Assembly: GCA_020852815.1 (NCBI GenBank) | Contig: JADZAN010000022.1 | Coordinates: forward strand, 1 to 62,394 | Origin: Gemmatimonadaceae bacterium | GTDB lineage: Bacteria; Gemmatimonadota; Gemmatimonadetes; Gemmatimonadales; Gemmatimonadaceae | Length of the DNA: 62,394 bases | Reading direction: 5' to 3' | In this document: piece after piece, positions 1 through 62,394 of the stretch | How the letters are laid out: every line of letters begins with the position of its first letter | Numbering within the stretch: position 1 is the first letter of the stretch | Position numbers and translations under genes: made by a program | The notes under the pieces: model-generated | Told to the model about the DNA's origin: nothing | The model's database searches: none | Seen by the model: the letters and a program-made list of their open reading frames with translations, nothing else

Positions 1-87
1 GAAGCTCGAAGCGGCGCGCGCCGCGCGGCGCGCCACGCCGTCTACCACTGCACCACGACCACCCGTCACCCCGCGGCACTACACTGA
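1..87 (+). CDS. 3' end of a gene entering from the left edge (partial)
   Basis: Frame 1 is open from base 1 to a TGA at 85-87. Its codons are strongly G/C-ending, and the tail is arginine/alanine-rich and then threonine-rich. This resembles the C-terminus of a resident GC-rich gene rather than the less GC-rich island that follows. Only 28 codons are visible, so no family can be named. The gene boundary here could mark the left edge of the island. Confidence 0.35.
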   Translation, partial: EARSGARRAARHAVYHCTTTTRHPAALH

Positions 88-707
88 ACACCCACCCCAC
101 CTGTCACATTCTCGCTGAACCAGGACAGAGCGGGCACCCGTATGTGTGTTGGGGGTTGGGGGAGATGTATCGGGGCAGTAGGGCCTAGACGGCAACATGC
201 CACTGCACTGATAGGAGATCGGTCGCCTTGTGCGAAGCCGCATGACCCCTGGATCGGCGCAACATGTTCTAGCGTTGGAGGCGTGCGCGTCGCATTGAAC
301 CACCACGAAGCGCTTGCAGGTGTCACGCGCTGCTGCATCTGCTCGACGAGGCTTCCGATATATCGCATCTCCGATGCGTCAGAAGCGTCGCTTTGAATTT
401 ACCACTGCTTCAGTTCACACAGAGAGACGAGAACCAGGATTCTTCAGAGAAACGCGGCGGGATGCGCGCGCCACCTCATCGCGTCGTGGGCGCGTCAGCG
501 ATGGAAAGGAGCACTTTTCTCAGTTGCAAGTTCCCAACGAGGTTCCGAAGAGTGCCTGCAGACTATGGATGCGATGTTCTCGAGGGACTCGTGAGGACGA
601 TCCGCACCGCGTGCGCGCAGCAAGCGAGAGTGTCACCCGGGTGCGGCCGGACCAAAGAGACGTCCTACTGGGGGACAGGCGCGCGTGCGCGCGACTGACG
701 TGATCGC
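88..707. other. Non-coding stretch at the left edge of the island
   Basis: About 620 bases downstream of the AIPR gene. Open frames exist on both strands but none shows convincing codon bias, a ribosome binding site or a recognisable domain. No tRNA, attachment-site duplication or insertion-sequence end was seen. It may hold decayed mobile DNA. Confidence 0.4.
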
Positions 708-2780
708 TCACGGGCCATCCTCTTCTCTCCATCTTCGAATCACCCTCGCCGCCGACCGAGCCTGCTTGACCGAAGGCCGCCGCTCCCAATTGCCGAGTGC
801 ATAGCTTCGAAGAGTTGAAACGACGCCGCGGGCTCCCCAATGCATGTTGTCGGCGCGCATCGCCCAGTTCATGAGGTTCTCCCACTCCTCGGGTGAAAGA
901 CGAAGGCACTCGGAGATGGCGTGCGCGTCATCGACATCGACCAAGCCGGAGCTGATCGCGGCCTTCCCGTTGGGCGATCCGTAGCGGGCGAGATCGACGT
1001 CGGTGGACAGCTGGAGACCCCGGAGCTCTGTCCAGCATACCGCACTCTTGCACCACTCTGTGACATTGCGCGAGCCAGCGGTCGTCACGATATGACGGTA
1101 GATCGGCTCCGCCCAGTGCCGGATGACTTCCCTGATCTTCGGAGGCACCGCCTGCTTCTCCCAGATCCTGTCGAAATCGATGCCCTGCGGCATTCGGAAT
1201 GACAGGTACGCGACAAGATAGGCGACGACATTTGCTCGGTACGCCGGGATCGCGTCCTTGAGATCGTTCACCAGCTTCGTCGTATCCCGATACAGAATGA
1301 CCTTGCCGACGATGCGCTTGTATTCGCTATGATCGAGCTCCGGTCGTCGGAGCTGATCATCAAGTGCGTCCGTGAACTTCTTGAAGTTCTTCTGGCCTCC
1401 CTTGCTGACTTCTTCAGGGAGCTGATTCCACGCGTTCCAGCACTTGGCAAGATCCGTCTTCGTGATGAGCTGTGATCGCGGGGAGTGCTTCTCAAACTCA
1501 ATGCGTTTCGCGCGCGCGGTGGCAACTCGCATCTTCTCGGTCGCGTATGCGCCGCGAGAACGCTCATAGTACCATCGCGATTGCCGATCTGGCGTCCAGA
1601 TCGTCCTCGAGAGCTTCTCGAACGCGACGTGCCACGGCTGATTCGCCTCGAGATCGTCGTCCTTAACGGCGTTCTGTTTGTTGGCGAACTTGGAGATGCT
1701 GCGAACGAGTTCTATGAACCCGTCGTGATCCTCGTCCTCCGTGGTGACGACGACGAGCTTTCCCTGTACGAATACTTTCGCAACGCTGTTTGCAGCTCCA
1801 TCGACCTTCACCGCGCGATGAATCGACGCGGTTGTCTGTCCACCGTTGACCACCTGGAGACCGACGATCCTCGTAATCTCTTCATGTCCATCCGGCCGGC
1901 GACGGACCTCAACGCTCCTCGCGGTCAGCGCCAGGCCATTGTTGTAGGCAAAGAATCGATCGGGGTTGCCGTGAATGGTCTCTCTAATCCCCTTGTTGAC
2001 CTTGCCCGTCGCTGACAGAAACGCGCGGACGTTCTGCTCCAGCAACCGCTGTCCATACTTCTCGTACGCATGGAACAGCAATGTTCCAGGGACTACGCAC
2101 AGATAAGCATCGTAATGCGGATCGTCTTCGGGAACCCTGAGACACGGAAGCCCTGATCCGTGATTCACGTCCAGCACGTCGATCTCGATCTCTTCCTGCT
2201 TAGGATCCGACAGTCGACTAAGGCGCTCGATATCCCAGATCGCGCACGTAACCTCGACCTTGCTCACCTCAACTGAATCGATCGACTTCAGACGTTGCGT
2301 GAGCCCGTCCGTTGCAATATGCACCTCGATTCGCTTCAGTTTCTTCCGGCGCTCGTGGATAATGCGGCCGAGTGCCGCTGCGTCCGCCGCGGGTTCGAGA
2401 TCGTCGGCCCTGCCGTCAAGCATCGACGTGATGAAGTGAACCGCAAGTTCGAACCGCCGACGTAGCTCCTCCGCTGATGCTGGAGGAGTCTCGGGATCAT
2501 CGTTGTGGAGTACCGCTAGGATTGAAAGTGATGAGAGATCCTCGTCGTCAGACGGCGGAAACGCCCACCCCGCGATTTCCCAGTTGGCGCGTCCGAGCCG
2601 GCCGCCGCGGACGCACACCTCGGGATCCTCGATGACCCCTGCCTCCGAGAACATTTCGAGGACTGCATCCGCGAAACACTCGATCTCTGTAGCGTACGGA
2701 TTGCCGTCAACGGCCTTCTCGCGGACCTCTTCATTCAGGGCCCGGGCAAACTCGGACAACTGTTCACTTGTCTCAGGCAA
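708..2780 (-). CDS. AIPR-family abortive phage infection protein
   Basis: A 690-residue protein of the AIPR family (abortive infection phage resistance), cytoplasmic, last gene of a four-gene defence cassette. The family core is visible at residues 242-320: YGQRLLEQNVRAFL (242-255), NPDRFFAYNNGL (272-283) and VNGGQTTASI (311-320). The length is normal for the family. The start is TTG at 2780, with a GGAG ribosome binding site about nine bases upstream; the first 8 bases overlap the end of the nuclease gene before it, so the two are probably translationally coupled. AIPR members occur in phage-exclusion loci; the biochemical activity here is not known. The combination with Z1, DUF4420 and GHKL partners suggests a multiprotein effector rather than a lone Abi gene. 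Confidence 0.88.
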   Translation of the reverse strand: MPETSEQLSEFARALNEEVREKAVDGNPYATEIECFADAVLEMFSEAGVIEDPEVCVRGGRLGRANWEIAGWAFPPSDDEDLSSLSILAVLHNDDPETPPASAEELRRRFELAVHFITSMLDGRADDLEPAADAAALGRIIHERRKKLKRIEVHIATDGLTQRLKSIDSVEVSKVEVTCAIWDIERLSRLSDPKQEEIEIDVLDVNHGSGLPCLRVPEDDPHYDAYLCVVPGTLLFHAYEKYGQRLLEQNVRAFLSATGKVNKGIRETIHGNPDRFFAYNNGLALTARSVEVRRRPDGHEEITRIVGLQVVNGGQTTASIHRAVKVDGAANSVAKVFVQGKLVVVTTEDEDHDGFIELVRSISKFANKQNAVKDDDLEANQPWHVAFEKLSRTIWTPDRQSRWYYERSRGAYATEKMRVATARAKRIEFEKHSPRSQLITKTDLAKCWNAWNQLPEEVSKGGQKNFKKFTDALDDQLRRPELDHSEYKRIVGKVILYRDTTKLVNDLKDAIPAYRANVVAYLVAYLSFRMPQGIDFDRIWEKQAVPPKIREVIRHWAEPIYRHIVTTAGSRNVTEWCKSAVCWTELRGLQLSTDVDLARYGSPNGKAAISSGLVDVDDAHAISECLRLSPEEWENLMNWAMRADNMHWGARGVVSTLRSYALGNWERRPSVKQARSAARVIRRWREEDGP

Positions 2781-3774
2781 AGAGAAATCTCCTCACGTCG
2801 GCGTCCGGTGTTTGATACTGGACGATGGCACCCCACGAGATGTCGTAGGACACCGAGAACACATTAGCGCGGAGCTCTGACGGTCTGATGCGCGGAAAAT
2901 CGTCCCGTACATGGAGAAACTCTGTCTCCCGCACCTTGATGCGCACCGCGTACCGTACTCGATCGGAGTCGGAGTAGCCGGAATCAATGAGCCCTTGTTC
3001 GAGCAGAGACAGTGATCCGGGAGCCTCACTCTGCACCAGCCGGCGCACGCGATCAACCACTGCCTCGAGTCCCTCGCCACCTGCGCGTACCTCCTGCGCT
3101 GTCACGGCGAAGAGGCCGAGCCAGGGCACCACCGACTCGTCAAGTTGACGCTCCGAGGTTATTCGGAAGCGTTCGGGGGCCGAACTCGTCGAGAGCTTTG
3201 CTTCCACGGCCCCCTGATCCGTCTGGAAGTCGTGTGGAGTTCCGGAGGGACCCGTCCATGCGCGAAGCGCACTCTCGGCTCCTGCGAGGCTCGACAGACG
3301 CTCGATGCAGAGAAGTTCTCCGATCAATCCAAGTTGCCCCGATCTCCCAAGCCCCTCGTCTCCTCGGGCGTCGAAGAATCGCGCCCACGCCGCCACGCGC
3401 CGACTCACCTCGAGCAGTGCCATCGGCGCCGTCGGAGCAACTATGCAATCATCGAGCAGCTTGGCTGCCAGCTCAACAAAGACGTCTGCGAATACCTTTG
3501 CGGACGCCCTAATCTCATAGATCACTTCGGCGTGCATGCCTTCGCCGCTGCCATGTGTCGCCGCGATCTCGATGCCGCGGACTTTCGGTAGGCTCATCCC
3601 GTGCGGGACGCATGACCGTGTCGTCCTTAGGGCAAACCCTGGGATGCGAGTCTCGCCATCGACAAAGGCTCGAATGCCGAGGTTCGGCGGCCCGTAAAAG
3701 GCCCGGTACGCGATTCCCGGCGAGAGCGGCGCCGAACTGCGCAATTCCTCATAGACGGTGGAGGTCGCGCTCAT
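2773..3774 (-). CDS. PD-(D/E)XK motif nuclease (DUF4420 family)
   Basis: A 333-residue protein of the DUF4420 / PD-(D/E)XK motif family, the predicted DNA-cleaving component of the cassette. Visible features are the helix GLIGELLCIERL at 149-160, which carries the upstream acidic residue typical of this nuclease fold, and the catalytic-type D182 followed by E191-x-K193 (VEAK). The start is placed at the ATG at 3774, which overlaps the TGA of the Z1 gene as ATGA; an upstream in-frame start at 3801 would overlap more and adds only arginine-rich residues. The end overlaps the AIPR gene by 8 bases. It is known from the family that these proteins sit beside Z1 and AIPR genes; DNA specificity is unknown. 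Confidence 0.85.
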   Translation of the reverse strand: MSATSTVYEELRSSAPLSPGIAYRAFYGPPNLGIRAFVDGETRIPGFALRTTRSCVPHGMSLPKVRGIEIAATHGSGEGMHAEVIYEIRASAKVFADVFVELAAKLLDDCIVAPTAPMALLEVSRRVAAWARFFDARGDEGLGRSGQLGLIGELLCIERLSSLAGAESALRAWTGPSGTPHDFQTDQGAVEAKLSTSSAPERFRITSERQLDESVVPWLGLFAVTAQEVRAGGEGLEAVVDRVRRLVQSEAPGSLSLLEQGLIDSGYSDSDRVRYAVRIKVRETEFLHVRDDFPRIRPSELRANVFSVSYDISWGAIVQYQTPDADVRRFLFA

Positions 3775-6620
3775 TCGACCCCTGCGAGTTCGTCTTCCCA
3801 ATAGCGGTAGTTCAATGTGTAGCTCACCGGATTCGCGTCCGCGGAGTGCGGGAAGCTTACGAACGGGGCGACGAGCGGTACGATCTCACCCTCGGCGCGA
3901 TCCCACTGCGAAGGGTCAGGGGAGAGCAAATAGAGAATCAGCAGTCCCCGCGTCTTCGGTCGGCCCTCACGGAGCAAACGACCTCGCGTCAGCTCCGGCG
4001 GACGCTGCGGATCGTCCCGAAGGCAAGCGAGATCGCGCGCGACTCGCCGCCACTCATCTACAGACAGGTCGATCGACTCGTCCTTCGGGCTTCCGAGACG
4101 CTTCACGACATATCGTTCCTTCCGTTCCGCCGCGGGAGTGATTCGGTCGCGATAGATCGTTGAGATCCGGCATCCGCTCAACGCAATCGGCAACGACGGG
4201 AATGCATCGCTCGACGCGGCAACAGAACTTGCTGCACCCTTCCCGAGTACCACGACGGACCACTCGGTTAGCTCGCCGTTCGCGATCCGGTCCTCGATGT
4301 AATTGCGCACCGCGATTGCCGGCGTGCGCGAGAGATCCCGCTCCGCAAACTCGAACGATTTCAGGTAGGGAAGCACCGCAGCACCTGAGACTCCGTCCCA
4401 CTCAATGGCACCAGGCCACCGTCCGCGACGATACGCCTTGTCTGGATCATCTCGAAACACGGGAAACTCAGAGGGTGCACCACGTGAGTTGACGAAGTTC
4501 AGTGTCAACTCCCAGTTGCGCCTGACGACAGCACTTCGTTCGAGAAGAATGGTAGGTTCGAACGGCGTCGCGCTGAGGGACGTGGTGAGCGAGGGCAGCC
4601 CTGGCCGCAGCTTGCCCGTAATGGCCAGTACCGGGTGTGTCCGAACCCGAATCCCATAGTCGTCCGGAGTGCCACCGAGTAAGACCATCCGGTCGAACTC
4701 CTGGCGCAGTTCCTCTGCCGCGTCCGTAATGTGTCCGTACCACTCGGCGAGCTCGGAGCTGAGATACAGCCGACAAAGGTCTTCATAGTTTGGCCGATAG
4801 CCAAACCAGCGTCCCATCTGCATCAATGTGTCGTACATTCGGGCCGCGCGCAGGAAGTAGCTGACGCTCAGGCCCTCGAGCGTCAGTCCTCGCGACAGTT
4901 TGTCACCGCCAACAGCGATGACGTGAAGCCCGGACTTCTTGTGCTCCTCGTAGATAAGCGCGTCGGAAGCCTTCGCGTTTATGAGATTCACGCGGATCAG
5001 CTCCAGTACGGACCATACTTCGGATTCGACGGCTTCCCACGACATGGCGCTTTCGCCGTGAGCGGTGCTCGTTTGCGCAAAGTCCGTATCCCACATCTCA
5101 CGCAGGTCATGGCCGATCGTCTCGCCGGTTGTGGTATTGCGGGTGCGCCAGCGATCCTTGAGTGAGTTCACGTACTCGCTCACCTGGCGATGCACTACTC
5201 CCTGAACGGCGGTGAAGCGCGTGACGTGGATGAGCATCGATTTGTGGTCAGTAATCTGACCACGCGCCCGCCGCGCAGCGCTGGAAAGGACGAACGCACG
5301 AATCGCCTCTTCGAGTGACGGTGGAAGCACGTCGGTGTCCTTATACCGCGGCACCAGCCCATTCTTGTGGCTCGGTGGAATCCACTCGCTTGCATCCTTG
5401 ATGAATCGGATGCGGCTCGGCCGCTCCCCCTGTCGTGGAAGCGTCTCATCGCCGCGACCGAAGATCCTTGCAGGTCCGAAGTAGTTCGAGGGGGCGGAGA
5501 GGTTGATGATGAAGTGTCTGGGAAAGAGATCTTCGCCACCCTCGGGTGTCTTGCCCTCGGGGTGAATGAACACATTCGCGAACGGCGTCGCAGTGTAGCC
5601 GACGTAGGCGCGTCGCTCGAAGGTCTCCAGGAGCGTCCGGATGAGGTGGTTGATTGCCGTGGGGGAGTGGTCAAGATCCGGCTGACCGGTCTCCTCGTCG
5701 AATGCCTGCACCCTTGTGTCGACAGATGCCTGATCCGCTTCGTCGTCGATAACAAGGAGGGGAACTTCGCCGACGACAAACCGGCCGTCGCCGATCGGCT
5801 TCTTCGCGCTGAGCTTTGCCCAATCAATCAGATTCTTCAGAACCCTCACGTTCTTCTTCACGACGAACAGCAGGACATTGCCCCCAGCATGAATCTGAAA
5901 GCCCTGGGCCTTGGCTGTGTTGAAGTCTCCCCGATCGTCACGCGTCGTGACGGAGTCGGCGATAAGAGTCGGATCGATCTCACCAACGCCGACCGGAACC
6001 CGTGTTGTGGCTGGGTCGTTCCACTGCCTGGCATAACCTAGGAAGCCCTCGTCCAGACGGATCTGTGTCTGAGCGCGAAGGCTGTTGTGGATGCCAGAAA
6101 GCACAACGATGACCTTGTAGCCCGCATCGGCTGCCTTGCAGAGGAGACCTGTATAGTTGCCCGTCTTGCCCGATTGAACGTGTCCCACTACCAGCCCTTG
6201 CCGCCGCCACCCTCCCGCTCGCGTGGGATCCTCCAGCAGCCCCAGAACGGTGTCCGTCATATCACTCAGTTCTGTCACAACCTTTGGAGGGAGCCTCGTC
6301 TCGAGAAAGAGTCGATAGCGATTCCAGAAGCGCCACTCAACTTCCTTCACACGAACCGGAAGCCACGCCTTGTGGCTCGGGTCGTCGCCGGTGAGTACTC
6401 CACAAGGCCCCGTCCAGATGTTGAATCGTCGGGTGAGTTCGGCTATAACGCTCTGTACCTCCTCCGAGTCAGCGGACTTGCTGATGATGGCGGCGAATGA
6501 CCTCGCTGTCTCGGTGATCTTCTCTTCTGCAATCAGCTCTCCTGCCTGCAGGTCGGAACCAAGCGCGGTAAGGCAGATCTTGAGGAGCTTTTCGTAGGCG
6601 GGGGACGATGATAGGCTCAT
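3771..6620 (-). CDS. Z1-domain superfamily II ATPase
   Basis: A 949-residue Z1-domain protein (SF2 helicase-like motor), the largest gene of the cassette. The Walker A is GHVQSGKT (146-153), the Walker B/DEAD-like box is DDEAD (292-296), and motif III-like TATP is at 343-346. A late helicase motif around residues 590-640 includes SRGLTLEGL and MGRWFG. All elements of an active ATPase are present and the length is typical. The ATG at 6620 overlaps the TGA of the GHKL gene (ATGA), and its own stop overlaps the nuclease start, so the four genes should be made from one transcript. It is inferred to translocate on DNA and license the adjacent PD-(D/E)XK nuclease. Confidence 0.9.
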   Translation of the reverse strand: MSLSSSPAYEKLLKICLTALGSDLQAGELIAEEKITETARSFAAIISKSADSEEVQSVIAELTRRFNIWTGPCGVLTGDDPSHKAWLPVRVKEVEWRFWNRYRLFLETRLPPKVVTELSDMTDTVLGLLEDPTRAGGWRRQGLVVGHVQSGKTGNYTGLLCKAADAGYKVIVVLSGIHNSLRAQTQIRLDEGFLGYARQWNDPATTRVPVGVGEIDPTLIADSVTTRDDRGDFNTAKAQGFQIHAGGNVLLFVVKKNVRVLKNLIDWAKLSAKKPIGDGRFVVGEVPLLVIDDEADQASVDTRVQAFDEETGQPDLDHSPTAINHLIRTLLETFERRAYVGYTATPFANVFIHPEGKTPEGGEDLFPRHFIINLSAPSNYFGPARIFGRGDETLPRQGERPSRIRFIKDASEWIPPSHKNGLVPRYKDTDVLPPSLEEAIRAFVLSSAARRARGQITDHKSMLIHVTRFTAVQGVVHRQVSEYVNSLKDRWRTRNTTTGETIGHDLREMWDTDFAQTSTAHGESAMSWEAVESEVWSVLELIRVNLINAKASDALIYEEHKKSGLHVIAVGGDKLSRGLTLEGLSVSYFLRAARMYDTLMQMGRWFGYRPNYEDLCRLYLSSELAEWYGHITDAAEELRQEFDRMVLLGGTPDDYGIRVRTHPVLAITGKLRPGLPSLTTSLSATPFEPTILLERSAVVRRNWELTLNFVNSRGAPSEFPVFRDDPDKAYRRGRWPGAIEWDGVSGAAVLPYLKSFEFAERDLSRTPAIAVRNYIEDRIANGELTEWSVVVLGKGAASSVAASSDAFPSLPIALSGCRISTIYRDRITPAAERKERYVVKRLGSPKDESIDLSVDEWRRVARDLACLRDDPQRPPELTRGRLLREGRPKTRGLLILYLLSPDPSQWDRAEGEIVPLVAPFVSFPHSADANPVSYTLNYRYWEDELAGVE

Positions 6621-8116
6621 GAGGCAAGCGATGCGAGGATGGCAGGGAACTGGTCGAAGGGCTCCGTTAGCCGCAGAACCTCCAAGGCGTTCGCCCTCGA
6701 CATCTTCTGGCCTGCCTCGAGCCGGCTCAGCAGGTCCTTTGCGAGCTTCTCGACAGTTTCTGCGTCCAGCTGTTCGGAGGTGGATGCCGGTGCTTCCGGG
6801 CGCTCAGAGACGTCCAGCCAGATGCGGTGTACCGGCACTGTGGTCTCGAGAAGTCGAAACGCCCTCTCGACGATCGCCCTCTGCGCTGGTGTTGTGCGGA
6901 GCAGCTCCGCCACCACGGGATGTTCTCGGTTGATGAGGTAGGCCGGTGAGTTCCCCGCTCCTGATAACCACGCGGGGGAGAACGCAGCCCTTCTTCCCGG
7001 CGGCAGTGGGCTCCCCCGATGGACGTAGACTTCGCGCGCGGCGGAGCGGATGCCCTCTGCATTCCGGGTCAGCCAGTCACGCAGCTCCAGAGGAGGAAGC
7101 GCGGCCGACTTCTTGACGTCGATGTTCCACGCCGCGTCGAGCGTGTTCGGGAGATCGAGTCTGATCCGCGCGAGCTTGTGCTGCTCATCCCGAATCCAGC
7201 GTTTCGGCTTGCCGAGTCCTAGCCACGACCCCGAGACGAGCAGTCGTTGCCCGCGATAGACGTAGAAACCCTCCTGGCTGGTCCACCCAGCTGGGCCGGC
7301 GGCTACCTCGTATTCGTCGCCGTCGAATCGGTCCTTGTGAGGCAGAACGAAGCCTTGGAGGACCACAGTGCCGGCGGAACTACCCCGGCGTACCTCCGGC
7401 ATCTGCTGCGTCGATGGATGGGCAGTGAGGAATGGATCCCACCCTTTCACTCGAAACTCTTCGGTCTCGCCGTTGACGTAAATGCGAAGCTTCGGGCGCA
7501 TCCCTTCGATGAAGCGGTGGAACACCATGCCAAGATGGGCCTCGACTTCTCGCGAAGTGCGCTGGAAATCCAATCGGGCCCTGGAATCGTCCGTGCAGAC
7601 GTCACCGACGAGGCGGTCCAGCAAACGCCAGACGACAACGGTCCCGGAGTTCATGGCGTCCAAGGGCCGAAGGAGCTCGCCCTCAGACCCTTCGGAGCGA
7701 TCTTCGACAAGCCACTGATCCGTCCGGTGCACAAGTGCGAGATCCCACACGCGCGTGTGAACATCGCATTGGGCGGCTTTCGAGGCGACGAGAAGACGCG
7801 CGCACTGCGAGAGCGATGCGGTCTTGAGTCCGAGTCCGAACCTGCCTAGGTCGCTCGCGGCCCGCTGTTCGAGCGGGCTACGACTTCCGAGTGTCATGGC
7901 GCGATCGAGTTCTTCCGGCGCCATACCACGTCCATCGTCCAGAAGCGTCACCGTCGAGTCGCGGCCGTCCCACCGGAACTCAAGCCATACGGTCGACGCC
8001 CCCGCCGCTATCGAGTTGTCGATCAGGTCCGCGACGGCGGTCTTGGCGTCGTATCCCACGCCGCGGATCGACTGCATCAGCGCCGAGGCAGGTGGCGTCA
8101 GTTGCTTCTGGGCCAT
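6617..8116 (-). CDS. MORC/MutL-like GHKL ATPase (paraMORC type)
   Basis: A 499-residue protein with an N-terminal GHKL (gyrase, Hsp90, histidine kinase, MutL) ATP-binding domain. The Bergerat-fold boxes are clear: the N box AVADLIDNSIAAGA (27-40), the G1 box LLDDGRGM (58-65) and the G2 box GRFGLGLKTASL (91-102). The start is put at the ATG at 8116 (MAQKQLTPP), because the upstream open frame to 8269 is low-complexity and lacks conservation-like content. It is the first gene of the four-gene cassette. Iyer, Abhiman and Aravind described prokaryotic MORC/paraMORC ATPases in restriction-like neighbourhoods with SF2 helicases and nucleases, and this arrangement fits. The likely role is an ATP-driven clamp or complex remodeller. 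Confidence 0.88.
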   Translation of the reverse strand: MAQKQLTPPASALMQSIRGVGYDAKTAVADLIDNSIAAGASTVWLEFRWDGRDSTVTLLDDGRGMAPEELDRAMTLGSRSPLEQRAASDLGRFGLGLKTASLSQCARLLVASKAAQCDVHTRVWDLALVHRTDQWLVEDRSEGSEGELLRPLDAMNSGTVVVWRLLDRLVGDVCTDDSRARLDFQRTSREVEAHLGMVFHRFIEGMRPKLRIYVNGETEEFRVKGWDPFLTAHPSTQQMPEVRRGSSAGTVVLQGFVLPHKDRFDGDEYEVAAGPAGWTSQEGFYVYRGQRLLVSGSWLGLGKPKRWIRDEQHKLARIRLDLPNTLDAAWNIDVKKSAALPPLELRDWLTRNAEGIRSAAREVYVHRGSPLPPGRRAAFSPAWLSGAGNSPAYLINREHPVVAELLRTTPAQRAIVERAFRLLETTVPVHRIWLDVSERPEAPASTSEQLDAETVEKLAKDLLSRLEAGQKMSRANALEVLRLTEPFDQFPAILASLAS

Positions 8117-8739
8117 GCGCGGATACGGCGTGTCGGAGGTGGGCCTTGTCGGGGAGGAGCTGTGGCGAGTGGTCGCAGGGAATTTCGATGCCGTGCTCGG
8201 CCGCACAACTAGTAGTAACCCTGGGGTCCGGTTCGCGCGCGACAGACCGAGTTTCGAAGTGGCACCCATTCCCAGAACGAGTTCGGGGAGGGTCTGGCAC
8301 TTGACGGCGGCGCCGGGGTGCGCGTCCGTCGACGGCGAAAGATCTCCTGGCGGAGTCGGGGCGCGACTCTAGATTCCTTCGCTGCGCCGAAAAGCCGTCG
8401 TACGCCTGCGTGAGGGGCAGCGCGCGCCACGACGACTCCTGTCACGAGAGCCGTCCTCGCCGGCAACCCCAGCACGCCTAGTGAGCTCTACGAACAGATC
8501 GCGTCGCGACAAGAGGTCGTAACCAGCCGAGCAGTCGTGCAGCTTTCCCAGCGTCTGTACTGAAACGTATCAACGAAGAAGCTCAAGGCCGCTGCGGCAG
8601 GTAAGGGCGCAGGCAGCGCGCGGCGTCTGGCTGCATTCCTCCTACAGCTTGACCTCACGTGGGATTATGAAGCGATGACCGAGCCAGCGATGATTGAATT
8701 GCTGCTGCAGCAGTTCCGCCGCTTCGTCGGGTGAGGCCG
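8117..8739. other. Gap between the two defence operons, with coding-like relics
   Basis: No intact gene. On the plus strand a frame open from 8405 to a TGA at 8561-8563 reads sensibly (for example SELYEQIASRQEVV). A second frame running to the TGA at 8731-8733 ends RRLAAFLLQLDLTWDYE...RRFVG, also with plausible codon use. Neither has a canonical start, and they sit in different frames, so they look like remains of one or two small genes. The promoter for the GHKL-Z1-DUF4420-AIPR cassette should lie near 8117-8250 on the minus strand, but no clear -35/-10 pair stands out. Confidence 0.35.
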
Positions 8740-9981
8740 CTAGCTTGCCGGTCGTTGATCCTGCCTGACCTCCTCCAGGAATCCCTGCAGGGTCTTGAGT
8801 CGCGACCATAGCTGCTTCGGGAATGCCTTCCGCAGAGGTTCCGGCACGACGAGGATCACGTTGTGGCGTGTCATCTCATCGAGCTGAGCCTCCGACACGC
8901 CTTCTTGCAGCGTAAGCAAGTGCTTCGTATGAACCTCGCTCGCTTCCGCGAGAACCTGCCTCCATCGGTCCTTGACCGTCGTCTTTGCGGCCAACATCCT
9001 CAGCCGTTCTCTCGGAAACTCCTTGTCGCGGTATGCAACTATCGATGGGAACAAGAAGTCAGGACGACTTCGTTCGTCGGCCACCGCGCCGTGCGAGAAT
9101 GACACGCCCTCTTCCCGGAAGATTCCCGCAAGCTGAAGCTCTAGCGAGCGACCCGATCGGCTCTTCCGGCGGTTAGTCACCGAGTGCGCGAATTCAAGGA
9201 AGGCATCGACCGTAGAGAACGGCTTCCCCAATTCAGGTAGCACGTGATACGCCTCGACGGAACGAAACACTTCGTATTCGCAGCGTCGCCGACGGAGTAG
9301 TCGCTCGTCGACGTCGAGACCTCGAGCGGGCATCAAGCTTTCAATCACCCGTGAGACGATCTCGTCACCGGGCGGGAAGCTCTCCTTCCAGGCCTGCGGC
9401 ATTCTTGACGGATGCAGCACGCACGAGCGCACAGCGGAGGGAGCCATTCCGGAAACGACTACTCCGGATGATGTGATGACAACGCCATCTCCCGGGTCAA
9501 CCGGACCAACGCGCTCAACTATGCGCTCCTCCTCGTCGAGAGTACGAGCAACCCAGACGCGAAGTGCATCAGCATCTTTCGCTCCAACTCTGTGATATGC
9601 GAAGACGGCGAGAGCGCCTGTCGAATCGGCGGAAACTACAGGTGCATCGACGGCACCCCAACGTGTAAGGCGGGCTTCATCGCGCCCGCCTTTCTGCCCG
9701 AGACGTTTCGAGTTGTACCAGACAAGGCGGAGCGTGGCTTCGTATCCGTCATGCGAGTCGACGACTAGGCTTAGTAAGATGTCGGGATTCCTCTCCTTGG
9801 CACTTCGATGGCTCAGGCGAGGAAAGGCGAGCCGGAGCACTTCCTTGGCCACATACGGGCCACCTTGGTGCACGTTAGGCTTCGCATAGGTGTCATTGGC
9901 GGAGAGGTACTTCGCGTACCAGATCCATTCGGGCCCAGACACGTCCTCGAACCAGTTCGAGAGTTCGTTCTCCTTAGCCAC
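8740..9981 (-). CDS. EcoRII-type type II restriction endonuclease (CCWGG)
   Basis: A 413-residue enzyme closely matching EcoRII (404 residues). The C-terminal catalytic domain (about 240-400) carries D308 in RPDFLFP, then K333 and K337 in AKTTVKDRWRQ; this D...KTTxKDRWRQ pattern is the EcoRII active site. KHLLTLQEGVSE follows, also typical. The N-terminal part (about 1-170) corresponds to the EcoRII effector-site-binding domain, so it is probably a type IIE enzyme needing two CCWGG sites. The start is the GTG at 9981 with GGAGGG just upstream; the longer open frame to 10215 runs inside vsr. It overlaps vsr by 8 bases. The paired Dcm homologue should protect host DNA. Confidence 0.92.
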   Translation of the reverse strand: MAKENELSNWFEDVSGPEWIWYAKYLSANDTYAKPNVHQGGPYVAKEVLRLAFPRLSHRSAKERNPDILLSLVVDSHDGYEATLRLVWYNSKRLGQKGGRDEARLTRWGAVDAPVVSADSTGALAVFAYHRVGAKDADALRVWVARTLDEEERIVERVGPVDPGDGVVITSSGVVVSGMAPSAVRSCVLHPSRMPQAWKESFPPGDEIVSRVIESLMPARGLDVDERLLRRRRCEYEVFRSVEAYHVLPELGKPFSTVDAFLEFAHSVTNRRKSRSGRSLELQLAGIFREEGVSFSHGAVADERSRPDFLFPSIVAYRDKEFPRERLRMLAAKTTVKDRWRQVLAEASEVHTKHLLTLQEGVSEAQLDEMTRHNVILVVPEPLRKAFPKQLWSRLKTLQGFLEEVRQDQRPAS

Positions 9982-10405
9982 ACTTCCCTCCGTGATCCTT
10001 CGTTTGCCGCACGTCGCGAACGAGCGCGGAGAGACGCGACGGAGTAAGGTTGCACTCCCAAACGACGATCGGCCGCCATCCTCGCCGTCGTAATTCGCGC
10101 AGGGTGCGTCGATCGCGCGCGACATTCGCGGCGAACTTAGCCCGCCAGAAACCGGTGTTCGTTGACGGAGTGGTGGCAAAGCGACAGCCAGGGTGCCGGT
10201 GCCAGAAACATCCATGTACCAACACCGCGACGCAGAAGCGTGTCAGTACCAGATCCGGCCTCCCTGGGAGATCGCGCCGGTGTAGTCTGAAACGAAGACC
10301 CGCCCGATGCAGGAAGCGCCTGACGATCAGTTCCGGCGCCGTATCCTTCCCTCCAATGCCGGCCATCATCCGGCTGCGCGTCGCGCGATCGACGATGTCG
10401 GCCAC
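9974..10405 (-). CDS. vsr: Very short patch repair endonuclease Vsr
   Basis: A 143-residue Vsr protein that nicks at T:G mismatches produced by deamination of 5-methylcytosine at Dcm sites. The catalytic aspartate falls at D51 in RPDL, the same number as in E. coli Vsr, and HGCFWHRHPGC plus the later VVWECNL supply the cysteine/histidine zinc ligands. The start is the GTG at 10405, one base after the TGA of the methyltransferase gene; the longer open frame to 10531 lies inside that gene. The stop overlaps the restriction gene start. Its position between methylase and restriction enzyme is the usual Dcm-Vsr arrangement. Confidence 0.93.
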   Translation of the reverse strand: MADIVDRATRSRMMAGIGGKDTAPELIVRRFLHRAGLRFRLHRRDLPGRPDLVLTRFCVAVLVHGCFWHRHPGCRFATTPSTNTGFWRAKFAANVARDRRTLRELRRRGWRPIVVWECNLTPSRLSALVRDVRQTKDHGGKCG

Positions 10406-10406
10406 G

Positions 10407-11696
10407 TCAGTCCGCGGCCACGAGCTCCAACGAGAGCTGACTGCGACGAGCATGGTACGACTCACCCAGGATGTGCGGGCGCATAGCACTAGCGATCGCC
10501 TCCACAAGGGGGACGACGACGGAATTGCCAAACTGGCGATACGCCTGCGTATCCGAGACTGGAATCTCCCACCGGCGGTCGCCTCGGTCGAAGCCCATCA
10601 GGCGCGCGCACTCCCGCGGCGTCAGGCGCCGCGGATTCCCGCTTCCGCGCTTGATCAGGATTTCAGAGCCGTCCTTGTAATAGCGCGCTGAGAGCGTGCG
10701 TGCGATATCGGCCTGGCCGACAAGTCCGAAGCCGAATCCGTTTCCCCTGGCGCGGTGTTTCTCGGCGTAGTCCTGCAAGTACTTCCAGAGATGATCGGTG
10801 AGGACGTACTTGCGATGCGGGCGCCCATTGGAATCGACAAAGCGATCATCGACCTGTCCGGCGTCGGAGTCCGAATGGAGGATATCGCGAAGAACCGGCC
10901 ACTTTTCCTGCGGCGGAATCGCAACGTCTTCCCAACTGAAGTCGACATCGTCACGGAATCCCACCAGGAAGATCCGCTCGCGATGCTGCGGGACGAAGGC
11001 GCGCGCGTTGACAACCTTGGGCCAGACGCGATATCCGAGCTTCTCCTTCAGCGTGCGCATGATGACCGCGAACGTACGGCCGCCGTCATGCCCTTGGAGA
11101 TTCTTGACGTTCTCGAGAAGAAACGCGCGCGGGCGATGATGCTCGAGAATTCTCTCGACTTCGAAGAAGAGCGTCCCCTGCGTTTCGCACTCGAATCCGT
11201 GCTTTCTGCCGAGCGAGTTCTTCTTGGAGACGCCCGCGATACTGAACGGTTGACAGGGAAACCCGGCAAGCAAAACGTCGTGCCTCGGAATATCCTCGGA
11301 CGCGACCTTCACGATATCGCCCGCGATCTCGTGTTCGCCGAAGTTCGCTCGATACGTGCGCTGCGAGTGTTCGTCCCACTCGGACGTGAAGACACACCGA
11401 CCACCGATCGATTCGAATGCGAGGCGTAGCCCGCCTATGCCGGCGAACAAGTCGATGAACTCCAAGGACGGCGGCGTTTCCCGAACGAGACTTCCTTTCG
11501 GTTCAAGCCGACGCCGAAGCTCCGCGAGTTCGAGCGCGCTCGGCTCGTGCTTTCCCCCCTCCCAGCGCTTCACGGTCGCGAGCGAACAGTCCGCGACTTT
11601 CGCCAGTTGCGACTGTGAAAGGCCGTTGCGAATGCGGAGGTCGCGGAGCTCGGTCGCGACCGGCGGCTTAGCGGGTTTTCTTCGGGCGGAAGGCAC
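10407..11696 (-). CDS. dcm: Dcm/M.EcoRII-type DNA cytosine-5 methyltransferase with N-terminal HTH
   Basis: About 429 residues. Conserved C5-methyltransferase motifs run in order: FAGIGG (84-89, SAM binding), AGFPCQPFS with the nucleophile C148, [19 protein letters not shown], and a final GNSV motif. It probably makes 5-methylcytosine at CCWGG, matching the neighbouring EcoRII homologue. Residues about 15-65 form an XRE-like helix-turn-helix ([20 protein letters not shown]); in Dcm/M.EcoRII-type enzymes such N-terminal extensions can repress their own promoter. The start is chosen at the GTG at 11696 because upstream residues look non-coding; no strong ribosome binding site helps decide. It heads a methylase-vsr-restriction operon. 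Confidence 0.92.
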
Positions 11697-11756
11697 GGTG
11701 ACAATGTGACACCGAGTTGTCCCGTGGAGCAAGGGGCTTTGGTGTGCCTCGCGGTC

Positions 11757-11911
11757 CCGGAATCGCGCACCCCCGAGCAGATCAAGCGGCTGTGTGAGCG
11801 CTTGCACTTCAACGGACCTGTCTTCGCGCGCTACCTCAACACCAGCGCGAGCACGGTTGAGCAGTGGGGGGACGGACGCGAAGCGTCCGAGCGGGACCGT
11901 GGTGCGCGGAC
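11757..11911 (+). pseudogene. Decayed HigA/NadS-like HTH antitoxin
   Basis: On the plus strand, divergent from the methyltransferase, one frame reads [20 protein letters not shown] then [12 protein letters not shown], the pattern of HigA/NadS-type antitoxins (P-Q/E-I-K-x-L-R-x-L-x-S-Q-x-V-F-A-R-x-L-N-x-S-x-x-T-V-x-x-W). After the tryptophan the expected continuation, of the form G-x-K-R-P-S-G, occurs in another frame (KRPSG), so a frameshift has broken the gene. No ATG opens the frame at a sensible place and no HigB-like toxin partner is visible. It is a relic of an earlier toxin-antitoxin or regulatory gene, or possibly a donor of the HTH idea for the adjoining methylase. Confidence 0.6.
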
Positions 11912-12021
11912 GCGCGGCTCGGCGGGTACGCGCGGAGTAAGGAGCGGCGCCACTCCGGGAACTGAGCGGCGATTCCGTCCAACTCAAGCCGATCCGGACG
12001 CTTCACCCGTCCACATCGACG

Positions 12022-13110
12022 TCAGGCGCCCTCCCCTCCCCCACCCCCCACCTCCCACCGCGCCCCACGCCCCCGCCCCAGACACCGCACCTTCCCCTCC
12101 CGCTCCAGCTCCTTCACCACCCGACGCACGGTGACGAGCGACGCCCCCTCCACCTCGTCGCAGATCTCCTGCAGCGCGAAGCGCGTCAGCCCCGCGCGCA
12201 TCACGGCCAGTCGCACGCGCTCATCCAGCGAACCCGCCTGGTGCAACGGCAGCTCGCCCTGCGGCGTCTCCCGCACGAGCGTCAGCTGCGGCGATGCGCG
12301 GTGCGCCGCGCAGGCCACGAAGAAACGGTGCGTCCACTGGTTGGCCAACTTGCGATTGCCGGCAAAGACGATGGGGAGGCGCGGGTGCATCACGGTGAGC
12401 TCCGCCAGGGCGCGGGCGACAAACGAGGCCGGCCATCGCCCCGCGAGGCGCTTCTCGTCCAGGAAGTCCGCGTACTGCGCCTCCACGACCATCGCGCTCC
12501 ACGCATACTGCGCCAGGTGCGCAAGGGCATGGTGCAACGCCTGGATGGCGCCCAGATCGCCCAGCAGGTTGTCGAACGACTTGCGCTCGACGACGGCCGC
12601 GATGCGTTCACCGTCGAGCAGGGCGTAGTCGCCGGCCGGGAGCTTGCGCGTGGTGACGGCGGCCCCAGGAAAGTGCCACGCATATCGCTCGCTGCTGTCG
12701 ATCACCAGTTGCAGCTCCTCGTCGCCGCCGCGGACCTCGAGGCGCGAGCGCGAGCGGTGGGACCGGATCGCGGCCTCGGTGCGGAAGAAGACCTGCTCGT
12801 ATGTGCCGGGCTTGTCGCGAAACGGCTTGGCGATGAAGAGGAACTCGCACCGCTTGCGCACGGGGCGGTCGAGGACGACGGCCAGCTTGCGGCCAAGCTG
12901 CGTGCAGCTGACGACGGGGACGCGCTCGACGAGCGTCATCGGCTCGTCGGGGTCGGAGCCGTCCTCGCGCAGGCAGAAGACCTGTTGACCCGGCCCCGGC
13001 CACGCCGCCGTGGCGCGCACGGCGAGTACGGTACGCCCGTCCCGCTCCACGGCGACGCGGAAGGCGAACCGGGGATGGCCTGTGCGGTGGACGGTCCAGC
13101 TGGTGGTCAT
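12022..13110 (-). CDS. XPF/ERCC4-domain nuclease with C-terminal winged helix
   Basis: A 362-residue protein with the ERCC4 (XPF) nuclease signature: D138 in VIDSSER, GDY at 160-162 and ERKSFDNLLGDL beginning at 176. These are the metal-binding residues of structure-specific nucleases. The C-terminal ~70 residues read like a winged helix (LTRFALQEICDEVEG then TVRRVVKELEREGKVRC) followed by a glycine-rich tail. The start is the ATG at 13110 (MTTSWTVHR); the upstream open frame to 13188 shows no extra conservation. It is a lone gene on the minus strand, clearly more GC-rich than the restriction genes. It could be a repair enzyme or part of the defence island; I cannot decide from sequence. Confidence 0.8.
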   Translation of the reverse strand: MTTSWTVHRTGHPRFAFRVAVERDGRTVLAVRATAAWPGPGQQVFCLREDGSDPDEPMTLVERVPVVSCTQLGRKLAVVLDRPVRKRCEFLFIAKPFRDKPGTYEQVFFRTEAAIRSHRSRSRLEVRGGDEELQLVIDSSERYAWHFPGAAVTTRKLPAGDYALLDGERIAAVVERKSFDNLLGDLGAIQALHHALAHLAQYAWSAMVVEAQYADFLDEKRLAGRWPASFVARALAELTVMHPRLPIVFAGNRKLANQWTHRFFVACAAHRASPQLTLVRETPQGELPLHQAGSLDERVRLAVMRAGLTRFALQEICDEVEGASLVTVRRVVKELEREGKVRCLGRGRGARWEVGGGGGEGA

Positions 13111-13207
13111 GCGGGCGCGGGAGCTTTGGAGTGACGGATGATGTGGTCCAGCAGAGCGGCGCCAGCAAGTAGCAGTGGGGATTGACACGCAAGGGGTGCC
13201 GCGGGCT

Positions 13208-14302
13208 CTACGCCGTCGATTCCATCCAGTTCACGAGCGAGTGCACCTTCTCCTCGACGAACGCTTTCCAATCGGCCACCGGTGTGTGCTCGCTCCACGT
13301 GGCCAACGGGTCGCGCGCAAACGCGGGTCGATAGGTCTCCAGCAGGTCGCGTCCGTGCACACCGAAGGCGTAGTCGCTCAAGGGACGTTCGCGGGCGGAA
13401 CGCTCCCACGCCAGAAACGCTGCCGTGAAGACGTATCGTTCGTGCCAACTTCCCCATTGGGGCGGGCGACGGTCTAGGGCGAGGAGCGGCGCCCAAGCCG
13501 CGACGTTGGCTCGATATCTCGCTGGCTGACCTTCGCGCGACTCGATCATCCGTGCGGCGGCAAGGTCATCGACGGCGCGTCGTGTCGCGGCGACGGTGTA
13601 GCCTGTCGCCGTCGCGATGTCGCGCACCGTGTGCCACGCCTCGTCACTGCCGAGCAGGTAAGCGATCAGGTCCGCCTTGGTACCGACGCCAAGGCCAAGC
13701 CGCAGCCTGAAGATCAACATCGGCGCCGACGTGAGATTGGCGCGCGTTGCACGCGACTTTCCCGGCGAGCGCCGAACGGATGCGGGCGCGGTGTCATCCG
13801 CCGAGTCGCGTGAGGTCGCGCGTCCCGACTCGGACGCCAATGCTGGCATTCGCTCATCTCTCCCCTCGTTTGCCAGAGCACTCCATCGCAGGTCCTTTCC
13901 CGTCTCGCTCGACACACGGGCGAACCACCGCAGCGACGGTACGAAGGCATCGTGTACGTGCTCGGGGTAGAGCGCCGCGAGGTTCTTTGTCCGCTGGACG
14001 CTCAGCAGGTCGGAGTTGCGCACACCCCAGTCCTGAATGAGATCGGCGAGACGGCGTTCCTCATCGACGAGCACGAGCGAGATCAGGAGGAGGGCCTCCG
14101 GGTCAATCATGGTCTCTATGCCGGACGTCCCTGCAGCGCCTCTCGGCGCGGACGGACGCGTCGACGCGGCCGACGTCTGCCCTCCAATCGCGCGCCATTG
14201 CCGCCAGATCACCGCCAGCACAGTCTCACGCAGTTGAATCGCGAGCTCATGCAGCGGCTGGCGCGCGTCGTCGGCCCGAAGCCTCTGTTGATCGTTAGGC
14301 AT
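13208..14302 (-). CDS. Unrecognised protein with winged-helix region, partner of the nucleotidyltransferase
   Basis: A 364-residue protein I cannot assign. The middle (about residues 205-265: LGVGTKADLIAYLLGSDE, TVRDIATATGYTVAATRRAV, RMIESREGQPARYR) looks like a winged-helix domain of the MarR/AbiEi-antitoxin kind. The flanking regions carry no motif I know. The ATG at 14302 lies inside the last codons of the nucleotidyltransferase gene (8-base overlap), so the pair is one transcription unit. In type IV AbiE systems a winged-helix antitoxin accompanies a nucleotidyltransferase toxin. Gene order here is reversed relative to AbiE, so the parallel is only suggestive. Confidence 0.65.
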   Translation of the reverse strand: MPNDQQRLRADDARQPLHELAIQLRETVLAVIWRQWRAIGGQTSAASTRPSAPRGAAGTSGIETMIDPEALLLISLVLVDEERRLADLIQDWGVRNSDLLSVQRTKNLAALYPEHVHDAFVPSLRWFARVSSETGKDLRWSALANEGRDERMPALASESGRATSRDSADDTAPASVRRSPGKSRATRANLTSAPMLIFRLRLGLGVGTKADLIAYLLGSDEAWHTVRDIATATGYTVAATRRAVDDLAAARMIESREGQPARYRANVAAWAPLLALDRRPPQWGSWHERYVFTAAFLAWERSARERPLSDYAFGVHGRDLLETYRPAFARDPLATWSEHTPVADWKAFVEEKVHSLVNWMESTA

Positions 14303-14903
14303 AATCGAGATCCCTCGTCACCTGCGCCACGACCTCGCGCAGGATCTGCGCGAATTCGGGAGCGGCATCCTGCGTGGAAACCCAAACGGCGGCGTCGGCC
14401 AGTTCGGCCGGCGTCGGAGCGAGCGCCAGTAGATCCTGGTAGTGGACGCTGCTCGCTCCCTCCGAATCGGCCGCCGCGAAGAGCTTGAAGAACACGAGGT
14501 CGTACCGCGCGACAATCCCCACCCAGAGGCCGCCGTATCGCTGCCATTCGATACGTGCATCAAGGCCTGGAGGAAGCCCGGCACGCCACTGCAGTGCAGG
14601 TCCGGAGTTCAGCCAATCAGCGTCGAGCCCCATGTCACGAGCGACGTTCTGCGCCGCTCGCAGCAGCGGTTCGGGAAGGGGCGTTGGCGGCTCCGAGAGG
14701 GAATGAACATCGGGATGCGCGCCTTGTCGGTGCCGCGCGAAGGCGAGAATGTCGACGTCGGTCGTCGTTCGCGTGACGATGCCCAGAAGGTTCAGGGCTG
14801 CGCCGCCCACCACGACCACCGCAAACGTCACCCCCTCTGCCGCCAGCAGTTCACCGACGCGGGAAAGCGCGAGTTCGACATCGTCCGAGCCGAAAAGATG
14901 CAT
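14295..14903 (-). CDS. Nucleotidyltransferase-fold protein (DUF6036-like)
   Basis: About 202 residues. The motif VVVGGAALNLLG (32-43) followed by RTTTDVDILA with D49 and D51 is the G-G...D-x-D signature of polymerase-beta/MNT-type nucleotidyltransferases, and RYDLVFFKLFAAAD fits the DUF6036 group. The ATG at 14903 is used as start; a TTG at 14915 would add four residues. The gene is first of a two-gene unit and overlaps the next gene by 8 bases. A palindromic site and a TATAAT-like box sit right at its start (see the regulatory entry). Known relatives include toxins that transfer nucleotides to tRNA or partner proteins; the substrate here is unknown. Confidence 0.75.
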   Translation of the reverse strand: MHLFGSDDVELALSRVGELLAAEGVTFAVVVVGGAALNLLGIVTRTTTDVDILAFARHRQGAHPDVHSLSEPPTPLPEPLLRAAQNVARDMGLDADWLNSGPALQWRAGLPPGLDARIEWQRYGGLWVGIVARYDLVFFKLFAAADSEGASSVHYQDLLALAPTPAELADAAVWVSTQDAAPEFAQILREVVAQVTRDLDYA

Positions 14904-14945
14904 TATAGTTCTCAACGAGATACTTTAAAGAGTTCTCAAAGAACT
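14902..14945 (-). promoter_or_regulatory. Operator/promoter of the nucleotidyltransferase pair
   Basis: An AT-rich patch in otherwise GC-rich DNA. AGTTCTCAAAGAACT at 14931-14945 is a perfect 6-bp-arm palindrome with a 3-bp spacer, and its left part AGTTCTCAA recurs 24 bp away at 14907-14915. On the minus strand TATAAT occupies 14902-14907, with CTTTAA about 17 bp upstream. The -10 box almost touches the predicted ATG, so the transcript may be nearly leaderless or the true start may lie downstream. Paired sites around a promoter suggest autoregulation, as in toxin-antitoxin modules. Confidence 0.5.
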
Positions 14946-15071
14946 ATAAAAGCTCTGTTCGAAACGGCAAGGGGCTCAGGAGTGATACTCGCCCCCCTTC
15001 TCCGCCGCCGCATCAGCAGCTATCCCTGCAGACTCGCTACCGATTCCTCTGCGAAATGACTAGCAATATGT

Positions 15072-16322
15072 CTGCCGTATTCGCCGAGGGTCACCGACCG
15101 CGAGCTGGCGACCCGGCTCAGGTCGACAGGGGCGGTTGTGATCGAGGGTCCCAGAGCCTGCGGGAAGACTCTGACCGCCCGGCAGGTGGCCAGAAGCGAG
15201 GTCCTGCTGGACGTCGATACCAACGCTCGCCAGGCGATCGGGATCGACCCATCCCTCGTGCTAGAGGGCGCGACTCCGCGACTGATCGACGAGTGGCAGC
15301 TCGCGCCGGAGATCTGGAACCATATCCGACGCGCCGTGGATGACCGGGGGACGCCGGGGCAATTCATCCTGACCGGATCCGCGGTTCCGGCGGACGATAT
15401 CACGCGACACACCGGCGCCGGGCGCATCACGCGGCTCAGGATGCGCCCGATGTCGCTCTTCGAGTCGGGAAAGGTCACGGGTGCGATCTCGCTGAGCCAG
15501 CTTCTCTCGGGAGACAGCGCGCGGTCCGGCGATTCGGGTTTCACGATCCGCGACCTGACGGAGCAGATCGTCGTGGGCGGGTGGCCGGGGAATTTGGCGC
15601 GAGATGCAGTCGAGTCGGCGCGGGCCGTTCGCGACTATCTCGAAGAGGTCCGACGGGCAGACCTGAGTCGGGTGGGAGATCGATCGCGCGATCCGGTCAA
15701 AGTCGGGCACCTGCTCCGATCACTCGCGCGCCATGTCGCCACCGAGGCGACCATCGCCACGCTGGGCGCCGACGCTGGCGCCGATGACGGGTCCCTGGCG
15801 CGCGACACCGTCGCCGACTACCTCGAGGCGCTCGAGCGGTTGATGATCGTCGAGGACCAGCCGGCGTGGTCACCGCATCTACGGTCGAAGGCTCGCGTTC
15901 GCGGCGCCGCCAAGCGGCACTTCGTCGACCCATCGTTGGCGACCGCGGCGCTTCGCGCCACGCCGGAGGGATTGCTCGCCGACCTCAATCTCCTCGGCCT
16001 GCTCTTCGAGTCACTCGTGGTACGCGACCTTCGGGTGTACGCGCAAGCATGCGACGCGAGCGTCCTTCACTATCGTGACAGCAACGGCCGCGAGGTCGAC
16101 GCCATCGTCGAGGTGGCAGACGGGCGATGGGGTGCCTTCGAGGTCAAGCTGGGGCGGGATCAGGTCGACGAAGGTGCGGCGTCACTGCTCAGCTTCGCCG
16201 AGCAGGTGGACATATCGAAGTGCGGCGCGCCCGCCTGCCTCGGCGTCATCGTGGCCACCGGTTACGGATACCGGCGCCCGGATGGTGTGGCAGTGATTCC
16301 GATCGGCTGCCTGGGGCCGTGA
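15072..16322 (+). CDS. AAA ATPase with DUF4143 domain
   Basis: A predicted ATPase of the AAA_14/DUF4143 type, often found in accessory DNA. The P-loop GPRACGKT lies at 26-33 if translation starts at the CTG at 15072, and a Walker B-like LIDEW follows. The C-terminal half has the DUF4143 nuclease-like segment VDAIVEVADGRWGAFEVKLG. The first canonical start is the GTG at 15138, only five codons before the P-loop, which would remove the usual leading segment. The in-frame upstream codons read YSPRVTDRELATRLRSTG, which matches how the family begins, back to a stop just before 15060. So either CTG is used or a single-base shift separates the ATG at 15068 from the gene. Confidence 0.8.
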   Translation: MPYSPRVTDRELATRLRSTGAVVIEGPRACGKTLTARQVARSEVLLDVDTNARQAIGIDPSLVLEGATPRLIDEWQLAPEIWNHIRRAVDDRGTPGQFILTGSAVPADDITRHTGAGRITRLRMRPMSLFESGKVTGAISLSQLLSGDSARSGDSGFTIRDLTEQIVVGGWPGNLARDAVESARAVRDYLEEVRRADLSRVGDRSRDPVKVGHLLRSLARHVATEATIATLGADAGADDGSLARDTVADYLEALERLMIVEDQPAWSPHLRSKARVRGAAKRHFVDPSLATAALRATPEGLLADLNLLGLLFESLVVRDLRVYAQACDASVLHYRDSNGREVDAIVEVADGRWGAFEVKLGRDQVDEGAASLLSFAEQVDISKCGAPACLGVIVATGYGYRRPDGVAVIPIGCLGP

Positions 16323-16331
16323 CCTGCGTCT

Positions 16332-17150
16332 CTACGTCACCACCCCGAACCGCCCCCACACCTCCGCGGCATCCTCCAGCGTCACCGCCGTCCATCCCGC
16401 GGCGGAAAAGCGGTCCCACTCCTCTCGTGTGGGATAGGTGAAGTAGCGCCCCCCGGGCTGCTGCGTCGTTTGCAGCACCTCGCCAGACAACACACGCTGT
16501 GCCACCAAGCCTAACGCGTCGACACCAGGGGCATAGAGCTGCGCGATGTGCCAGAAGAGCGAGCGCGTGCGATCGACGCTCGTGCGTGTCGTCGTCACGA
16601 TGGGGCCGGTGTCGATCGTGCCATCGGGGATGGTGTGCACGGTGCAGCCGATGGTCGTGTCGCCGTTGGCCAGCGCGCGAAAGGTCGCGAGGACGCCGCG
16701 GTACGCGGGGAGGAGGCCGGAGTGGAGGTTGAGAACCCCTAAACGGGGGATGGCGAGGAGCGCCGACTTGAAGATCGCCCCATAGCGGATGGAGATGATG
16801 AGGTCCGGCGCCTGCGCGCGCACCCAGGCGAGGCCGTCGGCGCTGTTGGGGTTGGGGAGGTTGGTGACCGCGATCCCTCGGCGCGTCGTCAACTCGCGAA
16901 AGGTGAGGCAGCGTGCGCCGTCGTCGGGGAGGGCGGCGCGCTCGACCAGGGGGAAGAGGAGGTCGAGCGGGATGCGCTGTTCCGCCAGGCGCAACTCGTG
17001 TCGCTGCGGCGCCTCGTCAGGCGCCGGCGCCGCGCTCCCGACGCGCTGGGAGAGGGCGATGGATACCGCATGCCCCTCGAGCGCCGGCAGCAGGCGGTTG
17101 ATGGCGAGGGCGGAGAAGAGGTCGGCGTTGAGGCAGGCGAGGACTCGCAT
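16332..17150 (-). CDS. Formyltransferase-family enzyme
   Basis: A 272-residue protein with a formyl transferase catalytic core: N141 and H143 in LNLHSGLLPAYRG, and D180 in GTIDTGPIV, giving the N-H-D triad of 10-formyltetrahydrofolate-dependent formyltransferases. IGCTVH lies between, as expected. It lacks the C-terminal domain of methionyl-tRNA formyltransferase, so a sugar-nucleotide or amino-group formylase is more likely than Fmt itself. It starts at the ATG at 17150 and ends 10 bases from the convergent DUF4143 gene. The DNA is markedly GC-rich from here on, consistent with leaving the island. Confidence 0.78.
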   Translation of the reverse strand: MRVLACLNADLFSALAINRLLPALEGHAVSIALSQRVGSAAPAPDEAPQRHELRLAEQRIPLDLLFPLVERAALPDDGARCLTFRELTTRRGIAVTNLPNPNSADGLAWVRAQAPDLIISIRYGAIFKSALLAIPRLGVLNLHSGLLPAYRGVLATFRALANGDTTIGCTVHTIPDGTIDTGPIVTTTRTSVDRTRSLFWHIAQLYAPGVDALGLVAQRVLSGEVLQTTQQPGGRYFTYPTREEWDRFSAAGWTAVTLEDAAEVWGRFGVVT

Positions 17151-17165
17151 TCCCCAACCTACGAC

Positions 17166-18260
17166 TCACTGTCCCCAGTTCACCACCGGCAACACCTTGC
17201 GCCCGCTCGGGTTATGGCGGACGATGTTGATGAGCCCAAGCTGCACCCCGCGCAACGAGCGCGCGTAGTTCACGATCCCGATGGTAAGTCCGCGCTGGCG
17301 CCCCTGGATGTAGTTGAACGAGCTGACGCCGACGCCGCGCAGGGTCCCGCCCTCGATCACGCGCACGGTGCCACCGGCCACCATGAGCCCGCGCAACTGT
17401 TCGCCCCCCACACCAAAGCCACCCACGGCAATGCCGTGCACGCGTGGTGCTCCCACGCCGACGCCGCCGACGCTGAGGTACTTGAGTGTCCCGCCAGCCC
17501 CAACGCCCACGCCTCCCACGAAGACGCCGGTGAGGTCACCACCGCCGCCGAAGCCGATGCCGCCAACTCCGATCCCCTTGAAGTCGCCGCCAACGCCGCC
17601 GCCCAGCCCACCAACCAGGACTCCCCGACCGCCACCACCGGCCGCTGCCCCAAGGCCGCCGATCACGATGCCGTTCGCCTCGCCGCCGGCGCCAACTCCC
17701 AAGCCACCGACCATCACCCCGTTCACGTTTCCGCCGCCGCCGAACCCAAGGCCGCCGATCCCGATCCCCGTGATGTCGCCGCCCGCGCCGGCGCCGAGTC
17801 CGGCGACGAGGAGCCCGGAGACGTTACCCCCCGCGCCGGCGCCAAGGGCGGCGACCGTGCCCCCCTGAAGGCGGCCGGTGGCGGAGATCCCGCCCCCGAG
17901 CTGGATCCCCCGCACGTCGCGCCCGCCGGTGAGCGGGAGGGCGACCGCGATGCCGCTGATGTCGCCCTCGCCCCCGTTGGTCGGGTGCCAGATGGTGAGG
18001 TTGAGGCCGGAGACCCGCTCGAGTCGGGTATCGCGGAAGTTGAGGCGGATCCCGGTCCATTCGCGGGAATCGCCGATGCTGATTCCGGTGCGGTTGGGGC
18101 CAATGTTGAGGGCGCGATCGCCGCCGCGATCGTCGTCGCGCGTTCGGCGATTTTCCTGGGAGAGAACGACTCGGGGGGAGAACAGGAAGATGGTCGCCGT
18201 GACGGCGACGGCCGCGGCAGCGGCAACTACCAGAACGGCGCGCGGAATGGTTCGCTTCAT
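17166..18260 (-). CDS. Secreted glycine-rich repeat protein (surface-repeat type)
   Basis: About 364 residues. The start at the ATG at 18260 gives MKRTIPRAVLVVAAAAAVAV, a signal peptide or N-terminal anchor. From roughly residue 130 to 300 there are about eight imperfect 21-residue repeats of the form x-G-I-x-V-G-G-L-G-x-G-A-G-G-x, ending near VHGIAVGGFGVGG. The regular hydrophobic-Gly-Gly spacing suggests a beta-solenoid or a beta-barrel surface protein, and it resembles LA_2272-type surface-repeat proteins. It is separated by 15 bases from the formyltransferase, possibly one transcript. No enzymatic motif was seen. The function is unknown. Confidence 0.65.
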   Translation of the reverse strand: MKRTIPRAVLVVAAAAAVAVTATIFLFSPRVVLSQENRRTRDDDRGGDRALNIGPNRTGISIGDSREWTGIRLNFRDTRLERVSGLNLTIWHPTNGGEGDISGIAVALPLTGGRDVRGIQLGGGISATGRLQGGTVAALGAGAGGNVSGLLVAGLGAGAGGDITGIGIGGLGFGGGGNVNGVMVGGLGVGAGGEANGIVIGGLGAAAGGGGRGVLVGGLGGGVGGDFKGIGVGGIGFGGGGDLTGVFVGGVGVGAGGTLKYLSVGGVGVGAPRVHGIAVGGFGVGGEQLRGLMVAGGTVRVIEGGTLRGVGVSSFNYIQGRQRGLTIGIVNYARSLRGVQLGLINIVRHNPSGRKVLPVVNWGQ

Positions 18261-18635
18261 GATCGGATGTGTAGCTCGGTGCGAAGCGCACGGAAGCCGT
18301 GTCGCGCCGTGGCGCACACGGTTCACCGCCGCGTACGGTGCTGGGAGCGCCTTTGGTTTCACGGCCAGTCCCGCCCCAGCTCTCTCAATGGTTGACACGC
18401 ACGCAACCATTTGGGTTGAGACTCGCCAGGCGGATCACCAAATCCACGAAACCGGAAGCAAGGTGACATTGTTCGTTTCGTGTACGCCCCGGCCGATGGG
18501 GTCAGGGGAGCTGGAGTGGAACGACCGCCGGGACTCGACGCCCCGGTGTGGCTGGAGGCACGAAGGCATGGCAACTGGGAGCGGAGCAGTGGCACGCGCA
18601 GCGGTTGGATACGGGCGAACTAGGCGAGACGAATA
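18261..18635. other. Divergent intergenic region
   Basis: About 375 bases between the surface-repeat gene (minus) and the membrane-peroxiredoxin gene (plus). Promoters for both must lie here. No clear -35/-10 box, riboswitch or small gene stands out. Confidence 0.3.
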
Positions 18636-19604
18636 ATGCCGAACCGCGTACCGCAGTGGCTGCGACAGGTGCTGGTCTTCGCCGGCGCGTGGCACCTGAT
18701 CCTGGGGGGGGCGATGATCATCGCGCCCAGCGCGTTCTTCACCTTCACGAAGATCGCGCCGCTCAACTACCCGCAGGTGTGGCAGGGGATCGGGGTGATG
18801 ACGGCGGTGATGGGGGTGGGCTACGCGGTCACCGCCCGCAACCCACTGCGCTACTGGCCGGTCATCATGATCGGCTTCATTCCCAAGCTGGTTGCGCCGC
18901 TGGGATTCGTCTTCGGGCTGGTGACGGGGGCGCTCCCGCGGGCCTTTGGCGCCCTGGTGGTGGTGCACGACCTGCTGTGGCTCGCCCCGTTCGGGGAGCT
19001 GCTCTGGCTGGCGATCCGCGAGGCCGCGGCCGGCGAGTATCCGCGCTCGATCTTCCGCGGGACGTTGCGCGACGCGATGGCGAATGCGATCACCGACCAC
19101 GGGGAATCGCTGCTGGAGCTGTCGGAGGAGGGGCCTCGCCTGGTGATCTTCCTGCGCCACACCGGGTGCATCTTCTGCAGGGAGACGTTAGGCGACCTGC
19201 GCGCGCTGCGCGGCCAGATCGAGTCGGCCGGGGTCAAGCTGGCGCTGGTGCACATGGGGATGCCCGATGAGGGGGAGGCGCTGGCCGAGGACAACGGGCT
19301 CTCGGGAGTGGACATGATCGGGGATCCGCTGCGCGAGCTGTACCAGGCGTTCCAGCTCCCGCAGGGGTCGTTTGTCCAGCTCTTTGGCCCCAAGGTGGCG
19401 CTGCGCGGCTTCCTGGCGATGCTCAAGGGGCACATGCAGGGGTATTTCCACGGCGATGCATTGCAGCTCCCCGGCGCTTTCGTAGTTTCCAACGGTGCCA
19501 TCCTGCGCTCCTATCGCCACACGCACGCCGGCGACCGCCCGGACTACCTCGCCCTGGCCACGGGGGCGTGCGACATCCCGCCGGGTGGGACGACGGCGGC
19601 CTGA
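18636..19604 (+). CDS. Membrane domain fused to a PRXL2/AhpC-TSA-like redox domain
   Basis: A 322-residue fusion. Residues 1-130 hold about four hydrophobic segments (VLVFAGAWHLILGGAMII, VMTAVMGVGYAVTA, LGFVFGLVTGAL, LVVVHDLLWLAPFGELLWL). From about 155 a thioredoxin-like domain follows, with LVIFLRHTGCIFCRETL containing C178 and C181, the F-x-R-x-x-G-C-x-F-C-R-E signature of peroxiredoxin-like (PRXL2/AhpC-TSA_2) proteins. It predicts a membrane-attached thiol-redox or peroxide-handling protein. Its stop is 21 bases upstream of the photolyase gene on the same strand, so the two are likely co-transcribed, linking oxidative and light-damage responses. Confidence 0.75.
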   Translation: MPNRVPQWLRQVLVFAGAWHLILGGAMIIAPSAFFTFTKIAPLNYPQVWQGIGVMTAVMGVGYAVTARNPLRYWPVIMIGFIPKLVAPLGFVFGLVTGALPRAFGALVVVHDLLWLAPFGELLWLAIREAAAGEYPRSIFRGTLRDAMANAITDHGESLLELSEEGPRLVIFLRHTGCIFCRETLGDLRALRGQIESAGVKLALVHMGMPDEGEALAEDNGLSGVDMIGDPLRELYQAFQLPQGSFVQLFGPKVALRGFLAMLKGHMQGYFHGDALQLPGAFVVSNGAILRSYRHTHAGDRPDYLALATGACDIPPGGTTAA

Positions 19605-19625
19605 CGCTACCGCGGGGGCTCGGCG

Positions 19626-21179
19626 GTGAGCGCGACACGCACACTCTGGTTCGTCCTGGGCGACCAGCTCGATCCGCACTTCACGGTCCTCCGCCGTCAC
19701 TTCGACAAGGCGCGCGACGTGGTGCTGATGGCCGAGGTGAGCGACGAGTCGCGCCACGTCCCGTCGCACAAGCAGCGCACGATCCTCTTTCTCGCGGCCA
19801 TGCGGCACTACGCCGAACGGCTGCGCTCGAAGGGTGTCACGGTGCGCTACACCCGGCTCGACGACGTCGGCAACGCCTCGACGCTGGCCGGTGAGCTGCG
19901 GAGGGCGCTGGACACGCTGCAACCCCAGTCGCTGGCCATCGTGCGCCCGGGTGAATGGCGCGTGCTACGGATGATCGAGCGCGTGGCGGCGCAGCGAAAG
20001 CTCCCGCTCAGGGTGCACGAGGACCCGCACTTCCTGGTCACGCCGCAGGCGTTCAGCGCGTGGGCGAATGGTCGCACGGAGCTGGTGATGGAGCGCTTCT
20101 ACAGGGCAGTGCGGAAGCGCTTCCGGATCCTGGTCACCGACGACGGTCGCCCCGAGGGCGGGGCCTGGACCCTACGCGCGGAAAGCAGGCCGCGCTTCGC
20201 GGGCAATCGCCCGCCGCTCCCGAAACGCGTGGTGCATACGCCGGATGCAACGACGCGCGCGGTGATCGCCTCGGTCGAGCGGTCGTTGGGCGACCTCCCG
20301 GGGACGGCGGCGGAGTTCAACTGGCCGGTGACGCGCGAGCAGGCACTGGCCGAACTGCACGACTTCGTGCGGCACCGCCTGGCGCACTTCGGCGACGACG
20401 TGGCTGACATGGCGACCGGGGCGCCGTGGATGCACCACTCGCTCCTCGCCGCCCCGCTCAACCTCAAGCTGCTCGACCCGCGCGAGGTGGTGCAGCTGGC
20501 GGTTGATGCCCACCGGCGCGGGGAGGCGCCCTTGCCGGCGGTGGAGGCGTTCGTGCGACAGGTGATCGGGCGGCGCGAGTTCATCCGCGGCGTGTACTGG
20601 CACGAAGGACAGGACTACGCCAGCCGCAACGCGCTGGGGCATCGGCGTGCGCTCCCCACGCTCTACTGGAGCGGCGAGACGGAGATGCGTTGCCTGCGCG
20701 AGGGCGTGGGCGGGGTGCTGCAGCACGGATTCGCGCACCACGCGCAGCGCCTGCTCGTCACCGGCAACTTCGCCCTGCTGGCCGGCGTGGACCCCAAGGA
20801 AGTGAGCGACTGGCACCTGGGAATGTTCGTGGACGGCGTCGACTGGGCGACGCTCCCCAACGCGTTAGGCAGCTCGCAGCACGCGGACGGCGGGACGGTG
20901 GGGACCCGGGCGCCCGTGGCCGGCGGGCGCACCATCGAGAAGCACTCCGACTACTGCGACGGCTGTCGCTTCGAGCCGGGGATGCGCACGGGCGACGACG
21001 CCTGCCCGATGACGACCTTCTACTGGGACTTCCTCATCCGCCACCAGGCGACGCTCGCCGCCAACCGGCGCCTGGCGAGCGCGCTCGCGCAGGTGGCATC
21101 GATGAGTGACGAGGTGAAGCGCGAGGTCACCGCGTGGGCGGCGGTGATGCGCAAGCGGCTGGGGGTTGTGGAGCGTTAG
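19626..21179 (+). CDS. Iron-sulfur bacterial cryptochrome / (6-4) photolyase
   Basis: A 517-residue flavoprotein of the FeS-BCP class (PhrB-like, about 507 residues). The N-terminal Rossmann domain begins TLWFVLGDQLDPHF, and the C-terminal FAD domain contains GVYWHEGQDYASRNALG and the long helical bundle. The four [4Fe-4S] cysteines are visible: one in EMRCLREGV and three in SDYCDGCRF...GDDACPM. This class repairs (6-4) pyrimidine dimers with blue or UV-A light. Translation starts at the GTG at 19626 (VSATRTLWF), with a G-rich stretch upstream. It lies directly after the redox fusion gene. Confidence 0.9.
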   Translation: MSATRTLWFVLGDQLDPHFTVLRRHFDKARDVVLMAEVSDESRHVPSHKQRTILFLAAMRHYAERLRSKGVTVRYTRLDDVGNASTLAGELRRALDTLQPQSLAIVRPGEWRVLRMIERVAAQRKLPLRVHEDPHFLVTPQAFSAWANGRTELVMERFYRAVRKRFRILVTDDGRPEGGAWTLRAESRPRFAGNRPPLPKRVVHTPDATTRAVIASVERSLGDLPGTAAEFNWPVTREQALAELHDFVRHRLAHFGDDVADMATGAPWMHHSLLAAPLNLKLLDPREVVQLAVDAHRRGEAPLPAVEAFVRQVIGRREFIRGVYWHEGQDYASRNALGHRRALPTLYWSGETEMRCLREGVGGVLQHGFAHHAQRLLVTGNFALLAGVDPKEVSDWHLGMFVDGVDWATLPNALGSSQHADGGTVGTRAPVAGGRTIEKHSDYCDGCRFEPGMRTGDDACPMTTFYWDFLIRHQATLAANRRLASALAQVASMSDEVKREVTAWAAVMRKRLGVVER

Positions 21180-21596
21180 GGGAGCTCCATCGACACTACC
21201 GAGCGGCGGTTGGCGGGAGCGCGTCGGTGGGCGCGCGACGGCGACGGCCTGTGGCCGATGCGAGGACAAATGGGTCCCAGCTTTCGCTGGGAAGGTGGGG
21301 GGGGCGCAGCGGGGGGAGTGCGGCAGCGACGGTCGGTGGCCGATGCGAGGACAAATGGGTCCCAGCTTTCGCTGGGACGGTGGGGGGGGCAGCGGTGGGC
21401 GCGCGGCGGCGACGGTCGGTGGCCGATGCGGGGGCAAATGGGTCCCAGCTTTCGCTGGGAAGGTGGGGTGCGAAGCTGGGATGGTGGGCGTGCGAAGCTC
21501 GGAAGGTGGGGTGCGAAGCTGGGAAGGTGGGGTGCGAAAGATCGACGACGACCTGCGAATGTCTTCCGCGCCACACACGCCGCGTTAGGCGCTCCT
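21180..21596. repeat. Intergenic block with three hairpin repeats
   Basis: No gene. The palindrome CCCAGCTTTCGCTGGG occurs at 21276-21291, 21361-21376 and 21444-21459, each preceded by GACAAATGGGT or GGCAAATGGGT and followed by a GGTGGGG run, so a unit of about 85 bp is repeated three times. After it, four short GAAGCT(G/C)GGA(A/T)GGT-type units recur around 21473-21537. The block separates the convergent photolyase and HEAT genes and could act as a transcription terminator or REP-like element. Confidence 0.75.
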
Positions 21597-23042
21597 CTAC
21601 GCCGAGAACGTCAGCATGACCCGCGGCCCGCGCGCAAGGCGTGTGTAGAGGCGCGTCGCGGTCTCGGCGACGCGTGGGTCCTTGTCGCGACGGAAGGGGG
21701 AGATCAACGGCATCGCCGCCGACCCGCGCGCGGTCGCAACGGCCTCGAGTGAGGCGCAGCGGAACTCGCTGTCCAGGTTGGCCGCGGCGCTCACGGCCTG
21801 CGGCGACATGAGCGTCTTGATCAGCTTCTGCACAGCGTCCGGCGTGCCGAGCTTCCCGAGTGCCGCGACGATCTGGAGCTTCATCTCGAGATCGCCGTCG
21901 GCGTCCAGGGCGACGCCCAACTGTCGCGCGTTGGCCCCCTCGATGCGCGCCAGGAGGGCGGTGCTGGCAAAGTAGCGCACCGCATCCGACGGATCGTTGA
22001 TGACGGTGTTGAGCGCCGCCAGCGCGTCGGGAGTCCGCAGGCGCGCCAGCGCCGACGATGCCGCAACTCGCCGGCGCTCGTCGTCGGACTCGAGCAGGAT
22101 GGCGAGCGACGACTCCACGCCGTCGATGCGCATCTCTCCCAGCAACTCGGCGGCATTGCGCGCCACGTACCACTGTTCCGAATCGAGCGCCTGCATCAGC
22201 ATGCTGACGCCGCAACGCAACCAGATCAGCGCATCGAAGTAGGCGCGCCGCTCGAACATGTCCTGCGATTCACACAGGTGCGCAAACAGCGCCTCGGCCC
22301 CCTCATCCCCCGCATGCGAGAGCACGCCGAGGAGTCGCTCGCGCCGGCGCGCCGAGGGGATGACCTGCGCCGTGAGCTTGAGCGCCATCGGCGAGATGAG
22401 GCGCTTGAGCGCGAGCTCCGCGGTGTGTCGCAAGGCGTCGTGCTGTGTACTGCGCTCGAACGACCAGATCGTGACGAGGACGGCGGCAATGGTGCGCGAG
22501 TCGCCACCTTCCAGCGCCTGCTCACCACGCGTTGCCAGCTTGGCCAGTGCCGACTCGGCGTGGACGTACTCGGCGCCGTCGCGAAGCGAGATGAGGAGTT
22601 CTGGCGGAAGGTTGGCCGTGATGTGTTCGTCATCGAGTTCGAAGGCGCCGATGAACTCGATGTTCCAGAGGCGCGAGTCGAGGGCCCGCGTCTCGATGGC
22701 CCGCCCCTCGTTCGCGTTGCGTGGCGTCGCGGCCAGGAGACGCGCCATCTCCAGCAGGTCACGCGCAGGCGTGAGCTGCCGGATGACGAGGCGCGCCACG
22801 CCATGTCCGAGGAGCGCCGACAGCAGCGCTTCGACCCCTGGCGTCTCGAATGTGAGCGTCTCCTCCAATCCGATGCGCAGTACGTCACCGTCGAGTTCGA
22901 GCGCCAGCGCCCGCCGGCGTGAGCGCGACTCCACGTCGCGCACGTGCGCGTCGCGCGCCGACGCGGTGTGCATCGCGTTGGAGACGCTCTGGATCAGGCG
23001 CGAGAGCGCCAGGACGTACTCTTTGCCGTCGTCGCTCGACAT
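21597..23042 (-). CDS. HEAT-repeat scaffold protein
   Basis: A 481-residue cytoplasmic protein. The C-terminal two thirds are HEAT-like helical repeats, for example LGEMRIDGVESSLAILLES, ASSALARLRTPDALAALNTV, DAVRYFASTALLARIEG and AALGKLGTPDAVQKLIKTL. The N-terminal part (about 1-200) is a different, unrecognised domain with a beta-rich segment around LALELDGDVLRIG. Such proteins usually mediate protein contacts; no catalytic motif was seen. It starts at the ATG at 23042. It is a single gene with no obvious partner. Confidence 0.7.
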   Translation of the reverse strand: MSSDDGKEYVLALSRLIQSVSNAMHTASARDAHVRDVESRSRRRALALELDGDVLRIGLEETLTFETPGVEALLSALLGHGVARLVIRQLTPARDLLEMARLLAATPRNANEGRAIETRALDSRLWNIEFIGAFELDDEHITANLPPELLISLRDGAEYVHAESALAKLATRGEQALEGGDSRTIAAVLVTIWSFERSTQHDALRHTAELALKRLISPMALKLTAQVIPSARRRERLLGVLSHAGDEGAEALFAHLCESQDMFERRAYFDALIWLRCGVSMLMQALDSEQWYVARNAAELLGEMRIDGVESSLAILLESDDERRRVAASSALARLRTPDALAALNTVINDPSDAVRYFASTALLARIEGANARQLGVALDADGDLEMKLQIVAALGKLGTPDAVQKLIKTLMSPQAVSAAANLDSEFRCASLEAVATARGSAAMPLISPFRRDKDPRVAETATRLYTRLARGPRVMLTFSA

Positions 23043-23179
23043 GACCTCGCCAATGGGAAACGGTCCGCGGGTGATTCTCGGCAGTTTTCGCAGCGAACAT
23101 TAGCGGTTGCACACCAGCCAGTGCGCGCGAGCGCCGGCGCCCTTGCCCCACGCGGCTGGCGGGGGAGCCCTCCCGGGTT

Positions 23180-24097
23180 CTATCTGGTGGCGAGTCGCAG
23201 GACCGCCTCGCGTATGGCCGGCCATGTCACCGCGCGCGGTGACATGACCTCGTGGTGCGCCGCATTGGGGACCACGACGACGTCGACGCGGTCGCCGGCA
23301 GCACGCGCCTTGGTGGCCCAGGCCTCGAGGTTGGCGCGGGGCATGATGCGATCCGACTCGCCAGCCAGCATGACCTGGGGGACCCCTAACGGGAGCCAGC
23401 TGGAGGGGGAGGCGTCGCGCCAGCGGTCGGGGACCAGCGCGGCGGTGCCGCCGAGGAGCTTGGGAACGGTCCCTTCGCTGCAGATGGGGTCGACGTAGGT
23501 ATTGAAGTCATAGAGGTCGCCGGGTCCGCCGAGTGCAACGACGCCCGCCAGCAGCAACGGCGAGGCGGCGTGCAGCGGCGAGGAGGCGGGGAGTTTACGG
23601 CGTGCGGCGAGCCAGAGCGCCATGTGGCCACCGGCGGAGTGGCCGATGGCGACGACGCGCGACAGGTCGAGCGGGTAGCGCTTCGCGATGCCACGCAGCG
23701 AGTCGGCCGCGGCGGCGACATCGAGAAAGGTCCCGGGCCAACCGCCGCCGGGGTTGTCGCGCCGGCGGTACTCGACGTTCCAGGTCGCCACGCCGGCATC
23801 GCGCAACGCGTCGGCCAAGGGGGCGGCGTTCCGCGCTGCAGCGTAGCCGTGGATCCAGCACCCGCCGTGGATGACGATGGCGACGGCGAAGGGTCCTTTC
23901 CCGTTAGGCAGGCGCAGCTCGCCGAACTGGAGCGAGTCGGCGCCGTAGGCGATCACGGCGTCGGGGGCCTTGCTGGGGAGGGCGTTGATGTCGGCGGGCC
24001 TCAGGAACTGCTGCGCACGGGCGGGAGTGGGCGTGGCGAGGGCGGCGATGAGACACAGAAGACGAGAGGACGGGAAGACGGGAAGACGAGAGGGCAT
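23180..24097 (-). CDS. Secreted alpha/beta hydrolase with a repeat-derived signal peptide
   Basis: A 305-residue alpha/beta hydrolase of the BD-FAE/esterase type: the oxyanion motif HGG at 77-79, the nucleophile S154 in GHSAGG, and a late histidine in NAAHHEV. The first ~29 residues (MPSRLPVFPSSRLLCLIAAL...ARA) form a signal peptide. Residues 2-14 are encoded by a copy of the octanucleotide repeat at 24058-24094, so the n- and early h-region come from repeat DNA. A peptidase-like or carboxylesterase role in the envelope is likely; the substrate is unknown. It is divergent from the M20 peptidase gene. Confidence 0.82.
   Translation of the reverse strand: MPSRLPVFPSSRLLCLIAALATPTPARAQQFLRPADINALPSKAPDAVIAYGADSLQFGELRLPNGKGPFAVAIVIHGGCWIHGYAAARNAAPLADALRDAGVATWNVEYRRRDNPGGGWPGTFLDVAAAADSLRGIAKRYPLDLSRVVAIGHSAGGHMALWLAARRKLPASSPLHAASPLLLAGVVALGGPGDLYDFNTYVDPICSEGTVPKLLGGTAALVPDRWRDASPSSWLPLGVPQVMLAGESDRIMPRANLEAWATKARAAGDRVDVVVVPNAAHHEVMSPRAVTWPAIREAVLRLATR
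24058..24094. repeat. Octanucleotide repeat array within a signal-peptide coding region
   Basis: About four imperfect 8-bp units (GAGAGGAC, GGGAAGAC, GGGAAGAC, GAGAGGG) lie immediately downstream of the hydrolase ATG on the minus strand and are translated there. The same family occurs at many other sites in the window. Confidence 0.8.
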
Positions 24098-24251
24098 GGG
24101 GGGGTGGGGGCGGGAACTCCGGGGGGGATGCTGTCCGGGGATCTTTCAATCCTTTCGTGCGGAGCGCGTTCGCGCCATGGGGTGCGAGAGGGGGAGAATG
24201 GCGCTAATGTCTGTGCGTCGCGTCTGCACCGTTCCCACCAGCGCTCGTCTC

Positions 24252-25730
24252 ATGCCAAACAGGTTTGTCCGTACAGTCGTGGCCCTCGGCGCCGCGGTGT
24301 TCGTCCCGGCGCTCGTGGCAGCGCAGGGGAAGGCGAAGACTCCCGCCAAGGGCAGGGCCCCCATCTACACCGCCGGAGCGCTCACGCCGCACCAGCAGCT
24401 CACGCGCGAGATCTACAAGGAGCTGGTGGAGATCAACACCGGTGTGGAGACGGGGAACGTGACGACGGCGGCCGAGGCGATGCTCAAGCGGTTGAAGGCC
24501 GCGGGGATTCCCGACAGCGACCTGTTCATCGGCGGGCCCAACCCGAAGAAGCACAACCTGGTGGCGCGCATCCACGGCAAGGGAGGAGCTAACGCGGGGA
24601 AGCCGATCCTCCTCCTGGCGCACATCGACGTCGTGGAGGCACTCAAGGCCGACTGGTCGCCCGACCTGGACCCGTTCGTCTTCCTTGAACGCGACGGCTA
24701 CTTCTACGGGCGCGGCACGGCGGATGACAAGGCGATGGCGTCGATCTTCGTCGCCAACGTCTTCCGCATGAAGCAGGAGGGATACGTTCCCGACCGCGAC
24801 ATCATCATCGCCCTCACTGCCGACGAGGAGAGCGGGCCGTTCAACGGCGTCGACTGGCTCACGAAGAACCATCGCGACCTGGTGGATGCGGCGCTGGTGA
24901 TCAACGAAGGAGGGGGAGGGACGCTACGCAACGGGAAGCAGCTGTTCAACACGGTGCAGGCTGCAGAGAAGATCACGACCAACTTCACGTTGCGCGTGAC
25001 CAATCGCGGCGGCCACTCCTCGGTCCCGCGCGACGACAACGCCATCACGCAGCTGGCGGACGCGCTCTCGAAGGTGGGGCGCCACCGCTTCGCGGTGCAG
25101 TTGAACGAGGTAACGCGCGCCTTCTTCTCGCAGACCGCTGCGCTGGAGACGCCGGCGGTGGGACAGGCGATGAAGGCGCTGGTCGCCAACCCGTCGGATG
25201 CTGGTGCGCTGGCGGTGCTGGAGAGCGACCCGCGCTACAACGCGATGCTACGCACGAGCTGTGTCGCCACGCAGCTCGCCGGCGGGCACGCCTCCAACGC
25301 CCTTCCGCAGCTGGCCGAGGCCAACATCAACTGCCGCATCTACCCGACGAGCAGCGCCGCCGAGGTGCGGGCGGAACTCGAGCAGGTGGTTGCCGACTCG
25401 AACGTGAAGGTGATCATCCGCACGCAGCGCTCGGCGACGCCGATGACCACGCTGGCGCGCGAGGTGATGGGGCCGGTGGAGCAGATCACGCGCGAGATGT
25501 GGGGCGACATCCCGGTGATCCCGACAATGAGCACCGGTGCGACCGACTCGCGCTTCTTCCGCGCGTTAGGGATTCCGTCGTACGGGGTGTCGGGATTGTT
25601 CAGCGACCCGACGGTCGACGCGCGGGCGCATGGGCGCGACGAGCGGATGGGGGTGCGGAGCTACTTCGAGGGGCAGGAGTTCCTGTATCGGCTGACGAAG
25701 GCGTTGGCGTCGAATACGTCGATACAGTAG
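24252..25730 (+). CDS. Secreted M20-family metallopeptidase
   Basis: A 492-residue exported dipeptidase-like enzyme of family M20. The start at the ATG at 24252 gives MPNRFVRTVVALGAAVFVPA and cleavage near VAAQ; the longer open frame upstream is arginine-rich non-coding DNA. Zinc-site residues are visible in LLLAHIDVVEA (H), GRGTADDKAM (D) and TADEESGPFNG (catalytic E and ligand E), and the dimerisation-domain motif is NRGGHSSVPRDDN. It probably trims peptides in the periplasm. It ends 17 bases from the convergent M29-like gene. Confidence 0.85.
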   Translation: MPNRFVRTVVALGAAVFVPALVAAQGKAKTPAKGRAPIYTAGALTPHQQLTREIYKELVEINTGVETGNVTTAAEAMLKRLKAAGIPDSDLFIGGPNPKKHNLVARIHGKGGANAGKPILLLAHIDVVEALKADWSPDLDPFVFLERDGYFYGRGTADDKAMASIFVANVFRMKQEGYVPDRDIIIALTADEESGPFNGVDWLTKNHRDLVDAALVINEGGGGTLRNGKQLFNTVQAAEKITTNFTLRVTNRGGHSSVPRDDNAITQLADALSKVGRHRFAVQLNEVTRAFFSQTAALETPAVGQAMKALVANPSDAGALAVLESDPRYNAMLRTSCVATQLAGGHASNALPQLAEANINCRIYPTSSAAEVRAELEQVVADSNVKVIIRTQRSATPMTTLAREVMGPVEQITREMWGDIPVIPTMSTGATDSRFFRALGIPSYGVSGLFSDPTVDARAHGRDERMGVRSYFEGQEFLYRLTKALASNTSIQ

Positions 25731-25747
25731 GGCGGAGGGGGACGCCC

Positions 25748-26932
25748 CTACCTCATCGTCCCCCCTTCCACCCACACCCTCCCCCCCACCCTCACCGTCG
25801 CATCGGTGAAGAAGTTCCAGCGCACGTAGCCGCCGGTGACCTTGCCGCCGAGTTCGGAGTTGTCGCCTAACGACAAGCGCACCACGCCGGCGCCGTATCC
25901 GTAGTAGGGGATCCAACGCTCGCCCTTGTCCGGGATGGCGAGCAGCGGGTTGAAGCCGAGCGCGAACTCGCGGAAGGAGCGTCCGGCGGGGCCGGCGGTG
26001 GCGAGCTCCTTGTCGATGCCCTCCTTCCCCGTGCGGGCGGTGAAGGTCGTGAGCTTCCCCTTGGCGAAGGTCATGACCAGCCCCTTCACGGCGACGCCTC
26101 CCCAGGTGCCGTCGGGGAAGGCGATCGTCCCATTGACGCTTTCCTCGATTGGGGCAACGCGGATGGCGCCGGCCGGGAGTTCGACTTCGCGATCGATGAG
26201 GACCTTGCCGCCCCGCGCGTGCGCGGCGGAGGCGTTGCCGTCCTGCCTGGTCACGACGCGGTCGCCAATGCGAAAGGTCAGGTCGGTCCCGCCCGGCGTG
26301 GTGACGCGCACCGGGGCAGCGCGCATTGCCGACTCGAAGTCGCGCTGTGCCTTGGCGAGGGCGGCGTAGTCGGTCTGCTCGAGGACGCGCTGGTAGAGTG
26401 CGGCGAACGCCGGCGCGGTGGTCAGCAGCTCGCCGGTGGGCGCGTACGCGCCAGCCCAGTGGAAGTGCACCGTGCGCACGCCGCGCGCCGGCTTGGCGTT
26501 AGGCGCATCTCGCAGGATGCGCTGCAGTGCGTCGTACGCGGCATCGGTCGGCGCGGCGCCGGGGAGCATGATGCCGAGGTCGACGGAGGCGAGGTACGAG
26601 ACCAGCTGATCGGCGCTCTTCCCAGCGGCGCCGCGGGTGAAGTCGGTGCTCCAGGTGGCCGGCGCCGTGCCGCGCACCGCGATGACGCCGAGGTCCGTCG
26701 CCCCCGCCGCCCGGATCGCGGCGCGCAGCGGGGCGACCACCCCGTCGGCCTGCCCAGGCTCGGCGACCATGAGGACGCGCTCGCCCGTGCCCAGTTGCAT
26801 CTGCCGAACGATTGCGGCTACCGTCGCGGGCCAGCTCGGCGGCGGTGATGGTGCAGCTGGCGGCTTGGAAGACTGGGCAGCGGCCAGCATCGGGGCGAGG
26901 GCCATGACGGCGAAGGTCAGGGAGTGGCGCAT
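25748..26932 (-). CDS. Aminopeptidase-like secreted protein (M29/thermophilic metalloprotease type)
   Basis: About 394 residues. The start at the ATG at 26932 gives MRHSLTFAVMALAPMLAAAQ, a signal peptide; the open frame continues upstream to 28045 only because repeat DNA happens to lack stops. The body (IVRQMQLGTGERVLMVAEPG, FEVSAM-like FESAMRAAPVRVTTPGGTDL, VELPAGAIRVAPIEESVNG, and a C-terminal GDNSELGG) matches the thermophilic-metalloprotease (aminopeptidase M29) fold. I did not confirm every metal ligand, so activity is uncertain. Confidence 0.65.
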   Translation of the reverse strand: MRHSLTFAVMALAPMLAAAQSSKPPAAPSPPPSWPATVAAIVRQMQLGTGERVLMVAEPGQADGVVAPLRAAIRAAGATDLGVIAVRGTAPATWSTDFTRGAAGKSADQLVSYLASVDLGIMLPGAAPTDAAYDALQRILRDAPNAKPARGVRTVHFHWAGAYAPTGELLTTAPAFAALYQRVLEQTDYAALAKAQRDFESAMRAAPVRVTTPGGTDLTFRIGDRVVTRQDGNASAAHARGGKVLIDREVELPAGAIRVAPIEESVNGTIAFPDGTWGGVAVKGLVMTFAKGKLTTFTARTGKEGIDKELATAGPAGRSFREFALGFNPLLAIPDKGERWIPYYGYGAGVVRLSLGDNSELGGKVTGGYVRWNFFTDATVRVGGRVWVEGGTMR

Positions 26933-26998
26933 GGCGAGTTTGTGTGATTCGGGCGTGGGGGGTTGGGTTCGGCACGTCGCGCGGCGCCGGTGGTTAGG

Positions 26999-28375
26999 CG
27001 TGGTGCAGGCAAGACTGCACAAGCTCGACACGGAGGTACACGGAGGCACCACGGAGGTTGAAGGCGCGTCGCGGCACTCCTGCGTTTCCCTCCGTTTCTC
27101 ATCCGTGTCTCCTCCGTGTCGTGCTTTGGTTGTCGCGGTCACCGGCGCCCAAGGCGGCCGATCGCGGGTGTATCGAGGGCAAATGGATCCCAGCTTTCGC
27201 TGGGAAGGTGGGCGTGGGGGCTGGGTTCGGCGCGTCGCGGCACTCCTTCGTTTGATTGCGTGTCTCCTTCGCGCGCTTCCGTGTCTGCTTCGTGCGCCTT
27301 CGTGTCTTCTCCGTGCGCTTCCGTGTCTCCTTCGTGCGCTTCCGTGTTTCCTCCGTCGTCCTCCGTGTTTCCTCCGTGGTCCTCCGTGTCGTGCTTTGGT
27401 TGTCGCGGTCACTGGCGCGCCAGGCAGCCGATCGCGGGTGTGCCGAGGACGAATGGATCCCAGCTTTCGCTGGGAAGGTGGGCGTGGGGGGCTGGGTGCG
27501 GCACGTCGCGGCACTCCTTCGTTTGATTGCGTGTCTCCTTCGTTTGATTGCGTGTCTCCTTCGCGCGCTTCCGTGTCTGCTTCGTGCGCCTCCGTGTTTC
27601 CTCCGTGGTCCTCCGTGTTTCCTCCGTGGTCCTCCGTGGTCCTCCGTGTTTCCTCCGTGGTCCTCCGTGTCGTGCTTTGGTTGTCGCGGTCACTGGCGCC
27701 CGAGGCGGCCGATCGCGGGTGTGCCGAGGACAAATGGATCCCAGCTTTCGCTGGGAAGGTGGGCGTGGGGGCTGGGTTCGACGCGTCGCGGCACTCCTTC
27801 GTTTGCTTTCGTGTCTCCTTCGTTTGCTTCCGTGTCACCTCCGTGCGCCTTCGTGTCTCCTCCGTGCGCCTCCTTGTCGCCTCCGTGCGCTTCCGTGTCT
27901 CCTTCGCGCGCTTCCGTGTCTCCTTCGTGCGCCTCCGTGTTTCCTCCGTGGTCCTCCGTGTTTCCTCCGTGGTCCTCCGTGTCGTGCTTTGGTTGTCGCG
28001 GTCACCGGCGCGCCAGACAGCCGATCGCGGGTGTGCCGAGGACAAATGGATCCCAGCTTTCGCTGGGAAGGTGGGCGTGGGGGCTGGGTTCGGCGCGTCG
28101 CGCGGCGCCTGTGGTTAGGCGTAGTGCGGGCAAGAGAGCAGAAGCTGGACACGGAGGTTCACGGAGGGTTCACGGAGGTACACGGAGAAGAGCGTTCACC
28201 ACGGAGGCACGGAGGACACGGGATCGGCTTGCCGGATGAGTGCGTGCGGTGCCTGGCTTTCCTGCGGGCCTTTTGGTCGAACTGGTACCGCTTCCCATCG
28301 TCGTCGCGGCATCCCTCCGTGCTCCTCCGTGCCTCCGTGATGAACAGCTTCACACCGTGAACCCCCGTGCGACCT
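26999..28375. repeat. Large compound repeat: CACGGAGG arrays with four hairpin-containing higher-order units
   Basis: A non-coding block of about 1.4 kb. On the plus strand it is built of CCTCCGTG/CTTCGTG-like 8-10-bp units, interrupted by a conserved segment starting CGTGCTTTGGTTGTCGCGG (near 27119, 27388, 27669 and 27981) and by the hairpin CCCAGCTTTCGCTGGG at 27189-27204, 27459-27474, 27740-27755 and 28052-28067. The spacing between hairpins is 270-313 bp, so four higher-order copies are present, flanked by GGTTAGGCGTRGTG segments near 26993 and 28113. The right end (28150-28375) has CACGGAGG units in both orientations. Frames stay open through it but encode only repeats such as TEETRRTTEETRR. 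Confidence 0.85.
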
Positions 28376-28491
28376 CCGTGAAGCTCCATTTCATCCCCCC
28401 CTCGCCACTCACCCCCCACGCTCGCCACGGACACCCTTCCCCCACGCCCCCCTCCCCCGAGATTGTCCCCCACCCCCCACCCGCGCCACCC

Positions 28492-28568
28492 CCTCTCGTC
28501 TTCTCGTCCCCAACCTTCGCTGGGGCAGGCCTCTCGTCCTCTCGTCATCTCGTCCTCTCGTCTTCTCC
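28492..28568. repeat. Octanucleotide array plus hairpin upstream of the amidase
   Basis: Pyrimidine-strand units CTCGTCTT/CTCGTCCT run from about 28492 to 28568, interrupted by a CCCCAACCTTCGCTGGGG hairpin near 28508-28526. The array ends 10 bases before the amidase ATG, so it occupies the position of its 5' leader and promoter. Confidence 0.8.
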
Positions 28569-28578
28569 CATACGCGCC

Positions 28579-30060
28579 ATGGATTCCCTCGCGCTCGCCC
28601 ACCTCATCCGCACGCGTCAACTCTCGGCCGCAGAGGCCGTCGACGCGGCGATCGCGCGCATCGAGCAGCTCAATCCGCAGCTCAATGCCGTCGTGTATCC
28701 GATGTTCGATCAGGCGCGACAGTTGGCATCACGCCCGCTGGCCGATCCGGCGGCGCCGTTTGCCGGGGTGCCGTTTCTCATCAAGGATCTCCTCACCGCA
28801 TACGAGGGTGAACCGATCGCCAGCGGATCGAAGCTCTACCACGGATACCGCGCCCCGCACGACTCGGAGCTGATGCGCCGCTATCGCCAGGCGGGGGTGA
28901 TCGTGCTGGGGAAGACGGCGACGCCGGAGTTCGGGCTCACGCCGTACACCGAACCCACGGCGCATGGCGTCACGCGGAATCCGTGGGACGTGACGCGCAC
29001 CTCTGGCGGCTCGAGCGGTGGATCGGCGGCGGCGGTGGCGAGCGGGATGGTGGCGATGGCGGGAGGCGGCGACGGCGGCGGGTCGATTCGCATTCCGTCA
29101 TCGTGCTGCGGGATCTTCGGCTTCAAGCCCACGCGGGGGCGAGTCCCGACCGGCCCCGACGACGGCGAGCTGTGGGGAGGCGCCGTGAGCGAGGGGGTGC
29201 TCACCCGGACGGTGCGTGACTCGGCGGCGATGCTCGATGCCATCGACGGCGAGGATGTGGGAGCGCCATACGCCGCGCCACCCAAGGCGCGCGCCTTCCT
29301 CGACGAAGTGACGACCGAGCCTCCCCCGTTGCGCATCGCCTTCACCGATGCGCCAATGCTGGGGCACGGCACGCACCCCGACTGCTCGGCCGCGATGCGC
29401 GACGCGGCAGCATTGCTCCAGTCGTTAGGCCACCACGTGGAAGAAGCGGCGCCCGCGGTGGATCGCGACCGCTTCAACGAGGCCTTCGTCACCATTGTCT
29501 GCGGCGAGGTCGTCGCCGACCTGCACGATGCGACGGCGCGCCTCGCGCGCACCGCCACGCGCACCGACGTGGAGTTGGCCACCTGGGGATTGGCAATGCT
29601 TGGACACGCGGTGAGCGCCGGCGAGTACGCCATCGCGCAGCGCTATCTCCAGCGTGCGGCGCGCGGCCTGGGATCGTTCTTCGAGCGCTACGACCTCCTC
29701 CTCACGCCAACCCTGGGCATGCCTCCCGTCCCGCACGGCGCGCTGCAGCCGAAAACTGGCGAGGCACTGATGCTGCGTGTCTTTGGGGCGCTGCATGCCG
29801 GCGGCTTGATGAAACGCCTCGGCGCGGTGTCGCAGGCTGCGGCAACCGTGTTCGACTTCATCCCCTATCCCCCGTTGTTCAACGTCACCGGGCAGCCGGC
29901 GATGTCGGTGCCGCTCTGGTGGAACGGCGAAGGGTTGCCGATCGGCGTGCAGCTGGCGGGGCGCTTTGGCGACGACGCGACGCTCTTCCGCGTGGCCGGG
30001 CAGTTGGAGCGCGCGCGCCCCTGGGCCACGAAGTGGCCGTCCGTGAGCATGCCGTGGTAG
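28579..30060 (+). CDS. Amidase (amidase signature family)
   Basis: A 493-residue amidase signature enzyme that hydrolyses a carboxamide. The catalytic Lys69 is in FLIKDL, the cis-serine region GGSSGGS lies at 143-149, and the nucleophile S169 is in [20 protein letters not shown]. The start is put at the ATG at 28579 ([11 protein letters not shown]), where homology-like sequence begins; frames upstream are repeat DNA. There is no signal peptide, so it is cytoplasmic. Its substrate (fatty-acid amide, aryl amide or a Glu-tRNA-like amide) cannot be told. No gatB/gatC neighbours are present, which argues against the tRNA amidotransferase role. Confidence 0.88.
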
Positions 30061-30155
30061 CGCGCCGTGGCAGCACGGTGTGAGGGCGCGCCATCGCCTC
30101 CTGAGCGACGCGCGATGCCGCGGCGGCGCCCCCGTCGGCTTGACTCGGCCTGATG

Positions 30156-30172
30156 CATGTATTAGCTACATG
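30156..30172. promoter_or_regulatory. Palindromic operator upstream of vapBC
   Basis: CATGTA-TTAGC-TACATG is a perfect 6-bp-arm inverted repeat, 22 bases before the antitoxin ATG. A TTGACT (-35-like) box at 30140-30145 precedes it. Its position suggests the site bound by the ribbon-helix-helix antitoxin for autorepression. Confidence 0.5.
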
Positions 30173-30194
30173 TACACTCAGCAGGAGTACATGC

Positions 30195-30566
30195 ATGACA
30201 CCCACACCGCGCAGGGTTCGCGAGCCCGTGCAGGCCTATCTCGAGACCGATGACGCCGAGCTGCTCGCCTCGCTCGCCGAACGCTTGTCGGTGTCCAAGG
30301 CCGAGGTGATTCGACAGGGGATCCGACGGATGGCGCAGGAGCTTGAACTGGCGCAGCGCCCGGGGGCCGGGCTCTCCGGGCTGCTGGGTTCGCTCGATGT
30401 CGCACGCGACGTCCCCCCCGACCTGGCGGCGCGCCACGACGAGTACCTGTACGCCGAGCCGTCAGCACCAACGCAGCTGCGCCGTGTGAGCGGCCCGTCG
30501 AAACCCGCCAGCTCGTCCGCAACGTCCACAAGGAAGGGAAATGCCCGCGGTCCGCGTAGCCGTTGA
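30195..30566 (+). CDS. VapB-like ribbon-helix-helix antitoxin
   Basis: A 123-residue antitoxin. Residues about 8-50 (VREPVQAYLETDDAELLASL, then ERLSVSKAEVIRQGIRRM) form a ribbon-helix-helix DNA-binding unit, and the proline/serine-rich C-terminal tail would wrap the toxin. The ATG at 30195 is preceded by GGAG; an overlapping ATG at 30191 is out of frame. Its last 26 bases overlap the toxin gene, the usual coupling in VapBC modules. It probably represses its own promoter through the upstream palindrome. Confidence 0.8.
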   Translation: MTPTPRRVREPVQAYLETDDAELLASLAERLSVSKAEVIRQGIRRMAQELELAQRPGAGLSGLLGSLDVARDVPPDLAARHDEYLYAEPSAPTQLRRVSGPSKPASSSATSTRKGNARGPRSR

Positions 30567-30957
30567 CACGGGGGCGTTGCTGGCGCTGGCCAGCACGCGT
30601 GACCAGTACCATGCGCGCGCGCGGCGGACGCTGCTGCGACTGCAGCAGCAACGCGCGCATTTCGTGAGCCATGCGCTGGTGCTGGGCGAGGTACACGGTC
30701 ACCTGTTACGGCGACTTCCGCACGCCGAGGCGCGGCGCGTGGTACTCGGCTTGTTGCGCGATCCCGCTTTCGAGTGGCGCGAAGTGGGGCGCGACCTGCT
30801 GAGCCGGGCGATGGCGGGGTGGATGGAGCGCTTCGGCGATCAGCGCTTCTCCCTCACCGATAGCGTCTCGTTCGAGGTGATGCGCGAGGAGGGAATCGCT
30901 TCGGCGTTCGCTTACGACCAGGACTTCATCACCGCCGGCTTCACGCTCGAGCCGTAG
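30541..30957 (+). CDS. VapC-like PIN-domain ribonuclease toxin
   Basis: A 138-residue PIN-domain protein. Acidic active-site residues are visible in order: D9 in AVDTGALLAL, the glutamate in VLGEVHGHLL, the aspartate in SLTDSVSFEVM and the terminal AFAYDQDF. The length is standard for VapC. It is predicted to cleave RNA when the antitoxin is lost. The gene overlaps the antitoxin and is followed by a strong hairpin at 30978-31018. It is the only intact toxin-antitoxin pair in the GC-rich part of the window. Confidence 0.85.
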   Translation: MPAVRVAVDTGALLALASTRDQYHARARRTLLRLQQQRAHFVSHALVLGEVHGHLLRRLPHAEARRVVLGLLRDPAFEWREVGRDLLSRAMAGWMERFGDQRFSLTDSVSFEVMREEGIASAFAYDQDFITAGFTLEP

Positions 30958-30977
30958 CTCGCCGTCGCACGAACGGA

Positions 30978-31018
30978 GAGAGGGCCGCACCCCCCGGAAT
31001 TTCGGGCGCGGCCCTCTC
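30978..31018. terminator. Strong hairpin after vapC
   Basis: Perfect 11-bp arms GAGAGGGCCGC (30978-30988) and GCGGCCCTCTC (31008-31018) enclose a second inverted repeat (CCCGGAATTTCGGG). No U-tract follows, so it would be an atypical but very stable terminator; it could work in both directions. Confidence 0.65.
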
Positions 31019-31020
31019 AG

Positions 31021-31432
31021 CGTTCCACTCCGTGTGGTGCGGATGTGTGAGCGGGGTTCCTTTCGAGGCATCGAATGCCGGGTGCCTCACCTCACGACGG
31101 CACCGCGTTCAGATCGTGCCGGGGGGACCGGACGAATCATGACGTGGTGCGCCGCCGGCCCAGAGATGAGGCGAGTCCCGGCGTTCGACGCTTTTGCTGC
31201 GTGCGGCCAACGTCCAGACGTGTCCTCGGCCACTGTGGTGATTGCGCTCGCCGCCCGGCGGCGAACGCGAGCGGCGCCGTCCCCCGGCGCGCGCGTCCTC
31301 TTGCACACACCATGTCTTCGTCATGCGGCCCTCTTATGGTTGAGCCCGCGGCTACCTGACGGCGCGCCACGAACGCTCCCACGCTACACGCGAGGTGCCG
31401 ATTCCTCTGTGACGTGATGCCACACGTGAATG
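31021..31432. other. Non-coding stretch
   Basis: About 410 bases between the vapC hairpin and the next repeat block. Several short frames are open on both strands but none has a recognisable domain or start context. I see nothing assignable here. Confidence 0.35.
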
Positions 31433-31590
31433 TGAGAAGACGAGAAGACGAGAAGACGAGAGGACGAGGTCGCTGGCGGGTGCCGGCTTGGTCGCAGGGT
31501 GTTTGTCGTCTCGTCCCCAGCCTTCGCTGGGGCAGGCTTCTCGTCTTCTTTCTTCTCGTCTTCTCGTCTTCTCGTCTTCTCGTCCTCTCC
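31433..31590. repeat. Inverted pair of octanucleotide arrays with hairpin
   Basis: The purine form (GAGAAGAC)n, about four units, lies at 31433-31468. Then come some 35 bases of other sequence, a CCCCAGCCTTCGCTGGGG hairpin near 31511-31528, and the pyrimidine form (CTCGTCTT)n to about 31590. Opposite orientation of the two arrays gives the block an overall inverted-repeat structure. It sits just downstream of the DUF5916 stop codon. Confidence 0.8.
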
Positions 31591-31592
31591 CG

Positions 31593-34202
31593 CTACGGAT
31601 TCAACCAGTACGCCAGCTTCACCAGCAGCGTATTGTCGGGATGCGCACGGAAGAGGTCGCGATAGTCGCGGGCGAAGTCGAAGCCGCGCCCCAGCACCTG
31701 ATCGCGCAAGCGACCCTGCTGCCAGACCACGAAGAGCGTCGAGCCGGGACGGTACTCCCACCGCACGACGGCGTTGGAGTTGAACTGCTTGTACGAGAAG
31801 CCATCGGGGTTGCTGCTGCCGCCGTACGGCTTGTAGCGGTCGCGATATCGCGCCGCGCGCGGGTCGCGGAGTTCGCGCCAGTTGTCGAAGTCGCCCGTGC
31901 TGACGAAGGGTTGCGTGTACAGCTGCAACGACAGCGTCGGCGACGCGGTGAAGTTCACGCGCCCGGTCATCGAGAGCGTGGACTGGTCCAGGTGGGCGAA
32001 GGTGAAGTGCGTGGTGTCGCTGAACGCCGAGCCGTAGTTCGCGATCCACTGCTGGTCGTCGTTGCGGTGCGTGTACTGCGCCTCGACCCCCATCGAGAAT
32101 CGGGAGGCGATGCGCAGGTCACCGCCCAGGGTGGTCGCATAACCGTACGAGCGGCGGTCGTCGCCCACCCCAGTCGCCAGGAGGAGCTTGGGAACGAAGG
32201 GGAGCCGCGGGTCGCCGGTGATTGACCAGTTGACGTCATACTTGGCCGACTGGCGCACCGCCGGACCGCCGCGCGCGCAGGCGACGCAATGCGCGTTGCC
32301 GTAGTCGTTCACCGAGACGCTGAGGGTGGAGATCCACGAGTTCGGGAGCTCCCACAACGCGGTGACGGCGATGCGATCGCCGCTGGGGAGCCCGCCGGTG
32401 GTCCAGTGATGCTCGGTGGCGACGTTGAGGGTGCGGCGGCGGTAGAAGGGTCCCGGGCGCAGCGCCTGCCACGTCATGTCGTTGCGAATGGAGGCGTCGT
32501 TCACCGTGGGGACGAAGCCCAGGTCATTGAGCTCGAGCCCGGCCGAGGCGCGTCGCAAGTAGGTGTTCCAGCGCACGGCGCCGCCGATCTTTGAGAGTGA
32601 CGCGGCCATGACATGCCCGCCTAACGAGGTACGCGTGCTGTCGAAGTGCTCCTCATGGTCGGGACGCTGGTAGAAGTGCACGCTGTTGAGCTGCGTGCGC
32701 GCGATGGCCTGGCGCGACCCTTCCACCGAGTTGAGTCCCGTATAGGCCATCAGCTCCCACTGGTCCTTTCCGAAGCGGTGGAACCCCTGCAGCAGCGACG
32801 TATAGGCCGCGCGCCGGAGATAGGGATCGGTGTCGGCGTCGAGGTTGCGATTCACGGCGCCGAACATGGCCCCCAGCTGCGACCGCCCAGCGCGCATGTC
32901 CTTCACGAGACGCCCGACGAAATAGTTGGTCTGCGGCTCGATGGTGCTCCCGCTCACCCCCTCCTCGCGACTGGTGATCGCGTCGAGGATCCCCACCTGC
33001 CATCCGTTGCTCAAGCGCCCGGTGAACTTCGACGCGCCGAGGATACTGGTCCCCGACGCGTCGAGCGCGGAGGCGCGCAGCTGCGGGGTGCGCCCAATGC
33101 GGCGCGTGTAGAAGACCCCCTCGCACGGACCGCCGCACTTGAAGAGTCCAACGCCTTCCTGGAAGAAGGGGCGCCGTTCCTCGAAGCGGACCTCGAAGGC
33201 GCTGAGGTTGAGGACCGCGGGATCGACCTCCACCTGGCCGAAGTCGGGGTTGACCGTGGCGTCGAGCGTGGCATTGGCGGTAATGCCGTACTTGAGGTCG
33301 ACGCCCCCCGTCACCTTTTGCGGGTGGCTCCATCCGCCGGTGGCCGGCTCGGTGACGTTCTTGGTGAGGAGGTAGGGGAGGACCTCGAGGCGCGAGCTGC
33401 GCTGGATGCCGCCCAGCCCCTCGAGCGTGCCGAGCTGCGAGGCAAGCGTGCTGCGCGAAGTCCGGTACGCCGGCCAGGCGACGCGCTCGTTGCGCCTGGC
33501 GATGTCGCGCCACACGCCAAAGCCGAAGGCGCGCGCGCCGGGATTGAAGCGGAGTTGCGAGAAGGGGACCTTGAACTCGGCCACCCACCCTAACGAGTCG
33601 ACGGCGGCCGCACCGTCCCACACGCCGTCCCACGACATGTCCTCGACAACGTCGCTGTAGATCGAGGCGTCGCGCTTGACCCCGGCGGGGTTGAGCATGA
33701 GCTCGATGGCAGTGCGCCGGTCGAGATAGCCGTCGACGATGATCTTGAGCTGGTCGGAGTTGGTGCGCACGTCGCGCCGCGACAGGAGCGAGACGATGGA
33801 GTCGGGGTGCGGGTCGAAGGCGCGGACCACGACGTACAGGTTGCGGTCGTCGTAGATGGCACGCACCTCGGTGCGGAACGAAGCCTCGCCGTCTTCCTGC
33901 GGGGAGAACTGCTTGAAGTCGTCAATGGGCGGGGCGTCGATCCAGGCGGGATCGTCGTCGCGCCCGTCGATAACCGGCGCCGAGCGGGCGCGGACCGCGC
34001 GCGCGGTGTTGAGCGCGTTGTTGGGCGGCGCGCTCGGCACCTTGTTGTAGGCGCCAGTGCCACCGGCAGCGCGAACGGCCCCCGAAGGCGTCGCACGCGA
34101 CACATCGAGTGCGCCGTCCTGTCCACCTGCCACCGACGGGAGAGCGACGACGACCATCAGACAGGCCAGGGCCGACAGCAAGGGGCGCGGCAGCGCGCGC
34201 AT
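31593..34202 (-). CDS. DUF5916 outer-membrane protein with N-terminal carbohydrate-binding-like domain
   Basis: An 869-residue exported protein. The start at the ATG at 34202 (MRALPRPLLSALACLMVVVA) gives a signal peptide ending near AGG|QDG. Residues about 80-270 resemble a family 9 carbohydrate-binding/DOMON-like domain (APVIDGRDDDPAWIDAPPI, RAIYDDRNLYVVVRAFDPHP). The remainder is the DUF5916 region rich in alternating aromatic beta-strands (NPDFGQVEVDPAVLNLSAFE, RRPFFQEG), ending LVKLAYWLNP, as expected of an outer-membrane barrel. It probably binds or channels a polymeric substrate. It is monocistronic, with a repeat block at the 3' end. Confidence 0.82.
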   Translation of the reverse strand: MRALPRPLLSALACLMVVVALPSVAGGQDGALDVSRATPSGAVRAAGGTGAYNKVPSAPPNNALNTARAVRARSAPVIDGRDDDPAWIDAPPIDDFKQFSPQEDGEASFRTEVRAIYDDRNLYVVVRAFDPHPDSIVSLLSRRDVRTNSDQLKIIVDGYLDRRTAIELMLNPAGVKRDASIYSDVVEDMSWDGVWDGAAAVDSLGWVAEFKVPFSQLRFNPGARAFGFGVWRDIARRNERVAWPAYRTSRSTLASQLGTLEGLGGIQRSSRLEVLPYLLTKNVTEPATGGWSHPQKVTGGVDLKYGITANATLDATVNPDFGQVEVDPAVLNLSAFEVRFEERRPFFQEGVGLFKCGGPCEGVFYTRRIGRTPQLRASALDASGTSILGASKFTGRLSNGWQVGILDAITSREEGVSGSTIEPQTNYFVGRLVKDMRAGRSQLGAMFGAVNRNLDADTDPYLRRAAYTSLLQGFHRFGKDQWELMAYTGLNSVEGSRQAIARTQLNSVHFYQRPDHEEHFDSTRTSLGGHVMAASLSKIGGAVRWNTYLRRASAGLELNDLGFVPTVNDASIRNDMTWQALRPGPFYRRRTLNVATEHHWTTGGLPSGDRIAVTALWELPNSWISTLSVSVNDYGNAHCVACARGGPAVRQSAKYDVNWSITGDPRLPFVPKLLLATGVGDDRRSYGYATTLGGDLRIASRFSMGVEAQYTHRNDDQQWIANYGSAFSDTTHFTFAHLDQSTLSMTGRVNFTASPTLSLQLYTQPFVSTGDFDNWRELRDPRAARYRDRYKPYGGSSNPDGFSYKQFNSNAVVRWEYRPGSTLFVVWQQGRLRDQVLGRGFDFARDYRDLFRAHPDNTLLVKLAYWLNP

Positions 34203-34391
34203 GCGCGGACCGGGGAGGGCGAGTGATCCGGCGCAGCGCGCGCGAACGTGCGACATGCAGTGGCGACGACCGAGGGGGGAGACAACGAAGGCGCCACCAT
34301 TCGGCGGCGCCTCCTTCTACGCCCGAGCCGGGCACTTTGTTAACGAGTGGGGTGAGTCGTGCAGCGCCACTCGCCGCGCGCGAACGTCACC

Positions 34392-34925
34392 CTAACCGCC
34401 CTCGGCGTCGCGCTGCGCCTGCCGGGCGCTGGCGCGCACTTCCTCGAGGACGAGGAGCAGGTCGTCGAGACGCGCGGTGTCGACGTCGACGAGCGTTTCA
34501 TCCGTGGCGGCAGCAACCGAGGGATCCAGCTCGACCAGTACCTTGAGCCCCGCCTCGGTGATGCGGCAAAAGACCTGACGCCGGTCGCTCGATGCCCCGC
34601 GCTCGCGTCGCACCAGGCCCGAGGCCTCGAGTTTGTCGATGAGGCGCGTGATTCCGGCCGCCTCCTCGATCATCCGCTCGCGAATGGTCAGTGTCGGGAG
34701 CCCTTCGTCGCCCGCGCCGCGCAGGATGCGCAGCACGTTGTACTGCGCCAGCGACAGGTCGTGCGCTTCCACCACCTTGGCGACTGGGCGCTTGACCACG
34801 GCGGCGGTACGCAGGAGGGCCAGGAACACCTCCTGCCGCTTGCTCTGGAAGGGACGCCGCTGTTGCAGCTCTTCCTGAATGGAGGTTCGGCGCTGCGTCA
34901 TTGAGGGTCCGGATGAAGTGCCCAT
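34392..34925 (-). CDS. MarR-family transcriptional regulator
   Basis: A 177-residue winged-helix regulator. The core reads LSLAQYNVLRILRGAGDEGL, then LTIRERMIEEAAGITRLIDK, then LEASGLVRRERGASSDRRQV: recognition helix and wing with the D-R-R motif typical of MarR proteins. The start is the ATG at 34925; starts a few codons downstream (MTQRRTSI) are also possible. The gene stands alone between the DUF5916 gene and the carbamoylase-like gene; its target could be either neighbour or an efflux gene elsewhere. MarR proteins are usually relieved by small aromatic ligands. Confidence 0.88.
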   Translation of the reverse strand: MGTSSGPSMTQRRTSIQEELQQRRPFQSKRQEVFLALLRTAAVVKRPVAKVVEAHDLSLAQYNVLRILRGAGDEGLPTLTIRERMIEEAAGITRLIDKLEASGLVRRERGASSDRRQVFCRITEAGLKVLVELDPSVAAATDETLVDVDTARLDDLLLVLEEVRASARQAQRDAEGG

Positions 34926-35134
34926 GAGCCCATGCTAGCCCCGTGGCGCCGGACGCACGAGGGAGGAGTCCCCCCAGTTGCGTCGGGCGCTTGCTGTAGC
35001 CGTTTAGCCTACACGCGTGAAGCATCCACATCGCACGCACATGGCAGCGTCCATCGATCGCCGGCACGCCCCCCACCCCGAATTGCAGCTGCACGAGGTC
35101 CGGATCGGCCCTCGTGCCGGGCGCGGGCCCCGCG

Positions 35135-36517
35135 TCAGCTCCACGACGCGGCGTCGAGCGCCAGCACCGTGGCCAGGAGGACGTTTGCCCCGTTGGTGAT
35201 GTCGCTGGCCTTCGAGAACTCCTTGGGCGAGTGCGAAATGCCCCCCACGCTGGGAATGAAGATCATACCTGCCGGGCACAGTTTGGCCATGTGCTGCGCG
35301 TCGTGGCCGGCGCCGCTCGGCAGGTACTTCGTGGTGAGCTTGAGGGCGTGCGCGGCACCTTCCACCGCCTGCTGCACGCGCGGGTCGCACAGCGCCGGGA
35401 GCGCCTGGTGCAGGTCGGTGTAGGCAAAGGTGGTTCCCGTCGCCTCGCCAATGGCCGTTGCTTCCCTCCGGATTTGCTCGGCGAGGCGATCGACCTTGGC
35501 GCGATCGAGGTCGCGCACCTCGAGCGAACAGACCACCTTGCCCGGAATCACGTTAGGCGCTCCGGGAAAGGCCTGGATGCGCCCCACCGTCCCCACCTGG
35601 CGCCCGGGAACGCTGCGCACCACACGGTTCACCATCTCGGTGAAGCGCGCCGCCGCCAGCAGCGCGTCGTGCCGGTCCGCCATTGCCGTCGTCCCGGCGT
35701 GGTTCTGGAAGCCGGTGATCGTCACTTCCCACTGCCCGATCCCGACGATCCCCTCCACGACCCCGATATCCAGCTTCTCGCGGTCGAGGTTTCCTCCCTG
35801 CTCGATGTGAAGCTCCACGTACGCGGCCACGTCGCCCGGTTGCCGCGTCACGCTCGCCAGCTTCGACACGTCGCCCCCAAGAAAGGCAATCCCGTCGCCG
35901 ATGGTCTTCCCGCTGCTCGCCTTGAGCGGGAGGTCGCTCGCGTGCAGCTGACCGATGAGGGCGCGACTCCCGAACGTCCCCCCTTCCTCGTTCTGGAAGA
36001 CGACGACCTCCAGCGGGTGGCGCGTCGTGATCCCCTGCTCCGAGAGCGTCTGCGCGACTTCGATGGCGCCGAGCGACCCCACGGTGCCGTCGAAGTTCCC
36101 CCCCTCGAGCACAGAGTCGACGTGCGAACCAAAGACGATCGGTTTGCGCGACGCATCGCTCCCCGCTCGCCGCCCCCAGATGTTGCCGGCGGCATCGACA
36201 CTCACGGTAAGCCTGGCGTCGCGCATGAGCCCCATCACGTACGCGCGCCCCTGCTTGTCGGCCTCCGAATAGGCAACGCGCGACACGCCGCCAAACGGGT
36301 TCTTCCCGAACTCCGAGAGCGCCGCGAGATGCGCGTTGAGCCGCTCGCCGTTGACGAGCGGGGCGAGCGCGTCAGCGCGCGTGCTGGATCGGCGTGGAAA
36401 GCCGACGCGCCCGGCGTACTCGCCGACGCCGTCCAGACGACCTACGCCGTCCAGGCGACCAAAGGCGAGCGCGCCGAGCGCTGAGAGAGAAGTTCGGGTG
36501 AAGTCGCGACGCCGCAT
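35135..36517 (-). CDS. Tat-exported M20 amidase/hydantoinase/carbamoylase
   Basis: A 460-residue zinc hydrolase of the N-carbamoyl-amino-acid hydrolase/allantoate amidohydrolase type. The start at the ATG at 36517 gives MRRRDFTRTSLSALGALAFG, a twin-arginine signal with R-R-x-F. Metal-site motifs are GSHVDSVLEGGNFDGTVG, NEEGGTFGSRALIG and ELHIEQGGNL; the substrate-domain motif is GFQNHAGTTAMADRHD. A small tandem duplication just after the signal encodes GRLDGV twice (near 36430-36470). It is likely periplasmic, acting on N-carbamoyl or ureido compounds. It lies 63 bases downstream of the minus-strand start of no other gene and may be monocistronic. Confidence 0.85.
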   Translation of the reverse strand: MRRRDFTRTSLSALGALAFGRLDGVGRLDGVGEYAGRVGFPRRSSTRADALAPLVNGERLNAHLAALSEFGKNPFGGVSRVAYSEADKQGRAYVMGLMRDARLTVSVDAAGNIWGRRAGSDASRKPIVFGSHVDSVLEGGNFDGTVGSLGAIEVAQTLSEQGITTRHPLEVVVFQNEEGGTFGSRALIGQLHASDLPLKASSGKTIGDGIAFLGGDVSKLASVTRQPGDVAAYVELHIEQGGNLDREKLDIGVVEGIVGIGQWEVTITGFQNHAGTTAMADRHDALLAAARFTEMVNRVVRSVPGRQVGTVGRIQAFPGAPNVIPGKVVCSLEVRDLDRAKVDRLAEQIRREATAIGEATGTTFAYTDLHQALPALCDPRVQQAVEGAAHALKLTTKYLPSGAGHDAQHMAKLCPAGMIFIPSVGGISHSPKEFSKASDITNGANVLLATVLALDAASWS

Positions 36518-36580
36518 GGTGGGGGAGTCCGTTCGGGACCGTTGGGGTGAGTCCCACAATGTGCGGCGCCGCGGCTCGAT

Positions 36581-37990
36581 CTACCACTCTACATAACCGA
36601 CGATCTTGTCCTTGATCATGATCGCGCGATCCGGGACGACGGTCCCCGCGGCCAGATGGCAGCCATCGACGTAGGCGCGCGTCCCGATGGTGACGCCATT
36701 GCCGACCTTGGAGCGGAAGAGGACGGCCCAGTCCTTCACGGTGACGTCGTCGCCGACCTTGGTGATCTCGTGCGGCTCGGCGGCATCGTCGGGACCGCCG
36801 TGCAGCACCACGTGGTAGCCGAAGTCGATGCGCTGGCCCACCTCGAGATCCGTGTGCTCGAGGGCGTGGAAGGTGACGCGATCCTGCAGGCGCGTGAGGA
36901 CGCCGAGGCGAAAGTGCTCACCCTCGTCGGCGCGAATGGCGATGTTGCGCCCCACCTTTGCCTGCAGCGCCTCATACGGGTCGTCGAGCGAGACGGCGCC
37001 GATGATGCGGACGCGGTCGATATCCGGGTGCGCTTCGGGCTTGCCACCGAAGGTGGGGAGGTCGGCGTCGTGGTTGAAGTCGGAGTGGCCGGGGTCGCGC
37101 CCCACCCCCTTTACCTGCGTCGGCGAGGCGTGAAAGAGATCCGTGTAGCCAGCTGCGAATGCGGTGTTCACGTGCAGCACCCCTTCCATGAAGGCGCGGT
37201 CGCCCTCGGTCACCGCGGTGACCTTCCCCAGTTCGGGCTTGTCGGCCTCCGCCTGCGTCTTGATGAACTTCCCCGGGAGGACCTTGGTCCCGGCGTGGAT
37301 CACGATTCCCGGGGCGATGCGCGCCAGGTGCCCGATGAAGGCGTCGGGCTCGATCATGGCGCCGTCGATGAAGGCGTTGAAGCCGATAAAGGCGGGCTTC
37401 CCCTTGGACGCGCCGACGGTCGCCGGCCCAACGATCGTGGCGCCGTGGGCAACGATGACGCGATCGCCGAGCATCACGAGCTTGCCGGAGACGGCGACGT
37501 TGTCCTGCAGGTTGGTCTCATCGCCGATGGCGATGGGGCCCTGCGAGCCGTCGAGCGAGACAAACGGGGCAATGTAGGAGCGGCACCCGATCATCACGCG
37601 CTCCGGCGACTCGACGCGTGCCGTGGGATCGACGAACGACGCGAAGCCCGGCCCCGCCGTCTCGGGGACGACCGGGCGCCCAGTGGTCACCGACGAGAGC
37701 GAGTTGCACGACGACGACGCGGCGCCAGCCGTAGCGTGCGCCGTAGTATGCGCCGACGCGTTGGCCGCGGCGTGCCCTTCCCCCGCCTTTGCGGCTGACG
37801 GCTTGGCGGCGGTCGACGACACCGGTGCCACCGCACCGTGCGATTCCTTGACCTTGGGCGGCGCCTTCTCCTCGTGATGCTGCGCGGACACGAGGCGCGG
37901 CGCGACGAAAATGGAGACGAGCACCGCCGCGGCAACGACGCGATGCGAGCGTGAACGCGGTGACGGGAGCAAACGCAGGAGTGAGCGCAT
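36581..37990 (-). CDS. Exported left-handed beta-helix protein (gamma-carbonic-anhydrase fold, zinc triad incomplete)
   Basis: A 469-residue exported protein. MRSLLRLLPSPRSRSHRVVA begins a signal peptide ending near VSA|QHH, then an alanine/histidine-rich linker to about residue 100. Hexapeptide repeats follow from about 117 (FVDPTARVESPERVMIGCRS, NLQDNVAVSG, RVIVAHGATIVG, AFIGFNAFIDGAMIEP). In gamma-carbonic anhydrases the three zinc histidines sit in I-Q-D-N-x-x-x-H and G-H-G-x-x-x-H; here only H182 of these remains, with S and V at the other two positions. A second set of turns near the C-terminus (GYHVVLHGG) has further histidines. The start is the ATG at 37990. Confidence 0.75.
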   Translation of the reverse strand: MRSLLRLLPSPRSRSHRVVAAAVLVSIFVAPRLVSAQHHEEKAPPKVKESHGAVAPVSSTAAKPSAAKAGEGHAAANASAHTTAHATAGAASSSCNSLSSVTTGRPVVPETAGPGFASFVDPTARVESPERVMIGCRSYIAPFVSLDGSQGPIAIGDETNLQDNVAVSGKLVMLGDRVIVAHGATIVGPATVGASKGKPAFIGFNAFIDGAMIEPDAFIGHLARIAPGIVIHAGTKVLPGKFIKTQAEADKPELGKVTAVTEGDRAFMEGVLHVNTAFAAGYTDLFHASPTQVKGVGRDPGHSDFNHDADLPTFGGKPEAHPDIDRVRIIGAVSLDDPYEALQAKVGRNIAIRADEGEHFRLGVLTRLQDRVTFHALEHTDLEVGQRIDFGYHVVLHGGPDDAAEPHEITKVGDDVTVKDWAVLFRSKVGNGVTIGTRAYVDGCHLAAGTVVPDRAIMIKDKIVGYVEW

Positions 37991-38309
37991 TGGGGGACCG
38001 GTGTGTGCCGGCGGTGAGCACCGCCGGTGGGGTACGAGAGCAACCTTCGAGGCCTCTGCCCCGAGAGGTATCGGCAGTTTGCCCATGCCGACTGTACCGC
38101 CCCTCCCCTCTTCGTCGCCCGGCGTCGTTTCGTCCCGGTGGGCGGGGTCGTCCGTGGATTAGGCAGCTGCAATACCGCCCATTGGCAGCGCCTCATGTTT
38201 GGCGATCGCGGTGAACAACCGGTATGGCGCGGTCGAGACTAAGAGTCACCTCACAATTGCTGGCCGGCGCGCCGGTCGAACCCGCCCACACCGGCATCGG
38301 AGCGCGTTG
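37991..38309. other. Divergent intergenic region before the c-di-GMP gene
   Basis: About 320 bases. Promoters for the beta-helix gene (minus) and the GGDEF-EAL gene (plus) should lie here. A partial hairpin around 38055-38075 (GGCCTCTGCCCCGAGAGG) is visible; I do not see a c-di-GMP riboswitch consensus. Confidence 0.3.
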
Positions 38310-40574
38310 ATGCACCCCTCCTTCGCCCAGCCAATTCACGCCCTCCTCGGCGACGTACCGCTGCCTGACGCAGTGCGTGCCGTGCTGGAAGCGGCGAGCG
38401 CCACGTTGCACGACGCGGAACGCGAGCGCGCCGCCTCCGAGCGCGCGCTCGAGGAACTCTCGCACGAGCTGGAGCATCGCCTCGAGCAATCGCGCGCCAC
38501 GGAGGAACGCTATCGCCTCCTCTTTGACCTGGGTCCCCTCCCTGCTTTCGTGCTGCGCCGCAGCGACCGCGTGGTGATGGACTGGAATGCAGCGGCGGAA
38601 CAGACGTTCGAGTGGTCGAAGGCGCAGGTCGTGGGCGCGCCCATCGACGCCCTGGGGATCTGCCAGATGGGGTGCGCGATCGCGATGCGGCTGATGGGCG
38701 GGACGCGCTTCGATGCGCAGTTCATGGCCGAGACCACGCTGCTGACCGCACGCCGCGAGGAGGTCGTGGCCGAGGTGCAGGCGTTGGAGATCTCGCTGGG
38801 TGGCGTCGACGCGGTGCTGATGATGATGCGCGACGTGACGGCGCAGCGACGGGCGGAGCGCGCGGCGCGCGAGAACGCGGCGCGCTTCCAGGCCTTCTTC
38901 GATCACGCCGGGATCGCCGTGCAGCTACTCACGATCGACGGGCGCATCGAGCGGGCCAACCCGGCCTGCCGCAGCATACTCGGCTTTGCGCCTGACGAGA
39001 TGGTCGGGACGTCGCTGCAGCGATTCCTGCATCCCGACGACGTGCTGGACGTTCCCGAGCTGTTCGCCGAGTTGGTGAGCACCGCGCGGGAGTCGGTCAC
39101 GCTGGAGCGGAGGCTGTGCCGGCGCGATGGAAGCGTGGTGTGGGGGCTGCTGACCGTGGCGAGTGCCTCCACCGGTGATGCGCCGCGCCTGATGCTCATG
39201 CTGCAGGACGTGACCGAACGCAAGCGCATGGAGGAGGAGCTCACGCGCCAGGCGTTCGAGGACGAGCTCACCGGGCTGGCCAACCGCGCGTTGTTCCGCG
39301 ACCGCCTGCGCCATGCCCTCGAGCGGCGCGCGCGGCACCACGCCGACGTCGCGGTCCTCCTCCTCGACCTGGACGGATTCAAGCGCGTGAACGACTCGCT
39401 TGGCCACGCCGCGGGCGACGCCCTGCTGCGCGTCGTTGGTCAGCGCATCGCCAACACGGTGCGGGCCGGCGAGACCGTGGCGCGCCTGGGCGGCGACGAG
39501 TTCGCCATCGTGATCGAGTCGGTGCGGGATGACGAGGATCCCCAGTCGCTCGCCGAGCGCCTGCTGCGGATCATCAGTGCCCCGATCACGGTGCACGGTC
39601 GCGAGGTGGCGGTGAACGTGAGCATCGGGATCGCCGTCGCCGAGCCCGGCGACGACGGTGACGCCGTCCTGCGCTCCGCCGATATCGCCATGTACTCGGC
39701 CAAGACGTCGGGCAAGCACTGTGCGCGCGTCTTCGACCCGTCCATGCACGAGCGGGCCGTCGTCTGGCTGGAGGTCGAGCAGGACCTGCGACGTGCGATC
39801 GTGAACCAGGAGTTCGAGCTGTACTTCCAACCGCTGGTGCGCCTGGGGAGCGGTCGTGTGCGCGGCTTCGAGGCGCTGCTGCGCTGGCGCCATCCCCGGC
39901 GCGGCCTCGTGTTGCCCGGAGAGTTCCTCACCGTGGCCGAAGAGACGGGCTTGATGATCACCATCGGCCGCTGGGTCCTGCATGACGCCTGCAAACAGGC
40001 GGCGAGCTGGCCCGACCTGGGCGACGGACTCCCCTCGGTGTCGGTGAACCTCGCGCCACGCCAACTGGAGAGCGAGATGCTGGTGGGCGATGTCCAGGGC
40101 GCGCTGACGCGCTCGGGGCTCGACGCCGCACGGCTGATCCTGGAGATCACCGAGGGGGAGATCATGCGCCACCCCGACACGGCGCTGGCGCGGCTCCGCG
40201 AGTTGAAGGCGTTAGGCGTGCGCGTGGCGATCGACGATTTCGGAACGGGCTACTCGTCGCTCTCGCACCTGCAGTACTTCCCGGTGGACGAACTCAAGAT
40301 CGACCGCTCGTTCGTGTCGCGCATGGAGGATGGTGAGCGCGAGGCGTCGTTCGTGCGGACGATGCTGTCGCTCGCCCACTCGATAGGCGTCGAGGTGGTG
40401 GCGGAGGGCATCGAGCGCAACACGCAGGAACAGACGCTCACGGAGCTGGGCTGCCACACGGGACAGGGGTACCTGTTCAGCCATCCCGTGGGCGGGGAGA
40501 ACGTGGTGGCGTGGCTGGCGCAGCATGCGAGCGCGCTGGCGGAGGTGAGCCGCTCGTCGCGCCCTGGTTATTGA
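38310..40574 (+). CDS. PAS-PAS-GGDEF-EAL cyclic-di-GMP turnover protein
   Basis: A 754-residue soluble protein. A coiled coil (about 30-65) leads to two PAS domains (about 66-185 and 195-305), then a diguanylate cyclase domain with GGDEF at 394-398, then an EAL phosphodiesterase domain with EAL at 521-523, followed by NLAPRQLES, EITEG, DDFGTGYSS and LKIDRSFV. Both active sites look complete. The residues before GGDEF (RAGETVARL) lack the R-x-x-D inhibitory site, so product inhibition of the cyclase is unlikely. There are no membrane segments. It starts at the ATG at 38310; upstream in-frame starts add low-complexity sequence. It ends overlapping the convergent M23 gene by 7 bases. Confidence 0.93.
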   Translation: MHPSFAQPIHALLGDVPLPDAVRAVLEAASATLHDAERERAASERALEELSHELEHRLEQSRATEERYRLLFDLGPLPAFVLRRSDRVVMDWNAAAEQTFEWSKAQVVGAPIDALGICQMGCAIAMRLMGGTRFDAQFMAETTLLTARREEVVAEVQALEISLGGVDAVLMMMRDVTAQRRAERAARENAARFQAFFDHAGIAVQLLTIDGRIERANPACRSILGFAPDEMVGTSLQRFLHPDDVLDVPELFAELVSTARESVTLERRLCRRDGSVVWGLLTVASASTGDAPRLMLMLQDVTERKRMEEELTRQAFEDELTGLANRALFRDRLRHALERRARHHADVAVLLLDLDGFKRVNDSLGHAAGDALLRVVGQRIANTVRAGETVARLGGDEFAIVIESVRDDEDPQSLAERLLRIISAPITVHGREVAVNVSIGIAVAEPGDDGDAVLRSADIAMYSAKTSGKHCARVFDPSMHERAVVWLEVEQDLRRAIVNQEFELYFQPLVRLGSGRVRGFEALLRWRHPRRGLVLPGEFLTVAEETGLMITIGRWVLHDACKQAASWPDLGDGLPSVSVNLAPRQLESEMLVGDVQGALTRSGLDAARLILEITEGEIMRHPDTALARLRELKALGVRVAIDDFGTGYSSLSHLQYFPVDELKIDRSFVSRMEDGEREASFVRTMLSLAHSIGVEVVAEGIERNTQEQTLTELGCHTGQGYLFSHPVGGENVVAWLAQHASALAEVSRSSRPGY

Positions 40575-41620
40575 TTGCCGGTGCGACCCTTCGGGTGACG
40601 CTTGGCCGACGCGGGCGTCGAGGACTTTGCCGGCTTCGCGTTGCTGCTGTCGGACCCCTCGCCCCGCGTGGCGCGAAGGAGCGACGCCGGATCGACCGAA
40701 ATGCGGCCGTAGCGCGCGATCCAGTGAAGGTGCGGTCCCGTTACCCGCCCCGTGGCACCGACCAGGCCAATGATGGCCCCTTGCTCCACCGTATCGCCCT
40801 CGGCGACGCGATGCTCGCTCAGGTGGAGGTAGGCGGTCACCAGCCCGTCGCCGTGATCGAGATAGACGACGTTGCCGCCCAGGTAGAAGCGATCGACGAT
40901 GCGCACCACGCCGCGATTGGCGGCGCGAATCGGGGCGCCCACGCCGCCGGCGTAGTCGGTCCCCATGTGGCGTGAGGTGACAGTGCCGTTGAATTCGCGC
41001 CCGCGACCGAATGACGACGTGATGCGGCTGTCGCGCGGTGGACGGAAGGGGGCATTCCAGAGCGGCGGCGTGTCGTGCGAGTTTCGCGAGACTGCGGCCG
41101 CGCGTGCGGCTTCGCGATCGAGGCGCGCCTGCAGCGCGGAGTCAGGCTTGGCCGAGAACTCCGGCGCCACGCGCAGCTTCTCCAGTGGATACGAGGCCGC
41201 GGTGAGCGGGAGGGCGACGGTAATGGTGTCGGGAACCGCGGCGGGCGTGTCGCGCGGGCAGGTGAGGCGAAGGGCGAGCGCGCGCGCATCGATGGGAACA
41301 GCGGCGAGCGCGCGCCACGCGCCATTGTCCGCCGGTCGAAAGTGCAACGGTTCGCCGGCCACGCTCCCCGTCGGCGAGGCCGCGCCCCGCCACTCCGCCA
41401 GCTGCACCGTCACGAGTGTGCCCGGGCGCGCGCGCAGCGGCGCGAACGACACGGCCGACGCGGTGACGCACGCTGGCGACTGGGCGCTGGCGGTGCTGGC
41501 GGCGCCGACCGCGGTGACGGCGCCGCCGGCTGCAATGACCGCGAGCAGCGGGGTGCACGCCACGCGTGAGAGGCGTGGGCGCGGGATGACGAACGCGACG
41601 AGAGCTATCAGGAAGGCCAT
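40568..41620 (-). CDS. M23-family peptidoglycan endopeptidase (LytM/DD-metallopeptidase type)
   Basis: A 350-residue exported protein. The start at the ATG at 41620 gives MAFLIALVAFVIPRPRLSRV and a second hydrophobic stretch ending TASAQ. The M23 domain carries the zinc ligands in SRHMGTDYAG (H-x-x-x-D) and GPHLHW (H-x-H), with DHGDGLVTAYLHLSE between them. The middle region (about 60-200) is beta-rich and may position substrate. The C-terminus is a basic, Ser/Ala/Lys-rich tail ending KGRTGNQ. All catalytic residues are present, so it should cleave peptidoglycan cross-bridges. Confidence 0.88.
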   Translation of the reverse strand: MAFLIALVAFVIPRPRLSRVACTPLLAVIAAGGAVTAVGAASTASAQSPACVTASAVSFAPLRARPGTLVTVQLAEWRGAASPTGSVAGEPLHFRPADNGAWRALAAVPIDARALALRLTCPRDTPAAVPDTITVALPLTAASYPLEKLRVAPEFSAKPDSALQARLDREAARAAAVSRNSHDTPPLWNAPFRPPRDSRITSSFGRGREFNGTVTSRHMGTDYAGGVGAPIRAANRGVVRIVDRFYLGGNVVYLDHGDGLVTAYLHLSEHRVAEGDTVEQGAIIGLVGATGRVTGPHLHWIARYGRISVDPASLLRATRGEGSDSSNAKPAKSSTPASAKRHPKGRTGNQ

Positions 41621-41747
41621 CTGCGAGACGCAACGCGCCGGGAAGCGATACCGAAGAAAGTATCGGTAGACGCTCGCGGGTCCAACCGCGCAAAGGGTGC
41701 TGCGGCGGGCGCTGACAGGTTGCGCCGACGCAGCGCCGACTCTCGGG

Positions 41748-43208
41748 CTACGAGACCTGCCGAGCGATGACGAGGATCCGACGTGGCACCAGGTGAGGGG
41801 TGGTGGGCGGTGCGAGTCGAAATGCAGACTGCCCCACGCGAACAAGTCGCACCCGCGTCCCGGACCAGCGCGTTCCCATGTCGACCACGCGAGTTACCGT
41901 GTGGCGCGGCGTCGCGGCGAGGCGTAGCTCGAGTCGTTCGTTGGTACGGAAGGTGGTGGCGTGCCGCTCCGAGTTCCCCGCCTCGATGCGAGGAAGGAAG
42001 ACGAGGGCGAGCGAGGCTGCGCTGGCCATGATGCCAACGCCCCAGCGTCCACCCAGGCGCTGGTGGCGTGCGCGGTCGCGCGACGGGGCGGTGAGGCGGC
42101 GCACGCGCTCCACCAGCGGAGAGCCGTCGGCGCGCGCGGCGAGTGTCGCGCCCGCCGCATGGTACCGAGCGCCCGCCGGCTGGGCGGCGACCCACTCGGC
42201 GACGCGGGAGAGGGCACGCGCCAGGGCGAGCGGCTGCCGCGTGAGCTGGACGGCCCAGGCGTCGGCGGCGAACTCGCCCTCCAATTGCATCTGACGGCGC
42301 GCCACGCGGTTGAGCGGCTGGAACCAGGCCAGGCGCTCGAGCAATGCCGCCAGTTGCAACCACCGCGTGTCGTGCCGTACGACGTGCGCGAGTTCGTGGG
42401 CGAGCACCCCTTCCTGTTCGGCGAGCGAGAGGTCACGCAGCGCGCGCGACGGAAGGACGATCTCGCGCGATGAGATGGCGGCGGGGGCCCGAAGGGCATC
42501 GCTGGTGCTGAGGGCGACCGGGCGCCGCACCCCCGCCAGCGCGGCGAGCTGTCGCAGCGCCCCCGCCGCCAGTGAGGTCGACGCCACGCGTCGCCCGTCG
42601 AGCATCGGCATCAGCCGGCGCTGGCCCAACGCCATGCGCGCTACGAGCACCAGCGCCACGATCCCCCACACCGCAACAACCACCGCCGCGCGCGAGATGC
42701 TGAAGACCATCACACGGAGGGCAGAGCCGTCCATTACACCGACGGCAGAGCCGTCCATTACACCGACGGCGGAGCCGTCCATTACACCGACGGCGGAGCC
42801 GTCCAGTCCACCGACAAAGGCGCTGAGCAGCGTGACGGCTTGGGCGCTGCGCTCGCCTGAGCCGCGCGACGCCGATGCTGCGGCCGCACTCGATGCCGAA
42901 CTGCGCTGCACCACCTGCAGCGCCGCCACGGAGCCGCGCGCCGCATCCGTCAGGCGCAATACGCGCCCCCTCGCCAGCGCCGGCGCCGCCACCTGCGCGG
43001 CCGAGGTCAGCACGCCGGCCACCAACGCCACGCGCCACATGGTCTGGCGCGCCGCCGGCGACCAGCCCAGCCACCGGATCGACGTCACAACCCACGCCGA
43101 GAGGAGGAGCACCGTGCTGTGCAGCGCGTAGGTCAGGAGCCAGGCGCCGGCCACGACGGCGCCGCTCCCACCAACACCTGCGAAGAGAATCGGCCAGCTA
43201 GCGTCCAT
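41748..43208 (-). CDS. M56-family (BlaR1-like) membrane metallopeptidase
   Basis: A 486-residue protein with several hydrophobic segments (for example LLTYALHSTVLLLSAWVVTS, WRVALVAGVLTSAAQVA, AVVVAVWGIVALVLVARMA) and the zinc motif HELAHVVRHD followed by a downstream E-x-x-A-D (EGEFAADAWA). This is the M56 sensor-protease domain that in BlaR1 triggers cleavage of BlaI. There is no C-terminal penicillin-binding domain, so the signal sensed is unknown. A periplasmic loop contains a tandem DGSAVGVM repeat. It overlaps the BlaI-like gene by 11 bases, forming a two-gene signalling unit. Confidence 0.87.
   Translation of the reverse strand: MDASWPILFAGVGGSGAVVAGAWLLTYALHSTVLLLSAWVVTSIRWLGWSPAARQTMWRVALVAGVLTSAAQVAAPALARGRVLRLTDAARGSVAALQVVQRSSASSAAAASASRGSGERSAQAVTLLSAFVGGLDGSAVGVMDGSAVGVMDGSAVGVMDGSALRVMVFSISRAAVVVAVWGIVALVLVARMALGQRRLMPMLDGRRVASTSLAAGALRQLAALAGVRRPVALSTSDALRAPAAISSREIVLPSRALRDLSLAEQEGVLAHELAHVVRHDTRWLQLAALLERLAWFQPLNRVARRQMQLEGEFAADAWAVQLTRQPLALARALSRVAEWVAAQPAGARYHAAGATLAARADGSPLVERVRRLTAPSRDRARHQRLGGRWGVGIMASAASLALVFLPRIEAGNSERHATTFRTNERLELRLAATPRHTVTRVVDMGTRWSGTRVRLVRVGQSAFRLAPPTTPHLVPRRILVIARQVS
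42719..42808. repeat. 24-bp tandem repeat inside the M56 gene
   Basis: Three to four copies of a 24-bp unit (GGCAGAGCCGTCCATTACAC plus GACG, with one A/G variant) encode DGSAVGVM repeats in the predicted extracytoplasmic loop. Because 24 is a multiple of three, copy-number changes would keep the frame. The last copy is diverged. Confidence 0.85.
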
Positions 43209-43593
43209 TAGCCGACACGCGCTCCTCGGCGGCGGCGATGAGGCGCTTCACCTCGGCCAGGTCTCCCGGCTGGATGTCGCGTTCGACGATGAGGTGCGAG
43301 ATGAGCGCCGCCGGACGTCCGGCGAAGAGCATCGAAGTCAGCTCACCGACCATCGAACGGCGCACCTCGGGCTCGGTCACCTCGGCCTCGTAGTGGAACT
43401 GCCGCCCCACGATCTGGTGGCTCACCACGCCTCGCTTCTCGAGACGGGAGAGGAGCGTCGCCACGGTCGTCTGTGCCAGCGAACGTTCGGGTAGGAGTCC
43501 CTCCTGCACCTCGACGACGGTCGATGAACCACGCGCCCAGAGGATCCGCACGATGGCGAGCTGGAGGTCGGTGAGGGAGACGTGGGCTTCCAT
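43198..43593 (-). CDS. BlaI/MecI/CopY-family repressor
   Basis: A 131-residue winged-helix repressor. Visible segments are LTDLQLAIVRILWARGSSTV, RSLAQTTVATLLSRLEKRGV and VSHQIVGRQFHYEAEVTEPE, the standard BlaI order. The start is the ATG at 43593 (MEAHVSLTD); the frame is open upstream through octanucleotide repeat DNA (reading LVFSSSRPLVF), which I regard as leader. The stop overlaps the M56 gene, implying the repressor and its protease regulator are co-expressed. By analogy it is derepressed when the M56 protein is activated. Confidence 0.9.
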   Translation of the reverse strand: MEAHVSLTDLQLAIVRILWARGSSTVVEVQEGLLPERSLAQTTVATLLSRLEKRGVVSHQIVGRQFHYEAEVTEPEVRRSMVGELTSMLFAGRPAALISHLIVERDIQPGDLAEVKRLIAAAEERVSANGR

Positions 43594-43600
43594 GGATCTT

Positions 43601-43851
43601 GAGAAGACGAGAGGACGAGAGGACGAGAAGACGAGAGGACGAGAGGCGTGTATGGGGTCTGACACTTGTGGTGGGGGGAGCGTTTACCCTGGGGGGCGAA
43701 GCAGAGAAGGGATCGATCTCCGGCTCGCCAGAAGTGGCCCCAACTGCTAGCCTTGCCCGCTGACGTTTCCTCGTCTTCTGGCCCCGGTTTTCGCTGCTCG
43801 CTTCGCTCGCATCTTCTCGTCCTCTCGTCCTCTCGTCCTCTCGTCCTCTGC
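43601..43851. repeat. Inverted pair of octanucleotide arrays between blaI and the AmpG-like gene
   Basis: The purine form, about five to six units of GAGAAGAC/GAGAGGAC, runs at 43601-43646. The pyrimidine form, about four units of CTCGTCCT, runs at 43812-43850. Between them are about 165 bases without a gene. The arrays flank a divergent promoter region; the right one runs directly into the coding sequence of the transporter, and the left one into the leader of the BlaI-like gene. Confidence 0.82.
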
Positions 43852-43925
43852 CCCTCGAGCCCACCACCGGCCACCCATGGCGTTGGGTCCCTTCGCTCTA
43901 CTTCGCGCAGGGGCTGCCGTACGTC

Positions 43926-45185
43926 GTGGTGATGACCGTATCGGTCGTCATGTACAAGCGGCTGGGGATCAGCAACGCCGACATCGCGCTCTACACCAGC
44001 TGGCTCTATCTCCCGTGGGTCATCAAGCCGCTGTGGAGCCCGGTGATCGAGCTGTACGGGAGCAAGCGGTGGTGGACGGTGACGACGCAGTTCGGCGTGT
44101 CGGCGGCGCTGGTGGCGGTTGCGCTCGCGTTGGGGTCGCCGGCGTTCTTCGCGTTGACGCTGGCGGTGCTGTGGGTAATGGCGCTCACGTCGGCCACGCA
44201 CGACATCGCCTGCGACGGATTCTACCTGTTGGGGCTCCCGACGCAGGAAGCCACCGCGTTTGTGGGGGTGCGCAGCACGGCGTACCGGCTGGCGATGATC
44301 ACGGGCCAGGGGGCATTCGTGGTGCTGGCGGGGTGGTTGGAGTCACTGACTCCCGATGCGCCGCGCCATGCGTGGGCCATCACCTTTGCCGCGCTCGCAG
44401 CGGTGATGACGATCCTCGCCACGTGGCATCGCGTCATCCTGCCGCGACCGGCGAGCGACGTGGCGGCGGGGCGTGTCGCGACGAGCGATGTGGAGCGACT
44501 CTCGGGGGCCAGTGATGTCGAGGGGGGCCGCGACGTTCCGCCAGCCGCAACGCCGTCGTTCTTCTCGGTCTTCGCGTCCTTCTTCCAGCGCCCGGGGATC
44601 ACGTCGATCCTCGCCTTCCTCCTGTTGTACCGCTTTGCCGAGGCGCAGCTCGTGAAGCTGGTGACCCCCTTCCTGCTCGACGCGCGAGCCGACGGCGGGC
44701 TGGGGCTCACCACGAGCGAGGTCGGCGTGGCCTACGGGACGTTCGGCGTGCTCGCGCTCACCGGCGGCGGATTGTTTGGCGGGTGGCTTGCCTCACGCCA
44801 CGGGCTCAAGCGCCTGCTCTGGCTCTTCGTGGTCGCCATCCACCTCCCCGACCTGATCTTTGTCTGGCTCGCGTATGCGCAGCCGGCGTCGCTCACGGTC
44901 ATCTCGGTGGCCGTGGCGGTGGAGCAGTTCGGCTACGGGTTCGGCTTCACGGCGTACATCCTGTTCATGATGATGGTGTCGCGCGGGGCGCAGCAAACGG
45001 CGCATTACGCCATCTGCACCGGCTTCATGGCGTTAGGGATGATGCTCCCCGGAATGTTCGCCGGCGCGCTGCAGGAGCGGCTGGGCTACCAGCACTTCTT
45101 CCTGTGGGTGATGCTGTCCACGGTGCCGGGGTTCGCGGTAGCGGCGTGGGTGCGGGTGGAGGAAGGGTTCGGGCGGAGAAGCTAG
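43926..45185 (+). CDS. AmpG-like MFS permease (PAT family), start obscured by repeat
   Basis: An MFS transporter of about 419 residues from the GTG at 43926, with about 12 predicted membrane segments (for example LYLPWVIKPLWSPVIELYG, AFFALTLAVLWVMALTSATH). It resembles PAT-family muropeptide permeases. The conserved N-terminus is HPWRWVPSLYFAQGLPYVVV, and this is encoded in frame from about 43869, upstream of every ATG, GTG or TTG. The frame is open back to a TGA at 43761 but contains only CTG-type possible starts, and it passes through the octanucleotide array. So the annotated start truncates the first helix. A frame change in the array, or a CTG start, would solve this. Confidence 0.78.
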   Translation: MVMTVSVVMYKRLGISNADIALYTSWLYLPWVIKPLWSPVIELYGSKRWWTVTTQFGVSAALVAVALALGSPAFFALTLAVLWVMALTSATHDIACDGFYLLGLPTQEATAFVGVRSTAYRLAMITGQGAFVVLAGWLESLTPDAPRHAWAITFAALAAVMTILATWHRVILPRPASDVAAGRVATSDVERLSGASDVEGGRDVPPAATPSFFSVFASFFQRPGITSILAFLLLYRFAEAQLVKLVTPFLLDARADGGLGLTTSEVGVAYGTFGVLALTGGGLFGGWLASRHGLKRLLWLFVVAIHLPDLIFVWLAYAQPASLTVISVAVAVEQFGYGFGFTAYILFMMMVSRGAQQTAHYAICTGFMALGMMLPGMFAGALQERLGYQHFFLWVMLSTVPGFAVAAWVRVEEGFGRRS

Positions 45186-46713
45186 AAGCGCGGGAATCGC
45201 TGGAAGAGCTGGACGGGGGGAAAGCTTGCCCCAGCGAAGGCCGGGGGGAGACGGGAGTGCGCGCCTTGGCGTCGTCCAGCAGCTTGGTCCTTTGCGCCGA
45301 GTCGACGAGGAGACCATTGAGGACCACCGCGTGGATCCTCTCCGTGTTCGCGATGTTCTCGAGCGGGTTGGCATCGAGGACGACCAGGTCGGCGAGCTTC
45401 CCCGCCTGCACCGTCCCTAACGAGTCGGTGGCGTTGAGGTAGCGCGCCGGGTTGAGCGTGGCGGCCTGCAACGCCTCACGCGGTGTGAAGCCGGCAGCCA
45501 CGAGGTTGCGCAGCTCTTCGTGCAACGAGAAGCCGGGGAAGATGTACGGATTGGACAGGTCGGTCCCAGCCAGGAACTGCACCCCCGCCTTGTGCAGCAA
45601 CGTCACGATCTTCTGCTGCTCGGCGAACACTTCCTTCCGCACCGCCCAGTCCTGCGCGGTCATCATGCGGAAGCGGAAGTCGTTCTTCGGATTCCACCCG
45701 GCGGTGAAGAAACGCGGCACGTACGCCATGCGCGGGTCGGCGGCGAGCGTGCTGTCGTCGAGATAGGCAATCGAGCGCAGCACCGTCATGGTCGGGACCA
45801 TCCACGTCCCGTTCTTCCTCAGGCGTTCGGCGAGTGCGCGACAGCGTGCTTCATCGAACGTGTCGACGATGCGGCGCGACTGCACCCGGGCAACGACGCC
45901 CGCCGAGTCCCACCCCTTGGGCGACGCCTGCGCCGCGGCGTAGTCGGCGCGCATCGCCTCCTCGTCGCGGGAGCAGGCGTTCACGATCATCTGCAGGTGC
46001 TCGATGCTCTTCATCCCCCGGTCCGACGCCTCGCCGACGCTCACGAGTGACGGGACGTGGCCGGCGAAGGGGAGTCCGCGCGCCGTTGCCTGCGCCGCGG
46101 CCGCGCGAAACTCGTCAGGCGAGAGGCGCGAATACACCTTGATGAAGGCGGCGCCGCCAGCCGCAAGAGAGTCGACCATGCGGCGCGCCTCGGCGGCATC
46201 CTTCACGCCGGTCGAACCGGGCCAGATGGCCGGCGCCCCATCGAGGATGTGTCCAGGGCCAACCAGGCGCGGCGTCACGAGTTCCCCGCGCGCGCCCTGC
46301 GCACGCGCCGAATCATACCACGCGAAACGCCCCCACATGTCGCGCACACCCGTCACGCCCATCGCCGCGAGCGGCGGGAGGAAGAGGCGATCGATCATCG
46401 GCCCGACCGCGTGCACGTGCATGTCCCACAATCCCGGAATGACGAACCTTCCCGAGGCGTCCACGACGCGCGCCCCCGACGGCACGTTCGCGCGCGCGTC
46501 AGGCGTGACTGCACGAATGCGCGCCCCCTCGATCACGATCGTCTGCCCACTCGTCAGGCGGCCGCTGGCGACGTCGATCACCGTCGCGTGCCGGATGGCG
46601 ACGGCCGTTGCGGCGCGAGCGGGTTGCTGCGCCCATGAGATGGTGCTTGCCGACGCGAGCGCAAGGGCGAGTGCAACGCCACGAGTCACGTGCATGCCGT
46701 TCAACCTGGTCAT
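45025..46713 (-). CDS. Secreted amidohydrolase with a repeat-derived C-terminal tail
   Basis: A metal-dependent amidohydrolase of about 562 residues. The start at the ATG at 46713 (MTRLNGMHVTRGVALALALA) gives a signal peptide. Motifs are GLWDMHVHAVGP (H-x-H), AFIKVYSRL, GHVPSL, EHLQM and FLAGTDLSN. The recognisable enzyme ends near LLVDSAQRTKLLDDAKART; after that the frame enters a dispersed repeat (VSPRPSLGQAFPP) at about 45219-45257 and then runs 161 bases antisense into the MFS gene before stopping. The natural stop was probably lost when the repeat arrived. It is just 6 bases downstream of the M24 gene, in one operon. Confidence 0.82.
   Translation of the reverse strand: MTRLNGMHVTRGVALALALASASTISWAQQPARAATAVAIRHATVIDVASGRLTSGQTIVIEGARIRAVTPDARANVPSGARVVDASGRFVIPGLWDMHVHAVGPMIDRLFLPPLAAMGVTGVRDMWGRFAWYDSARAQGARGELVTPRLVGPGHILDGAPAIWPGSTGVKDAAEARRMVDSLAAGGAAFIKVYSRLSPDEFRAAAAQATARGLPFAGHVPSLVSVGEASDRGMKSIEHLQMIVNACSRDEEAMRADYAAAQASPKGWDSAGVVARVQSRRIVDTFDEARCRALAERLRKNGTWMVPTMTVLRSIAYLDDSTLAADPRMAYVPRFFTAGWNPKNDFRFRMMTAQDWAVRKEVFAEQQKIVTLLHKAGVQFLAGTDLSNPYIFPGFSLHEELRNLVAAGFTPREALQAATLNPARYLNATDSLGTVQAGKLADLVVLDANPLENIANTERIHAVVLNGLLVDSAQRTKLLDDAKARTPVSPRPSLGQAFPPSSSSSDSRASSFSARTLPPPAPTPLPRTPAPWTASPTGRSAGSPAAPAARRRTFRGASSLTP
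45219..45257. repeat. Hairpin-type repeat at the 3' ends of two convergent genes
   Basis: GCCCCAGCGAAGGCCGGGG with flanking AAAGCTT and GGAGACGGGAG, the same flanks as at 50571-50606 and, inverted, at 51913-51958. It is translated as part of the amidohydrolase tail. Confidence 0.7.
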
Positions 46714-46718
46714 GAGCC

Positions 46719-48107
46719 CTATCTGATGAGGTACCATGCCTCCTGCCTCGGCCTGAAGAACTCCCATCCCGCGTCTGTGAGGTGCGCATCGTCCTCGAAC
46801 ATCACGAAGACGTCCTGCCCGCCCCACTCCGGGACCGCTGTCCGTGTGTTGAGTTCGATCGAGATGTACGACCCCTTTCGCAGCGACTTCCCCGAGGCAC
46901 CGAGCTCGGGTCGCTGGGCGGAGCGGAAGTCGATGGCCGCGCCCAGCCCGTGCCCCTGGTTGCCGATGGGGTGCGAGTAGATCATCGCCGTGATCCCGCG
47001 CCGCTTCATGTCCGCCATCGTCGAGTCGTACACGTCGGCGACGCTGGCGCCTGGGCGCGAGTAGGTCTTCATCATCACGTCCTGCAGCGTATTGGAGTTG
47101 CGCATCGCCGCCTTGAGCCCGGCGGGGGCGTCGCGTTCGCCCGGCTTGAGGACGTAGGCCATCTTCTGCCAGTCGGTGTCGAAGCCCATCACCGAGAGGC
47201 CGAAGTCGAGGTGGACCACGTCGCCGCGGCGGATCACCGTGCTTTCAGGTGCAACGGCGAGGAAACCGCGTGACGATGCCTTTCCCATCCCCTGCCGCTG
47301 CACGCGCAGGTCGGGCTGGAACCAGGTGCGCACGCCGGCGGCCCAGAGCGCGTCGTACAGCCAGTTGCGCACGTCGCCCACCGTGGTCTTTCCGGGCACG
47401 ATGACCTCGTTGGAGAGGGCACGCCGCGCCAGCGACTCCGTCAGCTGCACCGCCTGGCGGTAGTACGGCATCTCTTCGGGAATGCGCGTGTCGAGGTACT
47501 CCTCGATGAGGTCGGCCGCGGGGACCACGCGCTGCCCGGCGTCGGGGCCGATGAGCGTCGTGAGGTCGACCCAGCTGTCGTGCGTGAGCGAGCGCGTGAC
47601 GCCGCGCTTGCCGCCCGCGCCTAACGCAATGCGCCGGGGATCGTATTGCCTGACCAGCTCGGGGAGGACGGCGGTGATCGGCCGCGGCTCGTCCGGCGAC
47701 TCGAACCAGCGCTTGAGGTTGTCCTCGGAGTAGCCGGTGACGGCAATGCGGCGCAGCGCCGTGCCGCCGGTGTCGACGAAGATGAAGAAGTCGCGGTTGC
47801 CGGTGTACGGGCGCGGCGGCGCGACGAACTCGGCGAGCGGGTCGTTGTGGAACTCCTCGTTGACGACGATCCACATCCCGATCCCGCGCTTTCGCATCAT
47901 GTCGAGCAGGAGGCGGTGGCGCGTGTCGAGCCACGACTCGCGAATGCGAATCTGCTCCGACCACGAGGGGAGCGCGGAAGCGGCGGGGTCGCGGCGCACG
48001 TTCACGGTACGGCGGAGCGGCGCATCAGCGTTTTGCGCGGCAGCGGGCGCGGCGTCGAGTATGCCAAGGAGCGTCAGGGCGAGAAGACCAACCGGGAGGC
48101 GTTGCAT
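46719..48107 (-). CDS. Secreted M24-family (Xaa-Pro aminopeptidase-like) metallopeptidase
   Basis: A 462-residue exported peptidase. The start at the ATG at 48107 gives [20 protein letters not shown], cleaved near AAAQ. The pita-bread metal ligands run in order: D in VHLDFGLS, D in GFDTDW, H in [13 protein letters not shown] in SIELNT and E in [13 protein letters not shown]. An N-terminal creatinase-like domain precedes. It likely removes N-terminal residues from proline-containing peptides in the periplasm. It is followed after 5 bases by the amidohydrolase start, so the two form a peptide-degradation operon. Confidence 0.87.
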
Positions 48108-48393
48108 GTGACGGGCGCGGCGGTGGGCGATGAGCGGGAGCCTACGCAAGGATAACGCTGCACTTTCGAACGACCGACTGCAGATGCTAGCACCTCGGCT
48201 ACTCAACGGAAAGTCGCCGCGACCCTCGCAGTCGGCACGGCTCAAGCGCTTGCGCCGGCGACGTGATCGAACGCGCCCCGCGCGCGAGTCGAAATGATGA
48301 CACACGCGAAATTCCGGTACGCGTGCGCGGAGCGCCGAGCGTTAGGCTCCCCGTTGAAACTGCTTGCGAGGCTCGGCGCGTGTGGGGTATGGT
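48108..48393. other. Divergent intergenic region
   Basis: About 285 bases between the M24 gene and the Uma2 gene; one CGTTAGG heptamer near 48340. No other structure recognised. Confidence 0.3.
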
Positions 48394-48954
48394 ATGGTCA
48401 TGCCGATGGCGGCGGAGTGGACGGCGGAACGGGCGCGGGCGCTCCCTGACGACGGGAAGCGCTACGAGGTGCTCGACGGGGTGCTGGCGGTGACGCCAGC
48501 GCCCGGCTGGAAGCACCAACACGTGGTCTTCGCCTTGGCGCGCCAACTGGACGCGTACCTGCGCGTGAATCGTCTCGGGCGGGCGATCATGGCGCCGGCC
48601 GATGTCGAGTTCTCGCCGACGCGGCTTCTGGAGCCAGACGTCTTCGCTATTCGCGACGTGCTTGGACGTCCCGCCATGGACTTTGGAGAAGTGCGCCACC
48701 TCCTCCTCGCCGCCGAAGTCCTCTCCCCCGGCACGGCGCGCCACGACCGCATCACCAAACGTCGCATCTACATCGAAGAGGGGGTCGGCGAATACTGGAT
48801 CGTGGACGCCGACGCGCGCACCATCGAGCGCTGGCGCCCGGGTCAGGACCGCCCCGAGATGATCGACGCGACGCTGCGCTGGGAGCCGGCGCCAAGCGTC
48901 CCACCACTCGATCTCGATGTCGAGGCGCTGTTCGCGGAGGCGCTGGACACGTAA
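48394..48954 (+). CDS. Uma2-family endonuclease-like protein (DUF820)
   Basis: A 186-residue protein of the Uma2/DUF820 family with a PD-(D/E)XK fold: EPDVFAIRD supplies the aspartate, then LLLAAEVLSPGTARHDRITK gives the E...K/R part, and GVGEYWIVD closes the family signature. Members are abundant in cyanobacteria and GC-rich phyla; their role is unproven, and some may be transposon-linked. The start is the ATG at 48394; the ATG at 48400 is an alternative. It is a single gene, followed by a (GGGGGAC)n tract. Confidence 0.82.
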   Translation: MVMPMAAEWTAERARALPDDGKRYEVLDGVLAVTPAPGWKHQHVVFALARQLDAYLRVNRLGRAIMAPADVEFSPTRLLEPDVFAIRDVLGRPAMDFGEVRHLLLAAEVLSPGTARHDRITKRRIYIEEGVGEYWIVDADARTIERWRPGQDRPEMIDATLRWEPAPSVPPLDLDVEALFAEALDT

Positions 48955-48959
48955 CTGCG

Positions 48960-48992
48960 GACGGGGGACGGGGGACGGGGGACGGGAGTTGG
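48960..48992. repeat. (GGGGGAC)n tract
   Basis: Four to five 7-8-bp units of GGGGGAC/GGGAG lie after the Uma2 stop. It is probably a degenerate member of the GA-rich repeat family seen elsewhere in the window. Confidence 0.6.
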
Positions 48993-49079
48993 GCGGTGCA
49001 CGGGAGGGAGCGCTGTTTCATTGATTGACGCTCGACTGCTCGTCCCTATGTTGGCGGGAGACTTCCTCCACTTCCCGCC

Positions 49080-50555
49080 ATGACTCTCATCCGTCCGTTC
49101 TCCCGTCCGCTGGGGCGCCTAGTCGCCGCAGGTGCTGCCGTCGCGCTCAGCCTTCCTACCGCCGCCAAGGCGCAGAAGGGAAAGCCGGACGCGGCCGCCC
49201 CCATCATTTCCGCGCTCGACGCGAAGTTCGACCACTACGCTTCCATCGCCAAGCAGATCTGGGGCTTCGCCGAGGTCGGGTATCAGGAGGAGAAGTCGAG
49301 CGCCCTGCTCCAGAAGGAGCTCAAGGACGCCGGCTTCGCCGTTGAGGCGGGAGTGGTGGGCGAGCCCACCGGCTTCATCGCCAACTACGGGAGCGGGAAG
49401 CCGGTCATTGCCATCGTCGGCGAGTTCGACGCGCTTCCCGGACTCTCGCAGGAGGCGTCGCCGTTCAAGAAGGCGATCAGCGACGGCGGGCCCGGGCACG
49501 GCTGCGGGCACCACCTCTTCGGCACCGCCTCGACTGCCGCTGCGATCGCGGTGAAGGAATGGATGGTCGCGAACAAGATCCCGGGAACGTTGCGCTTCTA
49601 CGGGACGCCCGCCGAGGAAGGGGGGAGCGGCAAGGTGTACATGGTGCGCGCCGGGCTGTTCAAGGATGTCGACGCCGTGGTGTCGTGGCACCCGGGCGAT
49701 CGCAACGTCGCCGACGCTAACAGCACGCTCGCCAACATCTCGGCCAAGTTCCGTTTTCGCGGCATCTCGGCCCACGCGGCGGGGGCGCCGGAGAAGGGGC
49801 GCTCGGCGCTCGATGGCGTGGAGGCGATGACGCACATGGTGAACATGATGCGCGAGCACGTCCCGCAGGACACGCGCATCCACTATGTCATCACGAATGG
49901 CGGGAAGGCGCCGAACGTGGTCCCGGACTTCGCCGAGCTGTTCATCTACGCGCGGCAGAGCGACATGCGCGTCCTCGACCAGATCTGGCAGTGGATGATC
50001 AACGCGTCGAAGGGGGCGGCGATGGGGACGATGACGACGGTGGAGCATGAGACCATCGGCGCCGTGTACAACGTGCTGCCCAACGAGGTGCTGACCCGGG
50101 TGCAGCAGAAGAACCTCGAGCGCGTGGGTGGCGTGCAGTACACAGCCGAAGACCGCGCCTTCGCGACCGAGTTGCAGAAGTCGCTCCAGGGCCCGGTGCC
50201 GCCTATCGACGACGCGGGGAAGGTCTTCCCCTTCACGGGCGGGAGCGTCGATCCGGCGAGCACCGACATGGGCGACGTGTCGTGGGCAGTGCCAACGGTG
50301 CAACTGAGCGCCGCCACCTGGGTTCCGGGGACGCCGGCGCATTCGTGGCAGGCCGTTGCGGCTGGCGGAACGCCGATCGGGGCCAAGGGAATGCTCGTCG
50401 CGGCAAAGACGATGTCGCTTACGGCGATCGACCTGTTCAAGGACCCGTCGCTCATCGTGAAGGCCAAGGCCGAGTTCGACCAGCGCCGCGGCCCCAACTT
50501 CGTGTACAGCACGCGGCTGGATCGGGAAAAGCCGGCGCTGGATTACAGGAAGTAG
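49080..50555 (+). CDS. Secreted M20 amidohydrolase (AbgB-like)
   Basis: A 491-residue exported zinc amidohydrolase. The start MTLIRPFSRPLGRLVAAGAA leads to a cleavage near AKAQ. Family motifs are FAEVGYQEEKSS, GEFDALPGLSQ, GPGHGCGHHLFGTAS, GTPAEEGGSGK (catalytic E) and SAHAAGAPEKGRSALDG. These match p-aminobenzoyl-glutamate hydrolase subunit B and related amidohydrolases, so it hydrolyses an N-acyl amino acid amide bond. No AbgA partner gene is adjacent. A repeat at 50556-50610 separates it from the NamZ-like gene on the same strand. Confidence 0.86.
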   Translation: MTLIRPFSRPLGRLVAAGAAVALSLPTAAKAQKGKPDAAAPIISALDAKFDHYASIAKQIWGFAEVGYQEEKSSALLQKELKDAGFAVEAGVVGEPTGFIANYGSGKPVIAIVGEFDALPGLSQEASPFKKAISDGGPGHGCGHHLFGTASTAAAIAVKEWMVANKIPGTLRFYGTPAEEGGSGKVYMVRAGLFKDVDAVVSWHPGDRNVADANSTLANISAKFRFRGISAHAAGAPEKGRSALDGVEAMTHMVNMMREHVPQDTRIHYVITNGGKAPNVVPDFAELFIYARQSDMRVLDQIWQWMINASKGAAMGTMTTVEHETIGAVYNVLPNEVLTRVQQKNLERVGGVQYTAEDRAFATELQKSLQGPVPPIDDAGKVFPFTGGSVDPASTDMGDVSWAVPTVQLSAATWVPGTPAHSWQAVAAGGTPIGAKGMLVAAKTMSLTAIDLFKDPSLIVKAKAEFDQRRGPNFVYSTRLDREKPALDYRK

Positions 50556-50610
50556 GGGGGCGGGGGACGGGAGAAAGCTTGCCCCAGCGAAGGCTGCGGG
50601 GAGACGGGAT
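50556..50610. repeat. Hairpin-type repeat upstream of the NamZ-like gene
   Basis: GGGGGACGGGAGAAAGCTT, then GCCCCAGCGAAGGCTGCGGGG, then AGACGGGA. It fills nearly the whole gap between two plus-strand genes and ends 7 bases before the TTG start, where a ribosome binding site would be expected. Confidence 0.75.
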
Positions 50611-50617
50611 AAGAGAC

Positions 50618-51877
50618 TTGCCTGTTCGCTTTGGTATCGATCGCGTGGTCGCCGACCCTTCGCTGATTGCGGAGGCGCTCGACGCATCGCGCGCTGAGCT
50701 GGCGACGCGCGGGTTGCGCGAGCCGCGCCTGACGCGCGCGCCTCGCGTGGGGTTGGTGACGAACGAGGCGGCGCGACTGGCGGATGACGCGGAGCGGCGG
50801 TCGCGCCTGGCGCTGCGTGATGCGGGGGTGGCGTTGGTGCGACTCTTCTCGCCCGAGCACGGGTTGAGCGCGCAGGGCGACGACGGTGCGCCAATGCTCG
50901 ATGGCATCGATGCGGCGACGGGGCTACCGATCGTCTCGCTGTATGGGGAGCGCTTCGCCCCGCCTGACGAGTCGCTGGCCGATCTCGACGTCGTCCTCTT
51001 CGACATACCGGATGTTGGGGCGCGATTCTACACCTATACGTGGACGCTCTCGCACGTGCTGGAAGCGTGCGCACGCACGGGAACGCCGCTGGTGGTCCTC
51101 GACCGGCCGAACCCGTTAGGCGGTGAGCTGGCGAGCGCCGAGGGACCGCTGCTCGACGAGGCGACGTGCGCGTCGTTCGTGGGGCGCTGGGCGATCCCGG
51201 TGCGGCACTCACTCACACTGGGCGAACTGGCCAACTCCTGGCAGCAGACGCGCGTTCGAGACGCGCGCGTCGGCGTCGTGACGTGCGAGGGGTGGCGCCG
51301 CGACATGTCCTGGCCCGCGTGCGGGCTCCCCTGGGTCGCCACGTCGCCGGCGATGCCATCATTCGACTCGGCGCGGCTCTACCCCGGACTCTGCCTGTTC
51401 GAGGGGACCAACCTGAGCGTGGGACGCGGGACTTCGACGCCGTTCCAACTCGTCGCCGCGCCGTGGTTGCAGCCGGAGGTGGTCATCGAGGCGCTGGAAG
51501 GTGAACTGCCGCCCGGCGTTCGGCTGCGCAGCGCGCGCGTCGTCCCCGGTCAACCGCCGCATGCGGGAACGGCGTGTAACGCGCTTCGTGTCGAGCCGGT
51601 CGATCGCGATGCGGCGGCCGCCATCCGCCCCGTGGCCGTCGCGTTGCAGCTGATGGCGGCCATCGCCCGCACGCATCGCGACGCGTTCGCGTGGGCGACC
51701 TACCCCACCGCCGCCAACCCCACCGGGGGCGATCACTTCGCGCGGCTGGCAGGAACGCGTCGCATCGCCCCGCTCATCGACACCCCCTCGCTCACCGTCA
51801 CGCGCGCGATGCTCGAGGAGTGGACCGCAACCGGTGATTGGACCGCACGCGTGACGTCGGCGCTGCTCTACAGCTGA
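50618..51877 (+). CDS. DUF1343/NamZ-like exo-beta-N-acetylmuramidase
   Basis: About 419 residues. The motifs RVGLVTNEAARLADD, RLFSPEHGLSAQG, VVLFDIPDVGARFYTYTWTL, VVLDRPNPLGG, EGTNLSVGRGTSTPF and PTAANPTGGDHFARL are those of DUF1343 proteins, of which NamZ removes N-acetylmuramic acid from the non-reducing end of peptidoglycan fragments. The start is taken at TTG at 50618 (LPVRFGIDRVV); no signal peptide is evident, so it may act in the cytoplasm on imported or recycled fragments. An AmpG-like importer, an M23 endopeptidase and a BlaI/M56 pair lie within 10 kb. Confidence 0.85.
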   Translation: MPVRFGIDRVVADPSLIAEALDASRAELATRGLREPRLTRAPRVGLVTNEAARLADDAERRSRLALRDAGVALVRLFSPEHGLSAQGDDGAPMLDGIDAATGLPIVSLYGERFAPPDESLADLDVVLFDIPDVGARFYTYTWTLSHVLEACARTGTPLVVLDRPNPLGGELASAEGPLLDEATCASFVGRWAIPVRHSLTLGELANSWQQTRVRDARVGVVTCEGWRRDMSWPACGLPWVATSPAMPSFDSARLYPGLCLFEGTNLSVGRGTSTPFQLVAAPWLQPEVVIEALEGELPPGVRLRSARVVPGQPPHAGTACNALRVEPVDRDAAAAIRPVAVALQLMAAIARTHRDAFAWATYPTAANPTGGDHFARLAGTRRIAPLIDTPSLTVTRAMLEEWTATGDWTARVTSALLYS

Positions 51878-51912
51878 CACCGTCGCCCTCCCGACGCGCG
51901 TCGGGGCTCCCA

Positions 51913-51965
51913 ACCCCCCCCAGCCTTTACTGGGGCAAGCTTTCTCCCGTCTCCCGTCTCCCCGC
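51913..51965. repeat. Hairpin-type repeat after the NamZ-like gene
   Basis: CCCCAGCCTTTACTGGGG with CAAGCTTTCTCCC and two CGTCTCC units, the inverted version of the element at 50556-50610. The two copies flank the NamZ-like gene in opposite orientation, like a composite unit. Confidence 0.75.
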
Positions 51966-52084
51966 CGCCTTCGCCGCCTTCCGCCTGCTGCTGCGCGGGT
52001 GGGAGGACCGCCACCGCGCCGACCATGTGGCAGTAGTAGTTGTTGTTCCAGCTGGGCGCGGGGTTGTCAGCGTTCGCCCGTCCG

Positions 52085-53311
52085 CTATCGCACTGCTCCC
52101 GGCGCCCCCGCCAGTCCCGCCTTCGCCGGACACTCCGCCAGCCGCAACGGCTGCTCCCCCCCTTCGCTGGTGAAGACAAGTCGTGCCGCGCCGCGCGCGA
52201 TGACCGCGATTCCCACCCCCTCACCCTGGCGCTCCTCGAGCTGCTGCACGTCGCACAACGCCCCCGCCGCGCCACGGCGCGGAAGCCCGGTCGCCGAGTC
52301 CACGGGCCAGAGAGCGACCCACTCGTACGTACGCACGGCAAGCCAGGCACCGTCCGCCGAGAGCGCCGCATCGGTGACCATGCGCTTCCGGGCGCCGCCG
52401 GCGAACTCGGGGAGGGAGTCGACCAACGTCGCCGTGACCGGCGAGGCACGCATCCACGCCGACGGCGCCACGCGATAGAGACGCGGGCGCACGTCATCCA
52501 TCCCCAGCAAGCGGCCGTTGGCCTTGGGAATCAGCACCACCGCCCCATCGTTGGCCACGTACATCGCCTCGGTGTTGTGCGCGCGGTCGGAATAGCGTAC
52601 GGAGAGTGCCTCGGCGTCGACCACTCCGCGCGAGCTGCCGGGCAGCGGTTCGCGCAATCGGTACAGCGTGACGGTGGGGCGACGCTGCGCGTTGTCGCCC
52701 ACGTCGCCGATATACAGGCAGCTCGCGCCAACAGCCGCCCCGCCGCCAGCCGCAACGCCCGCTGCACCACCGCCACCAGCCGCACCACCAGCCGCACCAC
52801 CAGCCGCACCACCGGTCGCACCACCGCCCGCACCGCCCGCCGCAGCGCCTGGACGCTGCGTGCCGCACGGACCAACCGCGAGCGCTTCCCAATCCACGTT
52901 GCGCGCGCCGCGTACCGTCCAGCGTCCGCGCAATGCTCCCGTCGTGTCGAAGGCGAAGATCACCGGCTCGTTCCCGGAGTCGTTCATCGTGTAGAAGACG
53001 CCGGCCACTGCGCGACTCATCGCCGCCGCCGACCGCTCATCGACGACGCCACGCTCGGCGAGCGGTACCACGCGGATCCCTGACGCCGCGGTTGCTGAAG
53101 CTCGTGCGACGCGCTCGGCCTCCCGCGCTTCCTCCCGGGCTGCCTTGCGTTGCTCGCGGTCGCGGCGCCTGTCCTGGCCAGTGGCGCGCCCCCGCAGCAG
53201 TCGCTGCTCCCCATCGTTTGCCTCGCGACCGCTCAGACGCGTGTCGCACGACGCAACCAACGCCGAACCGGCAAGCGCCAGCGCGGCCGCGAGCCGTGGC
53301 GCGCGCAACAT
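52085..53311 (-). CDS. Putative lipoprotein with beta-propeller-like repeats
   Basis: About 408 residues. The start at the ATG at 53311 (MLRAPRLAAALALAGSALVA) ends in a lipobox-like LVASC, so it is probably anchored in a membrane. An arginine/glutamate-rich helical segment follows. Then come blade-like stretches: VFYTMNDSGNEPVIFAFDTT, GARNVDWEALAVGP, CLYIGDVGDN and TEAMYVANDGAVVLIPKANG. A low-complexity GGAAGGAAGG insertion (52740-52850) interrupts the propeller between the second and third stretch. The function is unknown; similar sequences are annotated only as hypothetical. Confidence 0.6.
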   Translation of the reverse strand: MLRAPRLAAALALAGSALVASCDTRLSGREANDGEQRLLRGRATGQDRRRDREQRKAAREEAREAERVARASATAASGIRVVPLAERGVVDERSAAAMSRAVAGVFYTMNDSGNEPVIFAFDTTGALRGRWTVRGARNVDWEALAVGPCGTQRPGAAAGGAGGGATGGAAGGAAGGAAGGGGAAGVAAGGGAAVGASCLYIGDVGDNAQRRPTVTLYRLREPLPGSSRGVVDAEALSVRYSDRAHNTEAMYVANDGAVVLIPKANGRLLGMDDVRPRLYRVAPSAWMRASPVTATLVDSLPEFAGGARKRMVTDAALSADGAWLAVRTYEWVALWPVDSATGLPRRGAAGALCDVQQLEERQGEGVGIAVIARGAARLVFTSEGGEQPLRLAECPAKAGLAGAPGAVR

Positions 53312-53409
53312 GGCGCGGGCAAGCGACCATGGCGTCGACGGTCGCGGCTGCGGGCGAACGGCTCGTTCAGTCACGGCGAGATAGGGACGAGAAGGGGATG
53401 ACGTCGGCG

Positions 53410-54027
53410 TCAGGATGCCGGCGTGTCATCCTCATACACCGCTCCGCCCTCGCGGACCGGCGAATCGAGCGCGACTTCATCCCGACGCAGGAGATAGATG
53501 ACCGTCGGCTCGGCCACACCATGCTTGGATTGCCCGAGCCCCAGCGCCTCACGCTGGTCGAGTCGCACGAACCCCATGCGCTCGGCAAGGCGAATGGCAC
53601 GTGCGTTATGCGGATTGCACCGCAGCGAGACCGCCGACATCCCGCGTCGGAAGAACGCCTCGTGACAAAGTGCCGTCGTCACCTCGCTCGCCAAGCCAAG
53701 CCCCTGGACGTCGGCGCAGAGCCAGCACCCGACTTCGAGCGTATCATCTCGCCCCGTGGCATGCAGGCCGGCGCCTCCCACGATGACCTGTTCATCGGCG
53801 GTGAGCAGGGCAAACGGCCAATCGCGGTCGAGATCGAAGTCGCGCGCGCATCGGTCGAGGCGCAGAACGTGCTCGGCCTGCGGTGCCGGTTCGTCGCGCG
53901 CCCAACTGAACCAGCGTTGCAGGTGCTCCAGGTTCGATTCGATCGCCGCCGCAAGTCCGTCGGCGTCGGCGGTGGACCAGCGGCGAATGACCAGGCGAGG
54001 TGTTCGAAGGCGAACCGCGTGCGACAC
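53410..54027 (-). CDS. GNAT-family N-acetyltransferase (RimJ/RimL type)
   Basis: About 205 residues. RTPRLVIRRWSTADADGLAA begins the domain as in RimJ/RimL enzymes; EVGCWLCADVQGLGLASEVT is motif A with the acetyl-CoA-binding Q/G-x-G-x-A, and NPHNARAIRLAERMGF is motif B. The start is uncertain: the GTG at 54027 gives SHAVRLRTPRL, while the frame is open to 54231. It likely acetylates an N-terminal amine or a small molecule. It is divergent from the di-haem peroxidase gene. Confidence 0.82.
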   Translation of the reverse strand: MSHAVRLRTPRLVIRRWSTADADGLAAAIESNLEHLQRWFSWARDEPAPQAEHVLRLDRCARDFDLDRDWPFALLTADEQVIVGGAGLHATGRDDTLEVGCWLCADVQGLGLASEVTTALCHEAFFRRGMSAVSLRCNPHNARAIRLAERMGFVRLDQREALGLGQSKHGVAEPTVIYLLRRDEVALDSPVREGGAVYEDDTPAS

Positions 54028-54170
54028 GGCAAACGACGATGGGGGAGCGCCGAGTGGAACTATGGGAATGCGTTGACCGCTCGAGGTGAACGCCACCACT
54101 GCTTGACGTCCATCTGTGCCGGGCGAGTTTGTAGGGAGGATACGCCGCCGGCAAGCCATCGCGTCACCCC

Positions 54171-55367
54171 ATGGTGCAAGTGTCGCAGATCCCCGCTCGT
54201 GCTCGACCGTCCCCCCTGGCCGTAGCCGCACGCTTCAGTGCGCTGCTGGCCGCTGCGTGCGCGGGAAACGGCCACGAGCTGGCACCGCGCTACTCGGGTG
54301 ATCCCGCTGACTACACATGGCAGCTCCCCGATGGGTGGCCCACGCCGACCGTCCCAGCCGACAACCCGATGTCACCGGCCAAGGTCGAGCTCGGGCGCCG
54401 TCTCTTCTACGACGTACGCCTGTCGGGAAACGCGATTTCGGGATGCTCGGCGTGTCATCGCCAGGAGTTCGGCTTTGCCGATGCGCGCAACCGATCGATT
54501 GGCACCACGGGCGAGCCGCATCCGCGCAATTCCCCAAGCGTCGCCAACGTCGGCTACTTCCGCGTCTTCACCTGGACCGATCCCGTCACGCCGGATCTCG
54601 AGCACCAGGCGCTCGTCCCGATGTTCGGCGACCGTCCGGTGGAACTCGGTCTCAAGGGAATGGAGACGCAGCTGCTCGACCGACTGCGCGCCGAGCCGTT
54701 GTATCGCGAGCTGTTTCCGCTCTCGTTCCCGGGGAGTGGTGATCCGTTCACCGTGTCCAACGTGACGCGGGCGCTGGCGGCCTTTCAGCGTTCGATGGTG
54801 ACCGGCACTGCGCCATACGATCGCGAGCTGCGCGGCGAACGCGGGGCGATGAGCGCGTCAGCGCTGCGCGGGCAACAGCTCTTCTTCTCCAGCGCGCTCA
54901 AGTGCAGCGAGTGTCACTGGGGCCCGCTCTTCACCAGCGCTTCGTCGTTCAATCCCGACGGCACCGCGCACCCGGTCTTCGCCAACAACGGGCTATACAA
55001 CCTCGATGGTGCCGGCGCCTATCCGGCCGACAATCGCGGACTCTTCGATCGCACGGGAAAGGCGGAGGACATGGGGAAGTTCCGTGTTCCCTCGCTGCGC
55101 AACCTCACCTTCACCTTTCCCTACATGCACGATGGGAGCGTAGGGTCGCTGGAGGACGTAGTCGATAACTACGCGCGCGGCGGGCGCCTGATCGCCAGCG
55201 GCCCGCTTGCCGGCGACGGGAGCCGGAGTCCGTTCAAGGACGCGCGACTCCAGGGCTTCACGCTCACAGCGCAGGAAAAGCTCGACCTCGTGGCGTTCCT
55301 GCGTTCGCTGAGCGACTCGGCGCTGGTGAAGGAGGCGCGGTTCTCGAATCCGTGGGCACTTAAATAG
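54171..55367 (+). CDS. Di-haem cytochrome c peroxidase / MauG-like protein
   Basis: A 398-residue exported protein. An N-terminal hydrophobic segment (LAVAARFSALLAAACAG) serves as signal. Two haem-binding C-x-x-C-H motifs are visible: CSACH at about residue 92 and CSECH at about residue 246. FPYMHDGSVGSLEDVVDNYA carries a distal ligand region typical of bacterial cytochrome c peroxidases. It is likely periplasmic peroxide reduction or MauG-type oxidation. The start is the ATG at 54171 (MVQVSQIP). A repeat and a hairpin follow the stop. Confidence 0.9.
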   Translation: MVQVSQIPARARPSPLAVAARFSALLAAACAGNGHELAPRYSGDPADYTWQLPDGWPTPTVPADNPMSPAKVELGRRLFYDVRLSGNAISGCSACHRQEFGFADARNRSIGTTGEPHPRNSPSVANVGYFRVFTWTDPVTPDLEHQALVPMFGDRPVELGLKGMETQLLDRLRAEPLYRELFPLSFPGSGDPFTVSNVTRALAAFQRSMVTGTAPYDRELRGERGAMSASALRGQQLFFSSALKCSECHWGPLFTSASSFNPDGTAHPVFANNGLYNLDGAGAYPADNRGLFDRTGKAEDMGKFRVPSLRNLTFTFPYMHDGSVGSLEDVVDNYARGGRLIASGPLAGDGSRSPFKDARLQGFTLTAQEKLDLVAFLRSLSDSALVKEARFSNPWALK

Positions 55368-55410
55368 AAGACGAGAGGCCTGCCCCAGCGAAAGCTGGGG
55401 ACGAGAGGAC
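55366..55410. repeat. Octanucleotide/hairpin repeat between convergent genes
   Basis: GAAGACGAGAG, then GCCCCAGCGAAAGCTGGGG, then ACGAGAGGACGAG: both repeat families joined in one element. Confidence 0.8.
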
Positions 55411-55436
55411 GAGGGCGCGGGGGCTCCGGCGCCCTC
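55411..55436. terminator. Bidirectional terminator-like hairpin
   Basis: Perfect 8-bp arms GAGGGCGC (55411-55418) and GCGCCCTC (55429-55436) lie between the convergent peroxidase and TonB-receptor genes. No clear U-tract. Confidence 0.5.
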
Positions 55437-55466
55437 TCGTCATCCAGACTTCGCGCGTTGGGAGGG

Positions 55467-58400
55467 CTAGCGCTCTCCCCCGGGGGGGCGGCGCTGGCCT
55501 TGCCCACCGGGGCCAAACTGCGGATTGCGCACGCGCTCCGGCACCTTCTCCCACTGCTCGGGGGTCAGGATCGCCTGCACTTCCTTGAGCGCGGCGGCGC
55601 GATCCTTCTGTGCCGCTTCCATCTTCGGGCGGATCTTCCCGAACAACGCCCCCATGTCGGGGTTGGCGCCGGCGTCCTTCAGCATCTTCTGGAACTCGTC
55701 GCCCAGCACCTTGTTCCTGGCCGCGAGCGAGTCGCTGAGCGGCTGCAACTTCGTCACCTGCTCTGCCGTGAGGGCAATCGAGTCCTTGAGGGCGAGGACC
55801 TGCTGCACCGGGTTAGCGTTGGCGCCCCCCATCCCGAAGCCACCACCAAAGCCGCCGGGGCCACCGCCCTGTCCACCGGGGCCACCGGGGCCGCCAAAGC
55901 CGCCCGGGCCCCGCTGCCCCTGCCCCCCCGCTCCTCCCTGTCCGCCAATCATCCCGCGAATCATGTCGCGGAAGCGATCGGGGCCCACGGTGTAGCGCGC
56001 CTGGATGCCGAGCTGGAAGGGAACCTTGATCCCGTTCTGGCCGGCGCGGTTGGCGCCGAAGCGCTCGTTGACCTGGTACTTGTACGACTGCGTGCTGGCA
56101 TCGAAGCCGCGCACGTAGAGGAGCGTGTTGTCGGTCCCGCGGAACTGCCCCCACCCACGCAGGTTGTCGCCGTGCAGGAGCTGGTCCAGCCCGCCTAACG
56201 CATTCACGGTCATCACCGAGATGGCAAGGCGCCGGTTGAGCCCCATGAAGTTCGGGCGCCAGTTGAGCTGCAGGTCGAGCGACGGCTGCCAGGGCCCGCG
56301 GCACGAGTTGCGCCCGGCGATCCCGCCGAGCTGCGATTCGAGGCACGACTTGACCGCGTCAGGGGCGTTGTCCAGCAGGTGCTGGATCCCCTCGGCGACC
56401 GCCACGTCGCTGGTTGTCGCCGGGTTGAAGAGGAAGGCCCGGTCGTTGCGCGAGCCGTCGCCGTTGATGTCGGCGCCGACCATCGGCGTGAACGGAGAGC
56501 CCGAGCTCAGGCGACCGAAGGCCGTGACCTCGAGCGCCTGACTGAACGGATACGTCACCGTTCCAACGATGGTGTGCCGGCGGTCGAAATCGCTCGGCGC
56601 CCACTCGCGGATGTTCGGGTTCCCTGCCGTGGTCGGTGAACCGAACGAGCCGCCACCGCCGCCGAAGCCGCCGAACGCCCCGCCGCCGCCCATCCCCGTC
56701 GCCCCCTGATCGATGGTCTGCGCCCAGGTGTACGAGAAGTTGAGCACCGCACCTTGCGAGGTGATCCCGCCCATCGACAGCGTGACCTGCTTCGAATCGC
56801 TGGAGAGGTCGGAGCCGGTGGCGAGCACCTGGCCAAAGGCGCCGTTGTTGCGCGAGCCAAGGACCGAGACTGCGCCGGTCACCGGCACGATGGTCGAGGC
56901 GTCAACGAAGACCGGGCGCCCTCCCTCGCCGGCGAGCCCAAACTGCGGCGTGCTGCGCAGGTTCACGTCGGTGTAGCCGGTCAGCGCCACGCCGCGCGCG
57001 TACTGGAAGTCGAGGTTGATGTTGTAGCGTTGCCGGAAGCGATGCTGCACGCCGAACGACGAGCGCACCGAACGCGCGGCCGAGAAGTCGTTGTCGAACA
57101 CCGTGACGTTGGGGCTCGTGGTCGGGAGGACCTGGTTGCCCCCGTCGAGGCACGACGTGGGGGACGACGCGGGGTCCTGCGCGTAGAGGTTCCAGTTGGG
57201 GATCGGGACGCCCGAGCCTATGCAGACGAGCTGCGACTCGTTGTCCGGGAGCCCGGTGGCACCGGCGGCAGATGCGACGAGCCCGATGGAGGGCGACGAG
57301 CGGAACTCGCCCACGCCGCCGCGGAGCACCCACGTGGGCGGGGCAAAGCGCCCCTGCTCCGGCATCCCTAACGAGTAGGTGAAGCCCGCGCGCGGAGACA
57401 GGCGGAACTCGGTGGGGACCTTGTCGGTGCGGAACCCGAAGGCCTGCTCCACGACCGGATTGTAGGCCGGTGTGCGGCCAAAGTACGACCCCTCGGCGCG
57501 CGCCCCCATCGTGAGCTGCAACGCACGGTTCACCCGCCACGTGTCGCCAAGGTAGACGGCCGCGTTGGCGCCGGCCCCTTCGCGCAGGCGCGGCGTGAGG
57601 GTGCGCGTGTACATCGCCGCGCGCCCCGCCTCGAAGTCGGCCAGCGAGTTGAAGGTGAACGTCCCCCAGCGGTTGCTGGTCACGTCACGCTCGAACGACT
57701 GCAGGTTGAACAGCCCGCCCAGCTTGAAGCGGTGCGCCCCGCCCTCGGAGAGCCAGGAGGTCTCGTTCGTCGCCTCGAAGGCGTTGGTGCGCCCGGCCTG
57801 CGGAAGCCCGGTGTTGCCGCCGAAGGTGAGCGTCGAGATACCGGTCTCGCCGTTGTCCAGCTCCGAGCTCACCTGCACGCGCCCGAACGGGAGGGTGAGG
57901 AATGGCTCGCCCGCGTTCTTGTTCACCGAGCCATACAGCTTGAGCTCGTTGAGAAAGCGCCCGCCGATGTTGGACGTAAGCGTCGCCGCGAGGCCGCCAC
58001 CCCAGTTGCGCGTGTCGCCGCCGGTTTGCGGGAGCGAGAGGGTGCTGATGCGCGTGGGGTCGGAGTTGCTGTAGGAATAGTCGCCGCGAATGGAGAGCGA
58101 CTGCCCACCCTCGGTGAGATAGTCGACGCGCAGAATCCCGGAGAGGTTGTCGCCCGTGCGGTCGTTGGCGAGGATCCCGCGCGGCGAGATCCCGGCCGCC
58201 TGCGCCAGGGAGAAGAAGCGCGCAACCGAGTCCGGGGCGACGCCGAAGCGCTCGAGCGTCGCGGCGTCGGCGTTGCCGAGGTTGGGGACGATATCCTCGC
58301 GCCGCCGCAGCTGCAGCGCCGTGAAGTAGAAGAGCTTGTCCTTGATGACGTGCGAGCCGAAGCCGCCGGAGAACTGGTTCTGCGTGTAACCCTGCGAGAG

Positions 58401-59258
58401 CGGCGAGCTGTCCTCGCCTTCCACAGCGAGACTCCGGTCGCGTAGCGAGTAGGTGAAGTTCCCCTGCGGGGTGTTGGTCCCGCTGCGAGTGGTGGAGGCG
58501 ATCTGTCCGCCGGAGAACTGGCCGCGGGCCACGTCGTATCCGGAGGTGATGACGCGCGAGTTGCGCACCGCCTCCTGGGGGACCTGCGACGACCCGAAGG
58601 AGAGTCCGTCGAGCGTGATATTGTTGGCGGTCGGCGCCTGGCCGGCGACGGAGAAGCCGGCCCCCGACGTGTCGGAGCCTGTGATGCTCACGACCCCCGG
58701 GGCGGTGAGCGCCAGCTGCGTGAGGTCCGAGGCGTCGATGGGGAGGCGGGCCGCCTGGTCGGCGTTGAGCGCGCGCTCGACTGACCCAGGGGCGGGGCGG
58801 TCGCCCTCTCGCGGCACGTTCTGGCGCGCCTGGACGGTGACGGCCGCGAGGACGGTGGGGTTGGTGGTCAGCTTGATGTTGACCACGAGCCGGTCCTCGT
58901 CGGCATGCCTGGCGACCGTCACTGTCGCGGGAGCAAGGCCGAGTGACCTTGCGATGACGCGATACTGTCCGCCGCCGTCGGGAAAGAGGACGGTGAACTT
59001 GCCCTGCGCGTTGGTGCGGGCGCGGCGGGTGACGTTCGTCTCGATCGACATCACCTCGATGTTTGCACCTTCCAGCGGGGCATTCGTCTCGGCCCGGATA
59101 ACGGTGCCGGTGATGATGTCGGTGGTGGCGCCCATCTGGGCGCGGGCGGTGGACGGAGCGAGTGCGAGTGTGGTGGCGAAACCAGCGAAAACCGCAGCGA
59201 TAGCGATCAACGCCCGGCGCACGCCGAGCGCGCTCTGCGGGACGGACAGATTGTGCAC
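55467..59258 (-). CDS. Oar-type TonB-dependent receptor fused to a C-terminal LTXXQ domain
   Basis: A 1263-residue outer-membrane protein. The signal peptide is about 1-41 (cleavage near ARAQ), and a carboxypeptidase-regulatory-like domain lies at about 46-125 (ITGTVIRAETNAPLEGANIE). Then come the plug (about 160-290; VARGQFSGGQIASTTRSGTN) and a long beta-barrel. Instead of ending at the barrel, the chain continues through a Gly/Pro/Gln linker (about 1110-1160) into a helical region, IALTAEQVTKLQPLSDSLAA ... AILTPEQWEKVPERVR, which carries two LTxxQ motifs like Spy/CpxP periplasmic proteins. The start is GTG at 59258 with GAGGG upstream. The transported substrate is unknown. Confidence 0.85.
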   Translation of the reverse strand: MHNLSVPQSALGVRRALIAIAAVFAGFATTLALAPSTARAQMGATTDIITGTVIRAETNAPLEGANIEVMSIETNVTRRARTNAQGKFTVLFPDGGGQYRVIARSLGLAPATVTVARHADEDRLVVNIKLTTNPTVLAAVTVQARQNVPREGDRPAPGSVERALNADQAARLPIDASDLTQLALTAPGVVSITGSDTSGAGFSVAGQAPTANNITLDGLSFGSSQVPQEAVRNSRVITSGYDVARGQFSGGQIASTTRSGTNTPQGNFTYSLRDRSLAVEGEDSSPLSQGYTQNQFSGGFGSHVIKDKLFYFTALQLRRREDIVPNLGNADAATLERFGVAPDSVARFFSLAQAAGISPRGILANDRTGDNLSGILRVDYLTEGGQSLSIRGDYSYSNSDPTRISTLSLPQTGGDTRNWGGGLAATLTSNIGGRFLNELKLYGSVNKNAGEPFLTLPFGRVQVSSELDNGETGISTLTFGGNTGLPQAGRTNAFEATNETSWLSEGGAHRFKLGGLFNLQSFERDVTSNRWGTFTFNSLADFEAGRAAMYTRTLTPRLREGAGANAAVYLGDTWRVNRALQLTMGARAEGSYFGRTPAYNPVVEQAFGFRTDKVPTEFRLSPRAGFTYSLGMPEQGRFAPPTWVLRGGVGEFRSSPSIGLVASAAGATGLPDNESQLVCIGSGVPIPNWNLYAQDPASSPTSCLDGGNQVLPTTSPNVTVFDNDFSAARSVRSSFGVQHRFRQRYNINLDFQYARGVALTGYTDVNLRSTPQFGLAGEGGRPVFVDASTIVPVTGAVSVLGSRNNGAFGQVLATGSDLSSDSKQVTLSMGGITSQGAVLNFSYTWAQTIDQGATGMGGGGAFGGFGGGGGSFGSPTTAGNPNIREWAPSDFDRRHTIVGTVTYPFSQALEVTAFGRLSSGSPFTPMVGADINGDGSRNDRAFLFNPATTSDVAVAEGIQHLLDNAPDAVKSCLESQLGGIAGRNSCRGPWQPSLDLQLNWRPNFMGLNRRLAISVMTVNALGGLDQLLHGDNLRGWGQFRGTDNTLLYVRGFDASTQSYKYQVNERFGANRAGQNGIKVPFQLGIQARYTVGPDRFRDMIRGMIGGQGGAGGQGQRGPGGFGGPGGPGGQGGGPGGFGGGFGMGGANANPVQQVLALKDSIALTAEQVTKLQPLSDSLAARNKVLGDEFQKMLKDAGANPDMGALFGKIRPKMEAAQKDRAAALKEVQAILTPEQWEKVPERVRNPQFGPGGQGQRRPPGGER

Positions 59259-59392
59259 GAGAAAACCCTCGGGATGAACATCTCTGGGGACCTCGGTTGG
59301 ACCACCGGGGTCGGCGGTTGTTAACGGTCGGCGCGGAATCGGCGCTGTCGAATTGCCGTCCTTCCTCCGCTAAGCTTCTGCAGGGAACGGCG

Positions 59393-60028
59393 TTGGATCA
59401 CCACCCCCGCGCGACCGTCGTGCTCTCCGAGTTTCTCACGTATTTCCGCCTGGGGGTCGGCCATATCGCCGACCTCAAGGGCTACGACCACATCCTCTTC
59501 ATAGTGGCGCTGACCGCCGGCTACGCACCGCGCGACTGGCGGCGCCTGCTCTGGCTCGTCACCGCCTTCACCATCGGCCACTCCGCCACCCTGGCGCTGG
59601 CCACGCTCGACCTGGTCCGCGTCCGCGCCCCGCTCATCGAGTTCCTGATCCCGGTCACCATCGTGGTGACGGCGGGGTACTCGTTGCTCTCGCGGCGGCG
59701 AGCCGAGTCATCGGGCGAGCCGTATCGCCCCGAACGTCATGCGCTCCTGTACGCGCTTGCGGGGACTTTCGGGCTGATTCACGGGCTCGGCTTCTCCAAC
59801 TTCCTGCGCGCGGTGTTGGGGGGAGAGGAGTCGATCGTCCTCCCGCTCTTCGCCTTCAACGTCGGGTTGGAAGTCGGGCAACTGGCCATCGTCGCCTGCG
59901 TGCTGCTGGCCGGTGCGGCGGTGTGCGAAATCGCCGGACTCTCGCGCCGGCGATGGGCAGCCGCATTGTCGCTCGTGATCGTCCTCGCCAGCCTCCGAAT
60001 GATCGTCGAACGTTACCCCGGAATGTGA
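59393..60028 (+). CDS. HupE/UreJ-like membrane protein
   Basis: About 211 residues and six to seven hydrophobic segments. GYDHILFIVALTAGY, TAFTIGHSATLALATLDLV and GLIHGLGFSNFLRAVLGG contain the conserved histidines of HupE/UreJ-2 proteins, which are linked to nickel or cobalt supply or to metal-site assembly. The TTG at 59393 is preferred because AGGGAA lies six to eight bases upstream; the GTG at 59420 is an alternative. Its TGA overlaps the GTG start of the M1 peptidase gene, so translation of the zinc peptidase is probably coupled to it. Confidence 0.78.
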   Translation: MDHHPRATVVLSEFLTYFRLGVGHIADLKGYDHILFIVALTAGYAPRDWRRLLWLVTAFTIGHSATLALATLDLVRVRAPLIEFLIPVTIVVTAGYSLLSRRRAESSGEPYRPERHALLYALAGTFGLIHGLGFSNFLRAVLGGEESIVLPLFAFNVGLEVGQLAIVACVLLAGAAVCEIAGLSRRRWAAALSLVIVLASLRMIVERYPGM

Positions 60029-62103
60029 GCGTGCCTGTGACTCCTCTCGTCTTCTCGTCTTCCCGTCTTCTCGTCTTCTGGTCCCTGGCGTTCCTCGCCA
60101 CATCGGCGCACGCGCAGAACTGGGTGAACGCCAGGGACCGAAAGACCAACCAGAGTTCGTTCCGCGCCATCGACGAGTGGCCCGATCCTAACGAGTACCG
60201 CAACGCGGCGGGGGCGCCGGGGCCAAAGTACTGGCAGCAGCGCGTCGACTACGCCATCAAGGCCACGCTCGACACGGTGGCGCACAGCGTGACGGGGAGC
60301 GAACGCGTCACGTACCACAACAACTCCCCCGACCAGCTCTCGTACGTCTGGTTCCAGCTCGACCAGAACATCGAGAAGCCGGATTCGCGCGCCGCCCTGG
60401 TGGAGCAGGCGCTCCCGACACGCATCCCCGAGCAGGCGCGGCGCTTCCTGGCGCCGGAGGAGTTCGACGGCGGCTACAACCTCACGCGCGTGCAGGTGGT
60501 CGATGCCAAGGGGGTGAGGCGCGACGCCCGCTACGTGATCAACGGGACGGTGATGAAGGTGCACCTGGCGGCACCGATCGCGACCGGGCAGTCGGCGGTG
60601 ATCGAGATCGCCTGGAACAACCGGATCCCCGAGGGTGGGCGCAACGGGCGCGGCGCCAAGGAGCTGGTAAAGGACGGCTGGCTCTACGAACTGGCGCAGT
60701 GGTTCCCGCGCGCCTCGGTGTACGACGACGTGAACGGGTGGGCCACCGACCAGTTCCTGGGGCAGGGCGAGTTCTACCTCAACTTTGGCAACTACGACGT
60801 CGAGCTCACCGTTCCGCGCAACCACATCGTCAACGCCACGGGAGTGCTCACCAATCCGGCGCAGGTCCTCACCGTGTCGCAGCAGCAACGGCTGGCCAGG
60901 GCGTGGACGAGCGACACGCCGGTCTTCATCGTTGCGCCTGACGAGGTGATGAAGCCCGAGGCGCGCCCAGCGGGGTCGGCGCCGCTCACATGGAAGTTCC
61001 GCGCCGAGAACGTGCGCGACTTTGCGTGGGTGTCGAGCAAGGCGTACGTATGGGACGCGATGGGCTTCAGGTACCGTCCCACCGACAAGCCCATCGAGCT
61101 GCACTCGCTCTATCCGCGCGACGCCATGCCGCTGTGGGACTCCGTCAGCACCAAGGCCATCGCGCAGACCATGAGGACGTACGGGCGGATGTCGTTCGAG
61201 TACCCGTACCCCAAGGCGGTCAACGTGCACGGCCCGGTCTTCGGGATGGAGTACCCGATGATCGCCTTCTGCGGTGCGCGCCCGGCGGCGGACGGCAAGG
61301 TCTCGCCCGGGCTGGCCCGCGCCCTCATCTCGGTCACCATCCACGAGGTGGGACACAACTGGTTCCCGATGATCGTCGCCTCGGACGAACGCAAGTGGAC
61401 GTGGATGGACGAGGGGATCAACTCCTTCCTGCAGTACTACGCCGAGAAGGACTGGGACCCCGCATATCCCTCGCAGCGCGGGCCGGCGAAGAACATCGTC
61501 GGCTACATGAAGCAGGACGCGCAGGTGCCGCTGATGACGGAGTCCAACGACATCCAGGCGCAGTTCGGCAACAACGGCTACTCCAAGCCGGCCGCCGGGC
61601 TGGTGATGCTGCGCGAGCAGGTACTGGGCGATTCGTTGTTCGACGAGGCGTTCCGCGAGTACTCGAGGAAGTGGATGTTCAAGCATCCGCAGCCGGCCGA
61701 CTTCTTCCGCTCCATCGAGGACGGCGCGGGGGAGCAGCTCAACTACTTCTGGCGCGGCTGGTTCTACACCACGTACGCCAACGACCAATCGATCGCGGGA
61801 GTGGAGCAGCAGGCCGGCGATTCGTTGTTAGGTCCCAGCAAGGCCGGCGAGACGTATTACCGTGTGAAGATCGAGAACAAGGGAGGGCTCGTGCTTCCGC
61901 TGCAGGTCGAGGTGACGTACGACGACGGGACCAAGGCGCTGGTGAAGCTCCCGGCCGACGTCTGGCGCCGCAACGAGCTGTCGTTCACGTACGGCTTCTT
62001 CACGAAGAGGAAGGTGACGCAGATCGTGCTCGACCCGAAGGAGGTGCTGGCCGATGTCGATCGGTCGAACAACACGTGGGTGAGGCCGAATACCATTTCG
62101 TAG
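60025..62103 (+). CDS. Secreted M1-family metallopeptidase with a repeat-derived signal peptide
   Basis: A 692-residue exported aminopeptidase-like enzyme. The catalytic zinc site is HEVGHNWFP, with the second glutamate in WMDEGINSFLQYYAE; the exopeptidase-type GMEYP motif precedes. Translation is taken from the GTG at 60025, overlapping the HupE stop (GTGA). The signal peptide reads VTPLVFSSSRLLVFWSLAFL then ATSAHAQ, and residues about 7-18 are encoded by the octanucleotide array at 60044-60080. GTGs at 60031 and 60037 are alternative starts. It probably degrades peptides in the periplasm. Confidence 0.87.
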   Translation: MSVPVTPLVFSSSRLLVFWSLAFLATSAHAQNWVNARDRKTNQSSFRAIDEWPDPNEYRNAAGAPGPKYWQQRVDYAIKATLDTVAHSVTGSERVTYHNNSPDQLSYVWFQLDQNIEKPDSRAALVEQALPTRIPEQARRFLAPEEFDGGYNLTRVQVVDAKGVRRDARYVINGTVMKVHLAAPIATGQSAVIEIAWNNRIPEGGRNGRGAKELVKDGWLYELAQWFPRASVYDDVNGWATDQFLGQGEFYLNFGNYDVELTVPRNHIVNATGVLTNPAQVLTVSQQQRLARAWTSDTPVFIVAPDEVMKPEARPAGSAPLTWKFRAENVRDFAWVSSKAYVWDAMGFRYRPTDKPIELHSLYPRDAMPLWDSVSTKAIAQTMRTYGRMSFEYPYPKAVNVHGPVFGMEYPMIAFCGARPAADGKVSPGLARALISVTIHEVGHNWFPMIVASDERKWTWMDEGINSFLQYYAEKDWDPAYPSQRGPAKNIVGYMKQDAQVPLMTESNDIQAQFGNNGYSKPAAGLVMLREQVLGDSLFDEAFREYSRKWMFKHPQPADFFRSIEDGAGEQLNYFWRGWFYTTYANDQSIAGVEQQAGDSLLGPSKAGETYYRVKIENKGGLVLPLQVEVTYDDGTKALVKLPADVWRRNELSFTYGFFTKRKVTQIVLDPKEVLADVDRSNNTWVRPNTIS
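60044..60080. repeat. Octanucleotide array inside the M1 signal peptide
   Basis: About four and a half units of CTCGTCTT/CCCGTCTT, in frame after the start codon and translated as LVFSSSRLLVF. An 8-bp gain or loss would frameshift the gene. Confidence 0.85.
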
Positions 62104-62394
62104 AGGACGAGAAGACGAGAAGACGAGAAGACGAGAAGACGAGAAGACGAGAGGACGAGAGGACGAGAAGACGAGAAGACGAGAAGTCGAGAAGTCGAGA
62201 AGTCGAGAAGACGAAAAGTCGAGGGGAGCGTCGTGACGCGCCGAACCCAGCCTCCCACGCCCAGCTTCCCAGCGCAAGCTGGGATCCATTCGTCGTCGCG
62301 CTCCACGCCACTAGCCGCATCGGGCGCCGGTGACCGCAACGCGAAAAGCGCGACACGGAGGTCCACGGAGGAGGCACGGAGGAGGCACGGAGGA
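62103..62394. repeat. Compound repeat block at the right edge
   Basis: An array of about fifteen GAGAAGAC/GAGAGGAC/GAGAAGTC units at 62103-62223, then a hairpin CCCAGCGCAAGCTGGG at 62268-62283 in inverted orientation (GGATCC on its right), then CACGGAGG units from 62353 to the window end. All three families of the window meet here, in the same company as at 26,999-28,568. No gene is visible. Confidence 0.88.

Follow-up and report, generated by a model that had tools for sequence, protein, structure and literature searches.

An LTXXQ domain fused to the C-terminus of an Oar-like TonB-dependent receptor is common to most of the phylum Gemmatimonadota

The receptor gene and its surroundings

The window, i.e., the whole stretch of 62,394 nucleotides that was analysed, contains the gene of a TonB-dependent receptor of the Oar subclass, since plug and barrel fold, OMP_b-brl_4 (residues 364-1000, E 4.5e-46) and CarboxypepD_reg are all present (Table 1). 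A first-pass annotation made from the sequence alone had described an Oar-like receptor with a fused C-terminal LTXXQ domain at 55467-59258, a span which coincides exactly with an open reading frame; the strand, absent from that description, is minus. Pfam searches recovered both families mentioned above together with LTXXQ (PF07813) on residues 1157-1237 (E 2.2e-7), and with 32.0 bits against a curated cut-off of 24.3 bits the tail is a member of this family. The finer traits described in the same annotation were also recognized: a linker that is rich in Gly with some Pro, and two LTxxQ motifs (LTAEQ and LTPEQ, 68 residues apart) within a helical segment.

Table 1. Features of the receptor gene in the window, and loci of the related barrel-less gene.
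Feature	Residues	Position	Strand	Basis
Whole receptor gene	1-1263	55467..59258	minus	GTG start at 59258, stop 55469-55467; ORF, Pfam, orthologues
Signal peptide	1-40	59139..59258	minus	Likely cleavage ARA/Q, inferred from motif
CarboxypepD_reg N-terminal extension (Oar hallmark)	49-131	58866..59114	minus	Pfam E 3.6e-14
TonB-box-like stretch LAAVTVQA	137-144	58827..58850	minus	Assigned by position only
Plug domain	about 157-257	58488..58790	minus	Weak Pfam Plug 157-238; AlphaFold model; A3 profile matches plug region of TbpA structures
Beta-barrel (last strand 1081-1091)	about 265-1091	55986..58466	minus	AlphaFold model; Foldseek
Short helix, then Gly-rich disordered linker	1092-1143	55830..55985	minus	Sequence; pLDDT <50 over most
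Helical LTXXQ tail domain	1144-1246	55521..55829	minus	AlphaFold; PF07813 at 55548-55793
First LTxxQ motif, LTAEQ	1163-1167	55758..55772	minus	Sequence; conservation
Second LTxxQ motif, LTPEQ	1231-1235	55554..55568	minus	Sequence; conservation
Barrel-less gene, one genus		L194:3060-3815 (G006:C1:90110-90811) and L214 (G158:C247:14647-15348)		

A frame error or the mis-joining of two genes was ruled out: a single frame spans both parts in the two congeneric genomes and in most other relatives. The orthologues in both congeners are 84% identical over the protein, and the fusion is intact in them. The gene is flanked by others coding for a CCP_MauG peroxidase, a HupE/UreJ-like protein (HupE_UreJ_2, adjoining the receptor at 59297-60028), a Peptidase_M1 and a GNAT protein; gene order is conserved only among a few close loci, and an operon partner was ruled out.

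Besides the receptor, an 8-bp unit (AGACGAGA / GGACGAGA) recurs in tandem arrays that are scattered across the window, several of them intergenic (24060-24089, 28530-28567, 31430-31589, 43601-43856, 60045-60084 and 62102-62223); a 22-base probe for these arrays has 31 matches in the window and none in shuffles. A cluster of 10-, 21- and 63/84-bp arrays of CTCCGTG-type units is also found at 27077-28187.

Sequence signal and predicted structure of the tail

Related tails were sorted into types A1 (that of the query), A2, A3 and a mixed rest. Taken alone, 23 of 26 related tails match PF07813, and no match was obtained for five shuffled and one reversed versions of the query tail. At least two L[TS]xxQ motifs occur in 69 of 103 tails vs. 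0.7% of shuffles, with a spacing of exactly 68 residues in 55 of those 69, and an LTXXQ match due to chance composition was ruled out by these shuffle, reversal and motif-count controls. Across 96 tails, conservation peaks at the first motif (D1159, 98%; L1163, 96%; Q1167, 93%) and at the second (L1231, 86%; Q1235, 98%; P1240, 93%), and these six residues are fold-makers. A1 tails are otherwise more variable than their barrels (mean p-distance of 0.64 vs. 0.51), the motif residues being fixed. The A1 profile matches every tail type with E <1e-3, E-values being calculated on a set of some 100 sequences. PF07813 itself gave no match in the one A3-type tail examined, nor in the tail of a barrel-less protein described below, so that a common fold and function across tail types is assumed here through profile homology.

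The LTXXQ superfamily includes metal sensors, and the HupE_UreJ_2 gene lies next door to the receptor; a tail of CnrX/ZraP type sensing a metal and gating its uptake could thus be envisaged. However, HupE is a neighbour in only four close loci, A1 tails contain 0.3% His and almost no Cys, residues of the metal-ligand type being scarce, and no conserved set of His, Cys or Met ligands was found in the tails. The lack of conserved His/Cys argues against metal sensing, which we consider very improbable.

Direct sequence comparison of the tail with solved structures was discarded as a guide, as it returned compositional helical matches only (apolipoproteins, designed proteins; none better than E 0.005), with neither Spy nor CpxP among them. 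Modelled alone (120 residues, AlphaFold, mean pLDDT 84), the tail is predicted to fold into two long helices that run antiparallel and are flanked by short ones, a hairpin consistent with the CpxP/CnrX/Spy type, with the LTxxQ motifs at helix ends. In fold searches (Foldseek, VIA-align), CnrX, STV, Spy, CpxP and ZraP account for 19 of the 50 matches listed. Among these, CnrX (Z 7.9) is one of the best family matches, ZraP reaches 6.4, and Spy and CpxP 6.8 each over 82-102 residues, values which generic helical bundles equal; the CnrX and CpxP alignments cover nearly the full length of the tail. The individual matches are weak, with Foldseek E >1 for the LTXXQ-family structures and Z <=7.9, mixed with generic helical bundles. 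The predicted structure is thus consistent with the LTXXQ family, and membership is carried by the Pfam match.

The model of residues 121-1263 (AlphaFold; mean pLDDT 81, pTM 0.78) comprises plug, barrel, disordered linker and the same hairpin. Its best Foldseek matches listed are all TonB-dependent receptors, led by the ferredoxin importer FusA (E 8.6e-29) and YddB; TM-scores to the query are near 0.45, and thus name the fold, not the substrate. By our own count the barrel has 22 long strands, short extra hairpins (model 338-360 and 925-943) being taken as loops, and this even number places the tail on the side of the plug, which precedes the barrel, i.e., in the periplasm. The periplasmic position proposed for the barrel C-terminus agrees with this count, and also with the signal peptides of free-standing homologues.

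Distribution, descent and barrel-less relatives

The receptor-tail fusion of this soil bacterium is common to most of its phylum. A tail profile matches 160 of 249 Gemmatimonadota genomes, most of the stronger matches lying within ORFs of about 1200-1450 aa, and most short ORFs with strong matches represent contig ends or interrupted frames of receptors. The named relatives found are Gemmatimonadota, including a plasmid of Gemmatirosa kalamazoonensis, which points to a Gemmatimonadaceae genome as the origin of the window, and a search of plasmids with the tail query retrieved Gemmatirosa only.

Receptors were compared in a set of 112 sequences plus the query, a few of them cut by locus ends. 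Seven of the 112 end at the barrel, and the rest, bar those cuts, are tailed. The tail-less ones terminate in Phe (six) or His (the seventh) at the very column where tailed receptors run on, and a terminal aromatic residue (RYNF, RYAF) is nearly always found at tail-less C-termini, including those of Bacteroidota. The receptors compared from other phyla, a few plasmid-borne ones of Bacteroidota and Acidobacteriota, are all tail-less, as are more distant Oar-like receptors of Gemmatimonadota, one of them in this genome. The tail-less relatives in Gemmatimonadota and Bacteroidota end at their last barrel strand, as the first-pass annotation had it for Oar-like receptors in general.

A quick tree, for which tail-less Bacteroidota Oar-like receptors (L181, L182, L184-L186) served as outgroup, sets the 55 tailed receptors sampled opposite all 12 tail-less ones, the separating branch having a support of 100 and a length of 0.82; the best reading of these sequences is that the tail was gained once. 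Divergence of the tail correlates with that of the barrel (r = 0.90; 0.92 within A1), indicating that tails were inherited with their barrels and not swapped. Pairwise dN/dS of the tail (0.14-0.40) is near that of the barrel (0.11-0.30), and the tail is thus under purifying selection. The fusion foreseen in the first-pass annotation stands, being kept in dozens of relatives, and a separation of the domain into its own gene was not found for this receptor family, other free-standing LTXXQ genes existing nevertheless. Nor is it a one-off: the architecture appears to be standard, and singly acquired, in a large clade of Gemmatimonadota receptors.

Two receptors, L178 (G165:C90) and L179 (G116:C111), carry tandem double tails after the barrel, and elsewhere two tailed receptor genes, L034 and L133 (G032:C1:2034099-2041748), are convergent, tail to tail.

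LTXXQ proteins that stand alone are common across Gemmatimonadota, and the examples examined (L187, L189, L196) start with a signal peptide; the fused domain probably derives from free-standing secreted genes of this kind. One ORF of 507 aa (L195:2743-4263, G237:C125) contains at least two consecutive LTXXQ-like domains. Within one genus, a further gene encodes a signal peptide, CarboxypepD_reg and a TonB-box-like LSMVE stretch followed directly by the tail, with no plug or barrel (Table 1). Its copies in two species (G006 and G158) are 71% identical, with dN/dS of 0.17 over 254 codons, and a local search of limited size matched its tail to the A1 profile (E 5e-26); in a third genome, G089, only two separate pieces in different frames were found. 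The conservation of this gene in two species indicates that the tail can persist without a barrel. It also suggests a joint action of N-terminal extension and tail in the periplasm, and a role of the tail beyond helping its own barrel to fold.

This bears on one of the alternatives, in which the tail would chaperone the nascent barrel intramolecularly, in a Spy-like manner, keeping it soluble until it reaches the BAM complex, and would take no part in transport. Spy binds and protects outer-membrane proteins (PMC8546600), the tail nearly always accompanies a large barrel, and its divergence tracks that of the barrel. On the other hand, Oar-like receptors of similar size do without a tail in the same phylum and often in the same genome, the barrel-less protein retains the domain under selection, and the tail comes last in the order of synthesis; we regard this folding aid as unlikely.

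Possible role of the tail and known systems

We infer, with a probability of roughly 0.45, that the tail is a polypeptide-binding module of Spy/CpxP type tethered at the periplasmic mouth of an Oar-like transporter, and rank this reading ahead of a folding aid or a sensor. The C-terminus would pass the last barrel strand, enter the periplasm through the flexible Gly-rich linker and end in the LTXXQ hairpin. The conserved motif core would hold this hairpin, and its variable, clade-specific surface may bind a cognate periplasmic partner or a polypeptide moved by the receptor, so that binding or hand-over would take place at the channel. Oar of Myxococcus xanthus is a TonB-dependent transporter required for the secretion of PopC, a 50.8-kDa protease (PMC6434023); by analogy with this protease-moving receptor and with the binding of outer-membrane proteins by Spy, polypeptide cargo is thinkable here. 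A bolder version is that Gemmatimonadota possess phylum-specific TonB-dependent transporters with their own holdase, a tethered Spy-like cradle at the channel mouth which would catch polypeptide cargo while proteins or peptides are imported (or exported, as with Oar and PopC), with the barrel-less paralogue as its soluble helper; its odds are rather low.

A regulatory function of the tail has been weighed as well. Like CpxP or CnrX, it might bind a sensor or an anti-sigma factor in the periplasm, restrain it, and report occupancy of, or damage to, the receptor. CnrX chains are among its best family matches listed, clade-specific surfaces would fit specific partners, and the barrel-less protein might act in trans. 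Nonetheless, the genes of CpxP and CnrX normally lie with those of their partners, whereas no conserved partner or regulator gene adjoins the receptor in the 21 loci compared; a single sensor-like cluster of neighbours is present in 4 of them only. This unconserved gene order argues against an operon shared with a regulator in the manner of CpxP or CnrX, and such a sensor seems as doubtful as the folding aid. The helical tail might also be a passive spacer or anchor that merely keeps the receptor close to peptidoglycan, to TonB or to some other protein of the envelope, an idea in keeping with the low-complexity linker and with strong conservation only at structural residues; it is improbable, as Pfam reveals no peptidoglycan-binding signature in the receptor, and a specific fold has been retained with clade-specific surfaces.

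Our search of the openly accessible literature retrieved no work linking an LTXXQ or Spy-like domain to a TonB-dependent receptor fusion, and the architecture seems undescribed, though the sequences sit in public genomes. A survey of 34,893 TonB-dependent transporters divided them by N-terminal architecture (PMC6434023), and a C-terminal periplasmic module kept by much of a phylum represents a design separate from those N-terminal add-ons. Tailed, tail-less and tandem-tailed receptors, together with a barrel-less tail protein, constitute a natural experiment on how a receptor uses a binding domain on its inner side, and on whether Oar-like receptors move polypeptides.

Several known systems share part of this layout. 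As described in the available text of PMC6434023, Oar of M. xanthus likewise has a CarboxypepD_reg N-terminal extension, a plug and a predicted 22-strand barrel; that text deals with N-terminal architectures only and describes no C-terminal domain, the comparison being one of descriptions, not of sequences. FecA/FpvA-type transducers also combine a receptor with an extra periplasmic module, but in the same text theirs is N-terminal, for signalling, and of another fold (PMC6434023). The metal sensors CnrX and ZraP, with Z of 7.9 and 6.4 when structures are compared, group with the tail in one fold family, and differ in the His/Cys ligand set that the receptor tail lacks. Spy and CpxP (PF07813) have in common with the tail two LTxxQ motifs, a helical hairpin (predicted for the tail) and a periplasmic place; they are free-standing dimers, whereas the receptor carries its domain covalently attached through a linker. 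Finally, OmpA and other barrels bear a periplasmic domain at the C-terminus, so that their last barrel strand is internal as well, but in the present receptor the domain is a helical LTXXQ one and the barrel that of a plugged, TonB-dependent transporter.
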